From: Anaerolinea thermophila
Lineage (GTDB): Bacteria > Chloroflexota > Anaerolineae > Anaerolineales > Anaerolineaceae
Assembly: GCF_020723905.1 (NCBI RefSeq)
Contig: NZ_DYHZ01000004.1
Coordinates: 303,199-367,198 of the forward strand
DNA length: 64,000 nucleotides
Reading direction: 5' to 3'
Part shown: one piece after another, positions 1-64,000 of the stretch
Position numbering within the stretch: position 1 is the first letter of the stretch
Layout of the letters: every line of letters starts with the position of its first letter
Notes under the pieces: generated by a model
What the model was told of the DNA's origin: nothing
The model's database searches: none
The model's input: the letters and a program-made list of their open reading frames with translations, nothing else
Translations under genes and position numbers: made by a program

Positions 1-16
1 AGAGCCTCTGCTGGCA

Positions 17-1096
17 ATGGGCTGGGTGTTCGGTCTGCTGGGAGGGGTGGCAATTCCTTCTCTGTGGACTTCGGGAATGCGCCTGTTCGGCAGAGAACCC
101 GAGCCGGTGCGCCTGAATCTGGTGTCGGCGTCGCTTGCCCTCTTGCTGGTACCGCTCGTCATTGTCATGGGGGCGGGCATCCTGCAGGCAGATGGCGCTC
201 TGCGCCTGTTCATGCCCTTCCTGCAAATTGCGGTGGTGGTCATCCCTGCGCTGTGGCTGGTGGCGTACCTCACCCGTCCCGTCCAGCCGGTGCGCGCCGG
301 GCGATTCTGGGGCGCCATGAATGTGGGGGTGTTCTTCAGCACCCCGCTCATCCTGCTGGTAGAGGGTTTGCTGCTCGTCTTCATTGGACTGGCAGTGATG
401 GCTTTCCTCTCTACCCGTCCCGAGATGCTGCAGGCGCTGGAAGACCTCTCTTCGCGCCTGCTTAACGCGGGGGGCGATCCGGAGGTAATTTTGCGCATTT
501 ACCGCCCCATTCTGCGCCATCCCATGGTGCTGTTTGGCACGGCGGCAATTTTCACCGTGATTGTCCCGCTCATTGAAGAAGCCCTCAAGCCGCTGGCGGT
601 GTGGCTGCTGGCAGGCGACCGTCTGACCCCCGTCGAGGGGTTCTGGCTGGGCGGGGTGTGCGGTGCGGGTTTTGCGCTGGTGGAGTCGCTTTTTTCGGTT
701 CTCGGGGCAGATGCCACCTCGTGGATTGCCCTGGCGGTTGGACGAATCGGCACAACCACCCTGCATATCACCACCGCTGCGCTGATGGGCGGTGCGCTGG
801 CGCAGGCGTGGCACTCGCGGCGCTATGAACGCCTGGGCTGGACGTATCTGCTGGTGGTGGCGCTGCACGGTCTGTGGAATCTGCTGGCGCTGACCAGCGG
901 GCTTGCCCGCGTGCTGGATCCCGTCCAGCCGCTCAAAGAGGTGCTTGCTCTGGCAGATCGTCTCTCTCCGGTGGCTTTGCTGGTTCTGGCGCTGGCATTG
1001 TTCTGGATCCTCGCCATTGAACGCACGGCGGTGAACCGTGCGGCGGTATCGTCCGCGCTGGTGCCGGAAAATTCTTTTGAACGCAAGGAAAGTTAA
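17..1096 (+). CDS. PrsW-like intramembrane protease family protein, possibly 5'-truncated
   Basis: This is a polytopic membrane protein of about 359 residues with roughly eight hydrophobic segments. It carries the hallmark spacing of the PrsW/CAAX-like intramembrane protease group: EEALK near residues 186-190, a Phe-x-x-x-Glu (FALVES) near 220, and a His-bearing helix (HITTAALMGG) near 250. Known PrsW members cleave anti-sigma factors within the membrane, but no substrate is evident here. The reading frame stays open upstream to the window edge, so the true start may lie outside and the ATG at 17 is only the first one visible. A second PrsW-like protein lies at 36619. The family call is fairly sure; protease activity is inferred. 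Confidence 0.7.
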   Translation: MGWVFGLLGGVAIPSLWTSGMRLFGREPEPVRLNLVSASLALLLVPLVIVMGAGILQADGALRLFMPFLQIAVVVIPALWLVAYLTRPVQPVRAGRFWGAMNVGVFFSTPLILLVEGLLLVFIGLAVMAFLSTRPEMLQALEDLSSRLLNAGGDPEVILRIYRPILRHPMVLFGTAAIFTVIVPLIEEALKPLAVWLLAGDRLTPVEGFWLGGVCGAGFALVESLFSVLGADATSWIALAVGRIGTTTLHITTAALMGGALAQAWHSRRYERLGWTYLLVVALHGLWNLLALTSGLARVLDPVQPLKEVLALADRLSPVALLVLALALFWILAIERTAVNRAAVSSALVPENSFERKES

Positions 1097-1102
1097 GACT
1101 TT

Positions 1103-1771
1103 ATGGATGTTTTGCTGGAACTCTTTCGCTGGTTTGTGGACTTTGTCCTGCACATGGACCGTCATTTACCCCAGATCGTCAACGATATTGGCATCTGGGT
1201 GTATGCGGTGCTGTTTCTGGTCATTTTTGTGGAAACCGGTCTGGTGGTGACGCCCTTCCTGCCCGGCGATTCTCTGCTCTTTGCGGCAGGGGCAGTTTCG
1301 GCAACCACCAGCTTACATCCGCTGATGCTGTGGGCATTGCTGGCACTCGCCGCCGTGCTGGGTGATACGGCAAATTACTGGATCGGGCATTTTGTCGGTC
1401 CAAAGGTGTTCACACAGGAATCGCGCTGGTTCAAGCGGGAGTATCTGGACCGCACCCATGCCTTCTATGAAAAGCATGGCGGGAAGACCATCTTCCTGGC
1501 GCGCTTCATCCCCATCATCCGCACCTTTGCGCCTTTTGTGGCGGGGATCGGCCGCATGCGCTACGGCTACTTCATCAGTTATAACGTGATAGGCGGAATT
1601 GTGTGGACGGGGTTGTTCATCGGCGCGGGCTATTTCTTTGGAAACCTGCCCATCGTCAAAGAGAACTTCTCTCTGGTGATTCTTGCGATCATCCTCATTT
1701 CGCTCGTCCCTGCAGTGGTGGAATATGTGAAAGAAAAAGCGCGTCCCCGTCCCGCAGTGGTGAAGGAATAA
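1103..1771 (+). CDS. DedA family membrane protein
   Basis: The product has 222 residues and several membrane helices. It has the DedA/VTT signature: an acidic-Pro motif (VETGLVVTPFLPGDSLLF) near residues 47-64, then FLARFIPIIRTFAPFVAG and a C-terminal Asn/Trp-containing helix (SYNVIGGIVWTG). DedA proteins act in lipid-carrier or phospholipid flipping and membrane homeostasis. The gene follows the PrsW-like gene by 6 bp and precedes an acyltransferase, so the cluster is consistent with envelope lipid biology. Length and motifs match the family. The exact substrate cannot be told. Confidence 0.88.
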   Translation: MDVLLELFRWFVDFVLHMDRHLPQIVNDIGIWVYAVLFLVIFVETGLVVTPFLPGDSLLFAAGAVSATTSLHPLMLWALLALAAVLGDTANYWIGHFVGPKVFTQESRWFKREYLDRTHAFYEKHGGKTIFLARFIPIIRTFAPFVAGIGRMRYGYFISYNVIGGIVWTGLFIGAGYFFGNLPIVKENFSLVILAIILISLVPAVVEYVKEKARPRPAVVKE

Positions 1772-1808
1772 AGCGCATCTTTTCTTCAGGTTGGGAGTTA
1801 TAAAAAGT

Positions 1809-2534
1809 ATGGAACATTCAATTTCCCAGACCAAAACCAGCCGCAAACCGTGGATGGATCGTCAAAAACTGCAGGTCATTTTCGATAAACTCATTCATGC
1901 GCTCACCCGCCCGGAGTTTCACGGGGTGGAAAACGTGCCTCAGGAGGGCGGTGTCATCCTTGCCACCAATCATATGAGCCGCATGGATACCCTGCTGCTG
2001 TTCATCAACCCGGCGCGTAAGGACGTGACCGCGCTGGTGGCAGACAAGTATCAGAAGTACCCCCTCTTTGCGTGGATTTTGCGCACCGGCGGCATCATCT
2101 GGCTGGACCGCGAAAACGCCGACTTCGGCGCCCTGCGCGCCGCAGTGGAGGTACTGAAGAAGGGCATTGCCCTGGGCATTGCCCCGGAAGGCACGCGCAG
2201 TCGCACCGGTCAATTACTGGAAGGCAAGCCCGGCACGGCGCTGGTAGCGCTGCGGGCGGGCGTGCCCATTGTCCCCACCGCCATTGCCGGCACCGAAAAC
2301 GTCTTCCCGCGTATCTTCACCCTGCAGCGCCCGCGCATCTCGGTGACGTTTGGCAAGCCGTTTGTCCTGCCGCCGCTGGATCGCGACCACCGCGACGAAC
2401 AGATGAAGCGCTACACCGATGAGATCATGTGCCGTATTGCCGCGCTGTTGCCGGAGAAGTACCACGGCTTTTACCGCGGGCATCCGCGCATCCGCGAGAT
2501 TCAAGAGGGTATTCATCTGGATTTGCAGGGGTAG
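1809..2534 (+). CDS. plsC: 1-acyl-sn-glycerol-3-phosphate acyltransferase (PlsC family)
   Basis: This is an acyltransferase that would acylate lysophosphatidic acid to phosphatidic acid at the inner face of the membrane. The NHMSRMD (HX4D) catalytic motif lies near residues 54-60. APEGTRSRTG (EGTR substrate motif) lies near 125-134 and a downstream VPIVPTAI block follows. I chose ATG 1809, which has GGGAG about 11 nt upstream, over an in-frame TTG at 1791. It is probably co-transcribed with the DedA gene and ends in a strong terminator at 2555. Length (241 residues) is normal. The broader family also contains acyltransferases of other specificity. Confidence 0.87.
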   Translation: MEHSISQTKTSRKPWMDRQKLQVIFDKLIHALTRPEFHGVENVPQEGGVILATNHMSRMDTLLLFINPARKDVTALVADKYQKYPLFAWILRTGGIIWLDRENADFGALRAAVEVLKKGIALGIAPEGTRSRTGQLLEGKPGTALVALRAGVPIVPTAIAGTENVFPRIFTLQRPRISVTFGKPFVLPPLDRDHRDEQMKRYTDEIMCRIAALLPEKYHGFYRGHPRIREIQEGIHLDLQG

Positions 2535-2554
2535 AGTCTCCCTTTGCCGCTTTG

Positions 2555-2589
2555 CAGGAAGCCGTGAAGTGCACGGCTTCCTGTTTTTT
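2555..2589 (+). terminator. Intrinsic terminator after plsC
   Basis: A 12-bp stem (CAGGAAGCCGTG paired with CACGGCTTCCTG) with a 5-nt loop is followed at once by six T. It closes the PrsW/DedA/plsC unit. Confidence 0.9.
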
Positions 2590-2630
2590 GTTTTCCGTCC
2601 GGCGTAAAATTTAACATCTGTTCTAAACAC

Positions 2631-2659
2631 TTGACAAAACCTGCCCCCGAAGGCACAAT
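2631..2659 (+). promoter_or_regulatory. Sigma-A-like promoter before the Mut7-C gene
   Basis: A perfect -35 TTGACA lies at 2631-2636. A 17-bp spacer separates it from CACAAT at 2654-2659 (4 of 6 matches to TATAAT). It is 43 bp before the ATG at 2702. Confidence 0.6.
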
Positions 2660-2701
2660 AAAGACAGGAACTCCTTCCCTGACGTACTTCGGAGAGCGGG
2701 C

Positions 2702-3409
2702 ATGCCCGGTGCCTGGTTTGCTTTTCATCCAGATTTGTGGGCGCTACTGCCTCACGCGCGGCGCCGCGAGGTCTTCTGGCTGACCTTTCAGGGACACCAG
2801 TCGCTCAAGCACCTGATCGAGTCGCTGGGCGTACCCCATACCGAAATTGGCGAAGTGCGCCGCAACGGTCAGGTGGTGGAGATGAACCGCGCGCCTGCCG
2901 AAGGCGACCGCATCGAGGTTTTGCCGGCACAGCCGCAGTCCCTGCCCATCCCGCCGCGCTTTGTGCTGGACAATCATCTGGGCAGGCTGGCGGCATACCT
3001 GCGCATGCTGGGCTACGACAGCCTGTACCGCAACGATTTTGATGATGAGGAACTGGCGCAGATTGCCATTCAGCAGGAACGCGTCCTGCTGACCCGCGAC
3101 CGCCGCCTGTTAATGCGCAAAGGCATCCGCTTTGGGCACTGGGTGCGCAGTCAGAATCCGCGGGAGCAGGTTACCGAAGTCGTCCGGCGCTTTTGTCTGA
3201 ACCACCGTCAGGACGCCTTTCAGCGCTGTTTGCGCTGTAATACCCTCCTGGAAGCGGTAAGCAAGGAGAGCGTGCTGGATCAACTGGAGCCGCTCACCCG
3301 TCTGTATTTCGATGAGTTTCACCGCTGTCCGTCCTGCGGTCAGGTGTACTGGAAAGGCTCGCACTACGAGCGCATGCTCGACCTGATTCAGCACCTTCCC
3401 GACCTCTGA
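2702..3409 (+). CDS. Mut7-C RNase domain protein with ubiquitin-like N-terminus
   Basis: The 235-residue product has two parts. Residues 1-80 resemble the Mut7-C-associated ubiquitin-like fold (FQGHQSLKHLIESLGVPHTE...GDRIEVLP). Residues 85-235 form the Mut7-C PIN-like RNase domain, with conserved Asp positions (FVLDNHLGRLAAYLRMLGYD, DDEELAQIA, LLTRDRRLL) and a C-terminal zinc ribbon (CLRCNT...CPSCGQVYW). The family is known from sequence analysis as a predicted RNase. Its cellular target in bacteria is not established. The gene has its own promoter and stands alone between two terminators and a GyrI-like gene. Confidence 0.85.
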   Translation: MPGAWFAFHPDLWALLPHARRREVFWLTFQGHQSLKHLIESLGVPHTEIGEVRRNGQVVEMNRAPAEGDRIEVLPAQPQSLPIPPRFVLDNHLGRLAAYLRMLGYDSLYRNDFDDEELAQIAIQQERVLLTRDRRLLMRKGIRFGHWVRSQNPREQVTEVVRRFCLNHRQDAFQRCLRCNTLLEAVSKESVLDQLEPLTRLYFDEFHRCPSCGQVYWKGSHYERMLDLIQHLPDL

Positions 3410-3436
3410 CCGTCCATTTTTTTAAGGGAGCCTCTC

Positions 3437-3901
3437 ATGAATCCGAAAATTGTTGAACGTCCCGCCTTTACCGTGCTGGGATACCGTTATCAGGGCAAAA
3501 ACGAGAATCAGGAAATTGCTGCCATGTGGGAGCAGTTTCTACCGCGGATGGGGGAGATCCGCACCACCAATCCTCTGGAATCGTTTGGCGTGTGCCGCAT
3601 GCTGCCCGGCTTACCTCCAGGCGAGTTCGAGTACATTGCCGGGCTGGAGGTAGATGTCGATCATCCCGTACCGGAGGGCATGGTCAAGGTGAACCTGCCG
3701 GCGGCGCGCTATGCCATTTTCGAGCACCGCGGGTCGCTGGAAACCCTGCACGAAACCTTTCGGAAAATTGCCCATGAATATCTGCCGCACAGTGGTCTGA
3801 CCAGGATTACGCCGGAGGTAGATATTGAAGTGTACGATGACCGCGTTTTTCGCGGCTTTTCCCCCGATTCCATCCTGTATATCTACGTAGCGGTGCAATA
3901 A
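3437..3901 (+). CDS. GyrI-like / AraC effector-binding domain protein
   Basis: A stand-alone small-molecule-binding domain of 154 residues. It shows the GyrI-like pattern: an N-terminal IVERPAFTVLGYRY strand, a central FEYIAGLEVD strand, and a Tyr-Ala-Ile-Phe-x-His strand near residue 90. It has no DNA-binding helix-turn-helix. Members bind hydrophobic cations, inhibit gyrase, or act as ligand-sensing modules. A strong ribosome site (AAGGGAG) sits ahead of ATG 3437. It follows the Mut7-C gene by 27 bp and may share its transcript. Ligand unknown. Confidence 0.82.
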   Translation: MNPKIVERPAFTVLGYRYQGKNENQEIAAMWEQFLPRMGEIRTTNPLESFGVCRMLPGLPPGEFEYIAGLEVDVDHPVPEGMVKVNLPAARYAIFEHRGSLETLHETFRKIAHEYLPHSGLTRITPEVDIEVYDDRVFRGFSPDSILYIYVAVQ

Positions 3902-3910
3902 ATGCACTTG

Positions 3911-3954
3911 AGCCGCGGCGGTCTCCAGAAGAGGCTCGCCGTGGCTCCTGTTTT
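3911..3954 (+). terminator. Probable terminator between convergent genes
   Basis: A 10-bp stem (AGCCGCGGCG with CGCCGTGGCT, one G-U pair) and a 16-nt loop are followed by CCTGTTTT. The T tract starts three bases after the stem, so it is weaker than the others in the window. Confidence 0.55.
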
Positions 3955-3974
3955 AACGGGGAATTTCAGGGCGT

Positions 3975-6900
3975 CTAGCGGTTGATCAGCGGGAGGAAGA
4001 GGGACTTGCCGTTCCCTGCCCACAGACGGTAGCGCACATCCTCGCCCCACAGGCGGGCATCCAGGGCGCGGATTTCCAGTTCGTAGCGTCCGCTGGCGGG
4101 GGCTTTCCAGCGCAGGGCAGTGGATTGACCCAGCCCGCCCGCCGATTGCTCGATCAGCGGGGTGGAACTGCCCGCCGCGTACAGGCGCACCTGCACGGCG
4201 GCGCCGCCGCCCTGCGAGAGCACGAGCAGGGTCAGGTCTTCGCCCGCGCTGGCATCAAAGGCAATCCAGTCCACATCGTTCTGGCACAGGCGGTGATCGG
4301 TGGGCGTGGCATTGAGCAGGCGCACGGGGATGCCGCTTCCGCGGGTGCCGTCCACCGCGTCAAACGCATCGGGCGTGCAGGCGCCGTTGAAAGTGACCGT
4401 GGCTTCTGCGCGGTTGGGGTACTCCTCAACATTGCCTGCCCGATCCACCGCGCGCATCTGGAACTCGAACTTGCCCGGCGACATGAGGAACCAGCCGCCG
4501 CGCGCCCCGGCAGGGAAGGTGACGGGGTAATTCTGCCATGCTCCGCCCGGGGTGCGGTACTGGAACTCAAAGCGTTCGATGTCGTTCTCGTAGTCCTGTG
4601 CCTGCCAGGTCAGGTACACGGCAGTGCTGTTGACCGCGTCGTTGCGGGCATCCAGCGCGCTGGAGGGGGCGGTCTTGTCGGGTTGCAGGTCGGTGATGAG
4701 CAATCCGTTGCTCCCGCCGCTGGCGTTGGTTGCCAGGATGTAGAAGGCGCTCCCGCTGGTATCTTCGGTGGGGTTGAAGATTGCCCACCAGCCATCGGCG
4801 GGGGTGGTATCGCTGGCGAACTTGACCCAGTTGCGGTTCTGCCAGTCGGCGGGGTGCCAGTAGAAGTCCACCCGGGTAATGCCCCCGCCCATGGGGTCGT
4901 CCTGCACCGCCGCTTCGACGATGAAGGGGATGATGGGCAGTTTCTTCGGGTCGGTGGGCTGGGTGAGCGTCAGCGAGAGCGGACGCACGGCGCCATTCTG
5001 CACGGCGCTCAAACTCAGGTCGTACAGGTGACTGGCGTCGCCCGCGCCGGGGTGATTCCACGCCCGCACGCGAATGAAGTAGGTACCGGTGCGCGGCAGG
5101 CTGGTGACGATGAGCGAGTCGGTGTTCTCCTGAACCTTTTCATCGTCGTTTTCGTCTACCACGTCCACGCCGCTGGAATCCAGCAGGGAGACAAAGGTAT
5201 CCAGCACACTGCCGGGTTTGTCGTGGAGGGCATTCAGGTCAATGCGCACGGTGGCGCCCGCCGAACCGCTGAATGAGTAGAAATCCACATCCCCGCCGGG
5301 GCAGATGGTCAGGTCGGTCAGGGTCTGTCCGATGGCAATGGGCTGAGCGGTGGAGGGGCTGTTGTTATTGTCGGCGCAGTTGGGCGGCTCCACACCCGTG
5401 ATGCTGACATCGTCCACTGCCCAGCCGTAGCCGCCGTTGTTCAGCGCGTCTACGGTGTCGAAGTGGAAGCGCAGGCGCACGGTTTTGCCTTTGTAGGCGT
5501 CCAGCGAGATGGCGGGGCTGTCCAGCCAGAGGATGTGCTGAGAGTCGTCGCTGAATCGATACAGGTCGGTAAAGGGTCCGCCGTCCACCGAAATCTGCAC
5601 CATTCGCTGATCGTAGTAACCACTCCCGAAGGTCTGGATGGAGTACGTCCAGCCCTCCACATCGCTGAAGGATTTGAAGCGCAGGTACATGGTCTGACTG
5701 GCGGGCAGGGAGATGGGCGGGGAGGTCAAATCTCCGGCGCGGTAGGTGGAGTCGTTGAAGGAGGTGCCGTTGGTGAACGCCCAGGCTTTCGTTGAAGGCT
5801 TGCCGGTGCGCTCCACCTGACGCACGCTCCACAGACCCGTTGCCGTCCAGCCAGAGGTGTCGCCCTCGAAGTCAAAGGTCACCGGCGCAGTGACGGGCGC
5901 CGGATTGGGCAGGCTTGCCGCGTCTACGGTGAAGGTCAGGTCGGTGTTGTTGGTGGTGCCCTGTCCCTGTGCGGTAACTGTCCACTGATACGTGCCCGGC
6001 GGCAGATTGCCTACCGACCAGGTATGGGTGTTTGCGGCGGGCATGGATTTGACCACCGTTGTTCCCTGCATCAGGCGGGCGGTAAAGGTGGACGCGCCTT
6101 CCCCGCCCGTCCATGCCAGCACCAGCGAGTCGGTGCTTTTGGGGTTGGCGGGGTTGGGTGCGGCGGTGGAGTTGCCGTCGGGGTCTATCAGGTTGCCGGG
6201 GAAGGTCAGGAAGGGCTCATCCACCTGACTGGTGCAGGGCTGTACGACAATGGAAGAGACCGTTTTCGCGCCGATGCGGTTATCGGCGAGGTTGGCGTCA
6301 GAGGCGTTGAAGGTCTCGCTCCGCCCGAAGGGGTTGGCATTGTCAGGATCGTAGAGGGTGGCGCAGGTGCCGCTGGCAACCTGAATGGACTGAATGGCGT
6401 TGTTCAGCGTGCCCAGCGCGCTGGCGTTGTGCTGTCCCGCGCCCAGTTTCAGGCAGGCGCCGCCGAACTGTGCGTCGGCGTACACGCCAATCTGTCCGCT
6501 GGAGGGGGTACAGGCGGGAGCAGGCGGTGGGGTGGAGGAAGAGGAGCAGGAAGCGTTCTTGAAGATCTGCCGCAAGCCGGTAAAGCGGTCTGCCCAGTTA
6601 CCTTCTACATCGAAGATACGCACTGCCAGCGCAAAAGGACCATCGGGGATGCCCGCGCTGCACAGATCAAAATCTCCGGCGAAAACGCCGTTGCCCACAC
6701 TGGCGTTGCCCAGCGTGCGCCAGATGCCGTCGTAGTTAATCAGCACCTGCACGCGGGCAATGCCCAGATTGTCGCGCGCCGTGCCGCTGACCGAAAGGGT
6801 GCGCGTGGTGAGGGTTGCCCAGGGGAAGGGTGTATCCAGCGAGCCGGTGGGCGGATTGGCGCCCACGTTGCTGGAGGTGAGGTAGTCGTCATCGCCGCCG

Positions 6901-7964
6901 CCCTTCTTGCCGTCGGCGCCCATGGAGCATTCTGTGCCGTAAGAGGGGTATTTGATGGTCTCGGCGCAGGTGCGCGGCTCGCCGCCGTTAAACGGCACAT
7001 CGCTGAAGAGAATGCGCACCGAAGCGCCCCACGAATAGGCGCTGTTGGTGGGCGAGGTGTACACGTGGAAATGCAGGTGATGATCGGTGCTGTAACCGGT
7101 ATCGTCCACGTTGCCGATGTAGGTGCCCTGCGGTACATACGTGCCAATGGTCAGATTATCGGGGATGGAGTTGTAGGCAAGGTGATAATAAAGTTGATAC
7201 GTGGTGGGAACGGTGGAATCGTCCTGCAGAACCAGGTAGTTGGTGCATGAGGTACTGCCGTTGGGGCAGGACTCTTTGTAGGCTTTCACCACCCCCCCTT
7301 TGGATGCCAGCAGGGGGAACATGCGGTTGGAAGAGTCGGGATTCCAGAAGTCGTAAGCGTAACGGCAGTAGGTTTCGGAGCAGGAGTTGTAATCCAGAAA
7401 ATGACCGATACTGCCGGTAATTTTGATGTTCAGCGCCTTAGACCAGGGCAGTTTGTAGCCGGTGAAGGTCTGCGCGGCGGCTTTTTCCATGGCTTCCTGC
7501 TGTTCAAGGTAGAACTGCTCCACCCCGGGGTCGCGCAGTTCATCGGGCAGGCTGGTCAGTTCACGGGCAAAATCGCGGGCGGTCTGCAGGGTCACCTGCC
7601 AGGCGTCGGACTGCGCCAGCAAGCCCCGCTCATTGCGGGCAATTGCCAGCCCCGGTTCGGTACCGATGAGTTCGCCCGTGTCGGGGTCGCGGAAAGCCAG
7701 CCATACCAGCGCGGTGCGCCCGTCGTTGGAGTAGAAAATCTCGTTGACCTCGGTTTCGTAGATCATCATTCCCAGGGCGCTGGGGCGCTTTGCCTGCACC
7801 TCGCGGGCAACGGCGGTGCGCAGGGCTTCCTCAACGGCAGGCGGGGGCGGGGTCTGGGCTTGCGCCACCCCGGCGCGGAATCGCTCTGCCGATTGCAGAA
7901 TCATCCACAGGAAGGCGGCGGCAATCGCCAGCGTCAGAGCAGATAATCCAAATAAACGTCTCAT
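3975..7964 (-). CDS. Giant secreted M23-like peptidase with beta-gamma-crystallin, MAM-like and PPC domains
   Basis: The product has 1,329 residues with an N-terminal signal sequence that probably cleaves after AQA near residue 37. An M23 (LytM-like) domain covers about 180-310; visible metal ligands are a His in SIGHFLDYN, an Asp in YAYDFW, YYHL, and the HxH pair of HHLHFHV near 296. A beta-gamma-crystallin-like unit lies near 486-575. Fibronectin-like stretches follow, then a MAM/immune-inhibitor-A-like jelly roll near 695-855 and two pre-peptidase C-terminal (PPC) domains near 860-995 and 1195-1325. The protein ends in SLFLPLINR, a tail like that of the amylopullulanase. The likely role is extracellular or surface peptide or wall hydrolysis. 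A clear AAGGAG precedes ATG 7964. Confidence 0.8.
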   Translation of the reverse strand: MRRLFGLSALTLAIAAAFLWMILQSAERFRAGVAQAQTPPPPAVEEALRTAVAREVQAKRPSALGMMIYETEVNEIFYSNDGRTALVWLAFRDPDTGELIGTEPGLAIARNERGLLAQSDAWQVTLQTARDFARELTSLPDELRDPGVEQFYLEQQEAMEKAAAQTFTGYKLPWSKALNIKITGSIGHFLDYNSCSETYCRYAYDFWNPDSSNRMFPLLASKGGVVKAYKESCPNGSTSCTNYLVLQDDSTVPTTYQLYYHLAYNSIPDNLTIGTYVPQGTYIGNVDDTGYSTDHHLHFHVYTSPTNSAYSWGASVRILFSDVPFNGGEPRTCAETIKYPSYGTECSMGADGKKGGGDDDYLTSSNVGANPPTGSLDTPFPWATLTTRTLSVSGTARDNLGIARVQVLINYDGIWRTLGNASVGNGVFAGDFDLCSAGIPDGPFALAVRIFDVEGNWADRFTGLRQIFKNASCSSSSTPPPAPACTPSSGQIGVYADAQFGGACLKLGAGQHNASALGTLNNAIQSIQVASGTCATLYDPDNANPFGRSETFNASDANLADNRIGAKTVSSIVVQPCTSQVDEPFLTFPGNLIDPDGNSTAAPNPANPKSTDSLVLAWTGGEGASTFTARLMQGTTVVKSMPAANTHTWSVGNLPPGTYQWTVTAQGQGTTNNTDLTFTVDAASLPNPAPVTAPVTFDFEGDTSGWTATGLWSVRQVERTGKPSTKAWAFTNGTSFNDSTYRAGDLTSPPISLPASQTMYLRFKSFSDVEGWTYSIQTFGSGYYDQRMVQISVDGGPFTDLYRFSDDSQHILWLDSPAISLDAYKGKTVRLRFHFDTVDALNNGGYGWAVDDVSITGVEPPNCADNNNSPSTAQPIAIGQTLTDLTICPGGDVDFYSFSGSAGATVRIDLNALHDKPGSVLDTFVSLLDSSGVDVVDENDDEKVQENTDSLIVTSLPRTGTYFIRVRAWNHPGAGDASHLYDLSLSAVQNGAVRPLSLTLTQPTDPKKLPIIPFIVEAAVQDDPMGGGITRVDFYWHPADWQNRNWVKFASDTTPADGWWAIFNPTEDTSGSAFYILATNASGGSNGLLITDLQPDKTAPSSALDARNDAVNSTAVYLTWQAQDYENDIERFEFQYRTPGGAWQNYPVTFPAGARGGWFLMSPGKFEFQMRAVDRAGNVEEYPNRAEATVTFNGACTPDAFDAVDGTRGSGIPVRLLNATPTDHRLCQNDVDWIAFDASAGEDLTLLVLSQGGGAAVQVRLYAAGSSTPLIEQSAGGLGQSTALRWKAPASGRYELEIRALDARLWGEDVRYRLWAGNGKSLFLPLINR

Positions 7965-8031
7965 GCCATCTCCTTAACTCTTCACAGACAATTCCCTCGG
8001 TAAGGCGTGCGGTGGAGGTGGGGAGAGGGCT

Positions 8032-9030
8032 TCAGCGGGACAGCGCAACGATAAAGGTATCCAGTGCGGTGGGAAGGTCGGCGTTTCCGGTTTTGACGGC
8101 GGTATCCATCTCAAAAAGGGTGCGGTAAATGGCTTCCAGTTGCGTGATGGAGAAGCGCCGTGCCTGCTGAAGGCTTTTTTCTGCCACGTAAGGGGAGGCG
8201 CTGATGCCCGCCTGCACGAATTCTGCCGCACCTTTGCCCTCGTCGAGCAGTTCGCGCGCCAGCAGGAGCAGGCGGAACTGACGCACAATCATCCCAAACA
8301 GGCTGAATTCATCCTCTTCCTCCAGCAAACGATGGAGCAAGTTCTGTGCCAGACGGGCGTTGCCTTCGGCGAGCGCGTCCATCATGGCAAAGAGACTGGC
8401 TTCGCCGCCCTGCGCGGTCAGTTCGGCGACGTCTTCGATCTCCACAGGGCGTTGAAAATTGACATAGGTGAGCAGTTTTTCAATTTCCTGCCGCGCCGTC
8501 TGGGTGTCGTTGCCCACATGACGGGTGAGTTCGGCGGCGGCTTCGGCGGTGAATTGACCGCCCAGCGCGCGGGCTTCTTTTTGAATCCAGGCGGGCATGG
8601 CAGAAAGTTCGGGCAGAGCGCAGAGGTGGTAATAGGCGCGCTTGCCCGCTTTCTGCATCCAGGTGCGGAACCAGTGTTTTTGGGGAAAGTGCACCCAGTT
8701 GCGCCGCTCAATGACGTCCTCGATGACCAGCACCAGCGCGGTGGTCTCGGGCAGGGCATCCAGCCGCTGACAGAAGCGCTCCCGCGCGGCTTCGGCGGTC
8801 AGGCGGGTAAAGGGGTGGGTGAGGATGACCAGCCGCCGCTCTGCCAGAAAGGGCATCGCGCCCGCGGCGTTGAAGATGTCGTCCTCGCTGGCGGTGCGTC
8901 CATCCAGACGGGTGAGGTTCAGGTCGGCAATACCGGGGTCGCCCATTTTTTCCAGCATGGCATGGATGAATGCCTGCATGGCGTAGGAATCATTGCCGTG
9001 AAGGACATACACAACGGGCTTTTCGCTCAT
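8032..9030 (-). CDS. holA: DNA polymerase III subunit delta
   Basis: This 332-residue clamp-loader subunit opens the sliding clamp during replication. It shows the HolA layout: VYVLHGNDSY at the start, an MPFLAERRLVILTHP strand near residue 60, an ALGGQFTAEAAAELTRHVGNDTQTARQEIEKL block near 150-185, and the C-terminal helical domain with SPYVAEKSLQQARRFSITQL. Length is typical. It is the last gene of a minus-strand run (nurA, HAS-barrel, DUF6391-like, holA) and lies 3 bp after the preceding stop, so coupling is likely. Confidence 0.9.
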   Translation of the reverse strand: MSEKPVVYVLHGNDSYAMQAFIHAMLEKMGDPGIADLNLTRLDGRTASEDDIFNAAGAMPFLAERRLVILTHPFTRLTAEAARERFCQRLDALPETTALVLVIEDVIERRNWVHFPQKHWFRTWMQKAGKRAYYHLCALPELSAMPAWIQKEARALGGQFTAEAAAELTRHVGNDTQTARQEIEKLLTYVNFQRPVEIEDVAELTAQGGEASLFAMMDALAEGNARLAQNLLHRLLEEEDEFSLFGMIVRQFRLLLLARELLDEGKGAAEFVQAGISASPYVAEKSLQQARRFSITQLEAIYRTLFEMDTAVKTGNADLPTALDTFIVALSR

Positions 9031-9033
9031 CGC

Positions 9034-9537
9034 TCATCCCCGGGTCAGCACACGGTGGACAATCAGGTTGTTCTGTGCCTGGCGGGTAATGGCAAGGACA
9101 CGCATACCGACGGGCGGCGCAGTGGTGATGCGCTGTTGAATCAGGGATCCCAGCGGGTACACCAGAATCAACGCCAGCGTGACCAGCGGGACGATGATGC
9201 TCCAGCGTTCCAGCCGCGAGCGCCAGTCGCGTCCCATGTTCAGCGAAGCGAGCCAGCCCACCGTTCCAGCGGCAAAGCCTGCCACGGCAAAGTTAGTGCC
9301 GCAGTTGGGGTGAATGGCAAGGCGGTACTCTCCCGCGTTCAGGCGCGCCAGGGCTTGCTCGACGGCTTCGTACACCTCATCGGTGGAGAGGTTGCCCACA
9401 ATCCAGAAGCCGCGGGTGTCGGAGTAGCCCGCCACCATCAGACGGGGGTTGCGTTCAGCCAGTACCTGTAAGGTGGCGTGTTCCAGAGCATGGTTGCGGC
9501 GCATTCGCGCCACGGGAGTCCAGTCTAAAATGGACAT
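9034..9537 (-). CDS. DUF6391-like membrane protein
   Basis: A small protein of 167 residues whose first two thirds are soluble or amphipathic. It carries two striking conserved-looking motifs, RRNHALEHATLQVL (residues 13-26) and AIHPNCGTNFAVAG (near 78-92). A membrane segment (WSIIVPLVTLALILVYPLGSLI) lies near 117-138. I recall this pattern as a domain of unknown function found in Chloroflexota and cyanobacteria; the DUF number is from memory. The His-rich and Cys motifs could bind a metal, but that is a guess. GGAGG precedes ATG 9537. Confidence 0.6.
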   Translation of the reverse strand: MSILDWTPVARMRRNHALEHATLQVLAERNPRLMVAGYSDTRGFWIVGNLSTDEVYEAVEQALARLNAGEYRLAIHPNCGTNFAVAGFAAGTVGWLASLNMGRDWRSRLERWSIIVPLVTLALILVYPLGSLIQQRITTAPPVGMRVLAITRQAQNNLIVHRVLTRG

Positions 9538-9566
9538 GCGTCCTCCATCTTCAAAGGGTTTCTGCG

Positions 9567-10181
9567 TTATGGGGCGGTCTGCGCCACATCTGCCAGAGCG
9601 TTCAGCACGTTCATCAGGGCGGCGTAGTCGTCTCGCAGGAGGATGATGATCTCCTGCTGGGCGCGCTGAATCCAGTGGGGGTCGCCGCCTGCCGCGTGCG
9701 CGCGGCTTGCCTGAAGCAGGTGAGCGGCAAACAGTTCGGGGATGGGCGCCTGCTGGGCGCGCAGGATGTGGCGAAAGTAGCCCAGCCGTCCCGCGCTGGT
9801 GAAGCGCACCACCTCGGCGGGGGTGCAGAGATGAATCACCTCCAGACTGAGGGGGATGCGCGGCGGCAGAAGGTGGGAAATGTGCCCGTGATCTTCATAG
9901 CCCACGTGGAGCAGGTTGAACTCGATGGGCACGGTGCGGTTCTCGCGGTTGTCGCGCACCACCTCCTCGCGGATGTTGCCCGTGGCGGCTAACTGACGCA
10001 CGGTGTTATCCTGTTCGATGTGAATGTTGTACACCAGCCCGTACACCTGATAATGATCATCCACGGGCAGGCGTACCAGACTGCCAAAGGCAGGCACATT
10101 TTCCTGCGTCACCCGGCAGCCCACCAGACTTTCCAGAGTGGATGCGCCTAACAGTCTGCCAAAACCGGTATTCATGGTCAT
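9567..10181 (-). CDS. Stand-alone HAS-barrel domain protein (HerA-associated)
   Basis: The 204-residue product begins FGRLLGASTLESLVGCRV...VPAFGSLVRLPVDDHYQVYGLVYNI. This matches the small beta-barrel (HAS-barrel) that normally sits at the N-terminus of HerA translocases. The C-terminal half is helical, and no Walker motif is present, so this is the barrel without the ATPase. It lies 6 bp downstream of nurA, the usual partner of HerA, which supports the call. It could act as an adaptor between NurA and a HerA encoded elsewhere. GGAGGTAAGAG precedes ATG 10181. Confidence 0.62.
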   Translation of the reverse strand: MTMNTGFGRLLGASTLESLVGCRVTQENVPAFGSLVRLPVDDHYQVYGLVYNIHIEQDNTVRQLAATGNIREEVVRDNRENRTVPIEFNLLHVGYEDHGHISHLLPPRIPLSLEVIHLCTPAEVVRFTSAGRLGYFRHILRAQQAPIPELFAAHLLQASRAHAAGGDPHWIQRAQQEIIILLRDDYAALMNVLNALADVAQTAP

Positions 10182-10187
10182 GCTCTC

Positions 10188-11366
10188 TTACCTCCGGCTG
10201 ATGTTGTCTTTATGGCTCTGTTTATGAGAAACCTGCCCGGGTTCGGCGCCGCGGCGGCGGATTTCCATGGCAAGCATGTTCTCCAGCACCTGCCGTTCGT
10301 CGTAGTGTACCACGGCAATCTCGTGAGCGCGGTGCAGGGCATATGGATAGGGGTGCGCGCTCAACTGGCGGCACTGATCCAGCAAAATGCTCTGCACCAG
10401 CGCCACCCGGTCGGCATGCTTTGCCACGAAACGGGGAATTTCCACCCGCACAATGTAAGGATTTTCCTGCTTGCCCACGTTCAGGTAGAAGAAACACAGC
10501 GCCAGGTCTTCATCGTCCATGCTGAAACGCTTCGCCGACAGGGAGTGGATGCCAAACAGCGCCGAACGTGCGCCCGGTGCAAGGATGCGGGAGAACAAAT
10601 CCACATCGCGCACCCCCCACAGAGGGCGTTTCTTTCCGGCGTCTCTGAGGCTTTGCGCCTCGCGCAGGATGACCAGTTCCAGCAAACTGACGACGTAATC
10701 GCTGCGCGGGCGGTCCACGTAGCCCGCGGTGATGATGCCTTCTTTTTTCATCTGCGAAAGCACGCTCAGATAATCCTCGAACGCCTTCTGCAGGGTGTCA
10801 TCCTGCTGGGGCTGGCGGTACAGTTCCAGCGGACCATCGGTGAGGGTGATGAGAGGGCATTCCTTCTGGCGGAATTCCAGCGCCTGTGTCAGCAGAAGAC
10901 CGCGCTCGCGCAGGTCGCGCTGCAGGGCGAGCATTTCCTCGCCCAGAGGGACGTGATTGGGGTAGAGTTCGTCGAAGAGCAACATCTCGCTCTTCACCCG
11001 CTCCAGCGGACTGGCGCCCGTTTGAAAGGCAAACAGCCCCGTATTGATGACGCCAAACTCCACCGCGCGGTGAGGGTCGGGGGCGATTTGCGAACCGTCG
11101 GCGGCAAGCAGTATCCAGTGCTCCGGAGCGGGTTGTTCATCAAAGGAACCGTTCAGTGCTTCATCAGAGGGTTCGGCACAGCGCAGGTTGGACGCCAGAT
11201 GGCTGACCTGATTGAGTAACTCGCGCAGGTCGTTCTGCTTTTGGGAATATTCCTCAAGCAGGTTCAGGGCTTTCTCCAGCAGGTCCTGCTTCTCCTGTGT
11301 GCGGCTTTCCAGTTGGGTCAGTTTCTGCTGAATTTGTTCGCGAATTTGCTGAAAATTGACGGGCAT
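10188..11366 (-). CDS. nurA: NurA domain nuclease
   Basis: NurA is a 5'-to-3' nuclease that works with the HerA translocase in DNA end resection, best known from archaea. This 392-residue protein starts with a coiled coil (residues 5-70). It then shows the metal-binding LLAADGSQIAPD motif near 85-96, an ITLTDGPLELY strand near 170, and the C-terminal YPYALHRAHEIAVV signature near 340. It heads the minus-strand run with the HAS-barrel protein and holA. No HerA ATPase is seen in the window. Length is typical of the family. Confidence 0.82.
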   Translation of the reverse strand: MPVNFQQIREQIQQKLTQLESRTQEKQDLLEKALNLLEEYSQKQNDLRELLNQVSHLASNLRCAEPSDEALNGSFDEQPAPEHWILLAADGSQIAPDPHRAVEFGVINTGLFAFQTGASPLERVKSEMLLFDELYPNHVPLGEEMLALQRDLRERGLLLTQALEFRQKECPLITLTDGPLELYRQPQQDDTLQKAFEDYLSVLSQMKKEGIITAGYVDRPRSDYVVSLLELVILREAQSLRDAGKKRPLWGVRDVDLFSRILAPGARSALFGIHSLSAKRFSMDDEDLALCFFYLNVGKQENPYIVRVEIPRFVAKHADRVALVQSILLDQCRQLSAHPYPYALHRAHEIAVVHYDERQVLENMLAMEIRRRGAEPGQVSHKQSHKDNISRR

Positions 11367-11388
11367 ACCGGTTTAACCTGTTGTTTCG

Positions 11389-11396
11389 ATTATACT
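11389..11396. promoter_or_regulatory. Overlapping divergent -10 boxes, nurA and SIMPL gene
   Basis: TATAAT on the minus strand (11394-11389) and TATACT on the plus strand (11391-11396) overlap by four bases. The minus box is 22 bp before the nurA ATG. The plus box is 80 bp before the SIMPL ATG. No good -35 is visible on either side. Confidence 0.45.
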
Positions 11397-11476
11397 GTTT
11401 TTTGGGAACTTTTCTGCGCTCCCTGCGTCTTATTTCACAGAACGAAAAAAACGAATTTCACTTCAAGGAGTTGGTT

Positions 11477-12196
11477 ATGAACCTCAAACGGATCTCTGTA
11501 TTTTTCCTCCTGCTGGTCATGGTGGCACTGGTTGCCTGCCAGGCTGCGCCGGTGGCGGCAGGCGGCGGTCAGCCGCAGGTGCGCACGCTGAGCGTGAACG
11601 GCAATGGCAAGGTGTATCTCACCCCCGATGTCGCCTACATTAACATTGGCGTCCAGAGCCAGTCGGAGAGCGTGAGCGATGCGCTCAACGAGAACAGCCG
11701 CAAAGCCCAGGCCATTGCGGATGCGCTCAAAGAACTGGGCGTGGAGGAGAAGGACATCCAGACCTCGGCGTTTAACATCTACCCGCAACAGCAGTACGAT
11801 CCCGACGGCAAGATGATCGGCATCCTCTACATTGTGGATAACACCGTTAACGTGACCGTGCGCGATTTAACCGTGCTGGGCAAACTGCTGGACGCCGCGG
11901 TGCGCGCGGGCGCCAATAACATTTACGGCATCACCTTCGACGTGGTGGACAAGACCAAAGCCATCACCGAGGCGCGACAACTGGCGGCGGCAGACGCCCG
12001 CCGACAGGCTGAAGAACTGGCGAAAGCGGCTGGCGTGAAACTGTCGGCAGTGCAGAACATTTCCTCTTACGTGAGTTCCGGACCGGCGCCGCTGTACGAC
12101 GCTAAAGGTGGAGCGATGGCGATGGGGCAGGTGCCCATTGCCGCCGGACAGATGGTCATCAGCGTGGATGTGAACATCACCTACGAAATCCAGTAA
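11477..12196 (+). CDS. SIMPL (DUF541) domain lipoprotein
   Basis: An envelope protein of 239 residues with a lipoprotein signal: MNLKRISVFFLLLVMVALVAC gives a lipobox with Cys21. The mature part shows SIMPL features: a VRTLSVNGNGKVYLTPDVAYINIGVQ start, a GVEEKDIQTSAFNIYPQ strand, and a C-terminal SVDVNITYEIQ strand. The function of the family is not settled; members are surface or periplasmic proteins linked to stress. AAGGAG seven bases ahead fixes ATG 11477; longer in-frame versions would begin inside the promoter. It is convergent with surE. Confidence 0.85.
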   Translation: MNLKRISVFFLLLVMVALVACQAAPVAAGGGQPQVRTLSVNGNGKVYLTPDVAYINIGVQSQSESVSDALNENSRKAQAIADALKELGVEEKDIQTSAFNIYPQQQYDPDGKMIGILYIVDNTVNVTVRDLTVLGKLLDAAVRAGANNIYGITFDVVDKTKAITEARQLAAADARRQAEELAKAAGVKLSAVQNISSYVSSGPAPLYDAKGGAMAMGQVPIAAGQMVISVDVNITYEIQ

Positions 12197-12220
12197 CATT
12201 CTTGCGTAAGTTTCCCCTCT

Positions 12221-12254
12221 TTCATCCCCTCCCACTGTCCCGGGAGGGGATGAA
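12221..12254. terminator. Strong hairpin between convergent SIMPL and surE genes
   Basis: A perfect 13-bp stem (TTCATCCCCTCCC with GGGAGGGGATGAA) and an 8-nt loop lie between the two stop codons. A T-run is delayed on the plus side (GGCTTGTTTT) and absent on the minus side, so it may act as a bidirectional terminator or 3'-end stabiliser. Confidence 0.55.
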
Positions 12255-12262
12255 GGCTTGTT

Positions 12263-13060
12263 TTAACGCAGTACATCTTCCAGATCTTCCAGGTCGGTGC
12301 GCGAGGTCAGATCCACACTCAGCGGGGTGACAGAGACGACACGGTCGAACACCACTGCGCGGATGTCATCGTCGGGGGCGGTGTCTTCCAGACGCACGCG
12401 GGGCGAGGCGGAGACAAAGCCCTTCTGATCCCACCCGCCCTGACGGATGAGATAGGGAATATAGTAGCGGTGGCGCGACTGGCGAGTGACGCGCCAGGGG
12501 GTTTGCGGGGTGGCGCCCAGGGGCACATCCACTTTGAGCACGTCCACATCCACCGGCAGGGTGCGGGAGAGCAGTTTTTGCGCAAACAGGGCGGTGAAGT
12601 GCGCCGCGGTGGAGAAGTCCACCTGCGTGTAGGCGTAATACTCCTCGCCCTCGATGGCTTGTGAGACCGCCAGCGAGGGGATGCCCATGGCGCCGCCTTC
12701 CAGCGCCGCGCCCACCGTTCCGGAGATGGTCACGCCTGTGCCGATGTTTTCGCCGTAATTGATGCCCGAAACCACCAGTGCAGGCGCGCGCGGCAGAATT
12801 TCCAGCACGGCATGCAGGACACACTGTGCGGGGGTACCGCCCAGTGCGTAGGCGCGCACCGCTCCACCGTTCAACGGGAGAGTCACGGCTTCGATTTTGC
12901 CATCGCTGTTGGGCGGTAGACTGCGCCCCATGCTGGTCTGCTGTTCGCGCGGTGCAACCACAATCACCTCGCCCAGCGGGAGCAGGGCGCGGGCGGCGGC
13001 GTGCAGTCCCGGTGAGTGAATGCCGTCATCGTTGGTGAGTAAAATGAGAGGCTTATCCAT
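12263..13060 (-). CDS. surE: 5'/3'-nucleotidase SurE
   Basis: A cytoplasmic metal-dependent nucleoside monophosphate phosphatase of 265 residues. It has the SurE signature ILLTNDDGIHSPGL at residues 5-18, with the Asp-Asp metal ligands, VVAPREQQTSMGRS near 38-51, SGINYGENIGTGVTISGTVGAALEG near 90-114, and a DVLKVDVP strand near 185. I place the start at ATG 13060, preceded by GGAAGGGG; a longer frame upstream has no family similarity. The gene is single and convergent with the SIMPL gene. Confidence 0.93.
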   Translation of the reverse strand: MDKPLILLTNDDGIHSPGLHAAARALLPLGEVIVVAPREQQTSMGRSLPPNSDGKIEAVTLPLNGGAVRAYALGGTPAQCVLHAVLEILPRAPALVVSGINYGENIGTGVTISGTVGAALEGGAMGIPSLAVSQAIEGEEYYAYTQVDFSTAAHFTALFAQKLLSRTLPVDVDVLKVDVPLGATPQTPWRVTRQSRHRYYIPYLIRQGGWDQKGFVSASPRVRLEDTAPDDDIRAVVFDRVVSVTPLSVDLTSRTDLEDLEDVLR

Positions 13061-13282
13061 ACCCCTTCCTTCTGAAACATGTGCTTCTGACTGGATGGTA
13101 TCACAGGTGCCCGGTGCGCGGCAAGAATGCCCCGTCAGTCTGCGGCTTTCTTTAAGAGGAAAAATCATCCCTCACAACATCACAAAGATTGCTCTCTACG
13201 GGAAGAACCGCTTTTCTCAACTGACTGTATAATGAAGGTAACCGGTTTGTTTGCCCTGTTTATTCCCTACAAGGAGGTTGCT

Positions 13283-14557
13283 ATGCCCTCGCTGGATCAG
13301 GTTTTAGCGGTCATTCTGGGCGGTGGACGCGGGAGCCGTCTGTACCCGCTGACCAAGTTGCGCTCCAAACCCGCCGTTCCCATGGCAGGCAAATACCGCC
13401 TGATTGATATTCCCATCAGCAACTGCATCAACTCACATATTTACCGCATTGCCGTGTTGACGCAGTTTAACTCGCACTCTCTGCACCGCCACATCACCCA
13501 GACCTATCATTTTGACGTCTTCCACACCGGCTGGGTGCAGATCTGGGCGGCGGAGCAGACCATGGAGCACACCGACTGGTATCAGGGCACGGCAGATGCA
13601 GTGCGCAAGCAACTCTTCCAGATTCGCGCCACCCGCGCCGAGTATGTGCTGATTCTGGCAGGCGATCATCTCTACCGCATGGACTACGACAAAATGGCAG
13701 CCTTCCACTGGGATCACAACGCCGATATCACCGTGGCAGTGCAGCCGGTGCGTTCGGAGGACGCCCCGCGCTTTGGCATCCTGAAACGAGACGCCGATGG
13801 GCGCATCCTTGATTTTGCCGAAAAACCCAAAGATCCCCAGCGCCTTGCCAATCTTGTCAGCCGGGATGACCCCACCCGTCCCTATCTGGGTTCGATGGGT
13901 ATTTACTTCTTCAAGACCAACATCCTGGCGGGCTTGCTGGAGAGCCACGACTTTGACGATTTTGGCTCGGAGGTCATCCCCTACGCGCTCCAGCACTATC
14001 AGGTGTATGGGTACGACTTCAGCGGCTACTGGGAGGATATCGGAACGATTCGCTCGTTCTACGAGACCAATCTGGCGCTGGCAAGCCCCAACCCGCCCTT
14101 TAAACTGCACGATCCGGATCGCCCCATTTACAGCCGTCCGCGGTTCTTACCCGGCACGATTGCCGAAGACTGTGTGCTGGAAAACGTCCTGCTGGCGGAA
14201 GGGTGTTGTTTGAAGCGCGCCGAAATTCGCCACTCGGTGATTGGTTTGCGCAGTCAGGTGCGCTCCGGTACGGTGATTCGCGACAGCATCCTGATGGGCG
14301 CCGACTACTACGACCGTGGCTGTGCGGAAAACGGCGCCGATGCCGGTATCCCCCCCGCCCTGGGCATTGGCAGAGATTGCTACATTCAGGGCGCCATCAT
14401 TGACAAAAACGCGCGCATTGGCTCGAATGTGGTCATCAAATCCTTCCCGCGCGATACCAACCGTGACATGGGACTTTACGTGATCAACGACGGTATTGTG
14501 GTCATTCCCAAAGATGCGGTCATCCCCAGCGGCACGGTGATCGCTCCGGAGGCTTGA
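13283..14557 (+). CDS. glgC: Glucose-1-phosphate adenylyltransferase
   Basis: GlgC makes ADP-glucose from glucose-1-phosphate and ATP, the committed step of bacterial glycogen synthesis. The 424-residue product shows the nucleotide site GGGRGSRLYPLTKLRSKPAVP near residues 12-32, KYRLIDIPISNCINS, GTADAVRKQL near 103, and the glucose-1-phosphate region FGILKRD...GSMGIYFF. A left-handed beta-helix C-terminus follows (IGLRSQVRSGTVI). AAGGAGG directly ahead sets ATG 13283 as the start. No glgA or glgB lies nearby. It is followed by dut after 25 bp. Confidence 0.95.
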   Translation: MPSLDQVLAVILGGGRGSRLYPLTKLRSKPAVPMAGKYRLIDIPISNCINSHIYRIAVLTQFNSHSLHRHITQTYHFDVFHTGWVQIWAAEQTMEHTDWYQGTADAVRKQLFQIRATRAEYVLILAGDHLYRMDYDKMAAFHWDHNADITVAVQPVRSEDAPRFGILKRDADGRILDFAEKPKDPQRLANLVSRDDPTRPYLGSMGIYFFKTNILAGLLESHDFDDFGSEVIPYALQHYQVYGYDFSGYWEDIGTIRSFYETNLALASPNPPFKLHDPDRPIYSRPRFLPGTIAEDCVLENVLLAEGCCLKRAEIRHSVIGLRSQVRSGTVIRDSILMGADYYDRGCAENGADAGIPPALGIGRDCYIQGAIIDKNARIGSNVVIKSFPRDTNRDMGLYVINDGIVVIPKDAVIPSGTVIAPEA

Positions 14558-14582
14558 CCGGACGAGGAAAGGAGACCCATCT

Positions 14583-15017
14583 ATGCAAACCCTGCGTGTT
14601 GCCCGGGTGCGTTCTCATGCCAGACTGCCCAACCGCAAACACCCCGAGGATGCCGGTCTCGACCTGTACGCCGCAGAAACGGTGATCGTGCCGCCACACA
14701 GCCCCGGAATTGTGCCCACCGGCATTGCGGTGGAGATTCCCGGGGGGTATGTGGGCTTGCTCAAACCCAAGGGGCGGAACGATCATCTGCTGGGCGCCGG
14801 GGTGATTGATGCGGGCTATCAGGGGGAGATTCTGGCAAAAATTGTCAATCCGTTTCCCCATTCGCTGGTCATCAATGCGGGCGAAGCCATTGGACAACTG
14901 CTCATCCTGCCCATCCTCACCCCTGCTGTGGAGGAAGTGACCCCCGAAGAACTGCGCCAGAAACCCAGCGAGCGCGGCAGTAGCGGTGGCATTGTGGATC
15001 AATACCTGCTCCGGTAA
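14583..15017 (+). CDS. dut: dUTP diphosphatase
   Basis: The trimeric dUTPase hydrolyses dUTP to dUMP and keeps uracil out of DNA. Motif 1 is DAGLDLYA (residues 23-30) and motif 3 is GVIDAGYQGEI (about 77-87). Motif 4 is GEAIGQLLILP and the C-terminal Gly-rich motif 5 is ERGSSGG. Motif 2 reads KPKGRNDHLLG, where most family members have PRSG; the Arg-Asn substitution is odd but the rest is intact. Length (144 residues) is normal. It is probably co-transcribed with glgC and converges on the peptidase gene with an 18-bp gap. Confidence 0.9.
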   Translation: MQTLRVARVRSHARLPNRKHPEDAGLDLYAAETVIVPPHSPGIVPTGIAVEIPGGYVGLLKPKGRNDHLLGAGVIDAGYQGEILAKIVNPFPHSLVINAGEAIGQLLILPILTPAVEEVTPEELRQKPSERGSSGGIVDQYLLR

Positions 15018-15034
15018 CCGGCAGGTTGAAGGAA

Positions 15035-16321
15035 TCAGCGGGGGGCGGAGAGCATCTTCTGCAGGTCCTCGAACGAGCGCACCTGAGCAATCTGACGCAG
15101 GAACGCCGCCAGCGAGGGGGACTGTTCGCGCAGTTTACGCACCGCCGGACCGACCGGATCCTGTCCGGCGGCTCCCGTGCCGCCGGGTTCGTCGTTGTAC
15201 GCCCCGTAAAAGGCAAAATACGCCTGATTGAGTTTGCGGATGGCGTAGCCGTGTTCCCAGAAGAACTGACGGCGCGCTTCCATGTAGGCTTCGGCTTCTT
15301 CAATCTTCCCCTCTGCCAGCAGTTCATCCACCTTCAGGCGGGTGATGCGCATCTCGCGGTTGAAGTTGAAGGCTTGCGGCTCGGGGGCTTCGCCGTCTCT
15401 GGGGGGAGCGGGCGGCGGGGGTGGCGGCGGCAGACGCTCCGGATAAAACCGTTCAATGACCCGCCTGCCGATTTCCTTTCCGGCAAGGCTGGCGGTGGTC
15501 TCGTTGATGGTGCGCATTTCCGGCGAAGCGTCGTACCGCATGCCCAGCGGGCGCAGAGTGAGGTAATTGTGCGTCCACTCGTGTGCCACCACCTCCACCA
15601 GCCAGTTCAGGTCGGTGGTGCTCATCACCATGGTGGGGTACACGCCCACCCCACCAATGCCCACCACCAGCGTGGAGCGGTTCAACCCCTGCGCCACTGC
15701 GTCTTCAATTGCCACGCGCTGTTCCAGCGTCAACCCGGGTAGCAGGGAGATGTTGGCTTCCTGCAGGATGCGGTCGCGCGGGGAGACGATCAGGGCGTAA
15801 GGCAGAGGGGTGACGTGATACAGCACCGGCGGGATGGGCTGTCCCAGCGTGCTGATGCCCATTTCCGTCAGCACTGCGCTGACCTGCGATTGAATCACCG
15901 CTTCCGCCAGCGGTGCCAGCCGCGCTTCTTCGGCGCGGGCTTCGAGCAACTGGCGGTTGAGGTCGGCGCTGGCGCTTTGCGGGTCTTTGACCTGCGGGTC
16001 GGCGTAGATAAGGGCAATCTCACTGCTCAGACGCTGAATCCTGCCCACCAGGTCAAGGTAGTCAAAGACTACCTGACGCTGTTCGAGGATGTTCAGGTAG
16101 CGGGGCGCGCTGAACCCTGCCATCTGTCCCTTGAGCAACAGGGCGTCCAGCATCCAGTCCTCATAATTGAATTCCTGCCAGCGGGTATAGGCGCGCACCT
16201 GCTCGATGAAGGTCAGGGGCTGGTAATCGGCGCGGCTGAGGATCACGGCTACCGCCATCAACGCCAGGGTGTTGAGAAAAGCCCGCCATGCCACTCTCAG
16301 TGCGCCTTCGACGACTGTCAT
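15035..16321 (-). CDS. Putative membrane-anchored zinc metallopeptidase
   Basis: A 428-residue protein with one N-terminal membrane segment (AFLNTLALMAVAVILSRA) and a mostly soluble body. VVAHEWTHNY contains a full HExxH zinc motif near residue 245. A downstream NETTASLAGKEIG supplies a plausible third ligand Glu in gluzincin style, about 29 residues later. A Pro-rich linker (PPPPPPPAPP) lies near 305. I do not recognise a named family. The HExxH motif makes peptidase activity likely, not certain. ATG 16321 is preferred over an in-frame TTG nine bases upstream. No partner gene is obvious. Confidence 0.6.
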   Translation of the reverse strand: MTVVEGALRVAWRAFLNTLALMAVAVILSRADYQPLTFIEQVRAYTRWQEFNYEDWMLDALLLKGQMAGFSAPRYLNILEQRQVVFDYLDLVGRIQRLSSEIALIYADPQVKDPQSASADLNRQLLEARAEEARLAPLAEAVIQSQVSAVLTEMGISTLGQPIPPVLYHVTPLPYALIVSPRDRILQEANISLLPGLTLEQRVAIEDAVAQGLNRSTLVVGIGGVGVYPTMVMSTTDLNWLVEVVAHEWTHNYLTLRPLGMRYDASPEMRTINETTASLAGKEIGRRVIERFYPERLPPPPPPPAPPRDGEAPEPQAFNFNREMRITRLKVDELLAEGKIEEAEAYMEARRQFFWEHGYAIRKLNQAYFAFYGAYNDEPGGTGAAGQDPVGPAVRKLREQSPSLAAFLRQIAQVRSFEDLQKMLSAPR

Positions 16322-16539
16322 GAGAACCAATTATAACGGCAATCAGAGGAGACCGTTTGATCGGAAAGAAGTTTGGACAGGGGTGCCGTGTGTCCCTCCT
16401 GCGTGTCGAGAGGGGTTTCGCCGTGGGGGTGAAGCCGTGCTTTCCAAAGCCTGGCAGGGCGCGCCGTGTCTGCGCGAAAGGCGAGAAAAACCTGTTATCG
16501 TTCAAATGCAAAACTGAATTCTGATATACGTCAATTAAT
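16322..16539. other. Intergenic region, nothing recognised
   Basis: About 220 bp between the divergent peptidase and amylopullulanase genes. It contains short G+C-rich inverted segments but no convincing gene, RNA or terminator. Confidence 0.5.
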
Positions 16540-16568
16540 TTGACAAATAAGCGCGTTTTTCCTACAAT
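16540..16568 (+). promoter_or_regulatory. Strong sigma-A-like promoter of the amylopullulanase gene
   Basis: A perfect TTGACA (16540-16545), a 17-bp spacer and TACAAT (16563-16568). The flanks are A+T-rich. It lies 37 bp before the ATG at 16606. This is the best consensus promoter in the window. Confidence 0.85.
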
Positions 16569-16605
16569 AAGAAAGGCATTTCCCCAAACAAAACAGGAGT
16601 GGATT

Positions 16606-19600
16606 ATGCGTGCTTCTCTCTTTCGGACGGTGTTGAGTGTGTTCATTCTGCTCAACCTGTTGTTTGTTCCGGCTGTCTCTCAGCCGGTCTCAGCCGCCCC
16701 GCTGGCTGCTCCGGCGGTCTCGTGGTGTGCGGCAGGGACGTTCAACGGCTGGAATGACACCAGCCAGCCGCTCTACGACGACGGTACTCACGGCGACCTG
16801 CTCCCCGGCGACGGGGTGTACTCGGTTGCCCTGACCCTGGCGGCAGGAGACTATGAGTGGAAAGCCGTCGAGTGCGGTAACTGGGGGAATTCCTTCCCTA
16901 CCGGAGAGAATTCCTGGTTTACCTCCGACGGCACCCGTTCTGTGGTGCTGACCTTTGATACCAACAACCACGCCGGCGATGCCGGCTGGCAGTTGATGCC
17001 CGCCCAGAACATCCTGAACGCGCTGGGCGGCACCCTGCCGACGTCCTTCACCGTGGTGGGCAACTTCCAGGGCTGGAACAATGCCAACCCCGCCACGCAG
17101 ATGACACCCGTCGGGCATGGGCTGTTTGCCTTGCAGTACACCTTCACCATGGATGGCACCACCGAAGTCAAAATCACCGAGACGGGCGGATGGAGCCGCC
17201 AGTTCACCGTCAACGGGCGCCAGAAGGATGGCGCCACAAAGGTGATTAACTACACTGCCGGGCAGACCTACATCTTCCTGCTGGATACCAGCACCGGGCG
17301 CTGGGGGGCTTTCCTCAACGCAACCGGCAGTGGGAACTGGTGTGTGGCAGGTGATTTCAACGGCTGGGACAATTCCTCCACCCCACTGTACGATGACGGC
17401 ACCCACGGCGACCTGCTGGGTGGCGACGGCATCTTCTCGCGTACGCTCACTATCGCCACTGCCGGGCGTTACGAGTGGAAAGCGGTTTCCTGTGGAAACT
17501 GGGGAATCTCCTACCCGGCACAGAACGCGTGGCTGGTTACCGCCTCGGATAACGCCGATGTCCTGATCACCTTCGACACCAACGACCACGCCAGCGATGT
17601 GGGCGCCAAACTTCTACCCGCTCAGCATATTGTCCACGTGTACGGCGATGTCCTCCCCGCGACCTTCAATGCGGTGGGATCGTTCCAGGGATGGAACAAC
17701 AACGACCCTGCCTACACTCTGACTTCTCTGGATTACTGGGCGTATGGGGTCTTCCCGCTTCCCAAAGGCTCCTACATTGGCAAAATCACCACCACGGCTT
17801 CGTGGGATGCCTTTGGAGCCGATGGACGCTCCAAAGATGCCGCCAATGTGGCTTTTCAGGTGTATGCCAACAATGACCCGGTGCGATTCTTGCTGAACAC
17901 CGCCAACGGACGCATGCTCATCTTTGCTCCTGTGCCTCAGCAAGCCTCGCACGATAACGACATCTGGTGGAACGACCTGTACCACAACAGCCGCGATACC
18001 TTCTACCGCACGCCGGGCGGTCCAGTGCCCACCGGTACCCCCGTCACCCTGCGCTTCCGTGCGGCAAAGAACGACCTGACCGGTGTGCAGGTGCGCGTGT
18101 ACAACGACCGCACCAACACCCAGACCCTGCTCAACATGACCCGCATCACCGCGGATGACCGCTACGAGTACTGGGAAGTCATCCTGCCCGCCAGCAGTGT
18201 GCCTACCGTGTACTGGTACCGCTTCATCGCCATGGACGGCACCGCCCGGGCATACTACGAGGATGACGCCACCCGCGACGGCGGCGCCGGGCAGACCTTT
18301 GCCACCAGCCCCGATAACTCGTGGCAGGTGAGCGTGTACGATCCCGCCTTCCAGACCCCCGACTGGGCGAAGAACGCCATCATCTACCAGATCTTCCCCG
18401 ACCGCTTCCGCGACGGCAATTCGGCAAATAACAAACCCGCGGGGACGTTCTTCTACAATGAAACCGGCGGGACAGTCTTCCGCTCGCTCGACCCCGAAGG
18501 CGACTGGAATACGCCGGTGTGCGATCCACGCGCCGCAGGAGCCTGCCAGGGCACGTACTCCAAGAACTTCTACGGCGGCGATCTGCAGGGGTTAATCGAT
18601 CAACTGGATTACCTGGAGGATCTGGGCGTCACTGCTATTTACCTCAACCCCATTTTTGAGTCGCCCTCCAACCACGGCTACGACACCACCGACTTCAGCA
18701 AGATCAACCCCTTCCTTGGCGACCTGACCACCTTCCAGATGCTGGTCACAGAAGCCCACAGTCGGGGAATCTACATCATCCTGGATGGGGTGTTCAACCA
18801 CACCTCCTCCGACAGCATTTACTTTGACCGCTACGGGCGCTATTCGCAGGTGGGCGCCTGCGAAAGCCCGTCCTCGCCTTACCGCGACTGGTACTTCTTC
18901 ACCGATGTCACCCCCGGTACGGGTGTGTGCGCCGGTTCGGATGGCACTCCCAACGCCGCCACCTACCGCTCATGGTGGGGCTACGACAGTTTGCCCATCC
19001 TCAACTCCGCCAATCCAGAAGTGCGCGCCTTTATCTGGGATGCGCTGACCACCGATCCCATTGCCAAGTACTGGATGCAGTGGGCAGATGGCTGGCGTCT
19101 GGACGTGGCGGGCGATATTGATCAGGGGACGATCAACAGCCCCGATAACGACTACTGGGAAGGCTTCCGCAATGCCGTTCATGCCGTGAACCCCGATGCC
19201 TACATCGTCGGCGAGGAGTGGGGGAACGCCACCTCGTGGATTCTGGGCGGCGAGTGGGACGCGGTGATGAATTATCAGTTCAGCACGGCGGTGCTGGGCT
19301 TCTGGCGCGATGAGCCGTTCATCGATAACGACCACAACTCCGCTTCCTCGGCGGGCATCATCCAGCCGCTGACGCCCTCACAACTGGATGCGCGCCTAAA
19401 GAACCTTGCCGAGCGTTACCCGCCCGAGGCGCTCTACGCCATGATGAACCTGCTGGGCAGTCACGACACCAACCGTGCCCTGTTCATGCTGGATCACAAC
19501 ACCGACCAGAATGATCCTGCCCTGTATCAGAATCCCAACTACGACTGGAGCGACGCCATTGCCCGCCTCAAAGGTGTGACCCTCCTGCAGATGACCCTGC

Positions 19601-21741
19601 CCGGCGCGCCCACCATCTACTACGGCGATGAAATCGGGCTGGTGGGACCGGTGGCGCACGACGGCTCTACCTGGCAGGACGACCCCTACAACCGCCAGCC
19701 TTACCCGTGGCTGGATGAGACCGGTACGCCGTTCTACACGCATCTGCAGTCCCCCACGGCGCGCCAGGACCTCTTCAACCATTACGCCACCCTGATTGAC
19801 GCGCGCAAAGCCTATGACGCGCTGACAGTGGGCGATTTCCGCACCCTGCTGACCGATGACGCCAGCGGCGTGTACGCCTTCGGGCGCAAGTCGGCTTCCT
19901 CTGCCGCGGTGGTGGTGCTTAACCGCAGTACCAGCCCGCGCAGTGTGAGCCTGGATCTGAGCGGCTATCTGCCTGCCGGAAAGCAGTTCACCGAAATCTT
20001 CACCAGCGCCAGTTACACCGTTTCCGCCAGTGGCACCCTGACGCTGAGTGATGTTCCCGCCCGTGGCGGTCTGGTGCTGGTGGCAACTCTCTCCGAAACT
20101 GCCCCTGCCGCGGTGAGCGATCTGCACGTCACCGCTGAAGGCGACGGCACCGTCTCGCTGGCATGGAGCGCAGTGAGCGGCGCGGGACGCTATGACATCT
20201 ACCGCAGTCTGGTTTCGGGCGGCGGCTATCAGAAGGTGGGCGAAACCACTTCCACCACCTACACCGATACCGGTCTGGCCAACGCCACCCGCTACTACTA
20301 CGTGGTGGTGGCGGTGAACACTACCACCCTCCTGCAAAGCGGCTACTCGAACGAAGCGATGGGCTTGCCGCGCCTGACCATTGGTTGGGCGAACCTGCAG
20401 TGGCCCCCCTCCATTACCCACACCATTGGCACGACCCCCACGGAATACATCTACGGGCAGGTGTATATTGACGGTGTGACCAGCCTGCCCGGGCCAACCC
20501 CCGGTTTGCTGGCGCAGGTGGGCTATGGTCCCGACGGCTCTGACCCTGCTACCAGCACTGCCTGGACGTGGGGGGACGCCGAGTTCAACGGCAATGCTGG
20601 CAACAACGATGAGTTCCGCGGGCGCCTCCTGCCTGAGGCGGTGGGTACGTTCGATTACGCCTACCGCTACTCCACCGATGGCGGCATCACCTGGGTGTAC
20701 GCTGACCTGGACGGCATCAACAACGGTTACGATCCCGCTCAGGCGGGCGCGCTGACCGTCAACCCCTCCAGCGACACCGAAGCCCCCACCGCACCGGTGC
20801 TGAGCATTGTCCACTGGACGCCAACCAGCATTCATCTCTCATGGACGGCTTCCACCGATAACGTGGCGGTGTACGCCTACGATATCTACCGCAGTCTCAC
20901 CAGCGGCGGCGCCGGCGAGAAGATTGCCCGCGTACTGGCGCCCGCTACCACCTACGTGGATACCTCGGTGGTGGCAGGCACGACCTACTACTACACCGTC
21001 AAGGCGCTGGATACCTCCTTCAACGCTTCCGAATTGTCGAACGAGGTTGGGCAGAAAGCCGAAGCCCGCATGGTGGAAGTGACCTTCAACGTCACGGTAC
21101 CTTCCTTCACCGTGGGCACGGTGTACTTCACCCGCGTCATCAACCCCGACGGCACGGTGGGCGACTGGAACCCCGCCGCCGTCCCGATGACGCAGGTGGA
21201 TGCCACCCACTGGAGGCTGGTGGCAAACCTGCTCGACGGGCAAACCGTGGAGTTCAAGTTCACCCGCGGCTCGTGGGATACGGTCATCAAGGGCGCCAAC
21301 GGCAACGAGGAATTGAGCAACCTCTCGCTGACGGTGATCCACGATCAGACCACCGGAAAGCAGACCTTCGATTACACCGTGCTGAACTGGCGCGATCCGC
21401 TGATCACCGCGTTTACTCCGGCGAATGCTTCGACGCATGCCACCGCCCCCGCCATCACCTGGACGTGGAGCCAGGCAATCAACCCTGCCGACCTGAAGGG
21501 CATGCTGGAGCGCAAGGTGGGCGCTAACTGGGTGCCGGTTTCCGGCACGGTGTCCTACGATAGCGGCACGATGACCTGCACCTTCACCCCCGCTCAGCCA
21601 CTTCCGTACAACACGCAGTACCGCGTGACCGTCAGCGGGCAGGTGGATGCCGGCAACGATGTCCAGCAGGTCACCTACCAGTGGCAGTTCACCATCCAGC
21701 CTTTCGTGCTGTACTTCCCGCAAATCTACCGCGCGCCATAA
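16606..21741 (+). CDS. Secreted multidomain amylopullulanase / alpha-amylase (GH13)
   Basis: An extracellular starch- or pullulan-degrading enzyme of 1,711 residues with a signal peptide ending VSAAP near 32. Four starch-binding-like X25 modules in two pairs occupy about 37-440, each with a FNGWND/FQGWNN core. A CBM34-like domain follows near 450-570. The GH13 barrel has YQIFPDRF, DGVFNHT near 727, GWRLDVAGD near 829 (nucleophile Asp), GEEWG near 869 (acid Glu) and SHDTNR near 952. Two fibronectin III domains, an amylopullulanase-type insert, a CBM-like domain and an Ig-like Big_5 domain complete it. The last residues are LYFPQIYRAP. AGGAG sits 6 nt before ATG 16606. Confidence 0.92.
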   Translation: MRASLFRTVLSVFILLNLLFVPAVSQPVSAAPLAAPAVSWCAAGTFNGWNDTSQPLYDDGTHGDLLPGDGVYSVALTLAAGDYEWKAVECGNWGNSFPTGENSWFTSDGTRSVVLTFDTNNHAGDAGWQLMPAQNILNALGGTLPTSFTVVGNFQGWNNANPATQMTPVGHGLFALQYTFTMDGTTEVKITETGGWSRQFTVNGRQKDGATKVINYTAGQTYIFLLDTSTGRWGAFLNATGSGNWCVAGDFNGWDNSSTPLYDDGTHGDLLGGDGIFSRTLTIATAGRYEWKAVSCGNWGISYPAQNAWLVTASDNADVLITFDTNDHASDVGAKLLPAQHIVHVYGDVLPATFNAVGSFQGWNNNDPAYTLTSLDYWAYGVFPLPKGSYIGKITTTASWDAFGADGRSKDAANVAFQVYANNDPVRFLLNTANGRMLIFAPVPQQASHDNDIWWNDLYHNSRDTFYRTPGGPVPTGTPVTLRFRAAKNDLTGVQVRVYNDRTNTQTLLNMTRITADDRYEYWEVILPASSVPTVYWYRFIAMDGTARAYYEDDATRDGGAGQTFATSPDNSWQVSVYDPAFQTPDWAKNAIIYQIFPDRFRDGNSANNKPAGTFFYNETGGTVFRSLDPEGDWNTPVCDPRAAGACQGTYSKNFYGGDLQGLIDQLDYLEDLGVTAIYLNPIFESPSNHGYDTTDFSKINPFLGDLTTFQMLVTEAHSRGIYIILDGVFNHTSSDSIYFDRYGRYSQVGACESPSSPYRDWYFFTDVTPGTGVCAGSDGTPNAATYRSWWGYDSLPILNSANPEVRAFIWDALTTDPIAKYWMQWADGWRLDVAGDIDQGTINSPDNDYWEGFRNAVHAVNPDAYIVGEEWGNATSWILGGEWDAVMNYQFSTAVLGFWRDEPFIDNDHNSASSAGIIQPLTPSQLDARLKNLAERYPPEALYAMMNLLGSHDTNRALFMLDHNTDQNDPALYQNPNYDWSDAIARLKGVTLLQMTLPGAPTIYYGDEIGLVGPVAHDGSTWQDDPYNRQPYPWLDETGTPFYTHLQSPTARQDLFNHYATLIDARKAYDALTVGDFRTLLTDDASGVYAFGRKSASSAAVVVLNRSTSPRSVSLDLSGYLPAGKQFTEIFTSASYTVSASGTLTLSDVPARGGLVLVATLSETAPAAVSDLHVTAEGDGTVSLAWSAVSGAGRYDIYRSLVSGGGYQKVGETTSTTYTDTGLANATRYYYVVVAVNTTTLLQSGYSNEAMGLPRLTIGWANLQWPPSITHTIGTTPTEYIYGQVYIDGVTSLPGPTPGLLAQVGYGPDGSDPATSTAWTWGDAEFNGNAGNNDEFRGRLLPEAVGTFDYAYRYSTDGGITWVYADLDGINNGYDPAQAGALTVNPSSDTEAPTAPVLSIVHWTPTSIHLSWTASTDNVAVYAYDIYRSLTSGGAGEKIARVLAPATTYVDTSVVAGTTYYYTVKALDTSFNASELSNEVGQKAEARMVEVTFNVTVPSFTVGTVYFTRVINPDGTVGDWNPAAVPMTQVDATHWRLVANLLDGQTVEFKFTRGSWDTVIKGANGNEELSNLSLTVIHDQTTGKQTFDYTVLNWRDPLITAFTPANASTHATAPAITWTWSQAINPADLKGMLERKVGANWVPVSGTVSYDSGTMTCTFTPAQPLPYNTQYRVTVSGQVDAGNDVQQVTYQWQFTIQPFVLYFPQIYRAP

Positions 21742-21763
21742 GCGCCCGGTACGGTAAATCGAA

Positions 21764-21799
21764 AACCTCCCGTTTCTCCCTGAAGCGGGAGGTTTTTTT
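21764..21799 (+). terminator. Intrinsic terminator after the amylopullulanase gene
   Basis: Stem AACCTCCCG with CGGGAGGTT, 13-nt loop, then a run of seven T broken only at the end. Confidence 0.9.
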
Positions 21800-21828
21800 A
21801 TGAAAGATTAACGGGATTCCGATATAAT
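21800..21828 (+). promoter_or_regulatory. Promoter of the thioredoxin-TPR gene
   Basis: A perfect TATAAT lies at 21823-21828, 17 bp after a weak ATGAAA (-35). It starts right after the preceding terminator. Confidence 0.55.
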
Positions 21829-21889
21829 TCTAATAGCGGTCGGGTATGCTCAACGACAAGGCAGGCAGAAGCCAGAAAAGGAGTGAGAG

Positions 21890-22726
21890 ATGATGACCTC
21901 CAACTTTATCGTTGATGTGAATGAAGCCGATTTTGAATTTGAGGTGATTGCTTATTCCCAGAACACGCCCGTTCTGGTGGATTTTTGGGCGTCGTGGTGC
22001 CAGCCGTGCCGCCATCTCACCCCCATTCTGGAGGGGCTGGCAAACGAGATGCAGGGCGCTTTCCGCCTCGCCCGTGTCAATGTGGATGAAAATCCCAATC
22101 TGGCGTTACGGTACGGCGTGCGCAGTATCCCGACCGTGAAAGCCTTTGTGCAGGGTCAGGTGGTTGCCGAATTTGTCGGGCTTCAGCCCGAAGCGCGCAT
22201 CCGCGAGTTCATCCAGAACCTCATGCCGCCATCTCCGGCGGCGCTGGCGCTGGAAAAAGCCTACAGCCTGCTGGCGGAACAGCAGTGGGATGAGGCGGAA
22301 TCCCTCTTCCGCGATCTGGAAGATCAGGAAGGACTGCGTCCGGCGGTGCAACTGGGCTTGCTGAAGAGCGTGCTGGCACAGGGACGCGGCGGCGAAGCCG
22401 CCCTGATTCTGCGTGACTTCCCGCCCAGCCGGGAATTTTCTTCCGCTGAGAAGATGCGTCCGCTGGTGGAAGCGCTGGTGAAGTACGAACGCAACGAACT
22501 GCCCAACGAGACCGACCTGGATGCCACCTTCATCAACGCCATCCGTCTGGCGCGGCGGGGCAATCTGGAAGCCGCCATGGATGGCTTGCTGGATATCCTG
22601 CGGCAGGACAAGCGCTACCGCAACGATCTCGCCCGGCAGGTGATGCTGGGCATTCTGGAACTGTACGACCCCAACGACCCAACCGCGCGGCAGTACCGCA
22701 ACGAACTGGGTATGGTGCTGTTCTAA
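21890..22726 (+). CDS. Thioredoxin-TPR fusion, CnoX/YbbN-like
   Basis: The 278-residue product joins a thioredoxin domain (about 1-115) to a helical TPR-like half (115-278). The active site reads WASWCQPC near residues 34-41, so both redox Cys are present, followed by the cis-Pro strand SIPTVKAF. E. coli CnoX (YbbN) has the same architecture and acts as a chaperone that hands proteins to GroEL and DnaK. Whether this one is a reductase or a holdase cannot be told, but its CxxC is closer to active thioredoxins. AAGGAG precedes ATG 21890 and terminators flank the gene. Confidence 0.88.
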   Translation: MMTSNFIVDVNEADFEFEVIAYSQNTPVLVDFWASWCQPCRHLTPILEGLANEMQGAFRLARVNVDENPNLALRYGVRSIPTVKAFVQGQVVAEFVGLQPEARIREFIQNLMPPSPAALALEKAYSLLAEQQWDEAESLFRDLEDQEGLRPAVQLGLLKSVLAQGRGGEAALILRDFPPSREFSSAEKMRPLVEALVKYERNELPNETDLDATFINAIRLARRGNLEAAMDGLLDILRQDKRYRNDLARQVMLGILELYDPNDPTARQYRNELGMVLF

Positions 22727-22746
22727 CGGGTGAAGAATCCTGTCAG

Positions 22747-22773
22747 CCGCCGGAGGAAAACTCCGGCGGTTTT
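22747..22773 (+). terminator. Intrinsic terminator
   Basis: Stem CCGCCGGAG with CTCCGGCGG, a 5-nt GAAAA loop and TTTT. It ends the thioredoxin-TPR transcript. Confidence 0.85.
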
Positions 22774-22854
22774 GTCTGCCGGCTGCCCGAAGGAGTATGC
22801 ACTGGACGGGTTCACCGGGTGCGAGCATTTCCCCCCCGTATCTGTGAGGCATAG

Positions 22855-22860
22855 TATAAC
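22855..22860 (+). promoter_or_regulatory. Candidate -10 box of the sigma-factor gene
   Basis: TATAAC ends 10 nt before ATG 22871, which lacks a ribosome site. A start about 7 nt downstream would give a leader of only a few bases. Confidence 0.35.
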
Positions 22861-22870
22861 GTCTTAAAGA

Positions 22871-23428
22871 ATGAATGACATGGATGAATCCATCCTGCTG
22901 GAGAAAGCCCGCGCCTTTGATCTGGATGCGCTGGCGGAGGTGTATGACCGCTACAGCCCGCCAATCTACCGCTACGCCCTGCGCCTGCTGGGCGATGAGG
23001 TCCTGGCGGAGGAGTGCGTTGCCGATACCTTCCACCGTTTCCTGCTGGCGCTGCGCAACGGTGGCGGTCCAGAAAATCACCTGCAGGCGTATCTGTACCG
23101 CGTGGCGCACAACTGGATCACCGACACGTTCCGGCGCAACCCTGCCCGCTGGCTGGAGGAGAGCGATGGGGAAAGCCTTTCGGATCCTGCCATGGTTGAA
23201 TCCATTGAGGCGCAGGTGCATCAACGGCTGGAACAGAACCGCGTGCGCCGCGCTTTAAGGGCGCTCACCCCGGATCAACGTCAGGTGGTGGTGCTGAAGT
23301 TCCTCGAAGGATGGGAAAACGAATCCATTGCCCGTGCCATTGGAAAGCCTGTTGGCGCGGTGAAATCTCTCCAGCATCGCGCGCTGGCTTCGCTGCGGCG
23401 GTTTCTGGACATGGAGGGTAAGGAATGA
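22871..23428 (+). CDS. RNA polymerase sigma factor, ECF-type
   Basis: A 185-residue sigma-70 family regulator. Region 2 lies at about 20-90 (LAEVYDRYSPPIYRYALRLL, and YLYRVAHNWITDTFRR for -10 recognition). Region 4 lies at about 125-180 (LRALTPDQRQVVVLKFLEGW, and IGKPVGAVKSLQHRAL as the helix-turn-helix). Its stop overlaps the start of the next gene (ATGA), so the two are translationally coupled. That partner is a membrane protein and a likely anti-sigma-like regulator. An alternative start is ATG 22880; neither start has a clear ribosome site. Confidence 0.9.
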   Translation: MNDMDESILLEKARAFDLDALAEVYDRYSPPIYRYALRLLGDEVLAEECVADTFHRFLLALRNGGGPENHLQAYLYRVAHNWITDTFRRNPARWLEESDGESLSDPAMVESIEAQVHQRLEQNRVRRALRALTPDQRQVVVLKFLEGWENESIARAIGKPVGAVKSLQHRALASLRRFLDMEGKE

Positions 23429-24447
23429 AGGACAAAGGTTCTCCTGAAGAAGCGGATGTTCTGCGGACGCTGGAAACGCTCAAAACGGTGCCGGAGCGTA
23501 GCGCTTCCTCGCACGCCCGGGGCAGGGAAAAATTCCTCGCCGAGGCGCGCTCCCTGATTGCGGAGGGCATACCCGTATCTCGACCGCCTGTTTCCCGTCT
23601 TACTGTATGGAACAGGTTATTCAGTCGAAAGGAGGTTTTTCACATGTCCCCGCTGGTCACACTGGCTTTGATTTTTTCCCTGTTGTTTGGAGGTACGGGC
23701 ATTACCGCCGCGGCGGCGCAGAGCAGTCTGCCCGATGAACCCCTCTACCCGGTCAAACTGCTCACCGAGCAGGTGCGCACCGAACTGACCACCCGTGAGC
23801 AGGCGCAACTGGCGCTGATGCTCGATCTCGCCAATCGGCGCGCCGAGGAAGCCAGCCGCCTGATGGAGATGGGCAAAGCCCCATCTGAGGCGTTGCTGGC
23901 GCGCTGGCAAGCCCATCTGGAACAGGCCATGCGCCTTGCCCTGCAATCGGGCGATGAGGAAGCCCGCCAGGCGCTGGTGAGGGTGCAGGAAACCCTGCGC
24001 CAGCAGATGGAGTGGGCATCGTCACAACCCTCTCCGGCACGTCTGCAGGAGATGCTCCGTCAGCAACAGCACCTTGTAGAGGAGGGCATTGTTGAACCGG
24101 AGCAACTGCGCCAGCGCTTCCGCCAGGGTTTGCCTGTGCAAACCTCAGAGCCGGGCGGAAGCCGCAATCCGTGGACGGAAGGCACGCCCACCCCCGGTAG
24201 CGGCTACGGCCCCGGACCCGGCACGGGCGATTGCTCCGGGTGCACTCCCGCCGGAGGCAGCAGTCAAAACCCCTGGACGGATGAGACACCCACGCCCGGC
24301 AGTGGCTACGGTCCCGGACCCGGAACGGGCGATTGTCCGCAGTGCACTCCCTCCGGAGGCGGCAGTCAAAACCCCTGGACAGAAGGCACACCCACGCCCG
24401 GCAGTGGCTACGGTCCCGGTTCGGGGGGTGGCAGTCGCAAGCCGTAA
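23425..24447 (+). CDS. DUF5667 membrane protein, probable sigma-factor partner, with Cys-Pro-Gly repeats
   Basis: A 340-residue protein. A short cytoplasmic-type segment (1-70) precedes one membrane helix (about 73-97). The external part opens with LPDEPLYPVKLLTEQVRTELTT, the DUF5667 signature, then a helical Glu/Gln-rich stretch to about 235. The tail (245-340) is three near-identical 33-34-residue repeats rich in Pro, Gly and Thr, two of them carrying a CxxC pair (GDCSGCTP, GDCPQCTP). The overlap with the sigma-factor gene and the single-pass topology suggest an anti-sigma-type regulator that senses something outside. That role is inferred, and no classical zinc anti-sigma motif is seen. 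Confidence 0.75.
   Translation: MKDKGSPEEADVLRTLETLKTVPERSASSHARGREKFLAEARSLIAEGIPVSRPPVSRLTVWNRLFSRKEVFHMSPLVTLALIFSLLFGGTGITAAAAQSSLPDEPLYPVKLLTEQVRTELTTREQAQLALMLDLANRRAEEASRLMEMGKAPSEALLARWQAHLEQAMRLALQSGDEEARQALVRVQETLRQQMEWASSQPSPARLQEMLRQQQHLVEEGIVEPEQLRQRFRQGLPVQTSEPGGSRNPWTEGTPTPGSGYGPGPGTGDCSGCTPAGGSSQNPWTDETPTPGSGYGPGPGTGDCPQCTPSGGGSQNPWTEGTPTPGSGYGPGSGGGSRKP
24154..24444 (+). repeat. Three in-frame tandem repeats encoding Cys-Pro-Gly modules
   Basis: Units begin at about 24154, 24253 and 24355 (spacings 99 and 102 bp). Each encodes NPWT-(E/D)-x-TPTPGSGYGPG. The first two end in GDCxxCTP; the third stops at the protein C-terminus without the Cys pair. Confidence 0.9.
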
Positions 24448-24470
24448 AGTCTTCGGGTAGTGAAACCGGA

Positions 24471-24505
24471 AATGTACCATGGCAGAAACCATGGTACATT
24501 TTTTT
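24471..24505 (+). terminator. Intrinsic terminator of the sigma/DUF5667 operon
   Basis: A perfect 12-bp stem (AATGTACCATGG with CCATGGTACATT), a 6-nt loop and a T run. Confidence 0.92.
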
Positions 24506-24549
24506 GTGATCAGCGTTACATTCCTCTTTCCAAAACGAACCCCGAAACA

Positions 24550-24580
24550 TTGAAATAAATGATTGAAAATATCCTATAAT
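24550..24580 (+). promoter_or_regulatory. Promoter of the M23-SH3 gene
   Basis: TTGAAA (24550-24555), a 19-bp spacer and a perfect TATAAT (24575-24580). It shows that translation should begin at ATG 24602 rather than at a more upstream in-frame TTG. Confidence 0.65.
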
Positions 24581-24601
24581 GAAGACGTGCTGGAGGTGGA
24601 T

Positions 24602-26821
24602 ATGACTGTGCTGGAAACCCGTTTCGACCCGCAGGTGCATGGCTTTCTGTTCTTTGAAGAGGCGTTTGAGGAGGGGCTGGAACTCTCCCTGCCTTACGAG
24701 GGTAAATTAAGCCTCGGAAAACTGGTGCGCGGACTGGCGGCAGGGATGACCTTTGCCGCGCTGGACCGCTTTCACGCCGATGGCTTTTTCCCGCTGGATC
24801 GGGCGAGCGAGGCGGTGCGGGTGTGGCTTCAACACCGTCAGGCAGATGCCCTCCCCCCTCAAACTGTGCTGGACCTGCTTCAGTTGCGCCTGATGGAAGC
24901 GCCTGCCCGCCGTGCGGCGCTGTGGCGGCGCGCCACCGGCATGGTGCGGCGGAGCATTGCCCGCGGGGAACCGCTTGCTCTTGCCCTGGTGGGCGTTGAA
25001 ACCTGCGATTTTGGGGTGTTGAGAGCCTGCGAAAGCCTTGCCGAAAAAGAACTGCGCTGGTGGATCTATCTGCCCACCCTTCCGGGCCAGGAGATCCCTG
25101 TCCAGGTGCGCCTCACCCCCGATGGACTGGAATTCATCTCCAGCGAACACCGCTGGGAGGGCTTTCTGATGCTGCCGTACCATCCTCAACCGGTGCCGGC
25201 TTTCCTGCACTCCCGCGGAATGACCGGAGCGTCGGCTGAGCCTGTCGAAGCCGAACCTCTGCCCTCTGATACGCTCCGCGGACAACCGCTCGATATGGAT
25301 CGAGGGATGGAGATGGCGGCAATGGCGATGGCTGAGCCCGTCGAAGCCGAAGCGGTGGGAGCCGCTCCGGCGGAAGGCGCGCCTGCCGAGGTGCAGATTC
25401 GCCTGCGCTGGCCCGTGGACAGCCGCCGCATCAACCAGTACTTTGGCGAAAACCCCGCCACCTACAAACCCTTTGGCTTGCCCGGGCATGAGGGGCTGGA
25501 CCTGTATGCGCCGGATGGTGCCAACATCTATGCCGCTGCCGATGGGATGGTGGAAATGGCGGGGCATCCTTCAGGACATCCCTACGGCTTGCAGATTCGC
25601 CTGCGCCACGAGGTCAGCGGAAAGGTCTTCCGCACCATTTACGCGCATCTCTCCAAAGTTCTGGTACGCCAGAACGACGCCGTCAAAGCCGGAGATTTGA
25701 TTGCCCTGGCGGATAATACCGGCAATTCGTTTGGTTCGCACCTGCACCTGACGTTGAAAATCGAAGGCGCAAAGACGCCCGGCTATCCTGCTGAAATCGT
25801 AGATCCCCTGCCGTACCTGGAGCAGGTGCCGCCGCCTCCTTCTGCGCCTGTCGAGCCGCTCCCACCCGAAAGCGGCATCGAGGTGTTCACCACAGCCCCG
25901 CTCAACCTGCGCGAAGCCCCTCACACCACTGCCGGTATCCGTGCGGGCATCCCCGCGGGCGAGCGGCTGATGACGCTGGGCGACCCCGTTCAGATTCAGG
26001 ATCGCATTGGCAGAGAGGGACAGTGGCTTCAGGTACGCACGGCCGGGGGAACAGCCGGATGGGTGGCAGCGTGGTTCGTCCAGCGCGTGGATCAGACTTT
26101 ACCGCCCTCGGATGTGGTGGTCTATCCGGTGGGGGCGGTTAACCTGCGTGCTGGTCCCGGTACGGGGTTCGATGTGCTTGCCGCGCTTCAACCCACCGAT
26201 GCGCTCACCGTGCTGGGCAACAGCGATCTGGTGCGGGCGAAGATCGGCAGGCAGGGCGAGTGGCTTCAGGTGCAAACCGCTCAGGGGATGCGCGGTTTTG
26301 TGGCGGCATGGCTGGTGCACCTGACCGGGCAGTCGCCTGCCCCCTGCGGGGTGGTGGTGTATCCGGTGGGGGCGCTCAATGTGCGCGCCCGTCCGGCGCT
26401 GGATGCCAATGTGCTGGTGGTTGCCTCTCCCGGCGACGCGCTGGAAGTGCTGGGCGACCGTGTCGAAGCGCAGGCAAAAGTGGGTAAACAGGGTGAATGG
26501 CTGAATGTGCGCACGCCCCAGAAGTTTGTGGGTTATGTGGCGGCGTGGCTGGTGGCGGCGCAGAAACCCGCTTCTCCGGCTACCCCCGCAGAGACGCTTC
26601 TGCTCAAAGCCAGCGTGGACCTGAATTTGCGCGCGCAACCCACCCTCAACGCTCCGCGGGTGGGCGGAATCCGCACCGGTGAGACCTTCCGGGTGCTGGA
26701 AACCGACCTCACAGCGGCAGGCGCAAAGGTGGGCAAGACCGGTGAATGGATTTACGGCGAGAATCCGCAGGGGGTGCGGGGTTGGGCGGCGGCGTGGTTC
26801 CTCATCCCACGGGAACTGTAA
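24602..26821 (+). CDS. M23 peptidase-like protein with four SH3b domains and unknown N-terminal domain
   Basis: The 739-residue product has no visible signal peptide. Residues 1-200 form an unrecognised domain. A short linker near 210-250 contains two AEPVEAE copies encoded by a palindromic DNA repeat. The M23 domain spans about 280-395, with GHEGLDLYAPDG (His, Asp ligands) near 295 and SHLHLTLK (second HxH) near 379. Four SH3b units follow near 423-495, 510-580, 590-665 and 670-739. The likely role is binding and cutting peptidoglycan; how it leaves the cell is unclear. GGAGGTG precedes ATG 24602. Confidence 0.85.
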   Translation: MTVLETRFDPQVHGFLFFEEAFEEGLELSLPYEGKLSLGKLVRGLAAGMTFAALDRFHADGFFPLDRASEAVRVWLQHRQADALPPQTVLDLLQLRLMEAPARRAALWRRATGMVRRSIARGEPLALALVGVETCDFGVLRACESLAEKELRWWIYLPTLPGQEIPVQVRLTPDGLEFISSEHRWEGFLMLPYHPQPVPAFLHSRGMTGASAEPVEAEPLPSDTLRGQPLDMDRGMEMAAMAMAEPVEAEAVGAAPAEGAPAEVQIRLRWPVDSRRINQYFGENPATYKPFGLPGHEGLDLYAPDGANIYAAADGMVEMAGHPSGHPYGLQIRLRHEVSGKVFRTIYAHLSKVLVRQNDAVKAGDLIALADNTGNSFGSHLHLTLKIEGAKTPGYPAEIVDPLPYLEQVPPPPSAPVEPLPPESGIEVFTTAPLNLREAPHTTAGIRAGIPAGERLMTLGDPVQIQDRIGREGQWLQVRTAGGTAGWVAAWFVQRVDQTLPPSDVVVYPVGAVNLRAGPGTGFDVLAALQPTDALTVLGNSDLVRAKIGRQGEWLQVQTAQGMRGFVAAWLVHLTGQSPAPCGVVVYPVGALNVRARPALDANVLVVASPGDALEVLGDRVEAQAKVGKQGEWLNVRTPQKFVGYVAAWLVAAQKPASPATPAETLLLKASVDLNLRAQPTLNAPRVGGIRTGETFRVLETDLTAAGAKVGKTGEWIYGENPQGVRGWAAAWFLIPREL
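25234..25351 (+). repeat. Two copies of a REP-like palindromic 22-mer inside a coding region
   Basis: GGCTGAGCCTGTCGAAGCC at 25234 and GGCTGAGCCCGTCGAAGCC at 25330 differ at one base over 22 bp and sit 96 bp apart, in frame. The ends (GGCT/AGCC) are complementary. The unit resembles dispersed palindromic repeats of the TGAGC-x-TGTCGAAG type. Confidence 0.6.
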
Positions 26822-26825
26822 CCGG

Positions 26826-26856
26826 CTGGCAAAAGCGCCGGTATTTATGGTATATT
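26826..26856 (+). promoter_or_regulatory. Promoter of rnpB
   Basis: CTGGCA (26826-26831), a 19-bp spacer and TATATT (26851-26856). It predicts transcription starting at about 26863-26866, exactly where the RNase P RNA P1 helix begins. Confidence 0.6.
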
Positions 26857-26865
26857 CGAAGTGAC

Positions 26866-27240
26866 TCAGGTCGGTCGGGCGATCGCGGCTGTCGGTAACC
26901 GGCAGTCGAGGAAAGTCCGCACTCCACAGGGCACGGCGCCGGGTAACGCCCGGGGGACCGTAAGGTTCCGGATAGGGCCACAGAAACATACCGCCCGCCG
27001 CTGGAGGCGGGTAAGGGTGAAAAGGTGGTGTAAGAGACCACCGGCGCGGCAGTAATGTCGCGGCCAGGCAACCCCCGCCGGGAGCAAGGCCAAGCAGAGA
27101 CCGCCTCTCTTCGGAGAGTAAGGGCTGCCCGTCCAAGGGTCTCGGGTGGGCTGCATGAGCGGACGGGTGACCGTCCGCCTAGAGAGATGATCGCCGCCCT
27201 CTTTTTGGGGGTACAGAATGCGGCTTACAGACCGGCCTGA
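26866..27240 (+). ncRNA. rnpB: RNase P RNA (bacterial type A)
   Basis: This is the catalytic RNA that removes 5' leaders from pre-tRNAs. The 5' end TCAGGTCGGTC (26866-26876) pairs with the 3' end GACCGGCCTGA (27230-27240) to make P1. Universal conserved blocks are present: GAGGAAAGTCCGCACTCC near 26910, CACAGAAACATACCGCC near 26980, GGGTGAAAAGGTGGTGTAAG near 27016, and ACAGAATGCGGCTTACAGACC near 27213. The whole is 375 nt, normal for the class. The protein partner rnpA is not in the window. The limits come from P1 pairing and could shift by a few bases. Confidence 0.96.
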
Positions 27241-27250
27241 GGACTGTTTT

Positions 27251-27267
27251 GCGCATGCGGCGCTTTT
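27251..27267 (+). terminator. Weak hairpin after rnpB
   Basis: A 4-bp GCGC/GCGC stem with a 5-nt loop and TTTT follows the RNA gene by 10 bp. It is short for an intrinsic terminator. Confidence 0.3.
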
Positions 27268-27446
27268 CCCCCACTGGTATGCAGATGTGCAGAATTAAAC
27301 CCTGACCTGTTTTCCACTCTTTCACCAACGGGCACATATCCATTTCCGGGCAATCTGGCAAACGAATCGCTCGAAAGATAAACCATTTTTCTGTGTCAGC
27401 CCTGATATCCGGGGGGATGCTCGATTCGGTTCAGTTGAAGAATGAT
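27268..27446. other. A+T-richer spacer, nothing recognised
   Basis: No gene, RNA or repeat was seen. Base composition drops here toward that of the restriction-modification genes. Confidence 0.5.
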
Positions 27447-27455
27447 TGTTATAAT
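27447..27455 (+). promoter_or_regulatory. Extended -10 promoter of the restriction-modification unit
   Basis: TGTTATAAT is a perfect TATAAT with the TGn extension. No good -35 is visible, as is common for extended -10 promoters. The methyltransferase ATG is 65 bp downstream. Confidence 0.55.
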
Positions 27456-27520
27456 CAGGCTACAGGAAAAAAGATGAGGGGCATTTTTGCGTAAACTCCC
27501 TTCTGGATGGAGTGAATTGG

Positions 27521-28357
27521 ATGAGCACAAAACACACATTAATCATTGGTAGTTCCACTGCCATGCCCGAGATTGCAGACGAATCGGTTCATTTAGTGGT
27601 GACTTCTCCACCTTATTTCAATGCTCCTTTTGACTACAAGGGACTGTATAGCACGTACCAGCACTATCTGGAGATGTTGCGGAGCGTGGCGCAGGAGGCA
27701 TACCGGGTTCTGGCAAATGGTCGGATTTTTGTTCTGAACATTGATGATATGCTGGTGGACGGTGAGAAGTTTCCCATTGTTGCCGATGCCACCCGGATTT
27801 TTCTGGATGCGGGATTTCGTTACCGCGACCGCATCATCTGGAAAAAACCCGAAGGATATCTGCGCATCAGCCGAAGAAGCGGTGTTCTGCTCCAGAATCC
27901 GTACCCCATGTATTTTTATCCCGATAATCTGCTGGAAAGCATCATCATCTTCCAGAAAGGGCGTTTTGATTACAAATCTATTCCTCCAGAGATAAGGGAA
28001 GCCTCAAAAATCAACGTCAAAGAATTTCAAGAAAACAAATGGTACATGACACTCTGGGAGATGGTGAATGTGCTCCCCAATTCACCATTAGAGAAGGATA
28101 TTGCGGCATTCCCGGAGGAATTACCATATCGTTGTATCCAGTTATTTTCCTATGTAGGCGAAACAGTGCTGGACCCGTTTTGTGGGAGTGGCACGACCAT
28201 GAAAGTTGCCCGCCAGTTAGGACGCAACAGCATTGGGATTGAAATCAATGAATCTTTAATTCCTACCATTACCGCAAAGGTGGGCTTTGGCAACCAGCAT
28301 TCATTATTCAATGGCGAAGACACTTTTGAATGCCTGATTCGTCAGGAGGAATCATAG
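27521..28357 (+). CDS. Type II DNA methyltransferase (beta-class N4/N6)
   Basis: A 278-residue site-specific DNA aminomethyltransferase. TSPPY (motif IV, catalytic) lies at residues 28-32. DPFCGSGTTMKVA (motif I, S-adenosylmethionine binding) lies near 217-229. That order defines the beta class. The SPPY form is usual for N4-cytosine enzymes but occurs in N6-adenine ones too. The target site cannot be read from sequence. ATG 27521 is chosen because GGATGGAG lies at the right distance; a GTG nine bases upstream abuts it. Codon use is A+T-richer than neighbours, suggesting acquisition by transfer. The next gene is its likely restriction partner. Confidence 0.88.
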   Translation: MSTKHTLIIGSSTAMPEIADESVHLVVTSPPYFNAPFDYKGLYSTYQHYLEMLRSVAQEAYRVLANGRIFVLNIDDMLVDGEKFPIVADATRIFLDAGFRYRDRIIWKKPEGYLRISRRSGVLLQNPYPMYFYPDNLLESIIIFQKGRFDYKSIPPEIREASKINVKEFQENKWYMTLWEMVNVLPNSPLEKDIAAFPEELPYRCIQLFSYVGETVLDPFCGSGTTMKVARQLGRNSIGIEINESLIPTITAKVGFGNQHSLFNGEDTFECLIRQEES

Positions 28358-28359
28358 TC

Positions 28360-29418
28360 ATGCACATTCAGGCTGTAATTAAGGGCATTCAGTATGATCC
28401 GTTTTCAGGGAAGACATTAAACGAATACGGCATTGAAGATTTAGAGGAGGCTTTCCAAACGGACGCCTCCTTTCTTCTACGGTTTTCCGACCGCACTCAA
28501 CTGGCCGTCAGTTACTGGGTATCTCCCAAGCGGACCCGTTCTTATCCATTTGCGCGGGTGTATGATACCTATGGCTTTCAGGGAAAGAAAATTACCGTGA
28601 TTCCTGTGTACAAAGATGAAGGTTTTGACGGTGATCGGGATTTCCTGCAGTGGGATACTGTTTCGCTGATGAGTTTGCTGGGAGTGTATGTGATTCTGGG
28701 CTTCTACGTTCACGCAGAAAAAAGCCCCGATTATGCCCATAAAATTACCCATCAGCGATTTGACATGGATTTCATTCGGGAACAATTGAAAAATGTGCTG
28801 GCTTATCGTTCGGATGCCCTTCACTGGAATCTGGCTCAAACCGAGAATCTGGCGGACATTGGGCGACGGGCTTGCGAAGCGTATCGAAGCATCAGCGAGA
28901 AAACCGGCGTGCGCATGCACTCCTTTGAGTCTGTTGAGAGACGTATTTCCGTATTCCTGTCTGGAAGGGACTCCTTTATTTCCTTCTCTCGCCGGTTGGC
29001 TCAGAAGGCGCAGGATAGGGAATCCCGCACCAGTCAACCCAAAGAAAATCTCCAGGGAAAGAAAGCCAAAATCACCATTCGCAATTATCTGGGTGGAGCG
29101 TACTACTTCACCTGTGACGAAGTAGAAGTTCTGGATAATCGCCTTTTGCTCATTGAAGGGAAGCATAGCCGGGATGGGCATTTACCCTCACTGTCAGATA
29201 TCAAAGATGGCTTGCTGAAGATGATTCTGTACACCAATTTGGAAGAAGTGTATCTGGAAGGATTACAGTACGTTCCCCAACCGGTTTTGAAGTTGACCAC
29301 CGGACAACCTCTCCGGCATACGCCTCAAACTGCTCAAACCCTTAATGATTTGTTAAGAGAGGCCCAGGCGAACGGTTTTTGGGTTATGCTCAATGAAACC
29401 CTTTTAACGGAGAGATGA
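28360..29418 (+). CDS. Probable restriction endonuclease partner of the methyltransferase
   Basis: The 352-residue product is not one I recognise by name. Position argues for the restriction enzyme: its ATG follows the methyltransferase stop by 2 bp, with AGGAGG nine bases ahead. Near the C-terminus the segment VEVLDNRLLLIEGKHS places Asp259, Glu266 and Lys268 in a D-x6-ExK arrangement, the PD-(D/E)xK nuclease signature, on two predicted beta strands. The gene is A+T-rich like its partner (26 G/C among the 60 bases at 28081-28140 in the partner). It could instead be another nuclease-fold effector. The stop lies 3 bp before arsC. Confidence 0.6.
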   Translation: MHIQAVIKGIQYDPFSGKTLNEYGIEDLEEAFQTDASFLLRFSDRTQLAVSYWVSPKRTRSYPFARVYDTYGFQGKKITVIPVYKDEGFDGDRDFLQWDTVSLMSLLGVYVILGFYVHAEKSPDYAHKITHQRFDMDFIREQLKNVLAYRSDALHWNLAQTENLADIGRRACEAYRSISEKTGVRMHSFESVERRISVFLSGRDSFISFSRRLAQKAQDRESRTSQPKENLQGKKAKITIRNYLGGAYYFTCDEVEVLDNRLLLIEGKHSRDGHLPSLSDIKDGLLKMILYTNLEEVYLEGLQYVPQPVLKLTTGQPLRHTPQTAQTLNDLLREAQANGFWVMLNETLLTER

Positions 29419-29421
29419 AGG

Positions 29422-29838
29422 ATGAAAAAGCGTGTTCTGGTGTTGTGTACGGGCAATTCCTGCCGCTCGCAGATGGCGGAGGCACTGATTAACCACCATC
29501 TGGGTGATCGCTGGGAGGCTTTCAGCGCAGGCACTCAGCCCGCCGGCTATGTGCACCCGCTGGCGCTGAAAGCCCTTGCCGGGGTGGGGATTCATCACGA
29601 GGGCGTGTCCAAATCGGTGGATCAGTTCTACGGGCAGGACTTCGATGTGGTCATCACCGTGTGCGACGATGCCGCCGAAAACTGCCCCGTCTGGCTGGGC
29701 AGGGGCAGGCGGGTTCACATCGGTTTTCCCGACCCCGCTAAGGTGGAAGGCAGTGACGAAGAAAAGTGGCAGGCTTTTGTGCAGACCCGCGACGCCATCC
29801 GCGAGCGGGTATGCGGCTACCTTGCCGGGCTGGAGTGA
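29422..29838 (+). CDS. arsC: Arsenate reductase, thioredoxin-coupled low-molecular-weight phosphatase type
   Basis: The 138-residue product reduces arsenate to arsenite in the cytoplasm. The phosphatase-like loop CTGNSCRS begins at Cys9. The two further redox Cys of the thioredoxin-coupled class are present at 81 (TVCDDAAENC) and 88. The IGFPDPAKVEGSDEEKWQAF segment matches the family. No arsenite pump or ArsR regulator is nearby. Base composition returns to G+C-rich, so it belongs to the host backbone rather than the upstream restriction unit, although only 3 bp separate them. A terminator follows. Confidence 0.9.
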   Translation: MKKRVLVLCTGNSCRSQMAEALINHHLGDRWEAFSAGTQPAGYVHPLALKALAGVGIHHEGVSKSVDQFYGQDFDVVITVCDDAAENCPVWLGRGRRVHIGFPDPAKVEGSDEEKWQAFVQTRDAIRERVCGYLAGLE

Positions 29839-29863
29839 CGCGTTCCGCAGGCGCAGTTTCCTC

Positions 29864-29889
29864 AGGCTCCCCTTATGGGGAGCCTTTTT
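29864..29889 (+). terminator. Intrinsic terminator after arsC
   Basis: A perfect 9-bp stem (AGGCTCCCC with GGGGAGCCT), a 4-nt loop and a T run. Confidence 0.92.
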
Positions 29890-29939
29890 GGGGTAAAATT
29901 TGCTCCAGAATCAAACTGGAGAGAGGATTGCCCAACCCG

Positions 29940-30698
29940 ATGAACGCAAGCCATTCCCCCAAAGCCGCCCTGCGCGGAGAACCCTCTTACGTCTGGCGCG
30001 CCGGGCAGGAACGCCGCCTGAAAATGATGCTCGCCGCCGCAGGCGAGCGCATTTCCGGGAGGGTGCTGGTGGATGGCTGTGGGGTGGGCATGTACCTTGC
30101 CCGCTTTGTCCCGCTGGCACAGCAAGCCGTGGGGCTGGATATTGAGCACGAACGCACGGTGGAGGCGCATCAATCTGCGCCGCAGGTGGTGTGCGGGGCA
30201 GGCGAAGCCCTGCCTTTCCCTGCCAACCATTTCGATTTTCTGTTAAGCCACGAGGTGCTGGAGCACGTTCAGGACGACGCGCAAGCCATCCGGGAGATGG
30301 TGCGGGTGCTTAAACCCGGCGGACGTATTGCCCTCTTCTGCCCCAACCGCGGCTATCCTTTTGAGACGCACGGCATTTACTGGCGGGGGCGCTATCATTT
30401 CGGCAACATTCCGCTGGTGAACTACCTGCCGCGGCGCTGGCGCGACCGCCTTGCCCCACATGTGCGGGTGTACACCGCAGGCGATTTACAGCGTCTCTTT
30501 GCGGGTTTACCCGTGCGGGTGGTTCAGCGCAGCATCCTTTTTGGTGCCTATGACAACATCATTGCCCGCCTGCCCGCACTGGGAAAAGTCCTGCGGGCGG
30601 TCCTGCAGGCGCTGGAAACCACCCCCCTGCGCGTGCTGGGGCTTTCCCACTTCTGGGTGATTGAGAAAATCGCCGAAGGTTCGGAAATCGCCCGGTAA
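29940..30698 (+). CDS. Class I SAM-dependent methyltransferase
   Basis: The 252-residue product has a Rossmann methyltransferase fold: motif I VLVDGCGVGMYLARF near residues 42-56, LDIEHE (ribose-binding acidic end), a LSHEVLEHVQDD motif near 100, and LKPGGRIALFCPN. It falls in the Methyltransf_11 group, which acts on small molecules or lipids. The C-terminal part (YLPRRWRDRLAPHVRVYT) resembles members near glycan and lipid genes. No substrate is evident. ATG 29940 is used; an in-frame TTG at 29928 is possible because GGAGAG is closer to it. Confidence 0.85.
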   Translation: MNASHSPKAALRGEPSYVWRAGQERRLKMMLAAAGERISGRVLVDGCGVGMYLARFVPLAQQAVGLDIEHERTVEAHQSAPQVVCGAGEALPFPANHFDFLLSHEVLEHVQDDAQAIREMVRVLKPGGRIALFCPNRGYPFETHGIYWRGRYHFGNIPLVNYLPRRWRDRLAPHVRVYTAGDLQRLFAGLPVRVVQRSILFGAYDNIIARLPALGKVLRAVLQALETTPLRVLGLSHFWVIEKIAEGSEIAR

Positions 30699-30738
30699 AC
30701 CTGCTACAGACAGCCGGCAGGTTCGGCAGAGGTGCGGT

Positions 30739-31503
30739 TTAAGCCCTGCGCGCCACCACAATGCTGTTGCCGCTGGTTTGCGGGTCGAAGGGCGTCCCCC
30801 CTGCTTCCATGCTTCCGCAGGTCTGCACGCTGTCAAAACCGGACTGTAGCACTGCCTCCACCAGTTCTGCCATGCGCAGCGGACGGAGCAGGGTGGCGGT
30901 GACCCTCTGCTTCCAGCCCGTTTTTTCACGCGTCAGGGTGACCATGTTGAAGCGAATCAGTCCATCGGGCAGGAAGTCGTAAAAGCGCAGGTACAGCCAT
31001 TCGTTTCTGCCCCTGCGGGCGGATTGGGGTTCCATCCAGCGTTCGCCGCGCGCCAGGACAGCATCGAAGTTGCGGTTTTGCAGGATGAGTGTTCCACCCG
31101 GACGCAGGCAGGCAGCAAAATCCTCCAGCGCGCGGGTGAGATCTTGCGGGGTGAGCAGGTGCGGAAGGGAATTTCCCAGACAAATCACCCCATCGAAAGG
31201 CAGGTGAGGGGCAAAGGCGCGTGCCAGTTCGCCGAACCCCGCCGTTTCAAAGGGCAGTGCCAGGTCGGCGGCTTGCGCGTTTCGGCGGGCAAGGGCAATC
31301 ATCTCCGCACTGAGATCCGCTCCGGCGGTTGCATACCCGTTGCGGGCAAGCGCAATGGCATGCCAGCCGGTGCCGCAGGCGGCATCCAGCACCCTGCCGC
31401 GGGGCAGATGCCGGAGCAGAAAGGGCAGTTCCACCTTGAGGCGCTGTTCCCAGTTGACAAAGCGGTCGTAATCTTCGCTCAGGGTATCGTACATGTCGCT
31501 CAT
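30739..31503 (-). CDS. Class I SAM-dependent methyltransferase
   Basis: A 254-residue methyltransferase with VLDAACGTGWHAIALA (motif I) near residues 38-53, ADLSAEMIALARR, ICLGNSLPHL and LRPGGTLILQNRNFD. It is distinct from the convergent methyltransferase just upstream. The N-terminal MYDTLSEDYDRFVNWEQRL resembles stand-alone small-molecule methyltransferases. The substrate is unknown. The start is set at ATG 31503, with ATG 31494 as an alternative; no strong ribosome site is seen. Confidence 0.83.
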   Translation of the reverse strand: MSDMYDTLSEDYDRFVNWEQRLKVELPFLLRHLPRGRVLDAACGTGWHAIALARNGYATAGADLSAEMIALARRNAQAADLALPFETAGFGELARAFAPHLPFDGVICLGNSLPHLLTPQDLTRALEDFAACLRPGGTLILQNRNFDAVLARGERWMEPQSARRGRNEWLYLRFYDFLPDGLIRFNMVTLTREKTGWKQRVTATLLRPLRMAELVEAVLQSGFDSVQTCGSMEAGGTPFDPQTSGNSIVVARRA

Positions 31504-31674
31504 GGGCTGATTGTACTCTGCCGGATGGCATGAAACTTTGTGCTGGCGCAAGGTGAAAGGCATGGATATGCCCTTTTCCTGAACTGCCGCGTTCGCCGCG
31601 CGCATTGCCCCCTCAAACCTTTTACGAAACGGTAATTTGATGCATTCTTGAGATGTGCAGACCGGTTAATCCTG

Positions 31675-31680
31675 TATAAT
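31675..31680 (+). promoter_or_regulatory. -10 box of the NfeD-SPFH operon
   Basis: A perfect TATAAT lies 14 bp before the ATG at 31695. A TTGAGA lies upstream at 31648 but with a long 21-bp spacer. Confidence 0.45.
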
Positions 31681-31694
31681 GAAATCAGGAGGGC

Positions 31695-32315
31695 ATGATG
31701 ACCTTCGAATTTCTCTTAGATCCCAACATTGGCTTTGTTTTGTTGATTGGCGGGGTTGTGCTGGCGATACTGGCGCTGTTCATGCCGGGCACGGGCTTGC
31801 TGGAACTGGGTGCCCTGTTTGCCCTGGTTCTCGCCGGTTATACCCTCATCAACCTGCCCTTGAACACCTGGGCAATTGTCCTGTTCGTAATCGGGATCAT
31901 CTTCTTTGTGCTTGCGCTCATCTGGCGCGGCTCGCGGCGCGGGTTAATCACCCTGCTGATTTCCCTGACCCTGCTGGTGGTTGGCTCGATTTTTGCCTTC
32001 CGCAGTCCTCAGGGAGGGAGCGCCGTCAACCCCGTCCTTGCCGTGCTGGTCACCGGCGGCTCGGCAGGGTTGCTGTGGTTCATGGCGCGTAAGAGCATTG
32101 ACGCCGCCATTCAACGTCCCACGCACGATTATGACCGCCTGGTTGGCATGGTTGGTGAAGCCCGCACCGATATTCGCGGGCAGGGAGCCGTGTATGTGGG
32201 TGGCGAGGAGTGGACTGCCACCTGTTCGGTGTACGTTCCCGCCGGAACGCCCGTGCGCGTTCTGCGTCGGAATGGACTTGTTCTGGAAGTAGAACCCATT
32301 AAGAAGGAGGAATAA
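31695..32315 (+). CDS. nfeD: NfeD-like membrane protein
   Basis: The 206-residue product has four to five membrane helices (about 8-130) and a C-terminal OB-fold domain: LVGMVGEARTDIRGQGAVYVGGEEWTA, ending VLRRNGLVLEVEP. The OB-fold is the NfeD signature. NfeD proteins pair with SPFH/stomatin-type proteins and organise membrane microdomains. Some longer relatives carry a protease domain, which this one lacks. The SPFH gene follows after 4 bp, the usual arrangement. AGGAGGG precedes ATG 31695. Confidence 0.9.
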   Translation: MMTFEFLLDPNIGFVLLIGGVVLAILALFMPGTGLLELGALFALVLAGYTLINLPLNTWAIVLFVIGIIFFVLALIWRGSRRGLITLLISLTLLVVGSIFAFRSPQGGSAVNPVLAVLVTGGSAGLLWFMARKSIDAAIQRPTHDYDRLVGMVGEARTDIRGQGAVYVGGEEWTATCSVYVPAGTPVRVLRRNGLVLEVEPIKKEE

Positions 32316-32319
32316 ATTT

Positions 32320-33225
32320 ATGGATGCGGCGCAACTTTCGGTGTTATGCCTGATTGGCGGCATTGGTTTTATCATCCTGATTTTCCTGTGGAATGCCATC
32401 AAGGTCGTTCCCGAGTATCAGCGTCTGGTGGTTTTCCGACTGGGACGCTGTATTGGCGACCGCGGTCCGGGGCTGGTCCTGCTCATCCCCATCATTGACC
32501 GCGCCGTGCGGGTAGATTTGCGTGAACAGGTGCGCGAGATCCCCCAGCAAACCGCCATTACCAAAGACAATGCTCCCATTTCGATTGATTTCCTGTGGTA
32601 CTACAAGGTGCTCTCCCCGACCGATTCGGTCCTGCAGGTGGGCAACTTTGAGGTAGCCGCTCAGGGTATGGCGACCACCACCCTGCGCTCGGTCATCGGC
32701 GGCATTCTGCTCGATGATGTGCTCTCCGAGCGCGAGACCATCAACAACATTCTGCGCACCCGCCTGGACGAGGTGACCGGACGCTGGGGCGTCAAAGTGA
32801 CCAACGTGGAAATCCGCGAGATCATCCCGCCGCGCGAGGTGCAGGAAGCCATGAACCGGCAGATGTCCGCCGAGCGCATCCGCCGTGCGGTGGTGACCGA
32901 ATCGACCGGTACGCGCGAAGCCGCCATCAACGTGGCGGACGGCGAACGCCAGAGCGCCATTCTGCGCGCTGAGGGCGAAAAGCAGAGCGCCATTCTGCGC
33001 GCTGAGGGCGAAAAGCAAGCCCAGTTACTGCGCGCCGAAGGGTACGCGGCGGCGCTGGAGCGCATTTTCTCGGTGGCGCAGACCATTGACCAGAAAACCC
33101 TCACCCTGCAGTATTTTGAGACGCTCAAATCCATGGCGCAGAGTCCTTCGACCAAGTACATCTTCCCCATGGAGTTCACCAGCCTGCTGAGTTCGTTTGT
33201 ATCCGGCCAGGAGAAGAAAGACTGA
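32320..33225 (+). CDS. SPFH/band 7 (slipin-type) membrane protein
   Basis: A 301-residue membrane scaffold protein. An N-terminal hydrophobic hairpin (about 6-25) precedes the SPFH domain (VVPEYQRLVVFRLGR, GPGLVLLIPIIDR, VDLREQVREIPQQ). A helical Ala/Glu-rich region follows with a repeated QSAILRAEGEK unit near 211-232. It is expected to oligomerise with the preceding NfeD-like protein in the cell membrane. Length matches bacterial slipins. A perfect 33-bp duplication in the DNA makes the repeat count prone to change. Confidence 0.93.
   Translation: MDAAQLSVLCLIGGIGFIILIFLWNAIKVVPEYQRLVVFRLGRCIGDRGPGLVLLIPIIDRAVRVDLREQVREIPQQTAITKDNAPISIDFLWYYKVLSPTDSVLQVGNFEVAAQGMATTTLRSVIGGILLDDVLSERETINNILRTRLDEVTGRWGVKVTNVEIREIIPPREVQEAMNRQMSAERIRRAVVTESTGTREAAINVADGERQSAILRAEGEKQSAILRAEGEKQAQLLRAEGYAAALERIFSVAQTIDQKTLTLQYFETLKSMAQSPSTKYIFPMEFTSLLSSFVSGQEKKD
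32950..33015 (+). repeat. Perfect 33-bp tandem duplication in the SPFH gene
   Basis: Two identical 33-bp copies lie at 32950-32982 and 32983-33015, encoding QSAILRAEGEK twice. A diverged third unit (QAQLLRAEGY) follows. Confidence 0.95.
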
Positions 33226-33255
33226 TCTGTTCGTAAGGGGCGCCATACGGAAACG

Positions 33256-33702
33256 CTGACCTATCAAATCGTGGATGCAGGGATTGGGGATTTAAATGCC
33301 CTGCGCCGGTTGGAGAATGAGGTCTTCCGGCAGGATGCCTGGCCTTTGGTGGATTTGATTGCCATGCTGACCATGCCGGGGCTAGTGCGCCTCAAAGCGG
33401 TTGTGCAAAACGAGATGATTGGCTTTGTGGGTGGCGATGTCCGTCCTGCGGATCACGTGGGGTGGGTCGCCACCCTTGGCGTTCTGCCGGCTTACCGCGG
33501 CATGGGGGTAGGCAGGGCGCTCTTACACGCCTGCGAGGATCGTCTGTTCCTCAGGGTGCCGGTGGTGCGCCTGAGTGTGCGCCGTTCTAACAGGGTTGCC
33601 ATTGCCCTGTACGAGTCCGAGGGGTATGAAGTGGTGGACGTCTGGCGCGGCTACTATTTCGACCGGGAGGACGCGCTGGTTTTCGAGAAAAAATTGGATT
33701 GA
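33256..33702 (+). CDS. GNAT family N-acetyltransferase, start uncertain
   Basis: An acetyl-CoA-dependent acetyltransferase. The acetyl-CoA loop is GVLPAYRGMGVGRALL, followed by VVRLSVRRSNRVAIALYESEGYEVVDVWRGYYF, the typical C-terminal GNAT pattern. The first canonical start is GTG 33271, but the first beta strand of the fold (TYQIVDAGIGDLNALRRLE) begins upstream. I therefore extend to CTG 33256, with AAGGGG about 15 nt before it. The frame is the same as the SPFH gene and opens directly after its stop at 33225. Boundaries 33256 or 33271 are both possible. Substrate unknown. Confidence 0.75.
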   Translation: MTYQIVDAGIGDLNALRRLENEVFRQDAWPLVDLIAMLTMPGLVRLKAVVQNEMIGFVGGDVRPADHVGWVATLGVLPAYRGMGVGRALLHACEDRLFLRVPVVRLSVRRSNRVAIALYESEGYEVVDVWRGYYFDREDALVFEKKLD

Positions 33703-33727
33703 CTTTCCCTGCGACTCGATATATACT
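33699..33727 (+). promoter_or_regulatory. Near-consensus promoter at the end of the GNAT gene
   Basis: TTGACT (33699-33704), a 17-bp spacer and TATACT (33722-33727). It predicts a start near 33734, upstream of a terminator at 33772-33800. Confidence 0.7.
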
Positions 33728-33733
33728 GGATTC

Positions 33734-33800
33734 AAGATGCGAGGTTTGAGCGAAATCAAAAGGGGAAATTAAGGCACGCGATGCTTTCGCGTGCCTTTTT
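33734..33800 (+). ncRNA. Candidate short transcript with an 11-codon open frame
   Basis: The predicted RNA runs from about 33734 to the T run at 33800, near 67 nt. An open frame ATG 33737 to TAA 33772 encodes MRGLSEIKRGN and stops exactly at the foot of the terminator hairpin. It could be a small RNA, a leader peptide with attenuator for the SWIM gene, or a chance promoter next to the GNAT terminator. Confidence 0.4.
33772..33800 (+). terminator. Intrinsic terminator upstream of the SWIM gene
   Basis: A perfect 9-bp stem (AGGCACGCG with CGCGTGCCT), a 7-nt loop and five T. Confidence 0.9.
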
Positions 33801-33838
33801 GTATTCGGAACGAATTTTTAACCTCAAGGAGTGACCCG

Positions 33839-34066
33839 ATGGACTATGGAATGATTGGCAAGATTGAAAAAGCCAAGCGCTATGCGCAACAGCGGGAACG
33901 CTTTCACTTTAAGAGTTTTACTGTGACCATGGATGGGGAAAATAACAGCCATACCATCGAATACGCCAATGGCGAGTGGAAATGCGATTGTGACTTCTTC
34001 CAGACCCGCGGACGGTGCAGTCACACCATGGCGCTGGAGATGATCCTCGAGAACATGATTTCCTGA
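33839..34066 (+). CDS. Small SWIM zinc-finger protein
   Basis: A 75-residue protein consisting of little more than a SWIM domain: WKCDCDFFQTRGRCSHTMALE gives the CxCxnCxH zinc ligands at residues about 49-63. An N-terminal amphipathic helix (GKIEKAKRYAQQRERFHF) precedes it. SWIM domains bind DNA or protein and usually form part of larger helicases or transposases; stand-alone versions of this size are poorly understood. AAGGAG seven bases ahead fixes ATG 33839. It lies between two terminators, and the only nearby promoter is upstream of the first of them. Confidence 0.82.
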   Translation: MDYGMIGKIEKAKRYAQQRERFHFKSFTVTMDGENNSHTIEYANGEWKCDCDFFQTRGRCSHTMALEMILENMIS

Positions 34067-34093
34067 CCGACAATCGAATAAAGAGAATGACAG

Positions 34094-34125
34094 AACAGGG
34101 CGCGGAAATGGCGCCCTGTTTTTTG
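34094..34125 (+). terminator. Intrinsic terminator after the SWIM gene
   Basis: A 10-bp stem (AACAGGGCGC with GCGCCCTGTT), a 7-nt loop and a T run. Confidence 0.9.
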
Positions 34126-34215
34126 CGCTTAATCAAAGTTAAACCGGATGAATGTGGGATAATTTGGTTAAAATGTGATTAATTCTTTCATCTCATTCTT
34201 AATCTCAGGAGGTGT

Positions 34216-34686
34216 ATGAGGCTTCCCATTATTGTTGGCGTGATTTGCCTGATTGCCGTTCTTGGGGTGGGCATGTGGGTGAGCAACTTCACCGTGTACC
34301 TCGGCGACGACCCTACCACCTGCAACAACTGCCATGTGATGGACGATGCGTACGAGGGCTGGTACCATGCCGGGCATAAAGCCTGGGCAACCTGCAATGA
34401 CTGCCACACCCCCCACGCGCTCATCCCCAAATATCTGGTCAAGGCGCGCTCCGGTTTCAATCATGTGACCGCCTTTACTCTGGGGCACGTTCCTTCTCCC
34501 CTGCGTGCCAAACCGTCCACCGATCGCATTATCCAGGAGAACTGCATCCGCTGTCATGAAGACACGGTGGAAACCATCATGGCAGGTCCCATGCAGGAAG
34601 ATCGGTACTGCTTTGAGTGCCACCGTTCCGTTGCCCACGGACCGCGCGGCATTTCCATTCTTCCCTATCAGGATAAAACCCGCTAA
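34216..34686 (+). CDS. nrfH: Cytochrome c nitrite reductase small subunit (tetraheme quinol oxidase)
   Basis: NrfH takes electrons from menaquinol and passes them to NrfA on the outer face of the membrane. The 156-residue product has one N-terminal membrane anchor (about 3-22) and four CxxCH heme motifs starting at Cys36, Cys60, Cys110 and Cys132. The first, CNNCHVMDDAYEGWYHAGHK, matches NrfH/NapC-type proteins. AGGAGG precedes ATG 34216, and nrfA follows after 21 bp. A -10-like TAAAAT lies at 34169. No clear Fnr-type site was found upstream. Confidence 0.95.
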   Translation: MRLPIIVGVICLIAVLGVGMWVSNFTVYLGDDPTTCNNCHVMDDAYEGWYHAGHKAWATCNDCHTPHALIPKYLVKARSGFNHVTAFTLGHVPSPLRAKPSTDRIIQENCIRCHEDTVETIMAGPMQEDRYCFECHRSVAHGPRGISILPYQDKTR

Positions 34687-34707
34687 ACAACCATCCAAGG
34701 AGAGTGT

Positions 34708-35997
34708 ATGAAGAAATTTACCGGAACCACCCTCATTCTCACCGGCATCATCGTGGTGCTGAGCGCCCTGCTGATTGGCGTGTTGATTTTCCTGCGCAAT
34801 CAACCTGCGCCTCAACGTGGGGTCATGCCGGTGGTCAAAATTGCCGCCATGGAACCCGATAGTTCCATCTGGGGGCAGAACTTCCCCAATCAGTACTCCA
34901 CCTTCATGATGACCGAAACCAACAACACCCGTACCCCTTACGGCGGCTCCGAGCCGTACGAAAAACTGGAGAAAGACCCCATGCTCAAGATTCTCTTTGC
35001 GGGAAATCCTTTTTCCAAAGGGTACGGGGAAGACCGCGGGCATGCCAACTCACTGACCGATGTGGAGAACACCCCGCGCCTTTCGGATAAGACCCCCGGC
35101 ACCTGCTATTCCTGCAAGAGCGCCGACAGCCCCAGACTGTGGAGCGAGATGGGCATGGCGGAGTACGACAGGACCCCCTTCAAGCAACTGGGGGAGAAGA
35201 TTAATCATCCTGTCGGGTGCGCCAACTGCCATGACGCCGAGACCATGCGCCTGATCGTTACCAACCCCGCGCTGGAAGAAGCCCTGAAGGAACAGGGCAA
35301 GGACTGGCGCACCTTCTCGCGCCAGGAGATGCGCTCGCTGGTGTGCGCCAACTGCCACGTGGAGTACTACTTCACCAAAGAGGGCAGTTACCTCACCTTC
35401 CCGTGGGACAAAGGCACCACCGTGGAAGCCATGGAAGCCTATTACGATGAAATTGGCTTTTCCGACTGGAAACATGCCGAATCGGGCGCCAGCATGATCA
35501 AGATGCAGCACCCCGAATACGAAATGTACACCGCCAACAGCACCCACTACAAAGCCGGGGTTGCCTGCGCCGACTGCCACATGCCCTACATGCGTGACGG
35601 CGCGGCAAAGTTCTCCAGCCACAACGTCAAAAGCCCATTGCTTGACCCGGCGCGTTCCTGCGGCACCTGCCATACCGATGTTAACTACGTGGTGGAGCGG
35701 GTGAGCATCATCCAGAAGAGCGTTTACGACACCATGCAGAATACCGAAAAGGCGCTGGTGGCGGCAATCAATGCCATCAAGACGGCGTCTGAAAATCCCA
35801 ATGCCGACCAGAGCAAACTGGAAGAAGCCCGCAAACTGCACCGCGCCGCGCAACTGCGCTGGGATTACGTGGCGGCGGAGAACAGCATGGGCTTCCACAA
35901 CCCCACCGAAGCCCTGCGCATCCTTGCCGCGGCAACCGACCTGGCGCGTCAGGCGGAACTGACTGCCCTGCAAGCCGTACAGGTTGCCAGCAAGTAG
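34708..35997 (+). CDS. nrfA: Cytochrome c nitrite reductase catalytic subunit, ammonia-forming
   Basis: NrfA reduces nitrite to ammonium with six electrons (dissimilatory ammonification). The 429-residue product has an N-terminal hydrophobic segment (about 8-29) that may anchor it. The lysine-ligated active-site heme motif CYSCK lies at residues 133-137. Four CxxCH motifs follow (CANCH twice, CADCH, CGTCH). The KMQHPEYEMYTANSTHYKAGVACADCH region holds the conserved Gln/His active-site context. Together with NrfH it forms the minimal two-gene NrfHA module; no separate maturation genes are present here. Heme attachment to CxxCK normally needs a dedicated lyase in proteobacteria. Confidence 0.97.
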   Translation: MKKFTGTTLILTGIIVVLSALLIGVLIFLRNQPAPQRGVMPVVKIAAMEPDSSIWGQNFPNQYSTFMMTETNNTRTPYGGSEPYEKLEKDPMLKILFAGNPFSKGYGEDRGHANSLTDVENTPRLSDKTPGTCYSCKSADSPRLWSEMGMAEYDRTPFKQLGEKINHPVGCANCHDAETMRLIVTNPALEEALKEQGKDWRTFSRQEMRSLVCANCHVEYYFTKEGSYLTFPWDKGTTVEAMEAYYDEIGFSDWKHAESGASMIKMQHPEYEMYTANSTHYKAGVACADCHMPYMRDGAAKFSSHNVKSPLLDPARSCGTCHTDVNYVVERVSIIQKSVYDTMQNTEKALVAAINAIKTASENPNADQSKLEEARKLHRAAQLRWDYVAAENSMGFHNPTEALRILAAATDLARQAELTALQAVQVASK

Positions 35998-36018
35998 GTC
36001 CCCTTTTACAGGAATCAA

Positions 36019-36049
36019 AAACGCTCCCGTCAAGCCGACGGGAGCGTTT
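36019..36049. terminator. Bidirectional terminator between nrfA and the rhodanese gene
   Basis: A perfect 12-bp stem (AAACGCTCCCGT with ACGGGAGCGTTT) with a 7-nt loop. T residues follow on the plus side. On the minus side the transcript continues TTTTGATTCC. Confidence 0.85.
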
Positions 36050-36065
36050 GCTGTTGTGAAACCGT

Positions 36066-36524
36066 TTATGGACCGGTCACGGTGGGCAGGCCCGCCGCCG
36101 ACCAGGCTTTGATGCCGCCGCTCATGCTGGTGACGGCGGTAAACCCGGCCTGCTTGAGAATATCGCGCCCTTCCTGACTGCGGTTGCCCGAACGGCAGTA
36201 CACCACAATTTTCTGATCGCGGGGCAGTTCGTTCACCCGACTTGCCAGTTCTCCCAGCGGGATGAGCGTTGCGCCGGGGATGTGGTACTCATTCCATTCT
36301 TCCGGCTCACGCACATCCAGCACAAAAGCGCCTTCCTCGCGCAGTTGGGCGGCTTCCTGAACGCTGATCTCGGCGGGCAGGGTTGCCTGACGGTCGGGCT
36401 GAGCCAGCGTGGCGATGGCGATGGCGCCAAACCCCACCACCACCCCAAGGATCAACCATGCCCACCAGGGAAACCCCTGCCGCGGGACGGATTTTTTCGT
36501 CTGTACCGGTTTTTTTCGTGTCAT
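36066..36524 (-). CDS. Membrane-anchored rhodanese-like protein
   Basis: A single-domain sulfurtransferase-like protein of 152 residues with one N-terminal membrane helix (about 19-40: FPWWAWLILGVVVGFGAIAIATLA). The rhodanese domain shows ISVQEAAQLREEGAFVLDVREPEEW and the active loop IVVYCRSGNRSQEG with catalytic Cys near 111. It probably faces the outside. The C-terminal SMSGGIKAWSAAGLP matches the fold end. It is convergent with nrfA and divergent from the PrsW-like gene. A sulfur role is inferred from the family only. Confidence 0.9.
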   Translation of the reverse strand: MTRKKPVQTKKSVPRQGFPWWAWLILGVVVGFGAIAIATLAQPDRQATLPAEISVQEAAQLREEGAFVLDVREPEEWNEYHIPGATLIPLGELASRVNELPRDQKIVVYCRSGNRSQEGRDILKQAGFTAVTSMSGGIKAWSAAGLPTVTGP

Positions 36525-36530
36525 TTTTCC

Positions 36531-36568
36531 CTCACACTCACCTTCGAGGCTGATACAATCATTGTATC
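36531..36568. promoter_or_regulatory. Divergent overlapping promoters within a perfect inverted repeat
   Basis: GATACAAT-C-ATTGTATC (36552-36568) is a perfect 17-bp palindrome with a TACAAT -10 box on each strand. On the plus strand, CTCACA (36531-36536) lies 17 bp upstream. On the minus strand, TTGCTT (36589-36584) lies 17 bp upstream. It serves the rhodanese and the PrsW-like genes, and may also be an operator. Confidence 0.6.
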
Positions 36569-36618
36569 TGTTGTTGAGATGCAAAGCAAAGGAAAAGGTT
36601 ACACAACGGGAGGTCTGC

Positions 36619-37326
36619 ATGGCATCCATGGGTGTGATCACGGCGCTGTTGCTGACTGCCACACTGGTATGTGTGGTGCTGGTGGCAGGTCTCAGCCGTG
36701 TGCGTGTGCTGGTGTGGGCGGTGCTGGGGGCGGTGGTACCGCTTTTGCCGATGGCGTACCTGCTCAACCGCTTCATCCGTGCACCTTTCTTTGATTATCT
36801 GGGCACGCAGGCAAACCTGCCGCCGTTTCTGGGCGCCGACCTGCCGTGGTGGTTTCTGGGGTTGTGGTGGCTCTTTCCGCCCTTGCTGGAGGAGTGGGTT
36901 AAGGCGCTGGTGTTGCTCTTCCCCCCTGCCCGCCAGTTGCTTCAGGAGAAGCGTTCCGCCTTTCTGGCGGGAGTTCTGGCGGGGCTGGCGTTTGCGCTGG
37001 GCGAGACTGCCTATGTCCACTGGGCGACCCCCGACCCTTCGGTGGTCATCCTTGCCGGGTATGCCGCTGAGCGGGTTGCCTTCACCCTGCTTCATGCCGC
37101 GCTGACCGCGCGGGTGGCAGTGGGGCTGGCGCAGGGCGGCGGGCAAGCCCTGCGCGTCTTTCTGGGCGCTGCCGGACTGCATGCGCTGGCGGTGCTGGGC
37201 ATTGTCCTCATGCAAATCGGCTGGCTGGAACCGCTGGCAGCGCTGATTGCGCTGTGGGTGGGCGCGCTGATTGCCGCAGGCTGGAGTGCCTGGCTGGCGA
37301 GGCGGTTGTTCCGCGAGACCGTGTGA
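36619..37326 (+). CDS. PrsW-like intramembrane protease family protein
   Basis: The 235-residue product is almost entirely membrane helices (about seven). Family residues are visible: LLEEWVKALVLLF gives the EExxK motif near 91-95, GLAFALGETAYVH supplies the Phe-x-x-x-Glu near 131-135, and further His residues lie in AAERVAFTLLHAALTARVA and AAGLHALAVLG. GGGAGG sits ahead of ATG 36619. The gene lies 107 bp upstream of the alpha-2-macroglobulin gene on the same strand. Protease function is inferred; other CAAX-like membrane proteins look similar. Confidence 0.65.
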   Translation: MASMGVITALLLTATLVCVVLVAGLSRVRVLVWAVLGAVVPLLPMAYLLNRFIRAPFFDYLGTQANLPPFLGADLPWWFLGLWWLFPPLLEEWVKALVLLFPPARQLLQEKRSAFLAGVLAGLAFALGETAYVHWATPDPSVVILAGYAAERVAFTLLHAALTARVAVGLAQGGGQALRVFLGAAGLHALAVLGIVLMQIGWLEPLAALIALWVGALIAAGWSAWLARRLFRETV

Positions 37327-37433
37327 GGTCATCCCGCCGACCGGGTCAATGGCTCAAAAAACGTGCCCGTTGAGGGGAAACCATTTTCACCCCGCCAACG
37401 TCTTATGGATGATTCTGGTAGAGGAGGAGAGCC

Positions 37434-40400
37434 ATGTCCCGAAAAAACCTGGTCTGGTGGGTCTTAACCGCTCTGATGGTGATCGGAGCGGTGGTGCTGG
37501 TCGAGCGGGTGGTGTACTATGCCAATCTGCCGGGGCGCCTGCCTCAGCAGGAAATTGTGGTCGTCGGGCAGAATCGTTTCATTCCCGGTACGCAGGCAGC
37601 CCTGCACCTGCAGGTGCGGGATACCGTCAGGGGTAACCCCATTCCCGATGCCGAGGTGAGCCTTGCCCTGCGTCCGCGCGGCGGCGGCAAAGCCCTGACA
37701 CTCTTCAACGGCAGAAGCGATGCCAGCGGCGTGGTGGAAGCCACTTTCAATGTGCCGCTGGTGGATTCCCCCGAGCAAACTCTGCTGATTACCTCCAGAA
37801 GCCCTCAGGGCAGGGATCAACTGGAGCAGTCGGTGACTGTGGAGCGCGAATACCGCATCCTGCTCAGCACCGATAAGCCCCTTTACCAGCCCGGGCAGGT
37901 GATTTATCTGCGGGCGCTCGTGCTGGATGCCTTTGATCTGCGCCCGGCAGTGGCGCGCGAAATGACCCTGACCATTGCCGATGGCAAGGGCAACAAGGTC
38001 TTCCGCAAGACCCTGACCACCTCATCCTACGGCGCGGCATGGACGGAGTTTCAACTGGCAAATGAGGTCAACACCGGCGAGTACAAAATTACCGCTCAGA
38101 TGGGCAACACCATCAGCGAGAAGACCGTGCGTGTGGAGCGCTACGTCCTGCCAAAGTTCAAAGTGGAGATGCAGACGGAGCGGGCGTACTACCAGCCCGG
38201 TCAGCGGGTCAGCGGGACGTTGACGGCGCGGTATTTCTTTGGAAAACCCGTCTCCGGCGGCGAGGTGCGCCTGGAAGGCTACACTTTCGACGTTCAGCGC
38301 AACACCGTCTTCACCCTGGAGGGCGTCACCGATGACCAGGGACAGTACGCCTTTGAGTTTGACCTGCCCGCTTACCTGACCGGAAGCGAGTTCGAGGGCG
38401 GCATGGCGCGCTTCTACCTGCAGGTTACCGTCACCGATGGAGCGCGTCACGCCGAGACTGCCAGCCTCTCCCTGCCGGTTAGCGCCAGCGGGCTGGTGGT
38501 GGACATGGTTCCCGAGGGCGGTTTTGTGCGCGCCGGTCTGGAAAACATCTTTTACCTGTTTACCCGCTATCCCGACGGCACCCCTGCTCAGGCGACCGTG
38601 CAGGTGACCTTTACCGACAGCAACACCACCTTCACCGTCCAGACCGATGCCTACGGGCTGGGCGAGGTGCGCGTCATTCCCCCGCATCCGTATGTGTACG
38701 TGACCCTGCAGGCGCAGGATACCCGCGGCGCGACCGCTTACCGCGAGGTGGGCTTTGAGGGCGAGTGGAGCGGTGAGAGCATCCTCCTGCGCCCGGACAA
38801 GCCCGTCTATCGGGTGGGCGAGACCATGAATTTGAGCGTCTTCAGCACGCAGGCGCAGGGCACGGTCTATCTGGATATTGTGCGCGGCGGGCAGACCATC
38901 AGCACGCGCAGTGTGCAGATTGAGAGCGGGCGCGCCGGGGTGGCGGTGGATCTCTCCGCCGATATGTACGGCACGCTGGAAGTGCATGCTTACAGGATTC
39001 AGCCCTCCGGAGCCATCACCCGCGATACCCGTCTGGTGGTGGTGGATCCCGCCAGTGACCTGAACCTTGCCATCCAGCCCGGGAAGGATACCTACCGACC
39101 CGGCGAGGATGCGCAACTGGATGTTCAGGTAAGCGGTGCCGATGGCGCAGGGGTTGCCGCGGCGCTGGGCATTGCCGTGGTGGACGAATCGGTGTTTGCA
39201 CTTGCCGAGCAAGACCCCGGCTTTGCCCGCCTGTACTTCCTGCTAGAGTCCGAAATCCTCACCCCGCGCTACGACCTGCACGGCTACACCCTGCCCGACC
39301 TGGCGTACAGCCAGCGGTTTGAGCAGGTTTCGCCGACCCTGCGCCAGGACGTGGAGCGGGCGGCGCGGGCTTCACTGGCTGAGGCGGTGCGCGTGGGCGG
39401 CAAGAGCGCCTTCACTCTGGTGGCATCCTCGCGCCAGCAGAATCTCAACCGCGCGGCGCAATTGCAGGCAGCCTTCTTTAACCGATTGAGCAGGGTGATC
39501 TTCCCCGTCTTCCTGCTCGCCGCCGCGGGGGTGGTCTTTGGCGTGACCTGTGCGCTGGCGCAGGAGAAACGCTTCTGGCGCAGTCTCTTTACCGCGGCGG
39601 GCATTCTGCTGGGTCTGTTCCTGCTGATCATGGTCATCCCCTGGGGAGGGGCTTTCTGGAGCCCTTCGCCCGGCGAGTCGCTGATGCGCTTTCTGGAGTT
39701 CCTCTTCTCCGATCTGGAAATGGGGCTTCTCCTCATCCTGTTGCTGGGCGGGGTGGGGATCTTGGGAATGGCAGGCGTTGCCATCCGCCACCGCAACTGG
39801 ACGCTGGGTGGTACAATCCTGCTCACCGCGCTGACCATTCTGTCCTTCCTGGGATCCCTCATCGCGGTGCGTTTCAGCAATCGCATTCCCTCCGATGCCT
39901 GGCTCATTGCCGCGCTGATTGCCTTCCTGTTGATGATCTTCAGCCAGTGGGTGCGCGTGGCAGGCTTCCTCTGGGAGCGCGCCTTTGTGCCGGCTCTGTT
40001 TGGGCTGGCGCTGGCGCTTTCTCTCACCGTTGGGTGGGTGCCTCTGGGCGTGCTCCTGGCAGGTGGTGCGGCGATGGCGCCGGCGCCCGCGGCGGAAGAT
40101 TTTGCCGGTCCCATGCGCCGGGAGGCGCTGGGGGCTGTGCCGATGCTGGCGCCCCAGGCTACGGCGGTTCCTTCCATGGTGGTGGAGGAAAAAGCCGCTG
40201 GCGGGGAAAGTGCTCAGACCGCTCAGCAAGCCCCGCGTCTGCGCCAGTACTTCCCCGAAACCATGCTGTGGATTCCCGATGCGGTTACCGACTCCAGCGG
40301 ATTCCTGCGCCTCAACTTCCCCGTCGCCGACAGCATCACCACGTGGCGGATCACCGCGCTGGCATCCAGCGCCGATGGCAGGCTGGGCAGTGTGGATGCC

Positions 40401-42401
40401 CCCCTGCGTGTCTTCCAGGATTTCTTCATTGACCTCGATCTGCCGCTGGCACTGACGGTGGGCGATGAGATTGCCGTGCCGGTGGGTGTGTACAACTATC
40501 TGCCCGAACCGCAAACCGTGCGTCTGGTGCTGGAACCAGCTGGGTGGTTTGACCTGCTGGATGAGCCGGAAAAAAGCATGACCATTGGCGCCAACGAGGT
40601 CAGCGTGGCGTACTTCCGCATCCGCGCCAGAGATTTTGGCTATCAACCCTTCAAAGTGACGGCTTACGGCTCACGTCTCTCCGATGCCATCCTCAAATCG
40701 GTGCAGGTTTATCCCGATGGCAAACCCATCCGCCTGAGCGCGTCCGATCGTCTCGAGGCGGACAAGCCCATCCGGCAGACTTTCTTCTTCCCGCCCGAAG
40801 CCATCGCCGGCACGCAGAAGGTGCTGGTCAAGGTTTATCCGGGTGTGTTCAGTCAGGTGGTGGAAGGGCTGGATAGTCTCCTGCGCATGCCGTTTGGGTG
40901 CTTTGAGCAGACTTCTTCCATTACCTACCCCAACGTGCTGGCGCTGGATTACCTGCGCACCTCCGGGCAAACCGCTCCCGAAGTGGAATTGAAAGCCGAG
41001 GAATACATCAATCTGGGCTATCAGCGCCTGACCACGTTTGAGGTGGCGGGTGGCGGCTTCTCGCTGTTTGGCAACCCGCCTGCTGATCGCATGCTGACTG
41101 CCTACGGCTTGCAGGAATTTGCCGACATGGCGCGCGTTCATCCGGTGGATGATGCCCTGGTGCGCCGCGCCGCTGAGTGGCTGATGAGCCAGCAGTCCGG
41201 CGATGGCTCGTGGGAGAACGACCGCGGTCTGGTGCATGAAAACACCTGGCAGTCGTTGGGCAATGACCGCCTGCCGGTGACCGGTTACGTGGTGTGGAGT
41301 TTGATTGACGCCGGATTTGAGCGCGAAACCGCCGTTCAGAAAGGGCTGGCGTACCTGCGCGATCACCTCGGCGAGGCGAAAGACCCCTACGTGCTGGGCC
41401 TGGTTGCCAATGCGCTGGTCTCCGCCGACCGCACGCAGGGTGAGGGCACCGGCACTGCTACCCGCGCCGCGCTGGATGCGCTGGCGGCGCAGGCGCAACG
41501 CTCCGGTGGGCAGGTCTTCTGGCAGAGTCAGGTTGCCACGTTTACCGGCGCAGAAGGGCAGACCGGCAGTATTGAGACTACGGCGCTGGTGGCGCTGGCA
41601 ATGCTGCGCGCGCAGGAATACCCCGACCTGACCAGCGGCGCGCTGGCATATCTGATTGCGCAAAAGGATTCCTTTGGCACCTGGCACAGCACGCAAGCCA
41701 CCGTGCTCTCGCTCAAAGCCCTGCTGGAAGCCATGCGCACGGGCGGCGATCGGGTGGATGCACGCGTCACCATCACCCTCAACGGCGGGCAGGTACGCAC
41801 CCTGCAGGTGACGCAGGACAACTTCGACGTGGTGCAGATGGTGACGTTTGAGGATGTGCCCCTTGGGCGCGAAAATGCAGTGGACATCCGCGTGGAAGGG
41901 CAGGGCAACCTGATGGCGCAGGTGGTGGGCAGTTACTATCTGCCGTGGAGCGCGATGAGCCGCTACCCTGATCTCTTCCCGGTGGGTGAAGGGCTGGATT
42001 TACAGGTGAGTTACGACCGCACCGAGTTAAGCGTGGATGACACCGTCACCGTGCAGGTTTCTGCCACCCTCCAGCCTGCCGGCGCACGTGCCGAAGCGGT
42101 GATGCTCGACCTGGGCATTCCCCCCGGCTTCAGCGTGATGACCGAAGACCTGGACGCGCTGGTGACGCGCTACGGCGATGTACTGCCTTCCGAGACGCGC
42201 CTGGAACGCTATGAACTCACCGGTCGGCAGGTGCTGGTGTACCTTACCGGCATGAAGGGCGGCGAACCCTTCACCTTCAGTTACCGCCTGCGGGCGCGCT
42301 TCCCCCTGCGGGCGCAGGCGCCCTCAGCGCTGGCATATGATTACTACAACCCGCAACAACAGGGCGAACTGCCGCCGCAGTTGCTGGTGGTCAACCCGTA
42401 A
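37434..42401 (+). CDS. Alpha-2-macroglobulin family protein with a six-helix membrane insert
   Basis: A 1,655-residue surface protein of the A2M/complement-like protease-trap family. An N-terminal membrane anchor (about 7-25) is followed by macroglobulin-type beta domains to about 680, with repeated YQPGQ and YRPGE starts. Six hydrophobic helices then occupy about 690-880. The typical A2M segment RLRQYFPETMLWIPDAVTDSSG resumes near 930. The thioester motif PFGCFEQ has Cys1156 and Gln1159, followed by the alpha-alpha-barrel thioester domain and the C-terminal receptor-like domain. Bacterial A2Ms trap foreign proteases through a bait region. Here the membrane block stands about where the bait would be. 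GGAGGAGA precedes ATG 37434. Confidence 0.93.
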   Translation: MSRKNLVWWVLTALMVIGAVVLVERVVYYANLPGRLPQQEIVVVGQNRFIPGTQAALHLQVRDTVRGNPIPDAEVSLALRPRGGGKALTLFNGRSDASGVVEATFNVPLVDSPEQTLLITSRSPQGRDQLEQSVTVEREYRILLSTDKPLYQPGQVIYLRALVLDAFDLRPAVAREMTLTIADGKGNKVFRKTLTTSSYGAAWTEFQLANEVNTGEYKITAQMGNTISEKTVRVERYVLPKFKVEMQTERAYYQPGQRVSGTLTARYFFGKPVSGGEVRLEGYTFDVQRNTVFTLEGVTDDQGQYAFEFDLPAYLTGSEFEGGMARFYLQVTVTDGARHAETASLSLPVSASGLVVDMVPEGGFVRAGLENIFYLFTRYPDGTPAQATVQVTFTDSNTTFTVQTDAYGLGEVRVIPPHPYVYVTLQAQDTRGATAYREVGFEGEWSGESILLRPDKPVYRVGETMNLSVFSTQAQGTVYLDIVRGGQTISTRSVQIESGRAGVAVDLSADMYGTLEVHAYRIQPSGAITRDTRLVVVDPASDLNLAIQPGKDTYRPGEDAQLDVQVSGADGAGVAAALGIAVVDESVFALAEQDPGFARLYFLLESEILTPRYDLHGYTLPDLAYSQRFEQVSPTLRQDVERAARASLAEAVRVGGKSAFTLVASSRQQNLNRAAQLQAAFFNRLSRVIFPVFLLAAAGVVFGVTCALAQEKRFWRSLFTAAGILLGLFLLIMVIPWGGAFWSPSPGESLMRFLEFLFSDLEMGLLLILLLGGVGILGMAGVAIRHRNWTLGGTILLTALTILSFLGSLIAVRFSNRIPSDAWLIAALIAFLLMIFSQWVRVAGFLWERAFVPALFGLALALSLTVGWVPLGVLLAGGAAMAPAPAAEDFAGPMRREALGAVPMLAPQATAVPSMVVEEKAAGGESAQTAQQAPRLRQYFPETMLWIPDAVTDSSGFLRLNFPVADSITTWRITALASSADGRLGSVDAPLRVFQDFFIDLDLPLALTVGDEIAVPVGVYNYLPEPQTVRLVLEPAGWFDLLDEPEKSMTIGANEVSVAYFRIRARDFGYQPFKVTAYGSRLSDAILKSVQVYPDGKPIRLSASDRLEADKPIRQTFFFPPEAIAGTQKVLVKVYPGVFSQVVEGLDSLLRMPFGCFEQTSSITYPNVLALDYLRTSGQTAPEVELKAEEYINLGYQRLTTFEVAGGGFSLFGNPPADRMLTAYGLQEFADMARVHPVDDALVRRAAEWLMSQQSGDGSWENDRGLVHENTWQSLGNDRLPVTGYVVWSLIDAGFERETAVQKGLAYLRDHLGEAKDPYVLGLVANALVSADRTQGEGTGTATRAALDALAAQAQRSGGQVFWQSQVATFTGAEGQTGSIETTALVALAMLRAQEYPDLTSGALAYLIAQKDSFGTWHSTQATVLSLKALLEAMRTGGDRVDARVTITLNGGQVRTLQVTQDNFDVVQMVTFEDVPLGRENAVDIRVEGQGNLMAQVVGSYYLPWSAMSRYPDLFPVGEGLDLQVSYDRTELSVDDTVTVQVSATLQPAGARAEAVMLDLGIPPGFSVMTEDLDALVTRYGDVLPSETRLERYELTGRQVLVYLTGMKGGEPFTFSYRLRARFPLRAQAPSALAYDYYNPQQQGELPPQLLVVNP

Positions 42402-42404
42402 TCC

Positions 42405-45824
<3,420 letters not shown>

Positions 45825-45833
45825 TCACGGGTA

Positions 45834-45839
45834 ATTGTA
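45834..45839 (-). promoter_or_regulatory. -10 box of the beta-galactosidase gene
   Basis: TACAAT on the minus strand, 30 bp before the start codon. No good -35 box was found. Confidence 0.4.
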
Positions 45840-46036
45840 CATGAGGAAGGCAGGAAGGGGGAGTGCCCTGGTGACAAAAGTCCTATCTCTTTGGGAAAAA
45901 AGGTGTTATTAAATATAAAAAATTCGGGAGCAGAGCGTAAAGTGGAAGAAAGGTGCCGCGCGGACGGGCGCCGGGATCTGCTCCCGGGAAACTGGCACTG
46001 CATGGATGCAGTCATTCTTTTGTGGGAGGTGCAAGG

Positions 46037-46651
46037 ATGAACCCGTGGAATATTCTGTCTTTCATGGCGCTGGGGTTCACCATGGGGAGTATCCCCTTTG
46101 CCTATATTCTGGCAAGGGTCTTTACCGGTAGAGATGTGCGCGCCATTGGTGATGGCAACCCCGGCGCGGCAAACGCCTGGAAAGCAGGCGGATGGCGCAT
46201 CGGCTTGCTGGCGGTTTTCTTTGACCTGTGCAAGGGCTTTCTGCCGCTCTTTCTGGCACAGCGCGCCGGTTTGAGCGAGTGGGCGCTGGTTCCGGTGGCG
46301 CTCTCACCCATTCTGGGGCACGCCTTACAGCCGTTCCTGCAGTTCCGCGGGGGCAAGGCGCTGGCGGTCAGCGGGGGGGTGTGGCTGGCGTGGATTGGTC
46401 CGCGCGTCTTCCCCATTTACGCTTCGCTCACCCTGCCGGTGCTGGCGCTTCAGGAAGAGCACGCCTGGGCGGCGTTTTCGGGTACGCTGGCACTGCTGGC
46501 GTATGCCCTCTGGCTGGGCACCTCGCCCGCGCTGATCGTCTTTGCCGCTCTGAACATGGTGCTCATCGGCTGGACGCACCGTCGTGAACTGGCGCATGCC
46601 CCCCGCCCGAGGGCATGGGTGGGACATTTGCTCTCCCGGAGGGAGGTATGA
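46037..46651 (+). CDS. plsY: Glycerol-3-phosphate acyltransferase PlsY
   Basis: PlsY makes lysophosphatidic acid from acyl-phosphate and glycerol-3-phosphate. The 204-residue membrane protein has the three family motifs: SIPFAYILAR with GDGNPGAANAWKAGG near 18-50, GHALQPFLQFRGGKALAVSGG near 94-114, and a late loop at LNMVLIGWTHRRE. GDGNPGAAN departs slightly from the usual GSGNxGATN, so a PlsY-like paralogue is possible. GGGAGG seven bases ahead fixes ATG 46037. The stop overlaps the next start (ATGA). Confidence 0.85.
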   Translation: MNPWNILSFMALGFTMGSIPFAYILARVFTGRDVRAIGDGNPGAANAWKAGGWRIGLLAVFFDLCKGFLPLFLAQRAGLSEWALVPVALSPILGHALQPFLQFRGGKALAVSGGVWLAWIGPRVFPIYASLTLPVLALQEEHAWAAFSGTLALLAYALWLGTSPALIVFAALNMVLIGWTHRRELAHAPRPRAWVGHLLSRREV

Positions 46652-47820
46652 ACGGCGTACCCCTGTTGCCTTTCTTTGAACATTCCCCTCAGATGGTGCT
46701 TTTTTTCCTGACGCTGGGGGTGATCATTGCGCTGTCGAACTTCTTTCTGGTGCGCCGCCTGAGCGATTATCCCGCCCCGAAGCGGTTTCCGCGCGTCTCG
46801 GTGCTGGTTCCAGCGCGAAACGAAGAGAACAACATTGAAGCCTGTGTGCGATCCCTGCTGAAACAGGATTACCCCGATTACGAGGTGCTGGTGCTGGACG
46901 ATCATTCCACCGACCGCACCGGCGCCATTCTGGAGCGGCTGGCGGGTGAATTTTCCCATCTGCGCGTGCTGAAGGGTGCGCCCCTTCCGCCGGGCTGGTT
47001 TGGCAAGCACTGGGCATGTCATCAACTGGCGCAGGCGGCGCAGGGCGAACTGCTGCTCTTCACCGACGCCGATACCCGCCATGCCCCTGCCATGCTCCGC
47101 CATGCGGTGTCTGCCCAGATGGCGGAAGACGCCGACCTGCTCACCGCATTTCCCTATGAGGAAACCCTCACCTGGGGGGAGAAACTCATCATCCCGGTGA
47201 TGGGGTTTGGCATCTTTTCGTTTTTGCCGGTGGCGCTGGCACAAAAACTGGGCTGGCGCGGGCTTTCGGTAACTATCGGACAGTTCATGCTCTTCCGCCG
47301 CTCGGCGTTTGAAGCCATCGGCGGGTTTGCCGCCGTGCGCGATCATGCTGTGGATGATGTGGCTTTAGGACGGCGGATTCTGGAGCAGGGCTTCCGCTGG
47401 CGCCTGCTGGATGCCACGGATGAGGTGCATTGCCGCATGTACCACAATTTCCGTGAGGCGGTGGACGGCTTTACCAAAAACGTCTTCGCTTTCTTCGATT
47501 ACCATGTCCTTCTGTACGTGCTGGCGTGGATGTGGGTGACGGTCTGTTTCCTCGAGCCGCCGCTGGCTCTGCTGGGGTCTGCACTCCACCTTCCTCTGAC
47601 CGATTTTCCCCCTGCGCTGGCGCAGGTGGCGGTGGTGGAAACGCTCTTCCTGTGGGTGATTGCCGCCATGCGCTTCCGCTTTCCGCCGGTGGTCATCCTC
47701 TTCTACCCGGTGAGCATTGCGCTCTTCGTGGGGATTGCCGTGCGTTCTTTTGTCTTCACCCTGCGGGGGCAGGCGGTGTGGAAAGGGCGCACCCTTTCCC
47801 GTCCTGCCCTGCGATGGTGA
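46648..47820 (+). CDS. Glycosyltransferase family 2, membrane-bound
   Basis: The 390-residue product has a membrane helix at the N-terminus (about 14-34), a GT-A catalytic domain (50-270) and three or so helices at the end. Motifs are VSVLVPARNEENNIEACVRSLL, VLDDHSTDRT, TDADTRH (DxD) and QGFRWRL (QxxRW-like). The pattern is close to carotenoid- or lipid-linked sugar transferases of the CrtQ type. Overlap with plsY (ATGA) suggests a lipid acceptor. The donor and acceptor are unknown. Confidence 0.87.
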   Translation: MNGVPLLPFFEHSPQMVLFFLTLGVIIALSNFFLVRRLSDYPAPKRFPRVSVLVPARNEENNIEACVRSLLKQDYPDYEVLVLDDHSTDRTGAILERLAGEFSHLRVLKGAPLPPGWFGKHWACHQLAQAAQGELLLFTDADTRHAPAMLRHAVSAQMAEDADLLTAFPYEETLTWGEKLIIPVMGFGIFSFLPVALAQKLGWRGLSVTIGQFMLFRRSAFEAIGGFAAVRDHAVDDVALGRRILEQGFRWRLLDATDEVHCRMYHNFREAVDGFTKNVFAFFDYHVLLYVLAWMWVTVCFLEPPLALLGSALHLPLTDFPPALAQVAVVETLFLWVIAAMRFRFPPVVILFYPVSIALFVGIAVRSFVFTLRGQAVWKGRTLSRPALRW

Positions 47821-47858
47821 AAAAACTTGAAGGAAAGGCTGACTGGCAAAGGGTCGCC

Positions 47859-47895
47859 GGGCACGCGCGAAAGACGCCAGCGCGTGCCCTTTTTT
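47859..47895 (+). terminator. Intrinsic terminator after the GT2 gene
   Basis: A perfect 10-bp stem (GGGCACGCGC with GCGCGTGCCC), an 11-nt loop and six T. Confidence 0.9.
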
Positions 47896-47954
47896 CTGGA
47901 CAGATTAAAAAAATAACAATTTCATCACTAAATCAAGAAAACATATAGAGATTA

Positions 47955-47963
47955 TGGTAAGAT
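47955..47963 (+). promoter_or_regulatory. Extended -10 promoter of the diguanylate cyclase gene
   Basis: TGGTAAGAT is an extended -10 with a near-consensus TAAGAT, in an A+T-rich stretch 41 bp before ATG 48005. Confidence 0.5.
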
Positions 47964-48004
47964 TGGCATGTTTGTTCCCTCTCGTACCTGTGTAAGGGAG
48001 TTGC

Positions 48005-51000
48005 ATGAAAATTCGGTTGTTCTTATTATGTTTGTTGTCGATTCTGCTTTTACCGGTTCTCCCTGCCCACGCCATCGCTTCCCCCGAATCTTTACCGCCC
48101 CGCTTTCAACGAATCAGTGTGGATGAAGGATTGTCCAACGCCGCCGCCATGTGCATCCTGCAGGATCGCGATGGCTTCCTGTGGGTTTGCACGCAGAACG
48201 GCTTGAATCTGTACGATGGTTACCGCTTCACCGTTTTCCGCCCCGACCCGAAAAATCCCTACAGTCTGCAGTCCAGCATTGTGCTGGCGGGTGTGGAGAC
48301 ACCCGACGGCATGCTGTGGTTCGGTACCGATGGCGCCGGGCTGGCGCGCTACGACAAAGCCCTGCGGCGCTTCATCCATTACCGCCACGATCCCGGCAAT
48401 CCGCGCAGTCTGCCCAGCGATTCGGTCTGGTCGCTCTTTGTCGATTCGCAGGGCACGCTGTGGGTGGGTTCCCGCGGCGGCTTGAGCCGCTGGGATGGCG
48501 AAGATCAGGGATTCACCAACTTCCTGCCCACCCCGGCAGATTCCCGCCCGCTGAGCAAGTGGGTTCTGCGCATTGGCGAGGACTCGCGCGGCGCTCTGTG
48601 GGTGGGTACGCGCTACGGTTTAAACCGCTTTGACCGTCAGTCTCAAACCTTTTCCGTGTTTCTGCCCGACGCGCAAAAACCGGGCACCATCTCCAGCGAA
48701 CAGGTCTGGGCAATTTATGAGGACAGCCGGGGTACGCTGTGGCTGGGCACCCGCTTTGGTGGTCTGGTGCGCTTCGACCCCGTCACTGAGACGTTCACCG
48801 CCTACCGCCGCGACCCCGCCAATCCCGCCAGTTTGAGCGACGATACCGTGTGGGACATCCTTGAAACGCCCGACGGCATGCTCTGGCTGGGCACCGAGAA
48901 GGGCGGGGTTAACCGCTTTGACCCGATTACCGGTACGTTTGAAGCCTTTCGCACATCCATAAATAACCCGGAGAGTTTAAGCAGTGATGATATCTACCGC
49001 CTCTTTCTGGATCGCTCGGGGGTGCTGTGGGCAGGCAGCCGCAACGGCGGTTTAAACAAACTCTCACCTGCCCGTCAGCGCTTCACGCTGCTGAAAGCCC
49101 AGCCGGGCGACCCTCATGGACTGAGCACCAGCAATCTCTTCGCGCTGTGGACGGGCGGCGACGGCATTCTCTGGGTGGGGACACAGGGCGGTGGGTTAAA
49201 TAAGGTCAATCGCCGTACCGGCGAGGTGACCGTGTACCGCAACGACCCCCTCAACCCCGGCAGTCTGGGCGGCGATACCATCACGGCTTTTTATGCTGCC
49301 GACCCCGACACGCTGTGGATTGCCACCAGCGGCGGCGGCTTGAGCCGCATGGAAATCCCTTCGGAGACCTTTACCACCTACCTGCGCAACCCCGACGATC
49401 CCGCCAGTCTGCCCAGCAACTTCTTAACCTCGATGGTCCCCGCCGGGCAGGGGAAGTTCTGGCTGGGCACGCTGGGGTTTGGTCTGGTGCTGTTTGACCC
49501 CGCTACCGGACGGGCGCAGACTTACCGTCATCAAGCCGATCAGCCCGCCTCGCTGATTGACGACACCGTCAACGTGCTTTTGTCCGATGGCAATCGCGGG
49601 CTGTGGGTGGGCACGCACCGCGGCGGACTGGATTATCTGGATTTTCAGAGCGGCGAGTTCCGGCATGCCCTGCACGACCCTGCCAACCCCTTCAGTTTGA
49701 GCGACAACACCGTGTTTTCGCTGTACCGCGACCGGCAGGGCACGCTGTGGGTGGGCACGTTGAGCGGCTTGAACCGCTACGATCCTGCTCTGCCCGGCTT
49801 TCGCGCCTATCACCTTGCCGATGGACTGCCCAATGAGACGGTTTACGGCATTCTGGAAGATGAATCGGGCTATCTCTGGCTCAGCACGGCGCGCGGGCTG
49901 GCACGGCTGGACCCTGTCAGCGGGGAAGTGCTCACCTACACCCTTGAGGATGGGTTGCAGAGCAATCAGTTCAACCAGTACAGCGCTTTCCGTGCTCCTG
50001 ATGGCGAACTGCTGTTTGGCGGTCCGGGCGGCTTGAACGCTTTTTACCCTGAACAACTGACGCGCAACGAAACGCCCCCTGCCATTGTCTTCAGCGGTTT
50101 TTCGCTCTTTAACCAGCCCTTGCCGGTGGGCGGCGAAGTCCTCCCGCAGGACATCAACACCCTCACCGAGATTTCACTGCGCTACGACCAGAACGTCTTT
50201 TCCATCGAGTTTGCCGCGCTGGATTACCAGAACCCTGCCCAGAACCGCTACCAGTACAAACTGGAAGGCTTCGACCGCGACTGGCTTCCCGCCGGAGAGC
50301 ATCGTTCTGCTACCTACACCAATCTCAACCCGGGGACGTACACCTTCCTGGTGCGCGCTTCCAATAACGACGGCGTGTGGAGTGAGAAACCGCGCGCCGT
50401 TCATATCGTTATCCGTCCGCCGTGGTGGCAAACGCAGGCGTTTTACCTTCTGATGCTGGCGGCGCTGGGGGGACTGGTGGTGGGGATTATCCGCTGGCGC
50501 ACTGCGGAGATGCGCCGCCGCACGCGTGAACTGGAACACGCTGTAGAAGATCGCACCCGCGAGTTGAGCGGAACCAACCAGAAACTGGAAGAGGAAATCA
50601 GGGAACGCATCAACGTTCAGCGCGAACTGGAGTACCTGGTGAGTACCGACCCGCTGACGGGCGTGTATAACCGGCGCTTCTTCTTTACCTCGCTGGATGA
50701 GGAATTCGCTCAGGTCTCACCGCCTGAGCGCCGCCGCTATGCCGTTATCCTGCTGGATGTGGATCACTTTAAGAATATCAACGATCAGCACGGGCATCTG
50801 GTTGGCGATCAGGTGCTGGTAACGGTAGCCGACATGTTACGTAAGTATGTGCGCACGAGTGACATCGTCGCCCGGTATGGAGGAGAGGAGTTCGTCATCT
50901 ACATGCCCGAAACCACTGCGGGTGAGGCGCGCTCGGTTGCCGAGCGCATTCGGCGGATGATTGAGGAACAAACCCGCTACCTGCATGGCTTTGCCGTCAC

Positions 51001-51175
51001 CGTCAGCGTGGGGGTTGCGGTGAAAGCCCTCAATGAGGAGGTGCGCTTCGATGAGGTGCTTCGGCGCGCCGATGCCGCTCTGTACGCCGCCAAGCACCGT
51101 GGGCGCAACTGCGTGGTGCTGGATGGGGAAAAGAAAGGGGAGGGGGAGACAGAGTCGTCCCAGGCAGGGGGATAG
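48005..51175 (+). CDS. Propeller-Y_Y_Y sensor with diguanylate cyclase (GGDEF) output
   Basis: A one-protein signalling receptor of 1,056 residues. A signal peptide (about 1-25, ending AHA) leads to two seven-bladed propellers built of Reg_prop repeats (LWVGT/LWLGT every 40-50 residues, about 35-670). A Y_Y_Y domain (YQYKLEGFDRDW...GTYTFLVRASNNDGVWS) lies near 740-800, then one membrane helix (about 815-835) and a coiled coil. The GGDEF domain has DPLTGVYNRRFFF near 883 and an intact GGEEF active site near 959. It would sense an extracellular ligand, perhaps a glycan, and make cyclic di-GMP inside. The ligand is unknown. Confidence 0.93.
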   Translation: MKIRLFLLCLLSILLLPVLPAHAIASPESLPPRFQRISVDEGLSNAAAMCILQDRDGFLWVCTQNGLNLYDGYRFTVFRPDPKNPYSLQSSIVLAGVETPDGMLWFGTDGAGLARYDKALRRFIHYRHDPGNPRSLPSDSVWSLFVDSQGTLWVGSRGGLSRWDGEDQGFTNFLPTPADSRPLSKWVLRIGEDSRGALWVGTRYGLNRFDRQSQTFSVFLPDAQKPGTISSEQVWAIYEDSRGTLWLGTRFGGLVRFDPVTETFTAYRRDPANPASLSDDTVWDILETPDGMLWLGTEKGGVNRFDPITGTFEAFRTSINNPESLSSDDIYRLFLDRSGVLWAGSRNGGLNKLSPARQRFTLLKAQPGDPHGLSTSNLFALWTGGDGILWVGTQGGGLNKVNRRTGEVTVYRNDPLNPGSLGGDTITAFYAADPDTLWIATSGGGLSRMEIPSETFTTYLRNPDDPASLPSNFLTSMVPAGQGKFWLGTLGFGLVLFDPATGRAQTYRHQADQPASLIDDTVNVLLSDGNRGLWVGTHRGGLDYLDFQSGEFRHALHDPANPFSLSDNTVFSLYRDRQGTLWVGTLSGLNRYDPALPGFRAYHLADGLPNETVYGILEDESGYLWLSTARGLARLDPVSGEVLTYTLEDGLQSNQFNQYSAFRAPDGELLFGGPGGLNAFYPEQLTRNETPPAIVFSGFSLFNQPLPVGGEVLPQDINTLTEISLRYDQNVFSIEFAALDYQNPAQNRYQYKLEGFDRDWLPAGEHRSATYTNLNPGTYTFLVRASNNDGVWSEKPRAVHIVIRPPWWQTQAFYLLMLAALGGLVVGIIRWRTAEMRRRTRELEHAVEDRTRELSGTNQKLEEEIRERINVQRELEYLVSTDPLTGVYNRRFFFTSLDEEFAQVSPPERRRYAVILLDVDHFKNINDQHGHLVGDQVLVTVADMLRKYVRTSDIVARYGGEEFVIYMPETTAGEARSVAERIRRMIEEQTRYLHGFAVTVSVGVAVKALNEEVRFDEVLRRADAALYAAKHRGRNCVVLDGEKKGEGETESSQAGG

Positions 51176-51181
51176 ATTTTC

Positions 51182-52027
51182 TTAACCCCTGAAACTGCCA
51201 AATCCTGTAAGCAGGCGCAGGGCAACTGCCAGCGCCATCCCGCCCAGTGCCAGCGCCATCACCGCCCGGTCGGCGGCGGAGAGGCGCGACTCGTGCAGGA
51301 AGGTGCGTTGAGGGCTGCCCGAAAACGCCCGCGACTGCAGGACCACCTCTAACTGCTGGGAGCGCACCAGCGCCCCCAGAATGAGCGGTACGGCGATGCG
51401 CGCGTACACCTGCACCCGTTCCCACGGACGCAGGCGCTCCACTGCCAGCCCGCGCAGGCGCTGGGCTTCGATGATGGTCTGGGCTTCGGCGAAGAGCAGA
51501 GGGAAGAAGCGCAGGGTTGCCGAGAAGATGAATGCCAGTGTGTAAGGCACACGCGCCCGCACCATCCCCACCACCACCTGATCCACATCGCTGGTGAAGA
51601 TGACCAGCGGCACAATCATCACCACACTGAGGGTCTTCAGCACGGTATTTAACCCGTAGAGCAAACCCTCGCGAGTCAGCCCGCCGCCCCCGATGAGGCG
51701 CCAGTTTTCGGGAAAACGCAGGAGATAGGTCAACTGTTCCCGCCCCAGCAGGGAACGCACCTGCTCGACATTGAAAAAACCATGAGTGAGCAGGAGCAGA
51801 ATGAACAGCGGGGTCATCAGCAGGAAGATGACGCGCAGATACGCCCACCGCACCCCGCCCAGCAGACAGGCAAGGAACACCGCCAGCGCCAGTCCTGCCT
51901 GCGCCAGCGGGTCTTCCCACACGAACGCAGTCACCGTCACCGCCAGCATCAACACCGCTTTGGAACGAAAATCCAGGCGGTGGAAGAGGGTGCGCTTACC
52001 GGTGCTCTGGAAGAGAATGACGCTCAT
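51182..52027 (-). CDS. ecfT: ECF transporter T component
   Basis: The membrane scaffold of an energy-coupling-factor vitamin/metal importer, 281 residues. It has hydrophobic helices at the N- and C-terminal ends and the coupling motif AQRLRGL (Ala-x-x-x-Gly box) near 185-191, with a second SRAFSG near 231. These motifs contact the two ATPases. The start at 52027 overlaps the end of the ATPase gene by four bases, so the pair is translationally coupled. It is the last gene of the ECF cluster. Confidence 0.9.
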   Translation of the reverse strand: MSVILFQSTGKRTLFHRLDFRSKAVLMLAVTVTAFVWEDPLAQAGLALAVFLACLLGGVRWAYLRVIFLLMTPLFILLLLTHGFFNVEQVRSLLGREQLTYLLRFPENWRLIGGGGLTREGLLYGLNTVLKTLSVVMIVPLVIFTSDVDQVVVGMVRARVPYTLAFIFSATLRFFPLLFAEAQTIIEAQRLRGLAVERLRPWERVQVYARIAVPLILGALVRSQQLEVVLQSRAFSGSPQRTFLHESRLSAADRAVMALALGGMALAVALRLLTGFGSFRG

Positions 52028-53754
52028 TCCGTTGCCTCCGCAAGCCAGCACTGCGCCACTTCCTGCGGGGTGAGCAGTGGCAGGGGGACCTGCCAGCGCG
52101 CTTCCAGCGCCTGCGCCAGTTTGACCGCCTGCGGCTGGGTCAGCGCGGTACGCTCCAGTGCGGCAAGGTTGTGGTAGGCTTCCCGCAGGGGGGCATCTAG
52201 CAGGAGATGTCCTTTGTTCATCAGGAGCGCCCGCTCGGCGTAACCCGGCATCAGGTACAGGTGATGGGTGATCACCAGGATGGTTTTGCCCATGCGGTGC
52301 AGGTCGCGGGTGATGTCGAGGATGGCGGTGGCTCCCGCCAGATCCTGTCCGGTGGTGGGTTCGTCAAAGATGAGCACCTCTGGCTGAAGCGCCAGCACCG
52401 CGGCGATGACCACACGGGCGCGCTCGCCTTTGGGGAGGGAGAAGGGATGCCGCTGGCGCACATCGTTCAGGCGCAGAGCATCCAGGGCTTCATCGGTGCG
52501 GCGGCGCACTTCATCGGCGGGGTAGTGCAGATGACGCAGGGCAAAGGCAATTTCGTCTTCGACTGTGCGGTTGAACAACTGCAAATCGGGGTTCTGTCCC
52601 ACATAGCCGATGCGCCGGGCGGCGTCGGCGGTGGAGAGGGTGCGGGTGTCCTGCCCGGCAAAGTGCACCTCACCGCGGGTGGGTTGAAGCAGGTTGACAA
52701 AGTGGCGCACCAGGGTGCTCTTGCCCGCGCCGTTTTGCCCGGCAATCAGCACATACTCTCCAGCGTGAATGTCGAACGAAACCCCGCACAGGGCGTGCGT
52801 CCCGTTGGGGTAGATGTGATGCAGGTCGCGTACGGTGATCAGCGCTTCGGCGGAGGGACGGGTTGCCCCGGACGCAGGAATCGCAGGTAGATGGACAGGG
52901 CGCGGCAGGTCTTTCAGCCGGTTCAGCCCTTCGGACAGGCGCACCGGCAGGGATGCGCCGGGAGGGAGCAGATGGCGCACCAGCCAGAAGGTCTTTGCTA
53001 CCTGTGGCGGACGCACGCCGTATTCCTCCAGCAGGGGCACGTTGCCGTAAATCTCCTCCGGTGTGCCTTCTGCTACGATGGCACCCTTTGCCAGCAGGAT
53101 GAGACGGTGGGCGCTTTCTGCCAGTTCCTCGGCGGCATGCCCGCTGATGACGATGGTCATGCCCATGGTATGGTTGAGTTCGCGCAGGACGGCAAACACA
53201 TCCTGCGCTCCCTGCGGGTCGAGTTGTGAGACGGGTTCATCCAGCACCAGCAAATCGGGCTGGACTGCCAGGGCGGCGGCAATGGCAAGGCGCTGTTTCT
53301 GTCCGCCGGAGAGTTCCGAGGGATGGCGTTTGGGCAGGTTTTCGAGGCGCACCATCTCCAGCACGCGCGGGATGCGGGCGCGGATTTCCTCCGCCGGGAC
53401 GTTCAGGTTTTCCAGGGCAAAGGCAATTTCGTTCTCCACCGAGGTGGCGATCAACTGCGTTTCGGGGTCTTCCAGTACCATGCCAACATGGCGCGCCAGT
53501 TGATGGATGGGGGTGTCCACGGTGTCCAGCCCGGCAACGCGCAGATGTCCAAAAAATCGCCCACCGTAAAATTGCGGGACAATGCCGTTGAGGGTCAGGC
53601 AAAAGGTGGTTTTGCCCGCGCCGGTTGCGCCAATCACCCCCAGCAGTTCGCCTTTGCGCACGGTCAGGTTGATTTCCTGCAGGGCAAAATCTGTGCGGTG
53701 AGGGTACTGGTACGAGACCTTCTCGAAGTGTGCCAGCGGGGTATGAATGTCCAT
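52024..53754 (-). CDS. ECF transporter, fused two-domain ATPase (EcfA-EcfA')
   Basis: The 576-residue product joins two ABC ATPase domains. The first has Walker A GATGAGKTTF near 42, signature LSGGQKQR near 143 and Walker B LLVLDEPVSQLDP. The second has Walker A GQNGAGKSTL near 338, Walker B LIFDEPTTGQD, but a degenerate signature SLPKGERAR near 438 in place of LSGGQ. The domains power the T and S components. A TACAAT box lies 8 bp before the start and no ribosome site is seen, so the mRNA may be leaderless. A minus-strand terminator separates it from the S gene. Confidence 0.92.
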   Translation of the reverse strand: MDIHTPLAHFEKVSYQYPHRTDFALQEINLTVRKGELLGVIGATGAGKTTFCLTLNGIVPQFYGGRFFGHLRVAGLDTVDTPIHQLARHVGMVLEDPETQLIATSVENEIAFALENLNVPAEEIRARIPRVLEMVRLENLPKRHPSELSGGQKQRLAIAAALAVQPDLLVLDEPVSQLDPQGAQDVFAVLRELNHTMGMTIVISGHAAEELAESAHRLILLAKGAIVAEGTPEEIYGNVPLLEEYGVRPPQVAKTFWLVRHLLPPGASLPVRLSEGLNRLKDLPRPVHLPAIPASGATRPSAEALITVRDLHHIYPNGTHALCGVSFDIHAGEYVLIAGQNGAGKSTLVRHFVNLLQPTRGEVHFAGQDTRTLSTADAARRIGYVGQNPDLQLFNRTVEDEIAFALRHLHYPADEVRRRTDEALDALRLNDVRQRHPFSLPKGERARVVIAAVLALQPEVLIFDEPTTGQDLAGATAILDITRDLHRMGKTILVITHHLYLMPGYAERALLMNKGHLLLDAPLREAYHNLAALERTALTQPQAVKLAQALEARWQVPLPLLTPQEVAQCWLAEATE

Positions 53755-53762
53755 GCGGGATG

Positions 53763-53768
53763 ATTGTA
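53763..53768 (-). promoter_or_regulatory. -10 box immediately upstream of the ECF ATPase gene
   Basis: TACAAT on the minus strand ends 8 nt before the start codon at 53754. A start at +7 would fall within two bases of the ATG. No -35 consensus is visible. Confidence 0.4.
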
Positions 53769-53769
53769 C

Positions 53770-53806
53770 CAGAAGAAAAAAAGCGGCGGAAACCTCTCCG
53801 CCGCTT
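53770..53806 (-). terminator. Intrinsic terminator between ECF S and ECF ATPase genes
   Basis: A perfect 10-bp stem (AAGCGGCGGA with TCCGCCGCTT), a 6-nt loop and seven T on the minus strand. It should stop S-gene transcripts before the ATPase gene. Confidence 0.88.
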
Positions 53807-53878
53807 GAACCGCCATATCTACCTGCGCTTGCTTTTTATCCTCCCCGCAGACCTGTTGAGGGGAGCGAGAGGCGCCTC

Positions 53879-54661
53879 CTAGTAGGCGGCGTGGGTGGGC
53901 TTGACCAGCCCGATGGCGCGCAGACCGGCAATCACGCCGGTGCCAATCACTGCGCCAATGGCGCCGCGGGTGGCAAACTCCACCGGAATGATGGGGATGA
54001 GCGTCATCCACACCTCGGCGGGCCAGTTGAACATCAGGTAGGTAATGGCGCCCGCGCAGACGTGCGCCAGACCGTAGGTCATCCATGTGCCGAGGAACAG
54101 CCCTGCCGCCAGTTTCAACAGGCTGGTGGAGGCAATCCAGCGTGCAAAGAGGGAGCGGGTAGGAAGCAGGTAGAGAATCAGCGCGCTCCAGTTGACGAAG
54201 GTGGTCATCAGCGCGGTGGAGAGCGCCACGCCGTTCTGCAAGCCGCGTCCCACATACACCACGAAGCCCAGCACGCCCAGAACGAAAGGCAACAGCCACC
54301 AGCCGCGGCGTTTTCCGCCTGCCGCCATGGCGCCTGCCGCAAAACTGGTGATCAGCGCGCTCATCACCGAGACATACCACACCCGCGTGGTGTGCGGCGC
54401 TACGAATACACCGATCAGCGTGCCGATGCCGGAGGAAACCGCCCCGGCGAGAGGACCCAGAATCCAGCCTACCAGACTGTACACCCCCTGACTCATGGGG
54501 AAGGACCCGCCCATCCCCAGCACTGCCGAAAAGGGGATGAACGCCAGCACGGTGACCACCGCCGCCAGCACGATGAGATAGGCTACCGGCGCGCCGTCCA
54601 CACTGGCGCCTCCCAGAAACTGCACCCGGCGTTCCTCGCCGGAAGGTTGAGAAAGGGACAT
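53879..54661 (-). CDS. ECF transporter S (substrate-binding) component, substrate unknown
   Basis: A 260-residue membrane protein with seven or eight helices. The first helix region AAVVTVLAFIPFSAVLGMGGSFPMSQGVYSLVGWILGPLAGAVSSGIGTLIG resembles S components, in which the N-terminal helix carries an Ala motif that docks on EcfT. It is longer than the usual 180-200 residues. Its place beside the fused ATPase and T genes supports the call. The substrate cannot be assigned. GGAGGTG precedes ATG 54661, and the leader carries two mutually exclusive hairpins. Confidence 0.82.
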   Translation of the reverse strand: MSLSQPSGEERRVQFLGGASVDGAPVAYLIVLAAVVTVLAFIPFSAVLGMGGSFPMSQGVYSLVGWILGPLAGAVSSGIGTLIGVFVAPHTTRVWYVSVMSALITSFAAGAMAAGGKRRGWWLLPFVLGVLGFVVYVGRGLQNGVALSTALMTTFVNWSALILYLLPTRSLFARWIASTSLLKLAAGLFLGTWMTYGLAHVCAGAITYLMFNWPAEVWMTLIPIIPVEFATRGAIGAVIGTGVIAGLRAIGLVKPTHAAY

Positions 54662-54673
54662 GAACACCTCCAG

Positions 54674-54709
54674 GTCAGAAAATTTCCTGACGTACCCCCC
54701 GCCGTCAGG
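54674..54709 (-). promoter_or_regulatory. Candidate two-state leader hairpins before the ECF S gene
   Basis: On the minus strand, CCTGACG (54709-54703) pairs with CGTCAGG (54692-54686). The same 3' arm, as GTCAGG (54691-54686), can pair instead with TCTGAC (54679-54674). The second hairpin lies next to the GGAGGTG ribosome site at 54671-54665. This is the geometry of a small switch, though no known riboswitch class was matched. Confidence 0.4.
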
Positions 54710-54719
54710 CTGCGCCCCA

Positions 54720-54725
54720 ATTGTA
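54720..54725 (-). promoter_or_regulatory. -10 box of the ECF S gene
   Basis: TACAAT on the minus strand; it predicts a start near 54713, just before the leader hairpins. No clear -35 box. Confidence 0.4.
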
Positions 54726-54783
54726 TCGCAAGTCAGGAGAAGGAGAAAAAACAAAAATCACCCGAACAAAGGAGGAAAATGTG

Positions 54784-54812
54784 TTAACTTTTTTACCAAA
54801 AACAGGTACAAT
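54784..54812 (+). promoter_or_regulatory. Promoter of the GH4 gene
   Basis: TTAACT (54784-54789), a 17-bp spacer and TACAAT (54807-54812), 49 bp before ATG 54862. Confidence 0.6.
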
Positions 54813-54861
54813 AAGACCATCCCCGTTTTTGAACTTTTGATTTTGATGGAGTGAAGCGCAC

Positions 54862-56208
54862 ATGAAGAAAACCATTGTACTCATTGGAGCCGGAAGCGCT
54901 CAGTTCGGTTATGGCACCATTGGTGACATTTTACAGAGCAAGGTGCTGGAAGGCAGTCACATCGTCCTGCACGATATCAACCCGACCACGATGGGGGTGG
55001 TAGAACGCACCGCCCGTCAGTTTATCGAAGAGCACGGTTTACCGTTCACCATCTCGGCGACCACGAACCGCGCCGAAGCCCTGCAGGGAGCGGATTTCAT
55101 CATCAGTTCCATTGAGGTGGGCGATCGCTTTGAACTGTGGGAACAGGACTGGCGTATCCCTCAGCAGTATGGCATTCGTCAGGTTTATGGCGAGAACGGC
55201 GGTCCCGGCGGGCTGTTCCACTCGCTGCGCATCATCCCGCCCATTCTGGAGATCTGCGCCGACGTGATGCGCATCTGCCCCGATGCCTACATGTTCAATT
55301 TCTCCAATCCGATGAGCCGCATCTGCACCACTGTGCACCGGGCGTTCCCCGATTTGAAGTTCATCGGTCTGTGCCATGAGATTGGCTCCCTGCGCCGCTT
55401 CCTGCCCGAGATTCTGGGCGTGCCCTATGAGGCGCTGGAAGTGCGCGCGGGTGGTTTGAACCACTTCAGCGTGGTGCTTTCGGCAAAGTACAAAGACACC
55501 GGCAAGGATGCTTACCCCGATATCCGCGCCAAAGCCCCTGCCTTCTTTGCCAATATGCCCTCGCTCAGCGCCGAGCACAAGTACTTCAAGGAAACCGGCA
55601 AATGGCCCGAGACCAAAGAAGACTTTGCCCACGTGGAAACCGAAGCCTGGCCCGAGCGGCGCGTCTTCCAGGTCATTCTGGAGAAGTTCGGGCTGATGCC
55701 CATCACCTCCGACAGCCACTTCGGCGAGTACATTCAGTGGGCATACGACGTCACCGATCACCGCGGCATTCTGGACTTCTACCGCTTCTACAAACAGTAC
55801 CTCTCGCAGGTTCAGCCCAGTATTGAACTGACCCTCAAAGAGCGGGTGGTGCCGATCATCGAGGGCATCCTCACCGATGCGGGCTATGTGGAAGAAGCCG
55901 TCAACATTCCCAACAAAGGCTTGATTGATGACCTGCCCGAGTGGATTGCGGTGGAAGTACCCGCCATCGTGGATAAGAACGGTGTGCACGGTATTCCGCT
56001 GGGCAAACTGCCCGCCGGTTTCAAGGGCTTGCTGATGAATCAGGTTGCCGTTCACGACCTGACCGCCGAAGCCGTGATTCACAAGTCCAGGGCGCTGGCG
56101 CTGCAGGCGCTGATGGTGGATCCGGTGGTGGATATCTACCAGGGTCTGGAAGAACTGCTCGATACGATGATTGAGTATCAGGAAAAGTGGCTGGGCTACC
56201 TGAAATAA
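54862..56208 (+). CDS. GH4 family glycosidase (NAD- and metal-dependent)
   Basis: A cytoplasmic 448-residue glycosidase of family GH4, which uses NAD and Mn2+ in an oxidation-elimination mechanism. The Rossmann start is VLIGAGSAQFGYGTIGDIL. NPMSR near residue 150, Cys171-His172 (GLCHE) and the His of GGLNHF near 202 are the expected metal and substrate ligands. Members act on alpha-glucosides, alpha-galactosides or alpha-galacturonides, with or without 6-phosphate. The GLCHE context does not let me choose. It has its own promoter and terminator. Confidence 0.92.
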   Translation: MKKTIVLIGAGSAQFGYGTIGDILQSKVLEGSHIVLHDINPTTMGVVERTARQFIEEHGLPFTISATTNRAEALQGADFIISSIEVGDRFELWEQDWRIPQQYGIRQVYGENGGPGGLFHSLRIIPPILEICADVMRICPDAYMFNFSNPMSRICTTVHRAFPDLKFIGLCHEIGSLRRFLPEILGVPYEALEVRAGGLNHFSVVLSAKYKDTGKDAYPDIRAKAPAFFANMPSLSAEHKYFKETGKWPETKEDFAHVETEAWPERRVFQVILEKFGLMPITSDSHFGEYIQWAYDVTDHRGILDFYRFYKQYLSQVQPSIELTLKERVVPIIEGILTDAGYVEEAVNIPNKGLIDDLPEWIAVEVPAIVDKNGVHGIPLGKLPAGFKGLLMNQVAVHDLTAEAVIHKSRALALQALMVDPVVDIYQGLEELLDTMIEYQEKWLGYLK

Positions 56209-56229
56209 GCCGCTAGAGCGCGTGTTTGC

Positions 56230-56265
56230 CATCCCCCCGATGCAGGTCGGGGGGATGATATTTTT
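56230..56265 (+). terminator. Intrinsic terminator after the GH4 gene
   Basis: An 11-bp stem (CATCCCCCCGA with TCGGGGGGATG), a 6-nt loop, then ATATTTTT. Confidence 0.85.
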
Positions 56266-56271
56266 CCCGCT

Positions 56272-57525
56272 TTACGGACACTGGATGAACCCCTGCGCCC
56301 AGAGACAGCCGCCGCAGGCGGGGGCATCGTTGCCGTAGCAGTCTTCCTGATTGCTGTCTGCCATCTCGCAACTGTTGCACACAGTACAGGGGGCAAAGTC
56401 GAATACCAGCAAACGCCGGCGCAACTGGCGGTAGGCGGGCGCATTCCAGATTTCCAGCAGGGGCTGTTCGCGTACATTGCCGTAAGAGACCGCCTGTACC
56501 CGGCGCGCCCGGTCATCCAGATAACTGTGGTGGGAATGCAACAGCGCCAGACAGGGAGCAACCATGCCATCCCAGCGCACCGAGAGCGAGGGTTTTTCCA
56601 CAAAAGGGCAGGAATTCATGCCCTGGTTGAGTGGTTGACGGGCGAGTGTGACGGATAAGCCTTGTTGAAGCAGGGGCAAAAGGCTTTTGCTCACCGTGGG
56701 GGTGAGATCCATGCGCGGAAGGTCAATTTGAGGCGCATATTCCGAGGCGGAGGCTTCGCTGAAATATAAAGAGTGACGGTAGAGCATTTCCTCGCGCATG
56801 GCAGGCGTGTAGGGCAATACGTTGGTCACCATCAGGCGATCTGCACCCAGTTCCATACTCAGGCGGAGCAGGTCGGGAAGGTCGGCAATATTGCGCTTCA
56901 TGGCGACAAAGACGATGCCCAGACGCGGTAAAGATAAACCCTGCAATTGACGCCGTTCTTTCAGGTAGCGTAAGCCCTCCAGCACCTGTGGAAGCGCCGC
57001 GCCGAGACGTACATCGGCGTAGTGTTCAGGGGTAGCCCCATCCAGCGAGACCCATAAGCGCTTCAACCCGGCTTGAATCAGACCGTCAATCAGGGCAGGG
57101 CGCAGTAAGGTGCCGTTGGTAATTAACTCCACGCTGGCACCCATCTGAGCCGCCTGCAAAATCATTTCTACAATGTGAGGATGGCTAAGCGGTTCGCCAA
57201 ATCCACCGAAGAAGACGTCGGGGGTGGGCTGCACATCACGCAATCCTTCCAGAATGTGTTCGAAGGTGTCCATGCTCATCCTGCCCGAGGGCTCGTCCCA
57301 CACGTTGCGCATGCAGGTCACGCAATCCAGGTTGCACAGGTCGGTGGGTTCAATGTACACCCGCTTCAGTGCGTCTGCGGGATGCGAAAGGCGAAAGCCT
57401 GTTTCGTCTTCTTCAAGGCGCACCCTGGCTCCGCCGGTAAAACCGTACCGACGGGCAAACCCAACGGGCAACAGCACGTTGCCGCTGGAATCGGTTTTAA
57501 TGGTTAAGAGATGGCGCTTTTTCAT
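56272..57525 (-). CDS. Radical SAM/SPASM protein with AbrB-like N-terminal domain
   Basis: The 417-residue product has three parts. Residues 5-48 (LLTIKTDSSGNVLLPVGFARRYGFTGG...FRLSHP) look like an AbrB/SpoVT swapped-hairpin domain. Residues 55-260 are a radical SAM domain with CNLDCVTC near 64-71 and FFGGFGEPLSHP. The C-terminus (about 315-417) is a SPASM-type region with at least nine Cys, ending CTVCNSCEMADSNQEDC and CGGC. SPASM proteins modify peptides or mature cofactors; relatives near tungsten aldehyde oxidoreductases have a similar look. No peptide or oxidoreductase gene is adjacent. No ribosome site is seen at ATG 57525. Confidence 0.82.
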   Translation of the reverse strand: MKKRHLLTIKTDSSGNVLLPVGFARRYGFTGGARVRLEEDETGFRLSHPADALKRVYIEPTDLCNLDCVTCMRNVWDEPSGRMSMDTFEHILEGLRDVQPTPDVFFGGFGEPLSHPHIVEMILQAAQMGASVELITNGTLLRPALIDGLIQAGLKRLWVSLDGATPEHYADVRLGAALPQVLEGLRYLKERRQLQGLSLPRLGIVFVAMKRNIADLPDLLRLSMELGADRLMVTNVLPYTPAMREEMLYRHSLYFSEASASEYAPQIDLPRMDLTPTVSKSLLPLLQQGLSVTLARQPLNQGMNSCPFVEKPSLSVRWDGMVAPCLALLHSHHSYLDDRARRVQAVSYGNVREQPLLEIWNAPAYRQLRRRLLVFDFAPCTVCNSCEMADSNQEDCYGNDAPACGGCLWAQGFIQCP

Positions 57526-57753
57526 TCAGGAACGATATTCGCGAACCAGATTGTTCATCAGGGTCAGTCAGATTGTGAAAAATCAATCAGGAAAGTGATC
57601 AAATCATTTTCCGATTGTTCTTTCCATTCTGTCTCTGTCCACGAAAGGTCTTGAGATGTTAATCTTCTCCTTTAACTGCTCGGGGCGGTGGTAACCTATT
57701 GTACTCCTGACTCGCATTTCTCGAGAGCGATTCTTTCCTCAGCCTCTTAAGGG
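57526..57753. other. A+T-richer leader of the radical SAM gene
   Basis: About 230 bp with a minus-strand TACAAT at 57703-57698, which would give the radical SAM mRNA a leader near 165 nt. The leader contains AAGGAG followed by AUU/AUC codons and a short open frame, but no convincing gene or known riboswitch. Confidence 0.35.
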
Positions 57754-58830
57754 TTACCCTCTCACCACCACGCTGGTGCCCGTATCCTCCCACCAGGTGA
57801 CCTGATCGAAGGGTACGGCGGGGTGCGTCCAGCGGTAAATCCAGCGGGCGGCGGCGGGCGAGAGGTTGATGCACCCGTGACTGCGCGGTTTGCCAAAGTC
57901 GTTGTGCCAGTAGGTGCCGTGGAAAGAGATGCCGCTTTCGGTCAGGTAGCACACCCACGGCACGCCGGGTAAGTCGTAACTGTTGGGCGCTGCCAGATCG
58001 CCGGATGCCATATGGCGTGAAGGGCGTTTGCGGTTGGTGATGTAGCGTCCTGCGGGGGTGGAGTAATCGCCGTCAATGAATTTTCCGCCGGTTGCCGCGC
58101 GGGTGATGAGCGCGGGTTCATCGTTTTCGTAGGCAATCACCAGTTGATCTTTCAGCCATACTTCGATGCGTTTGGCTTCGGGGGGTACATCTGCCGAGAG
58201 CGGAGCGACTTCTTCAGGCTTCAACAGGTGCAGATGCTCGGCGCGGGCGTAATACACCCGCTTGAACTTGTCATCCCACAGCTGGTACCATACGTTGCCC
58301 TCGCTGTCCTTCAGCACCTTCTGCACCCAGTGGACGGTGCTGTAGTACAGGCGGTAGCCCGGACGGTCGGGGCGTTTCAGGTCGCGCAGGGTATCGGTGT
58401 AGGGTACGGTCACCTCTGCCAGCCAGCCGGTGGGCGGCACCGTTGCCGCGGGCGGGTTGAGGCGCAACTCTACCGGCTGAAGTTTGCCCGAATGGGCAAA
58501 CCCCTTGCCCTTCAGGTGGTACCATACCCGGTTGTGGGCGGGCTTTTCATCCCCGATGACCACCTCATCCACCTCAAAGACCAGATCGCGCCAGTACACC
58601 TGCTGGAGTTTTGCCGAGAAGGACGGGCGGTCGTACACCTCCACGTGATCGTCCACACAGCGCACGCGCTTTACCGCCGTCCCATCGGGAGGGTGGTTGA
58701 GACGTTCCCATCGGGTATAGGGGTCAAGGAAGGGCAGGGCGAACAATCCCAGCGCTCCTCTGCTCAGCCAGCGCAGGAACTCGCGCCGGGAGAGGGGGGC
58801 AAGGTCGGAAGCAAAGAGCGTGGCAGACAT
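57754..58830 (-). CDS. L,D-transpeptidase (YkuD), Tat-type signal
   Basis: A cell-wall enzyme of 358 residues that forms 3-3 cross-links or attaches proteins to peptidoglycan. The N-terminus LSRREFLRWLSRGALGLFALPFL has the twin-Arg pattern and hydrophobic core of a Tat signal. An SH3-like or pre-YkuD region spans 60-215. The YkuD domain (about 225-358) has FHGTYWHNDFGKPRSHGCINLS, with the catalytic Cys near 319. It follows the paralogous gene by 3 bp and is last in the amidase operon. Confidence 0.9.
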   Translation of the reverse strand: MSATLFASDLAPLSRREFLRWLSRGALGLFALPFLDPYTRWERLNHPPDGTAVKRVRCVDDHVEVYDRPSFSAKLQQVYWRDLVFEVDEVVIGDEKPAHNRVWYHLKGKGFAHSGKLQPVELRLNPPAATVPPTGWLAEVTVPYTDTLRDLKRPDRPGYRLYYSTVHWVQKVLKDSEGNVWYQLWDDKFKRVYYARAEHLHLLKPEEVAPLSADVPPEAKRIEVWLKDQLVIAYENDEPALITRAATGGKFIDGDYSTPAGRYITNRKRPSRHMASGDLAAPNSYDLPGVPWVCYLTESGISFHGTYWHNDFGKPRSHGCINLSPAAARWIYRWTHPAVPFDQVTWWEDTGTSVVVRG

Positions 58831-58833
58831 GCG

Positions 58834-59898
58834 TCAATCGTGGATGTTGACCAGCGTCCCCACCGATGCCCAGTTGTAGAGCCAGCCGGCGTCTTCGGTG
58901 CGCAGGTTGACGCACCCATGGCTCATCGGCGTGCCAAAGTTGTTGTGCCAGTAGGTGCCGTGCAAGCCGTAGCCCTTGTAGAAGTACATCACATAGGGCA
59001 CATCGGGCAGGTAGTAGCCCGGACCGGACATATCGGCGTAGCGGTACTTGACGTAAATGCGGAACTGTCCCTGCACGGTGGGATAGCGCCAGGTGCCGGT
59101 GGAGACAATGAAGGAGTTCACCAGGCGGTCGTCCTCGTAGGCGTACAGTTTCTGCTCGGAGAGGTCCACGTCAATCCAGCGTCCTTCCGCTTCAATGGGC
59201 GGGGCGGGCTCATCCCGGCGGGGTTCGGGGGTATCGGTCGGTTCCGGCGTGTCGGTAGGATCGGGGGTGTGGGTCGGGGTAGGCGTGGGGGTCTCGGTGG
59301 GGGTGGGCGTCGGTGTGGCGGTTGGGGTGGCAGTGGGGGTGTTTGTGGGGGTGAGCGAGGGTTTGATCAGCGCCATGACGGGGCGTTCTGCGGCCGAGGC
59401 CCGCCTCCACATATCCCAGCCATTGGTAAACCCCAGGGTGATGACCGCCACAATCACCAGAAAGAGGGCAAATGCCATGCCCTGCACCATCCTCAGCCAG
59501 TTCGGTGGGAGGGTAAAGGGGCGTTCCGTCACTGCCCCGGCAGAGGGCAGAATCATCGGGCGGGTTTCTTCCAGATCCAGCGCCGGAAGGGTCAAACCGG
59601 GATGCACTGCCAGGGAATAAGTGGCGGGCTGGGCGCGCAGACGGCGGACTGCCCAGTGCATTGCCTGGCGCGCCTGCTGACTGGCGGGGTTGATTTCCAG
59701 CGCGCGGCGGATGTACGCCACACTGCCCTGCGGAGATGCCACTGCCGCCAGCGCCAGCCAGGATTGTTCGTCTTCCGGGGCGAGGCGTACCGCCTGCTGT
59801 GCCCAGCGGCGCGCCTGCGCGCGGTCTCGCCTCCGCAGGGCGCGGATGGCTTGCTGGACGGCTTCGTGGGCGGCGCGCTCATCCCCGCTGGCGATCAT
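58834..59898 (-). CDS. L,D-transpeptidase (YkuD) with TPR-like head and Thr-Pro stalk
   Basis: A 354-residue membrane protein. A cytoplasmic TPR-like helical head (about 1-75) and linker precede one membrane helix (about 133-157). A Thr-Pro-rich stalk (181-232) crosses the wall and carries the YkuD domain, with [22 protein letters not shown] and the catalytic Cys near 326. I place the start at ATG 59898, one base after the amidase stop, since GGAGGGGAGG lies nine bases ahead. A longer frame from 59937 lacks a site. The inside-to-outside layout could link wall cross-linking to a cytoplasmic partner. Confidence 0.9.
59200..59355 (-). repeat. Thr-Pro low-complexity stalk
   Basis: Imperfect short tandem repeats encode [16 protein letters not shown] and TDTPEP units in the extracellular stalk of the transpeptidase. 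Confidence 0.9.
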
Positions 59899-59899
59899 C

Positions 59900-60697
59900 T
59901 CACGGCGCCTCCCCTCCGCCGGGGTTAATGGTTTCATTCCGCAGGTAGCAGAGGATGCCGCGTACCACGCCTTCTGCCACCCGATCGGTCTGATTGACCA
60001 GGATATCGCGATCCAGATTCATGAAACCGGTCTCGATGATGGCGGCAGGGGTATTGCCGTTAATTTCGCTGAAGGCGTGGTAATCGGTCATATCGTCAGT
60101 GACGCTGCCCGGGTGGTAAGGCAGGTTAACGACGCGCTGATACCGGTCAATCAGGCAGGCGGTCAGCCGTTCGGTCTTTTCGGTCTGCCGGTTGGCTTGC
60201 GCCGCCGCCACCTTGAAGCCGGTTGCCTTGTCGTTGATGTACTCACACGAATCGTTGTGGATGGACAACAGCACCAGCCCCTGATAGCCGTTCAGGCGGG
60301 TATCGAACTCCTGAAAGAGATCCACCTGAAAACCTTCCTGCATCAGGCGCTGTTTGACCAGCGTGGCAATCTTCAGGTTGATGCTTTCCTCGGTCAGCCC
60401 GTCGGGACAGACGGCGCCGGGGTCGTGCCCCCAGTGACCGGCGACAATGCCGATGGGCGGGCGCGGTGAGGGGGTGGGGGTGGGCAGAGTTTGCTGGACA
60501 CTGCGGGCGGCTTCCAGCAGGCGGTTGATGCGGCTCATGCGCTGAGCGGCAAACAGATTGGAAGCATTCCAGAAGGTAAACACGGTGGCGACCAGCAAAG
60601 CCACGCTGAGCACGGTTTGCAGATTGCGCCAGGTGCTCACCTCGGGGCTTTCACGGCGTGGACGGGTGGAACGGGGAGATGAAGATTGGGTGGTCAT
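59900..60697 (-). CDS. N-acetylmuramoyl-L-alanine amidase (Amidase_3)
   Basis: A 265-residue membrane-anchored zinc amidase that cuts the bond between muramic acid and the stem peptide. One membrane helix lies near 25-48, then a Thr-Pro linker. The catalytic domain has [11 protein letters not shown] near 85 (first His ligand), [10 protein letters not shown] (Glu ligand), LSIHNDS (second His) and the catalytic IIETGFMN. First gene of the amidase/L,D-transpeptidase operon. Its promoter lies so close that the leader would be about 5 nt, and no ribosome site is seen. Confidence 0.92.
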
Positions 60698-60708
60698 ATC
60701 TGTACATC

Positions 60709-60737
60709 ATGGTACCGAAAAAGACAAAAAGAGGCAA
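60709..60737 (-). promoter_or_regulatory. Promoter of the amidase/L,D-transpeptidase operon
   Basis: On the minus strand, TTGCCT (60737-60732), a 17-bp spacer and TACCAT (60714-60709). The predicted start is within about 5 nt of ATG 60697. Confidence 0.5.
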
Positions 60738-60797
60738 GTTTTTTCCTGCCCTTTTCGGCAATTCAGGACGGTGCAAGAACCTTGCCGGTTTTCGGGA

Positions 60798-62435
60798 TCA
60801 GGGTTCGTCCTTCAAACGATGGTACACCGCCAGCACTTCCAGAATCCGCTCGCGGTCTTGCGCCGCGGATTGCTGGCGTTCGCGCTGCAGGCGCAGGGCA
60901 ATGCGGTGGAAGATTTCCCGCTGAATCTCGGCGGGGTTGTACACATCGTCAAATGTGAGCGTAGTATCGCCGACACGGATGTAGACGGTGCCAAAGTTGA
61001 GCAACAGCCCGAAAATGCCCAGCCGTTTGTACTCCACCCCGAGGATGTTTCGGATGGGCGCCGCCCGCCGTTCTTCGCTCCCCAGCGGTTTACGGTTGAT
61101 ATCCACCACCTGCTCGTTGGTGATGAGGTATTTATCATTGTGCCAGTCCAGATAGTTGTACAGCCACCATCCCAGTGCCGCCAGCATGAGGATGAAAAGC
61201 AAACCCAGCACGCCCGCCAGGGGGAAGTTTGCCAGTTTGCCCTGAAGCGCGTTGATAATAAGAACAATGCCGGCGATAAGCAGAGCCAGAAAGAGCACGC
61301 CGGGGATGAATGTGCGCCGGAAAAGGATGAACCAGTGGGTGCGGTACTGAATCATGTCGCCCTGTTCGTAGCGCAGGTGGAACAGATCTGCCAGGAAGGC
61401 TTGCAGGCGCGAGGGCTTTGCCGCCGGTTCGGGCGGTTTGGAAGCCGGCGGCGCGGGCGGCTGTGGATGAATCACCCGGCGGCGGATGGTCTCTTCGAGG
61501 GCTTTCATCTCCATCTGGCGCAAACTGGATTGCGCCCGTTTGACCTGTTCCTGCACGATCCACTCGACGAACTGCGGCATGCGCACCGCGTTGAAGACAA
61601 TCGAGCCAAAAAAGGTGCGGATGCGCACATCTCCGTAGCCAAAGATGCGCCCCCAGAAGGTCGTATCCATCTCGGTGGACTGCACCTGATCGTTGGGCGA
61701 CTCGGTGCGGCTTTCATACAGGAGGATGATGCGTTCCTGGAACACCACCCGCTTGCTGGTGATGATGTAGTAATCGTTTGCCCAGTCGGCGATGAGCCAT
61801 ACCAGAATGCCGGCAAAGATCAGCGCGCTGATAGCGAACAGGATGATCCAGAGCATCTGGGGTAAGGTCAATGCCGTCAACCCCAGCCCGGCAACCACAG
61901 GCAATCCCAGCAACGCCAACGGCAGAAGCCTCAGCCACAGGAAGATGGGGTGCTTGCGGCTGATGTAATACACCATTTCCTCGGGGTTCACCCAGGGCAG
62001 GGTGGTGCGAAGCATGAGATTGTACGAATCCAGCATCAACTGCAGGCGGGGGATGAGCATCGGGAGGGCATCCACCACGTCGGGGATGTGCCGTCCCGGC
62101 AGGCGCAGCAGGGTGACCTCGCTCAATGCCTGCACGGTCACGCGGTGGATTTCACGCGCTACGAACAGATCGTACCCAAAGGCATCGCCCTCGTCCAGAA
62201 AGCCCAGATTTTCCTCGGTGCGCGTCTGGCGCGAGGCATGGAGCATTTGCAGGCGTCCTCTGTACACCCAGTAAAAGGCGTTGGCATCGCCCCCCTGTTC
62301 AAAGATGATCTCCTCAGGATGAAAGTGGGCTTCCTCAATGCGCTCTGCCAGAAAGAGCAGTTTTTCGGTTTCAATGCCGCGAAACAGCACCAGTTTGGAG
62401 AGGAAATCGGCAATCTCTTTGGGCTCCAGCGCCAT
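60798..62435 (-). CDS. Cyclic-nucleotide-binding domain fused to two membrane/bacterial-PH units
   Basis: A 545-residue protein. Residues 1-130 form a cyclic-nucleotide-binding fold (FRGIETEKLLFLAERIEE, FEQGGDANAFYWVYRGRLQML, LGFLDEGDAFGYDLF). Two repeats follow, each a pair of membrane helices and a bacterial PH (bPH2) domain: helices near 165-225 with NDYYIITSKRVVFQERI, and helices near 378-430 with NDKYLITNEQVVDINRK. A Pro-rich linker separates the repeats. The protein would sit in the membrane with both PH domains and the sensor inside. Ligand and role are unknown. The start is ATG 62435, with a -10 box six bases upstream. Confidence 0.82.
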   Translation of the reverse strand: MALEPKEIADFLSKLVLFRGIETEKLLFLAERIEEAHFHPEEIIFEQGGDANAFYWVYRGRLQMLHASRQTRTEENLGFLDEGDAFGYDLFVAREIHRVTVQALSEVTLLRLPGRHIPDVVDALPMLIPRLQLMLDSYNLMLRTTLPWVNPEEMVYYISRKHPIFLWLRLLPLALLGLPVVAGLGLTALTLPQMLWIILFAISALIFAGILVWLIADWANDYYIITSKRVVFQERIILLYESRTESPNDQVQSTEMDTTFWGRIFGYGDVRIRTFFGSIVFNAVRMPQFVEWIVQEQVKRAQSSLRQMEMKALEETIRRRVIHPQPPAPPASKPPEPAAKPSRLQAFLADLFHLRYEQGDMIQYRTHWFILFRRTFIPGVLFLALLIAGIVLIINALQGKLANFPLAGVLGLLFILMLAALGWWLYNYLDWHNDKYLITNEQVVDINRKPLGSEERRAAPIRNILGVEYKRLGIFGLLLNFGTVYIRVGDTTLTFDDVYNPAEIQREIFHRIALRLQRERQQSAAQDRERILEVLAVYHRLKDEP

Positions 62436-62441
62436 ACATTT

Positions 62442-62447
62442 AGTATA
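62442..62447 (-). promoter_or_regulatory. -10 box predicting a leaderless transcript
   Basis: TATACT on the minus strand ends six bases before ATG 62435. Starting seven bases downstream would make the A of ATG the first transcribed base. Confidence 0.45.
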
Positions 62448-62523
62448 AATCAAAATGTCGGCAGACCGGGTATTCCTTTTCCTTGAAGCCCGAAAGGGAT
62501 GCTCTGTTTAAGACCTTTTTGGG

Positions 62524-63513
62524 TTACCCTTTGCGCGGCAGGCTGACCGGCACCGGTTGTTGCCGGGGTGGGAGCGGCTCATCTTCTTCGTAAAGCGTCA
62601 GAGTCATGCCTTCCTGCGCCACCACCGTTCCCGGCAGGATGCGCTCCACCTGTTCCTGGATGAAATCGAGCTGGTCATCGCTGTACTCGGGCGCATGATG
62701 GAAAAGCACCAGACGCCCTGCCTGCGCAGCCTGGGCTGCCTGCACTGCAATGCTGATGGTGGAGTGCCCGAAGCCCTGCGTGTTGGGTAAGCCCGGAACC
62801 AGCCCCAGATAATGTTCATCGGTGTACTGAGCATCGTGAATCAGCACATCCGCGCCGCGGGCAAAATTCGCCAGCCGGCGGTCGCCGTTGACGTAGCCCT
62901 CCGTGTCGGTGGCGTACACCAGCGCGTGGTTGCGCCAGTCAATACGGTAGTGCAGGACTCCCTGCGGGTGGGCATACGAGCGCAGGATGCGAATCAGCAC
63001 CAGATTCGGGTCGGCGGCGGGGATGGTATCGCTGGCGCTGAAGAGCGCCACACCGCCCACCGACTCGCCGATGAGAATGACATCCGTTTCCCGCACAGTG
63101 GCAAAGCCCAGCCAGGCATTCAGTTCTGCCAGACGGATGGGGAAGTAGGGCGGATTCATGACCGTATCCAGCGTCACCTTGGGACTGGAAGCCAGAAAGT
63201 CGGGACCGAAGATGTGCAGGCGGGTGGTGGGTAGAAATGCCGGAGCAAAGAAGGGGAATCCCTGCGTGTGGTCGTGGTGCAGATGCGAAAAGAGCAGAAC
63301 GGCTTCCACCGGTTTGCCGCTGGTGCGCGCGCGGCGCATCAGGTCGCGTCCCAGAGGGATGATGCCCGTCCCGGCGTCCAGAATGATGGTGTAGCCGTTG
63401 ACCTGTACCTCTACGCAGGGGGTGTTGCCCCCGTAGCGCACGGTTGTTTCTCCCGGCATCGGGTAACTGCCGCGCACACCCCAGAACCGAATGGAAAAAG
63501 ATCGCTCCGACAT
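62524..63513 (-). CDS. MBL-fold metallo-hydrolase
   Basis: A 329-residue metallo-beta-lactamase-fold hydrolase. IRFWGVRGSYPMPG opens the domain, and FSHLHHDHTQGFPFF (HxHxDH, residues about 77-82) binds two metals. Later ligands lie in VYATDTEGY, VLIHDAQYTDEHY, GFGHSTISIAV and LVLFHHAPEYSD. The GVRGS start and HDAQYT motif place it near the PDE1/RNase Z-like group, which includes cyclic nucleotide phosphodiesterases. Its closeness to the cyclic-nucleotide-binding gene is suggestive only. GGGAGGTGAGAG precedes ATG 63513. Confidence 0.85.
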   Translation of the reverse strand: MSERSFSIRFWGVRGSYPMPGETTVRYGGNTPCVEVQVNGYTIILDAGTGIIPLGRDLMRRARTSGKPVEAVLLFSHLHHDHTQGFPFFAPAFLPTTRLHIFGPDFLASSPKVTLDTVMNPPYFPIRLAELNAWLGFATVRETDVILIGESVGGVALFSASDTIPAADPNLVLIRILRSYAHPQGVLHYRIDWRNHALVYATDTEGYVNGDRRLANFARGADVLIHDAQYTDEHYLGLVPGLPNTQGFGHSTISIAVQAAQAAQAGRLVLFHHAPEYSDDQLDFIQEQVERILPGTVVAQEGMTLTLYEEDEPLPPRQQPVPVSLPRKG

Positions 63514-63667
63514 CTCTCACCTCCCTCAAAGGCAGTTGAATCGTACTCCGGTTTGCTGGGGGTAAAAAGGAAAAAGTTCTCAGATACGCAGAAATTACCA
63601 GCAAATTGCCGCGGGTTTTCCTGAAATCCACCAACCTGACGAAAACCTCCAAAGGGGCAAATGCCGG

Positions 63668-63673
63668 TATAAT
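63668..63673 (+). promoter_or_regulatory. -10 box of the last gene
   Basis: A perfect TATAAT, 38 bp before ATG 63712; no good -35 box. Confidence 0.4.
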
Positions 63674-63711
63674 CCTTTCAACACCCCATGTTTCTGGAGG
63701 CGGCTGTCCGC

Positions 63712-64000
63712 ATGCCTTTGAGCGCTTCTCCCCGTCTGTACCGCATCCTCGTCCTGCCGGTGATTGTAATCCTGTGGCTGGCGACGGCGTTTTTTGCCTA
63801 TCGCACGTGGGTGCATGGCGCCGATCACCGCGATTTCTATCCCAGGTGGGCAGGGGTGCGCCGCGTGCTGGCGGGCGAAGGGGACCTGTATTCGGCGGAG
63901 GCTACCCGTGCAATGCAAATCCAGTTGTACGGTGCGCCTATTCCCGCCGGGCGCGATCAGCAGGGCTTTGCTTATCCCGCCCAACTGGTTGTGCTTCTTC
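63712..64000 (+). CDS. GT87-like (DUF2029) membrane glycosyltransferase, 3'-truncated by window end
   Basis: The first 96 residues are visible. A membrane helix (about 8-30, RILVLPVIVILWLATAFFAYRTW) is followed by HRDFYPRWAGVRRVLAGEGDLYSAEATRAMQIQLYG and QGFAYPAQLVVLL. The Asp-Phe-Tyr-Pro, Leu-x-Gly-x-Gly-Asp-Leu-Tyr and late Tyr-Pro pattern is that of GT87/DUF2029 polyprenyl-linked mannosyltransferases. GGAGG lies ahead of ATG 63712; ATG 63688 is in frame but closer to the promoter. The rest lies outside the window. Confidence 0.7.
   Translation, partial: MPLSASPRLYRILVLPVIVILWLATAFFAYRTWVHGADHRDFYPRWAGVRRVLAGEGDLYSAEATRAMQIQLYGAPIPAGRDQQGFAYPAQLVVLL

Follow-up and report, generated by a model that had tools for sequence, protein, structure and literature searches.

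Does a bacterial alpha-2-macroglobulin (A2M) that appears to carry six membrane helices next to its bait region still work as a protease trap, and what would the helices do there? The question is raised by a gene of Anaerolinea thermophila (Chloroflexota; Anaerolineae), found in a stretch of 64,000 nucleotides of contig NZ_DYHZ01000004.1, which is referred to here as the window. An earlier note, made from the letters of this DNA, had described the encoded protein as an N-terminal anchor and macroglobulin (MG) domains followed by six clear hydrophobic helices and then by a full A2M core with the thioester motif PFGCFEQ at Cys1156. The protein was analysed with respect to domain content, predicted structure and relatives, and the possible roles of the helices were weighed against one another.

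Domain architecture of the protein

The reading frame is open from an ATG at 37434 to a stop codon ending at 42401 and encodes 1655 amino acids (Table 1). Pfam domains follow one another in the order MG2 (1e-27), MG3 (5e-7), A2M_BRD, A2M, TED and A2M_recep. Hydrophobic segments were located by the Kyte-Doolittle (KD) scale with a 19-residue window and a score above 2.0, and together with the domain order they agree with the layout that had been described, while the TED match and the motif itself confirm the thioester core. Judged by its sequence, the protein is a complete member of the A2M superfamily.

Since the nearest solved proteins are CD109 (1.8e-77), human A2M (4.3e-61), TEP1 (2.1e-56), C3 (3.6e-42) and A2ML1, the domain set can be called animal-like. 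An AlphaFold model of residues 1-1130 (mean pLDDT 83.8) shared 719-731 aligned residues with C5b8, CD109, C5b-6 and A2ML1, at Z 34-35; C3b was matched at Z 33, and A2M is among the fold matches as well. Residues 36-39 of the model align to residues 282-291 of the bacterial ECAM and SaA2M chains (4ziq, 4u48, 4u4j, 5a42), so the preceding N-terminal part, in which ECAM-type proteins have two extra MG domains, seems to be missing here.

Table 1. Coordinates of the gene and of the features of its product (residues of the protein; positions in the window)
Feature	Residues	Positions	Strand	Basis
A2M-superfamily protein with six-helix membrane domain	1655 aa	37434..42401	+	ORF, Pfam
N-terminal membrane anchor	5-23	37446..37502	+	KD 2.32; model helix 2-30
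A2M_BRD Pfam domain	452-590	38787..39203	+	Pfam 1e-17
Six-helix membrane domain, predicted to occupy the anaphylatoxin position of complement	667-881	39432..40076	+	AlphaFold helices; C5 beta chain aligns to 38-669
Transmembrane segment 1	688-706	39495..39551	+	KD
Transmembrane segment 2	717-735	39582..39638	+	KD
Transmembrane segment 3	766-784	39729..39785	+	KD
Transmembrane segment 4	794-812	39813..39869	+	KD
Transmembrane segment 5	822-840	39897..39953	+	KD
Transmembrane segment 6	858-876	40005..40061	+	KD
Bait-like disordered loop (~53 residues)	882-934	40077..40235	+	pLDDT <50 over 879-932; mean column identity 0.39
Alpha'NT plug motif RLRQYFPET (R937, F940)	935-943	40236..40262	+	Conservation in 57 rows; plug as in PMC9352918
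A2M Pfam domain	943-1032	40260..40529	+	Pfam 3.7e-23
Thioester domain TED (PF07678)	1138-1431	40845..41726	+	Pfam 6.1e-48
Thioester motif PFGCFEQ, Cys1156	1153-1159	40890..40910	+	Sequence; TGA at this Cys in 22 relatives
Receptor-binding domain A2M_recep	1553-1643	42090..42362	+	Pfam 8.5e-11

Position of the six helices

An AlphaFold model had been proposed in the earlier note as a check, and six long helices are indeed seen in it between residues 667 and 881. With relatives included in the prediction, these helices span 667-710, 714-734, 761-785, 789-815, 821-847 and 851-881, with a short one at 746-757, and the pLDDT of the block is mostly 87-98 in a 401-residue model and 75-93 in the 1130-residue model. 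In the domain order of complement C5, the beta-chain part continues into the anaphylatoxin domain. By fold comparison, the C5 beta chain (7ad7, 6rqj) aligns to model residues 38-669 and the helix domain starts at 667. No Pfam match falls within residues 690-882; the anaphylatoxin domain was not found there and the six helices stand instead. The accessible part of PMC9352918 places the anaphylatoxin domain before the plug, and describes the plug, in which R732 and F735 are conserved, as following the bait on its C-terminal side and as threaded through a channel formed by MG2, MG3 and the linker.

The corresponding positions in the alignment of 57 rows are R937, which is invariant, and F940, which is at least 90% conserved. 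As the disordered loop and these two plug residues come after helix 6, the parts of the trigger appear to be retained, with the helices directly ahead of the bait. The earlier note had put the helices where the bait region should be. Six helices do lie near that point, but according to the model they are not the bait and occupy the slot of the C5 anaphylatoxin domain; since a bait-like loop persists past helix 6, they adjoin the bait rather than replace it.

Conservation among relatives and membrane topology

In a search of 61 genomes (the window's own included), full-length orthologues with 52-59% identity were found in G001, G002, G008, G028, G033 and G045. Genome G003 holds a C-terminal piece of the gene only, and the orthologue of G025 (L033:6316-11318) is split over two frames that overlap, the break lying close to the border between helix 6 and the bait. 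In G004, which belongs to the same genus, the gene itself is absent and not just the insert, the matches there being distant paralogs of ~2000 aa (best E 1.5e-11). Presence among the 61 genomes is patchy. A wider set of 79 loci was taken from genome contigs of Chloroflexota and other phyla, these being the best 80 of 381 confirmed stretches, and 66 of 396 genomes of the class matched at E ≤ 1e-80, with paralogs and fragments counted.

A tree of 96 rows was calculated by a quick search without bootstrap, the insert columns being excluded and identical duplicates and short pieces dropped. A Chloroflexota clade comprises 59 of these rows (SH-aLRT 97 on this quick tree). Six helices lie at the same place in 57 of them, and the other two, the nested L081 and L084, have two helices. 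At a KD threshold of 1.5, six segments are reached in 55 of the 57 six-helix rows, the sixth being weaker in L056 and L062 (1.31 and 1.47), and for this reason the pattern is not chance. The earlier note had asked whether the insert is conserved and always between the same domains, and had named insert-free close relatives or an odd number of helices as findings that would speak against its reading. The insert holds its one position throughout, no row of the clade is helix-free, and the numbers found are six and two.

Three rows beyond the clade share the six segments, namely L069 (Omnitrophota), L105 (Verrucomicrobiales) and L115 (Thermoanaerobaculaceae); on profile comparison with the clade, the linker and helix 1 alone align (97%). 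Helix-free proteins account for 32 rows of the tree. Two of these rows, L190 and L191, come from the same class as the window gene, and a search of both for the thioester motif likewise gave nothing. The number of helices must have changed at least five times on the tree, a count for which L056 and L062 were set to six and L187 and L188, with one segment at the KD threshold and two read by eye, were set to two. A T2SSG (pseudopilin-like) domain was detected (E ≤ 0.01) in the slot of 22 of 30 helix-free relatives from other phyla (L085, L087-L104, L106-L114, L117, L118), and so, by its domain content, the A2M slot ahead of the bait accepts differing domains.

The charges of the loops bear on the orientation of the helices. 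Lys plus Arg residues average 3.36, 2.95 and 2.26 in loops 1-2, 3-4 and 5-6, against 0.86 and 0.78 in loops 2-3 and 4-5, and the former group is the richer one in all 58 six-segment rows tested (55 rows of the clade and the three from outside it). Because the pattern holds in every row, the N-terminal half and the thioester half most likely both lie outside by the positive-inside rule, as had been proposed in the earlier note from the even number of helices.

A proposed membrane-pinned trigger

Over 53 rows, mean column identity is 0.39 in the helix domain, 0.39 in the bait loop, 0.37 in the N-terminal anchor and 0.55-0.76 in the MG regions. Mainly polar positions of the helix domain are found ahead of helix 1, within its loops or at the ends of helices. 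The charged residues that are conserved belong to loops; one such motif, [RK][RK][DE] at 786-788, reads HRN in the window protein. Among 411 Foldseek matches to the PDB at E ≤ 10, none reached E ≤ 0.001, and VIA gave Z values up to 7.7, a figure within the chance range for helical matches that leaves room for a known fold. Given that the helices evolve as fast as the N-terminal anchor and matched no solved fold, a structural pin is preferred to an enzyme or channel, and the helix domain most likely fastens the trigger to the membrane. With a probability of about 0.6, the protein would be an A2M-superfamily trap for proteases, exposed at the cell surface, armed with a thioester and held to the membrane beside its trigger.

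In the native state of such a trap, the plug with R937 and F940 would thread the channel between MG2 and MG3, like in animal A2M. A protease attacking the cell surface would cut the chain in the loop that follows helix 6, ahead of the plug, upon which the plug would retract, the C-terminal half would rearrange and the thioester of Cys1156 and Gln1159 would be exposed and would bond the attacking protease. The six helices would remain with the N-terminal half and keep the start of the bait at the membrane, so that the trap is set off by cuts at the membrane surface and, once fired, leaves its N-terminal half on the cell. Sister proteins join this trigger to an anti-sigma domain on the cytosolic side, and in them it is probably read out as a signal.

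Anti-sigma paralogs

These sister proteins were found in at least 15 of the 396 genomes of the class and carry a zf-HC2-type finger at the N-terminus, followed by the anchor and by an A2M module of the same kind. The figure is a lower bound, since a single query was used at E ≤ 1e-100; some rows show stops where the query overruns the gene start. The paralogs are L169, L179-L184, L189, L211 and L216-L222, of which L184 and L222 represent one genome, giving 15 distinct loci. The finger was recognized by Pfam in all six that were scanned (L182, L183, L189, L211, L216 and L169) and in the rest by alignment to L183. An ECF sigma gene is present in 14 of the 15 loci, within ~240 nt in 13 of them and at ~2.4 kb in L182; the remaining locus without one in view is L217, which starts 400 nt upstream. 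None of 40 trap-form control loci, among them fragments and loci whose flanks differ in length, has an ECF sigma gene. All 13 finger paralogs that could be read through the slot have six helices; in the other two the contig ends too early, in one case after the fifth helix. The TED with GCFEQ is kept in two of the 15 (G150 and G368), and no thioester motif was seen in the sequence read of the other 13, two of these being cut by contig ends. From this gene content, the finger-fused module probably serves as a receptor in the paralogs.

Alternative explanations

A receptor role was considered for the window protein as well, the earlier note having suggested that the helices might turn the trap into one. 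A bait cut on the outside would then shift the six helices and signal to a cytosolic partner, the thioester half being secondary. The paralogs lend substance to the suggestion, with their finger fused to the module, the adjoining sigma gene and the six helices kept where the thioester motif is not seen. The last point also weighs against the pinned trap, and because the helices are kept in such paralogs a signalling role fits them equally well. A pin, moreover, needs fewer than six helices, as L081 and L084 manage with two, and no conserved gene partner was found. For the window protein itself, however, zf-HC2 is not among the Pfam matches at E ≤ 1, no other cytosolic domain was matched and the cytosolic loops are short. 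Nor does a sigma gene adjoin its gene, a single weak ECF-like match (29% identity, E 1.5e-6) lying ~14 kb away. The suggestion thus stands for the paralogs, while a receptor role of the window protein is unlikely.

More doubtful still is internal processing, in which helix 6 would act like a signal peptide and the chain would be cut after it to give two chains; in relatives, signal peptidase II may possibly cut at an internal lipobox and leave the C-terminal chain lipid-anchored. Helix 6 does run from inside to outside, the orientation of a signal peptide. Of the 65 rows whose slot includes a hydrophobic segment, 29 have a Cys past the last helix, and in 24 it is preceded by a lipobox-like triplet (LTGC in 10), a feature for which the pinned trap has no need. 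The window protein, in contrast, has no Cys past helix 6, and in many rows a sizeable stretch of sequence separates the Cys from helix 6; being related, the rows do not count independently. Lipobox-like motifs with Cys were noted in L056, L058, L079, L156, L179, L187, L188 and others. That the helix domain is a transporter, channel or enzyme fused to the trap is improbable: it is modelled with high confidence, but it matched no PDB structure at the thresholds given above, evolves fast, holds no conserved polar residues inside its helices and is reduced to two helices in L081 and L084. That a membrane gene and an A2M gene were fused by chance or joined in assembly can practically be dismissed, as the relatives refute it; the same architecture recurs in the 57 rows from separate records, among them Longilinea arvoryzae KOME-1 (L041) and the one-contig genome G353. 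The pinned trap is preferred over all of these.

Relatives with an in-frame TGA at the thioester cysteine

The window protein has Cys at position 1156, and in a number of relatives the codon at this place is TGA. Of the 79 loci (best 80 of 381 stretches), 11 have a single TGA exactly at the thioester Cys, with the frame open beyond it. Exactly one in-frame stop in the matched stretch was seen in 20 of the class genomes, and it was always TGA and always at this place. As nine of these 20 proteins are identical to loci already counted, the distinct loci number 22 (L053, L058-L063, L066-L068, L116, L160, L161, L167, L168, L173-L178 and L185).

A SECIS-like hairpin of 6 bp, with a 3-nt loop starting with G, lies 17 nt after the TGA in all 22. 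Six pairs at this place were found in none of the 33 Cys genes (the rows of the clade with the motif; the partial Cys loci L070, L072, L073, L074, L077 and L080 lie outside this count and outside the tree), in which one pair was found in 11, two in 11, three in six, four in four and five in one. The outermost pair of the hairpin is T-A in 14 loci, G-T in seven and A-T in one. The codons ACG TCG nnG ACG are fixed in the 22 loci, and the first of them alters the residue, which is Thr there as against Ser in 31 of the 33 Cys genes. For bacterial SECIS elements, a loop of 3-9 nt, a stem of 4-16 bp, a G within the first two loop bases, a spacing of 16-37 nt and a minimum free energy of -7.5 kcal/mol or lower are given in the accessible text of PMC13188914. 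All 22 hairpins fall within the limits for loop, stem, G and spacing; the 17-nt hairpin alone has -4.8 to -7.3 kcal/mol, and 51-nt stretches reach -7.5 in 21 of 22, with varied folds.

In the genomes of the 22 loci, SelB over the cut-off was detected in 19 and a strong tRNA-Sec in 18, at least one of them in 20 and both in 17. The tRNA was counted at E ≤ 1e-10, as weak matches occur in all 47 genomes and in all 14 controls, five controls being over the Rfam cut-off. Neither component was detected by these measures in G061 and G069; G061 has a split SelB-like match, and the weak tRNA matches of the two (50 and 48 bits) were left uncounted. Many Cys genomes, the window's own included, also hold the machinery, and its presence therefore does not separate the two forms. 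A single selenocysteine clade was rejected on the quick tree (AU p 2e-37), on which the two residues were exchanged at least five times. The in-frame TGA in the 22 loci is probably selenocysteine, as its place at the thioester Cys and the hairpin suggest. Since the thioester Cys would then be selenocysteine, a selenoester (Sec-Gln) possibly replaces the thioester in these relatives.

Comparison with known systems

Animal A2M, CD109 and TEP1 share with the window protein the MG ring, a bait or bait-like loop, plug, TED with CxEQ and receptor domain and are its best sequence matches in the PDB, but they are not known to have a transmembrane domain at the bait. The membrane attachment of CD109 is a GPI anchor at the C-terminus. 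In complement C3, C4 and C5 an extra domain likewise lies between the beta-chain part with the linker and the cleaved segment (C5b Z 35, C3b Z 33). Cleavage of complement frees this domain as a soluble anaphylatoxin, whereas the six membrane helices would stay on the cell. The bacterial branch is built like animal complement, with a membrane domain at the anaphylatoxin's place in C5. ECAM and SaA2M are described in the accessible text of PMC4498604 as bacterial, anchored in the inner membrane and provided with a CxEQ thioester, and a joint function with Pbp1C is proposed. The window protein is likewise bacterial, membrane-anchored and of the CxEQ type; ECAM and SaA2M differ in having ten MG domains and no helices at the bait, while its own domain set is animal-like. 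A2M genes are reported from Patescibacteria in PMC9793634, in the accessible part of which nothing is said on A2M of Chloroflexota.

The TGA relatives share with bacterial selenoproteins the in-frame TGA at a Cys position, the SECIS-like hairpin and, in most genomes, SelB and tRNA-Sec. Most known prokaryotic selenoprotein families are thought to act in redox reactions (accessible text of PMC9312934), in contrast to the acyl-bond Cys of a trap. The selenoester, if true, would put genetically encoded selenium to a new use and extend it from redox to acyl-transfer chemistry. The paralogs resemble zf-HC2 ECF anti-sigma factors in the cytosolic finger, the single helix, the outer part and the adjoining ECF gene; they differ in the make-up of that outer part, which consists of an A2M module including a bait and another six helices.

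On balance we favour the view that these proteins form a membrane-embedded, complement-like A2M branch of the Anaerolineae, with a selenoester warhead in many members and a six-helix trigger that has been recruited as the outer sensor of ECF anti-sigma factors. If so, a bait cut would either fire a covalent trap or switch genes. Literature searches by title, abstract and passage, with subscription journals mostly outside their scope, returned no selenocysteine A2M, no A2M anti-sigma factor and no A2M with helices at the bait; within this literature, the selenoester and the anti-sigma use would, if true, both be firsts for the A2M superfamily. The natural variants, with selenium or sulfur in the warhead, two or six helices, and with or without TED or anti-sigma domain, make the trigger step of A2M testable.

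Genomic neighbourhood

A2M genes of the ECAM type are linked to a gene for Pbp1C. Among the neighbouring ORFs, none was identified by Pfam as Pbp1C beside the window gene; the neighbours are an ORF without Pfam match, a glycosyl hydrolase of family 2 (LacZ type), a G3P acyltransferase and a glycosyltransferase. The upstream ORF at 36415-37326 (303 aa) is hydrophobic and carries an EEW motif, which we take to be like that of PrsW-type proteases; a PrsW-like reading of the ORF was dropped, as there is no Pfam match. A second, distant A2M (L223, G000:C5) is present in the genome of the window as an open frame of 1995 aa; the 1863 aa of it that were read show one hydrophobic segment and no CxEQ motif.

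When the ORFs of the window around the gene were compared with 44 relative loci, one ORF was matched, by a single weak match in L046, and as far as gene order tells no operon partner was found. Among the relative loci themselves, the sole neighbour recurring at five or more loci is one ORF, which is present at five and is presumably nucleotide-sugar dehydrogenase-like.
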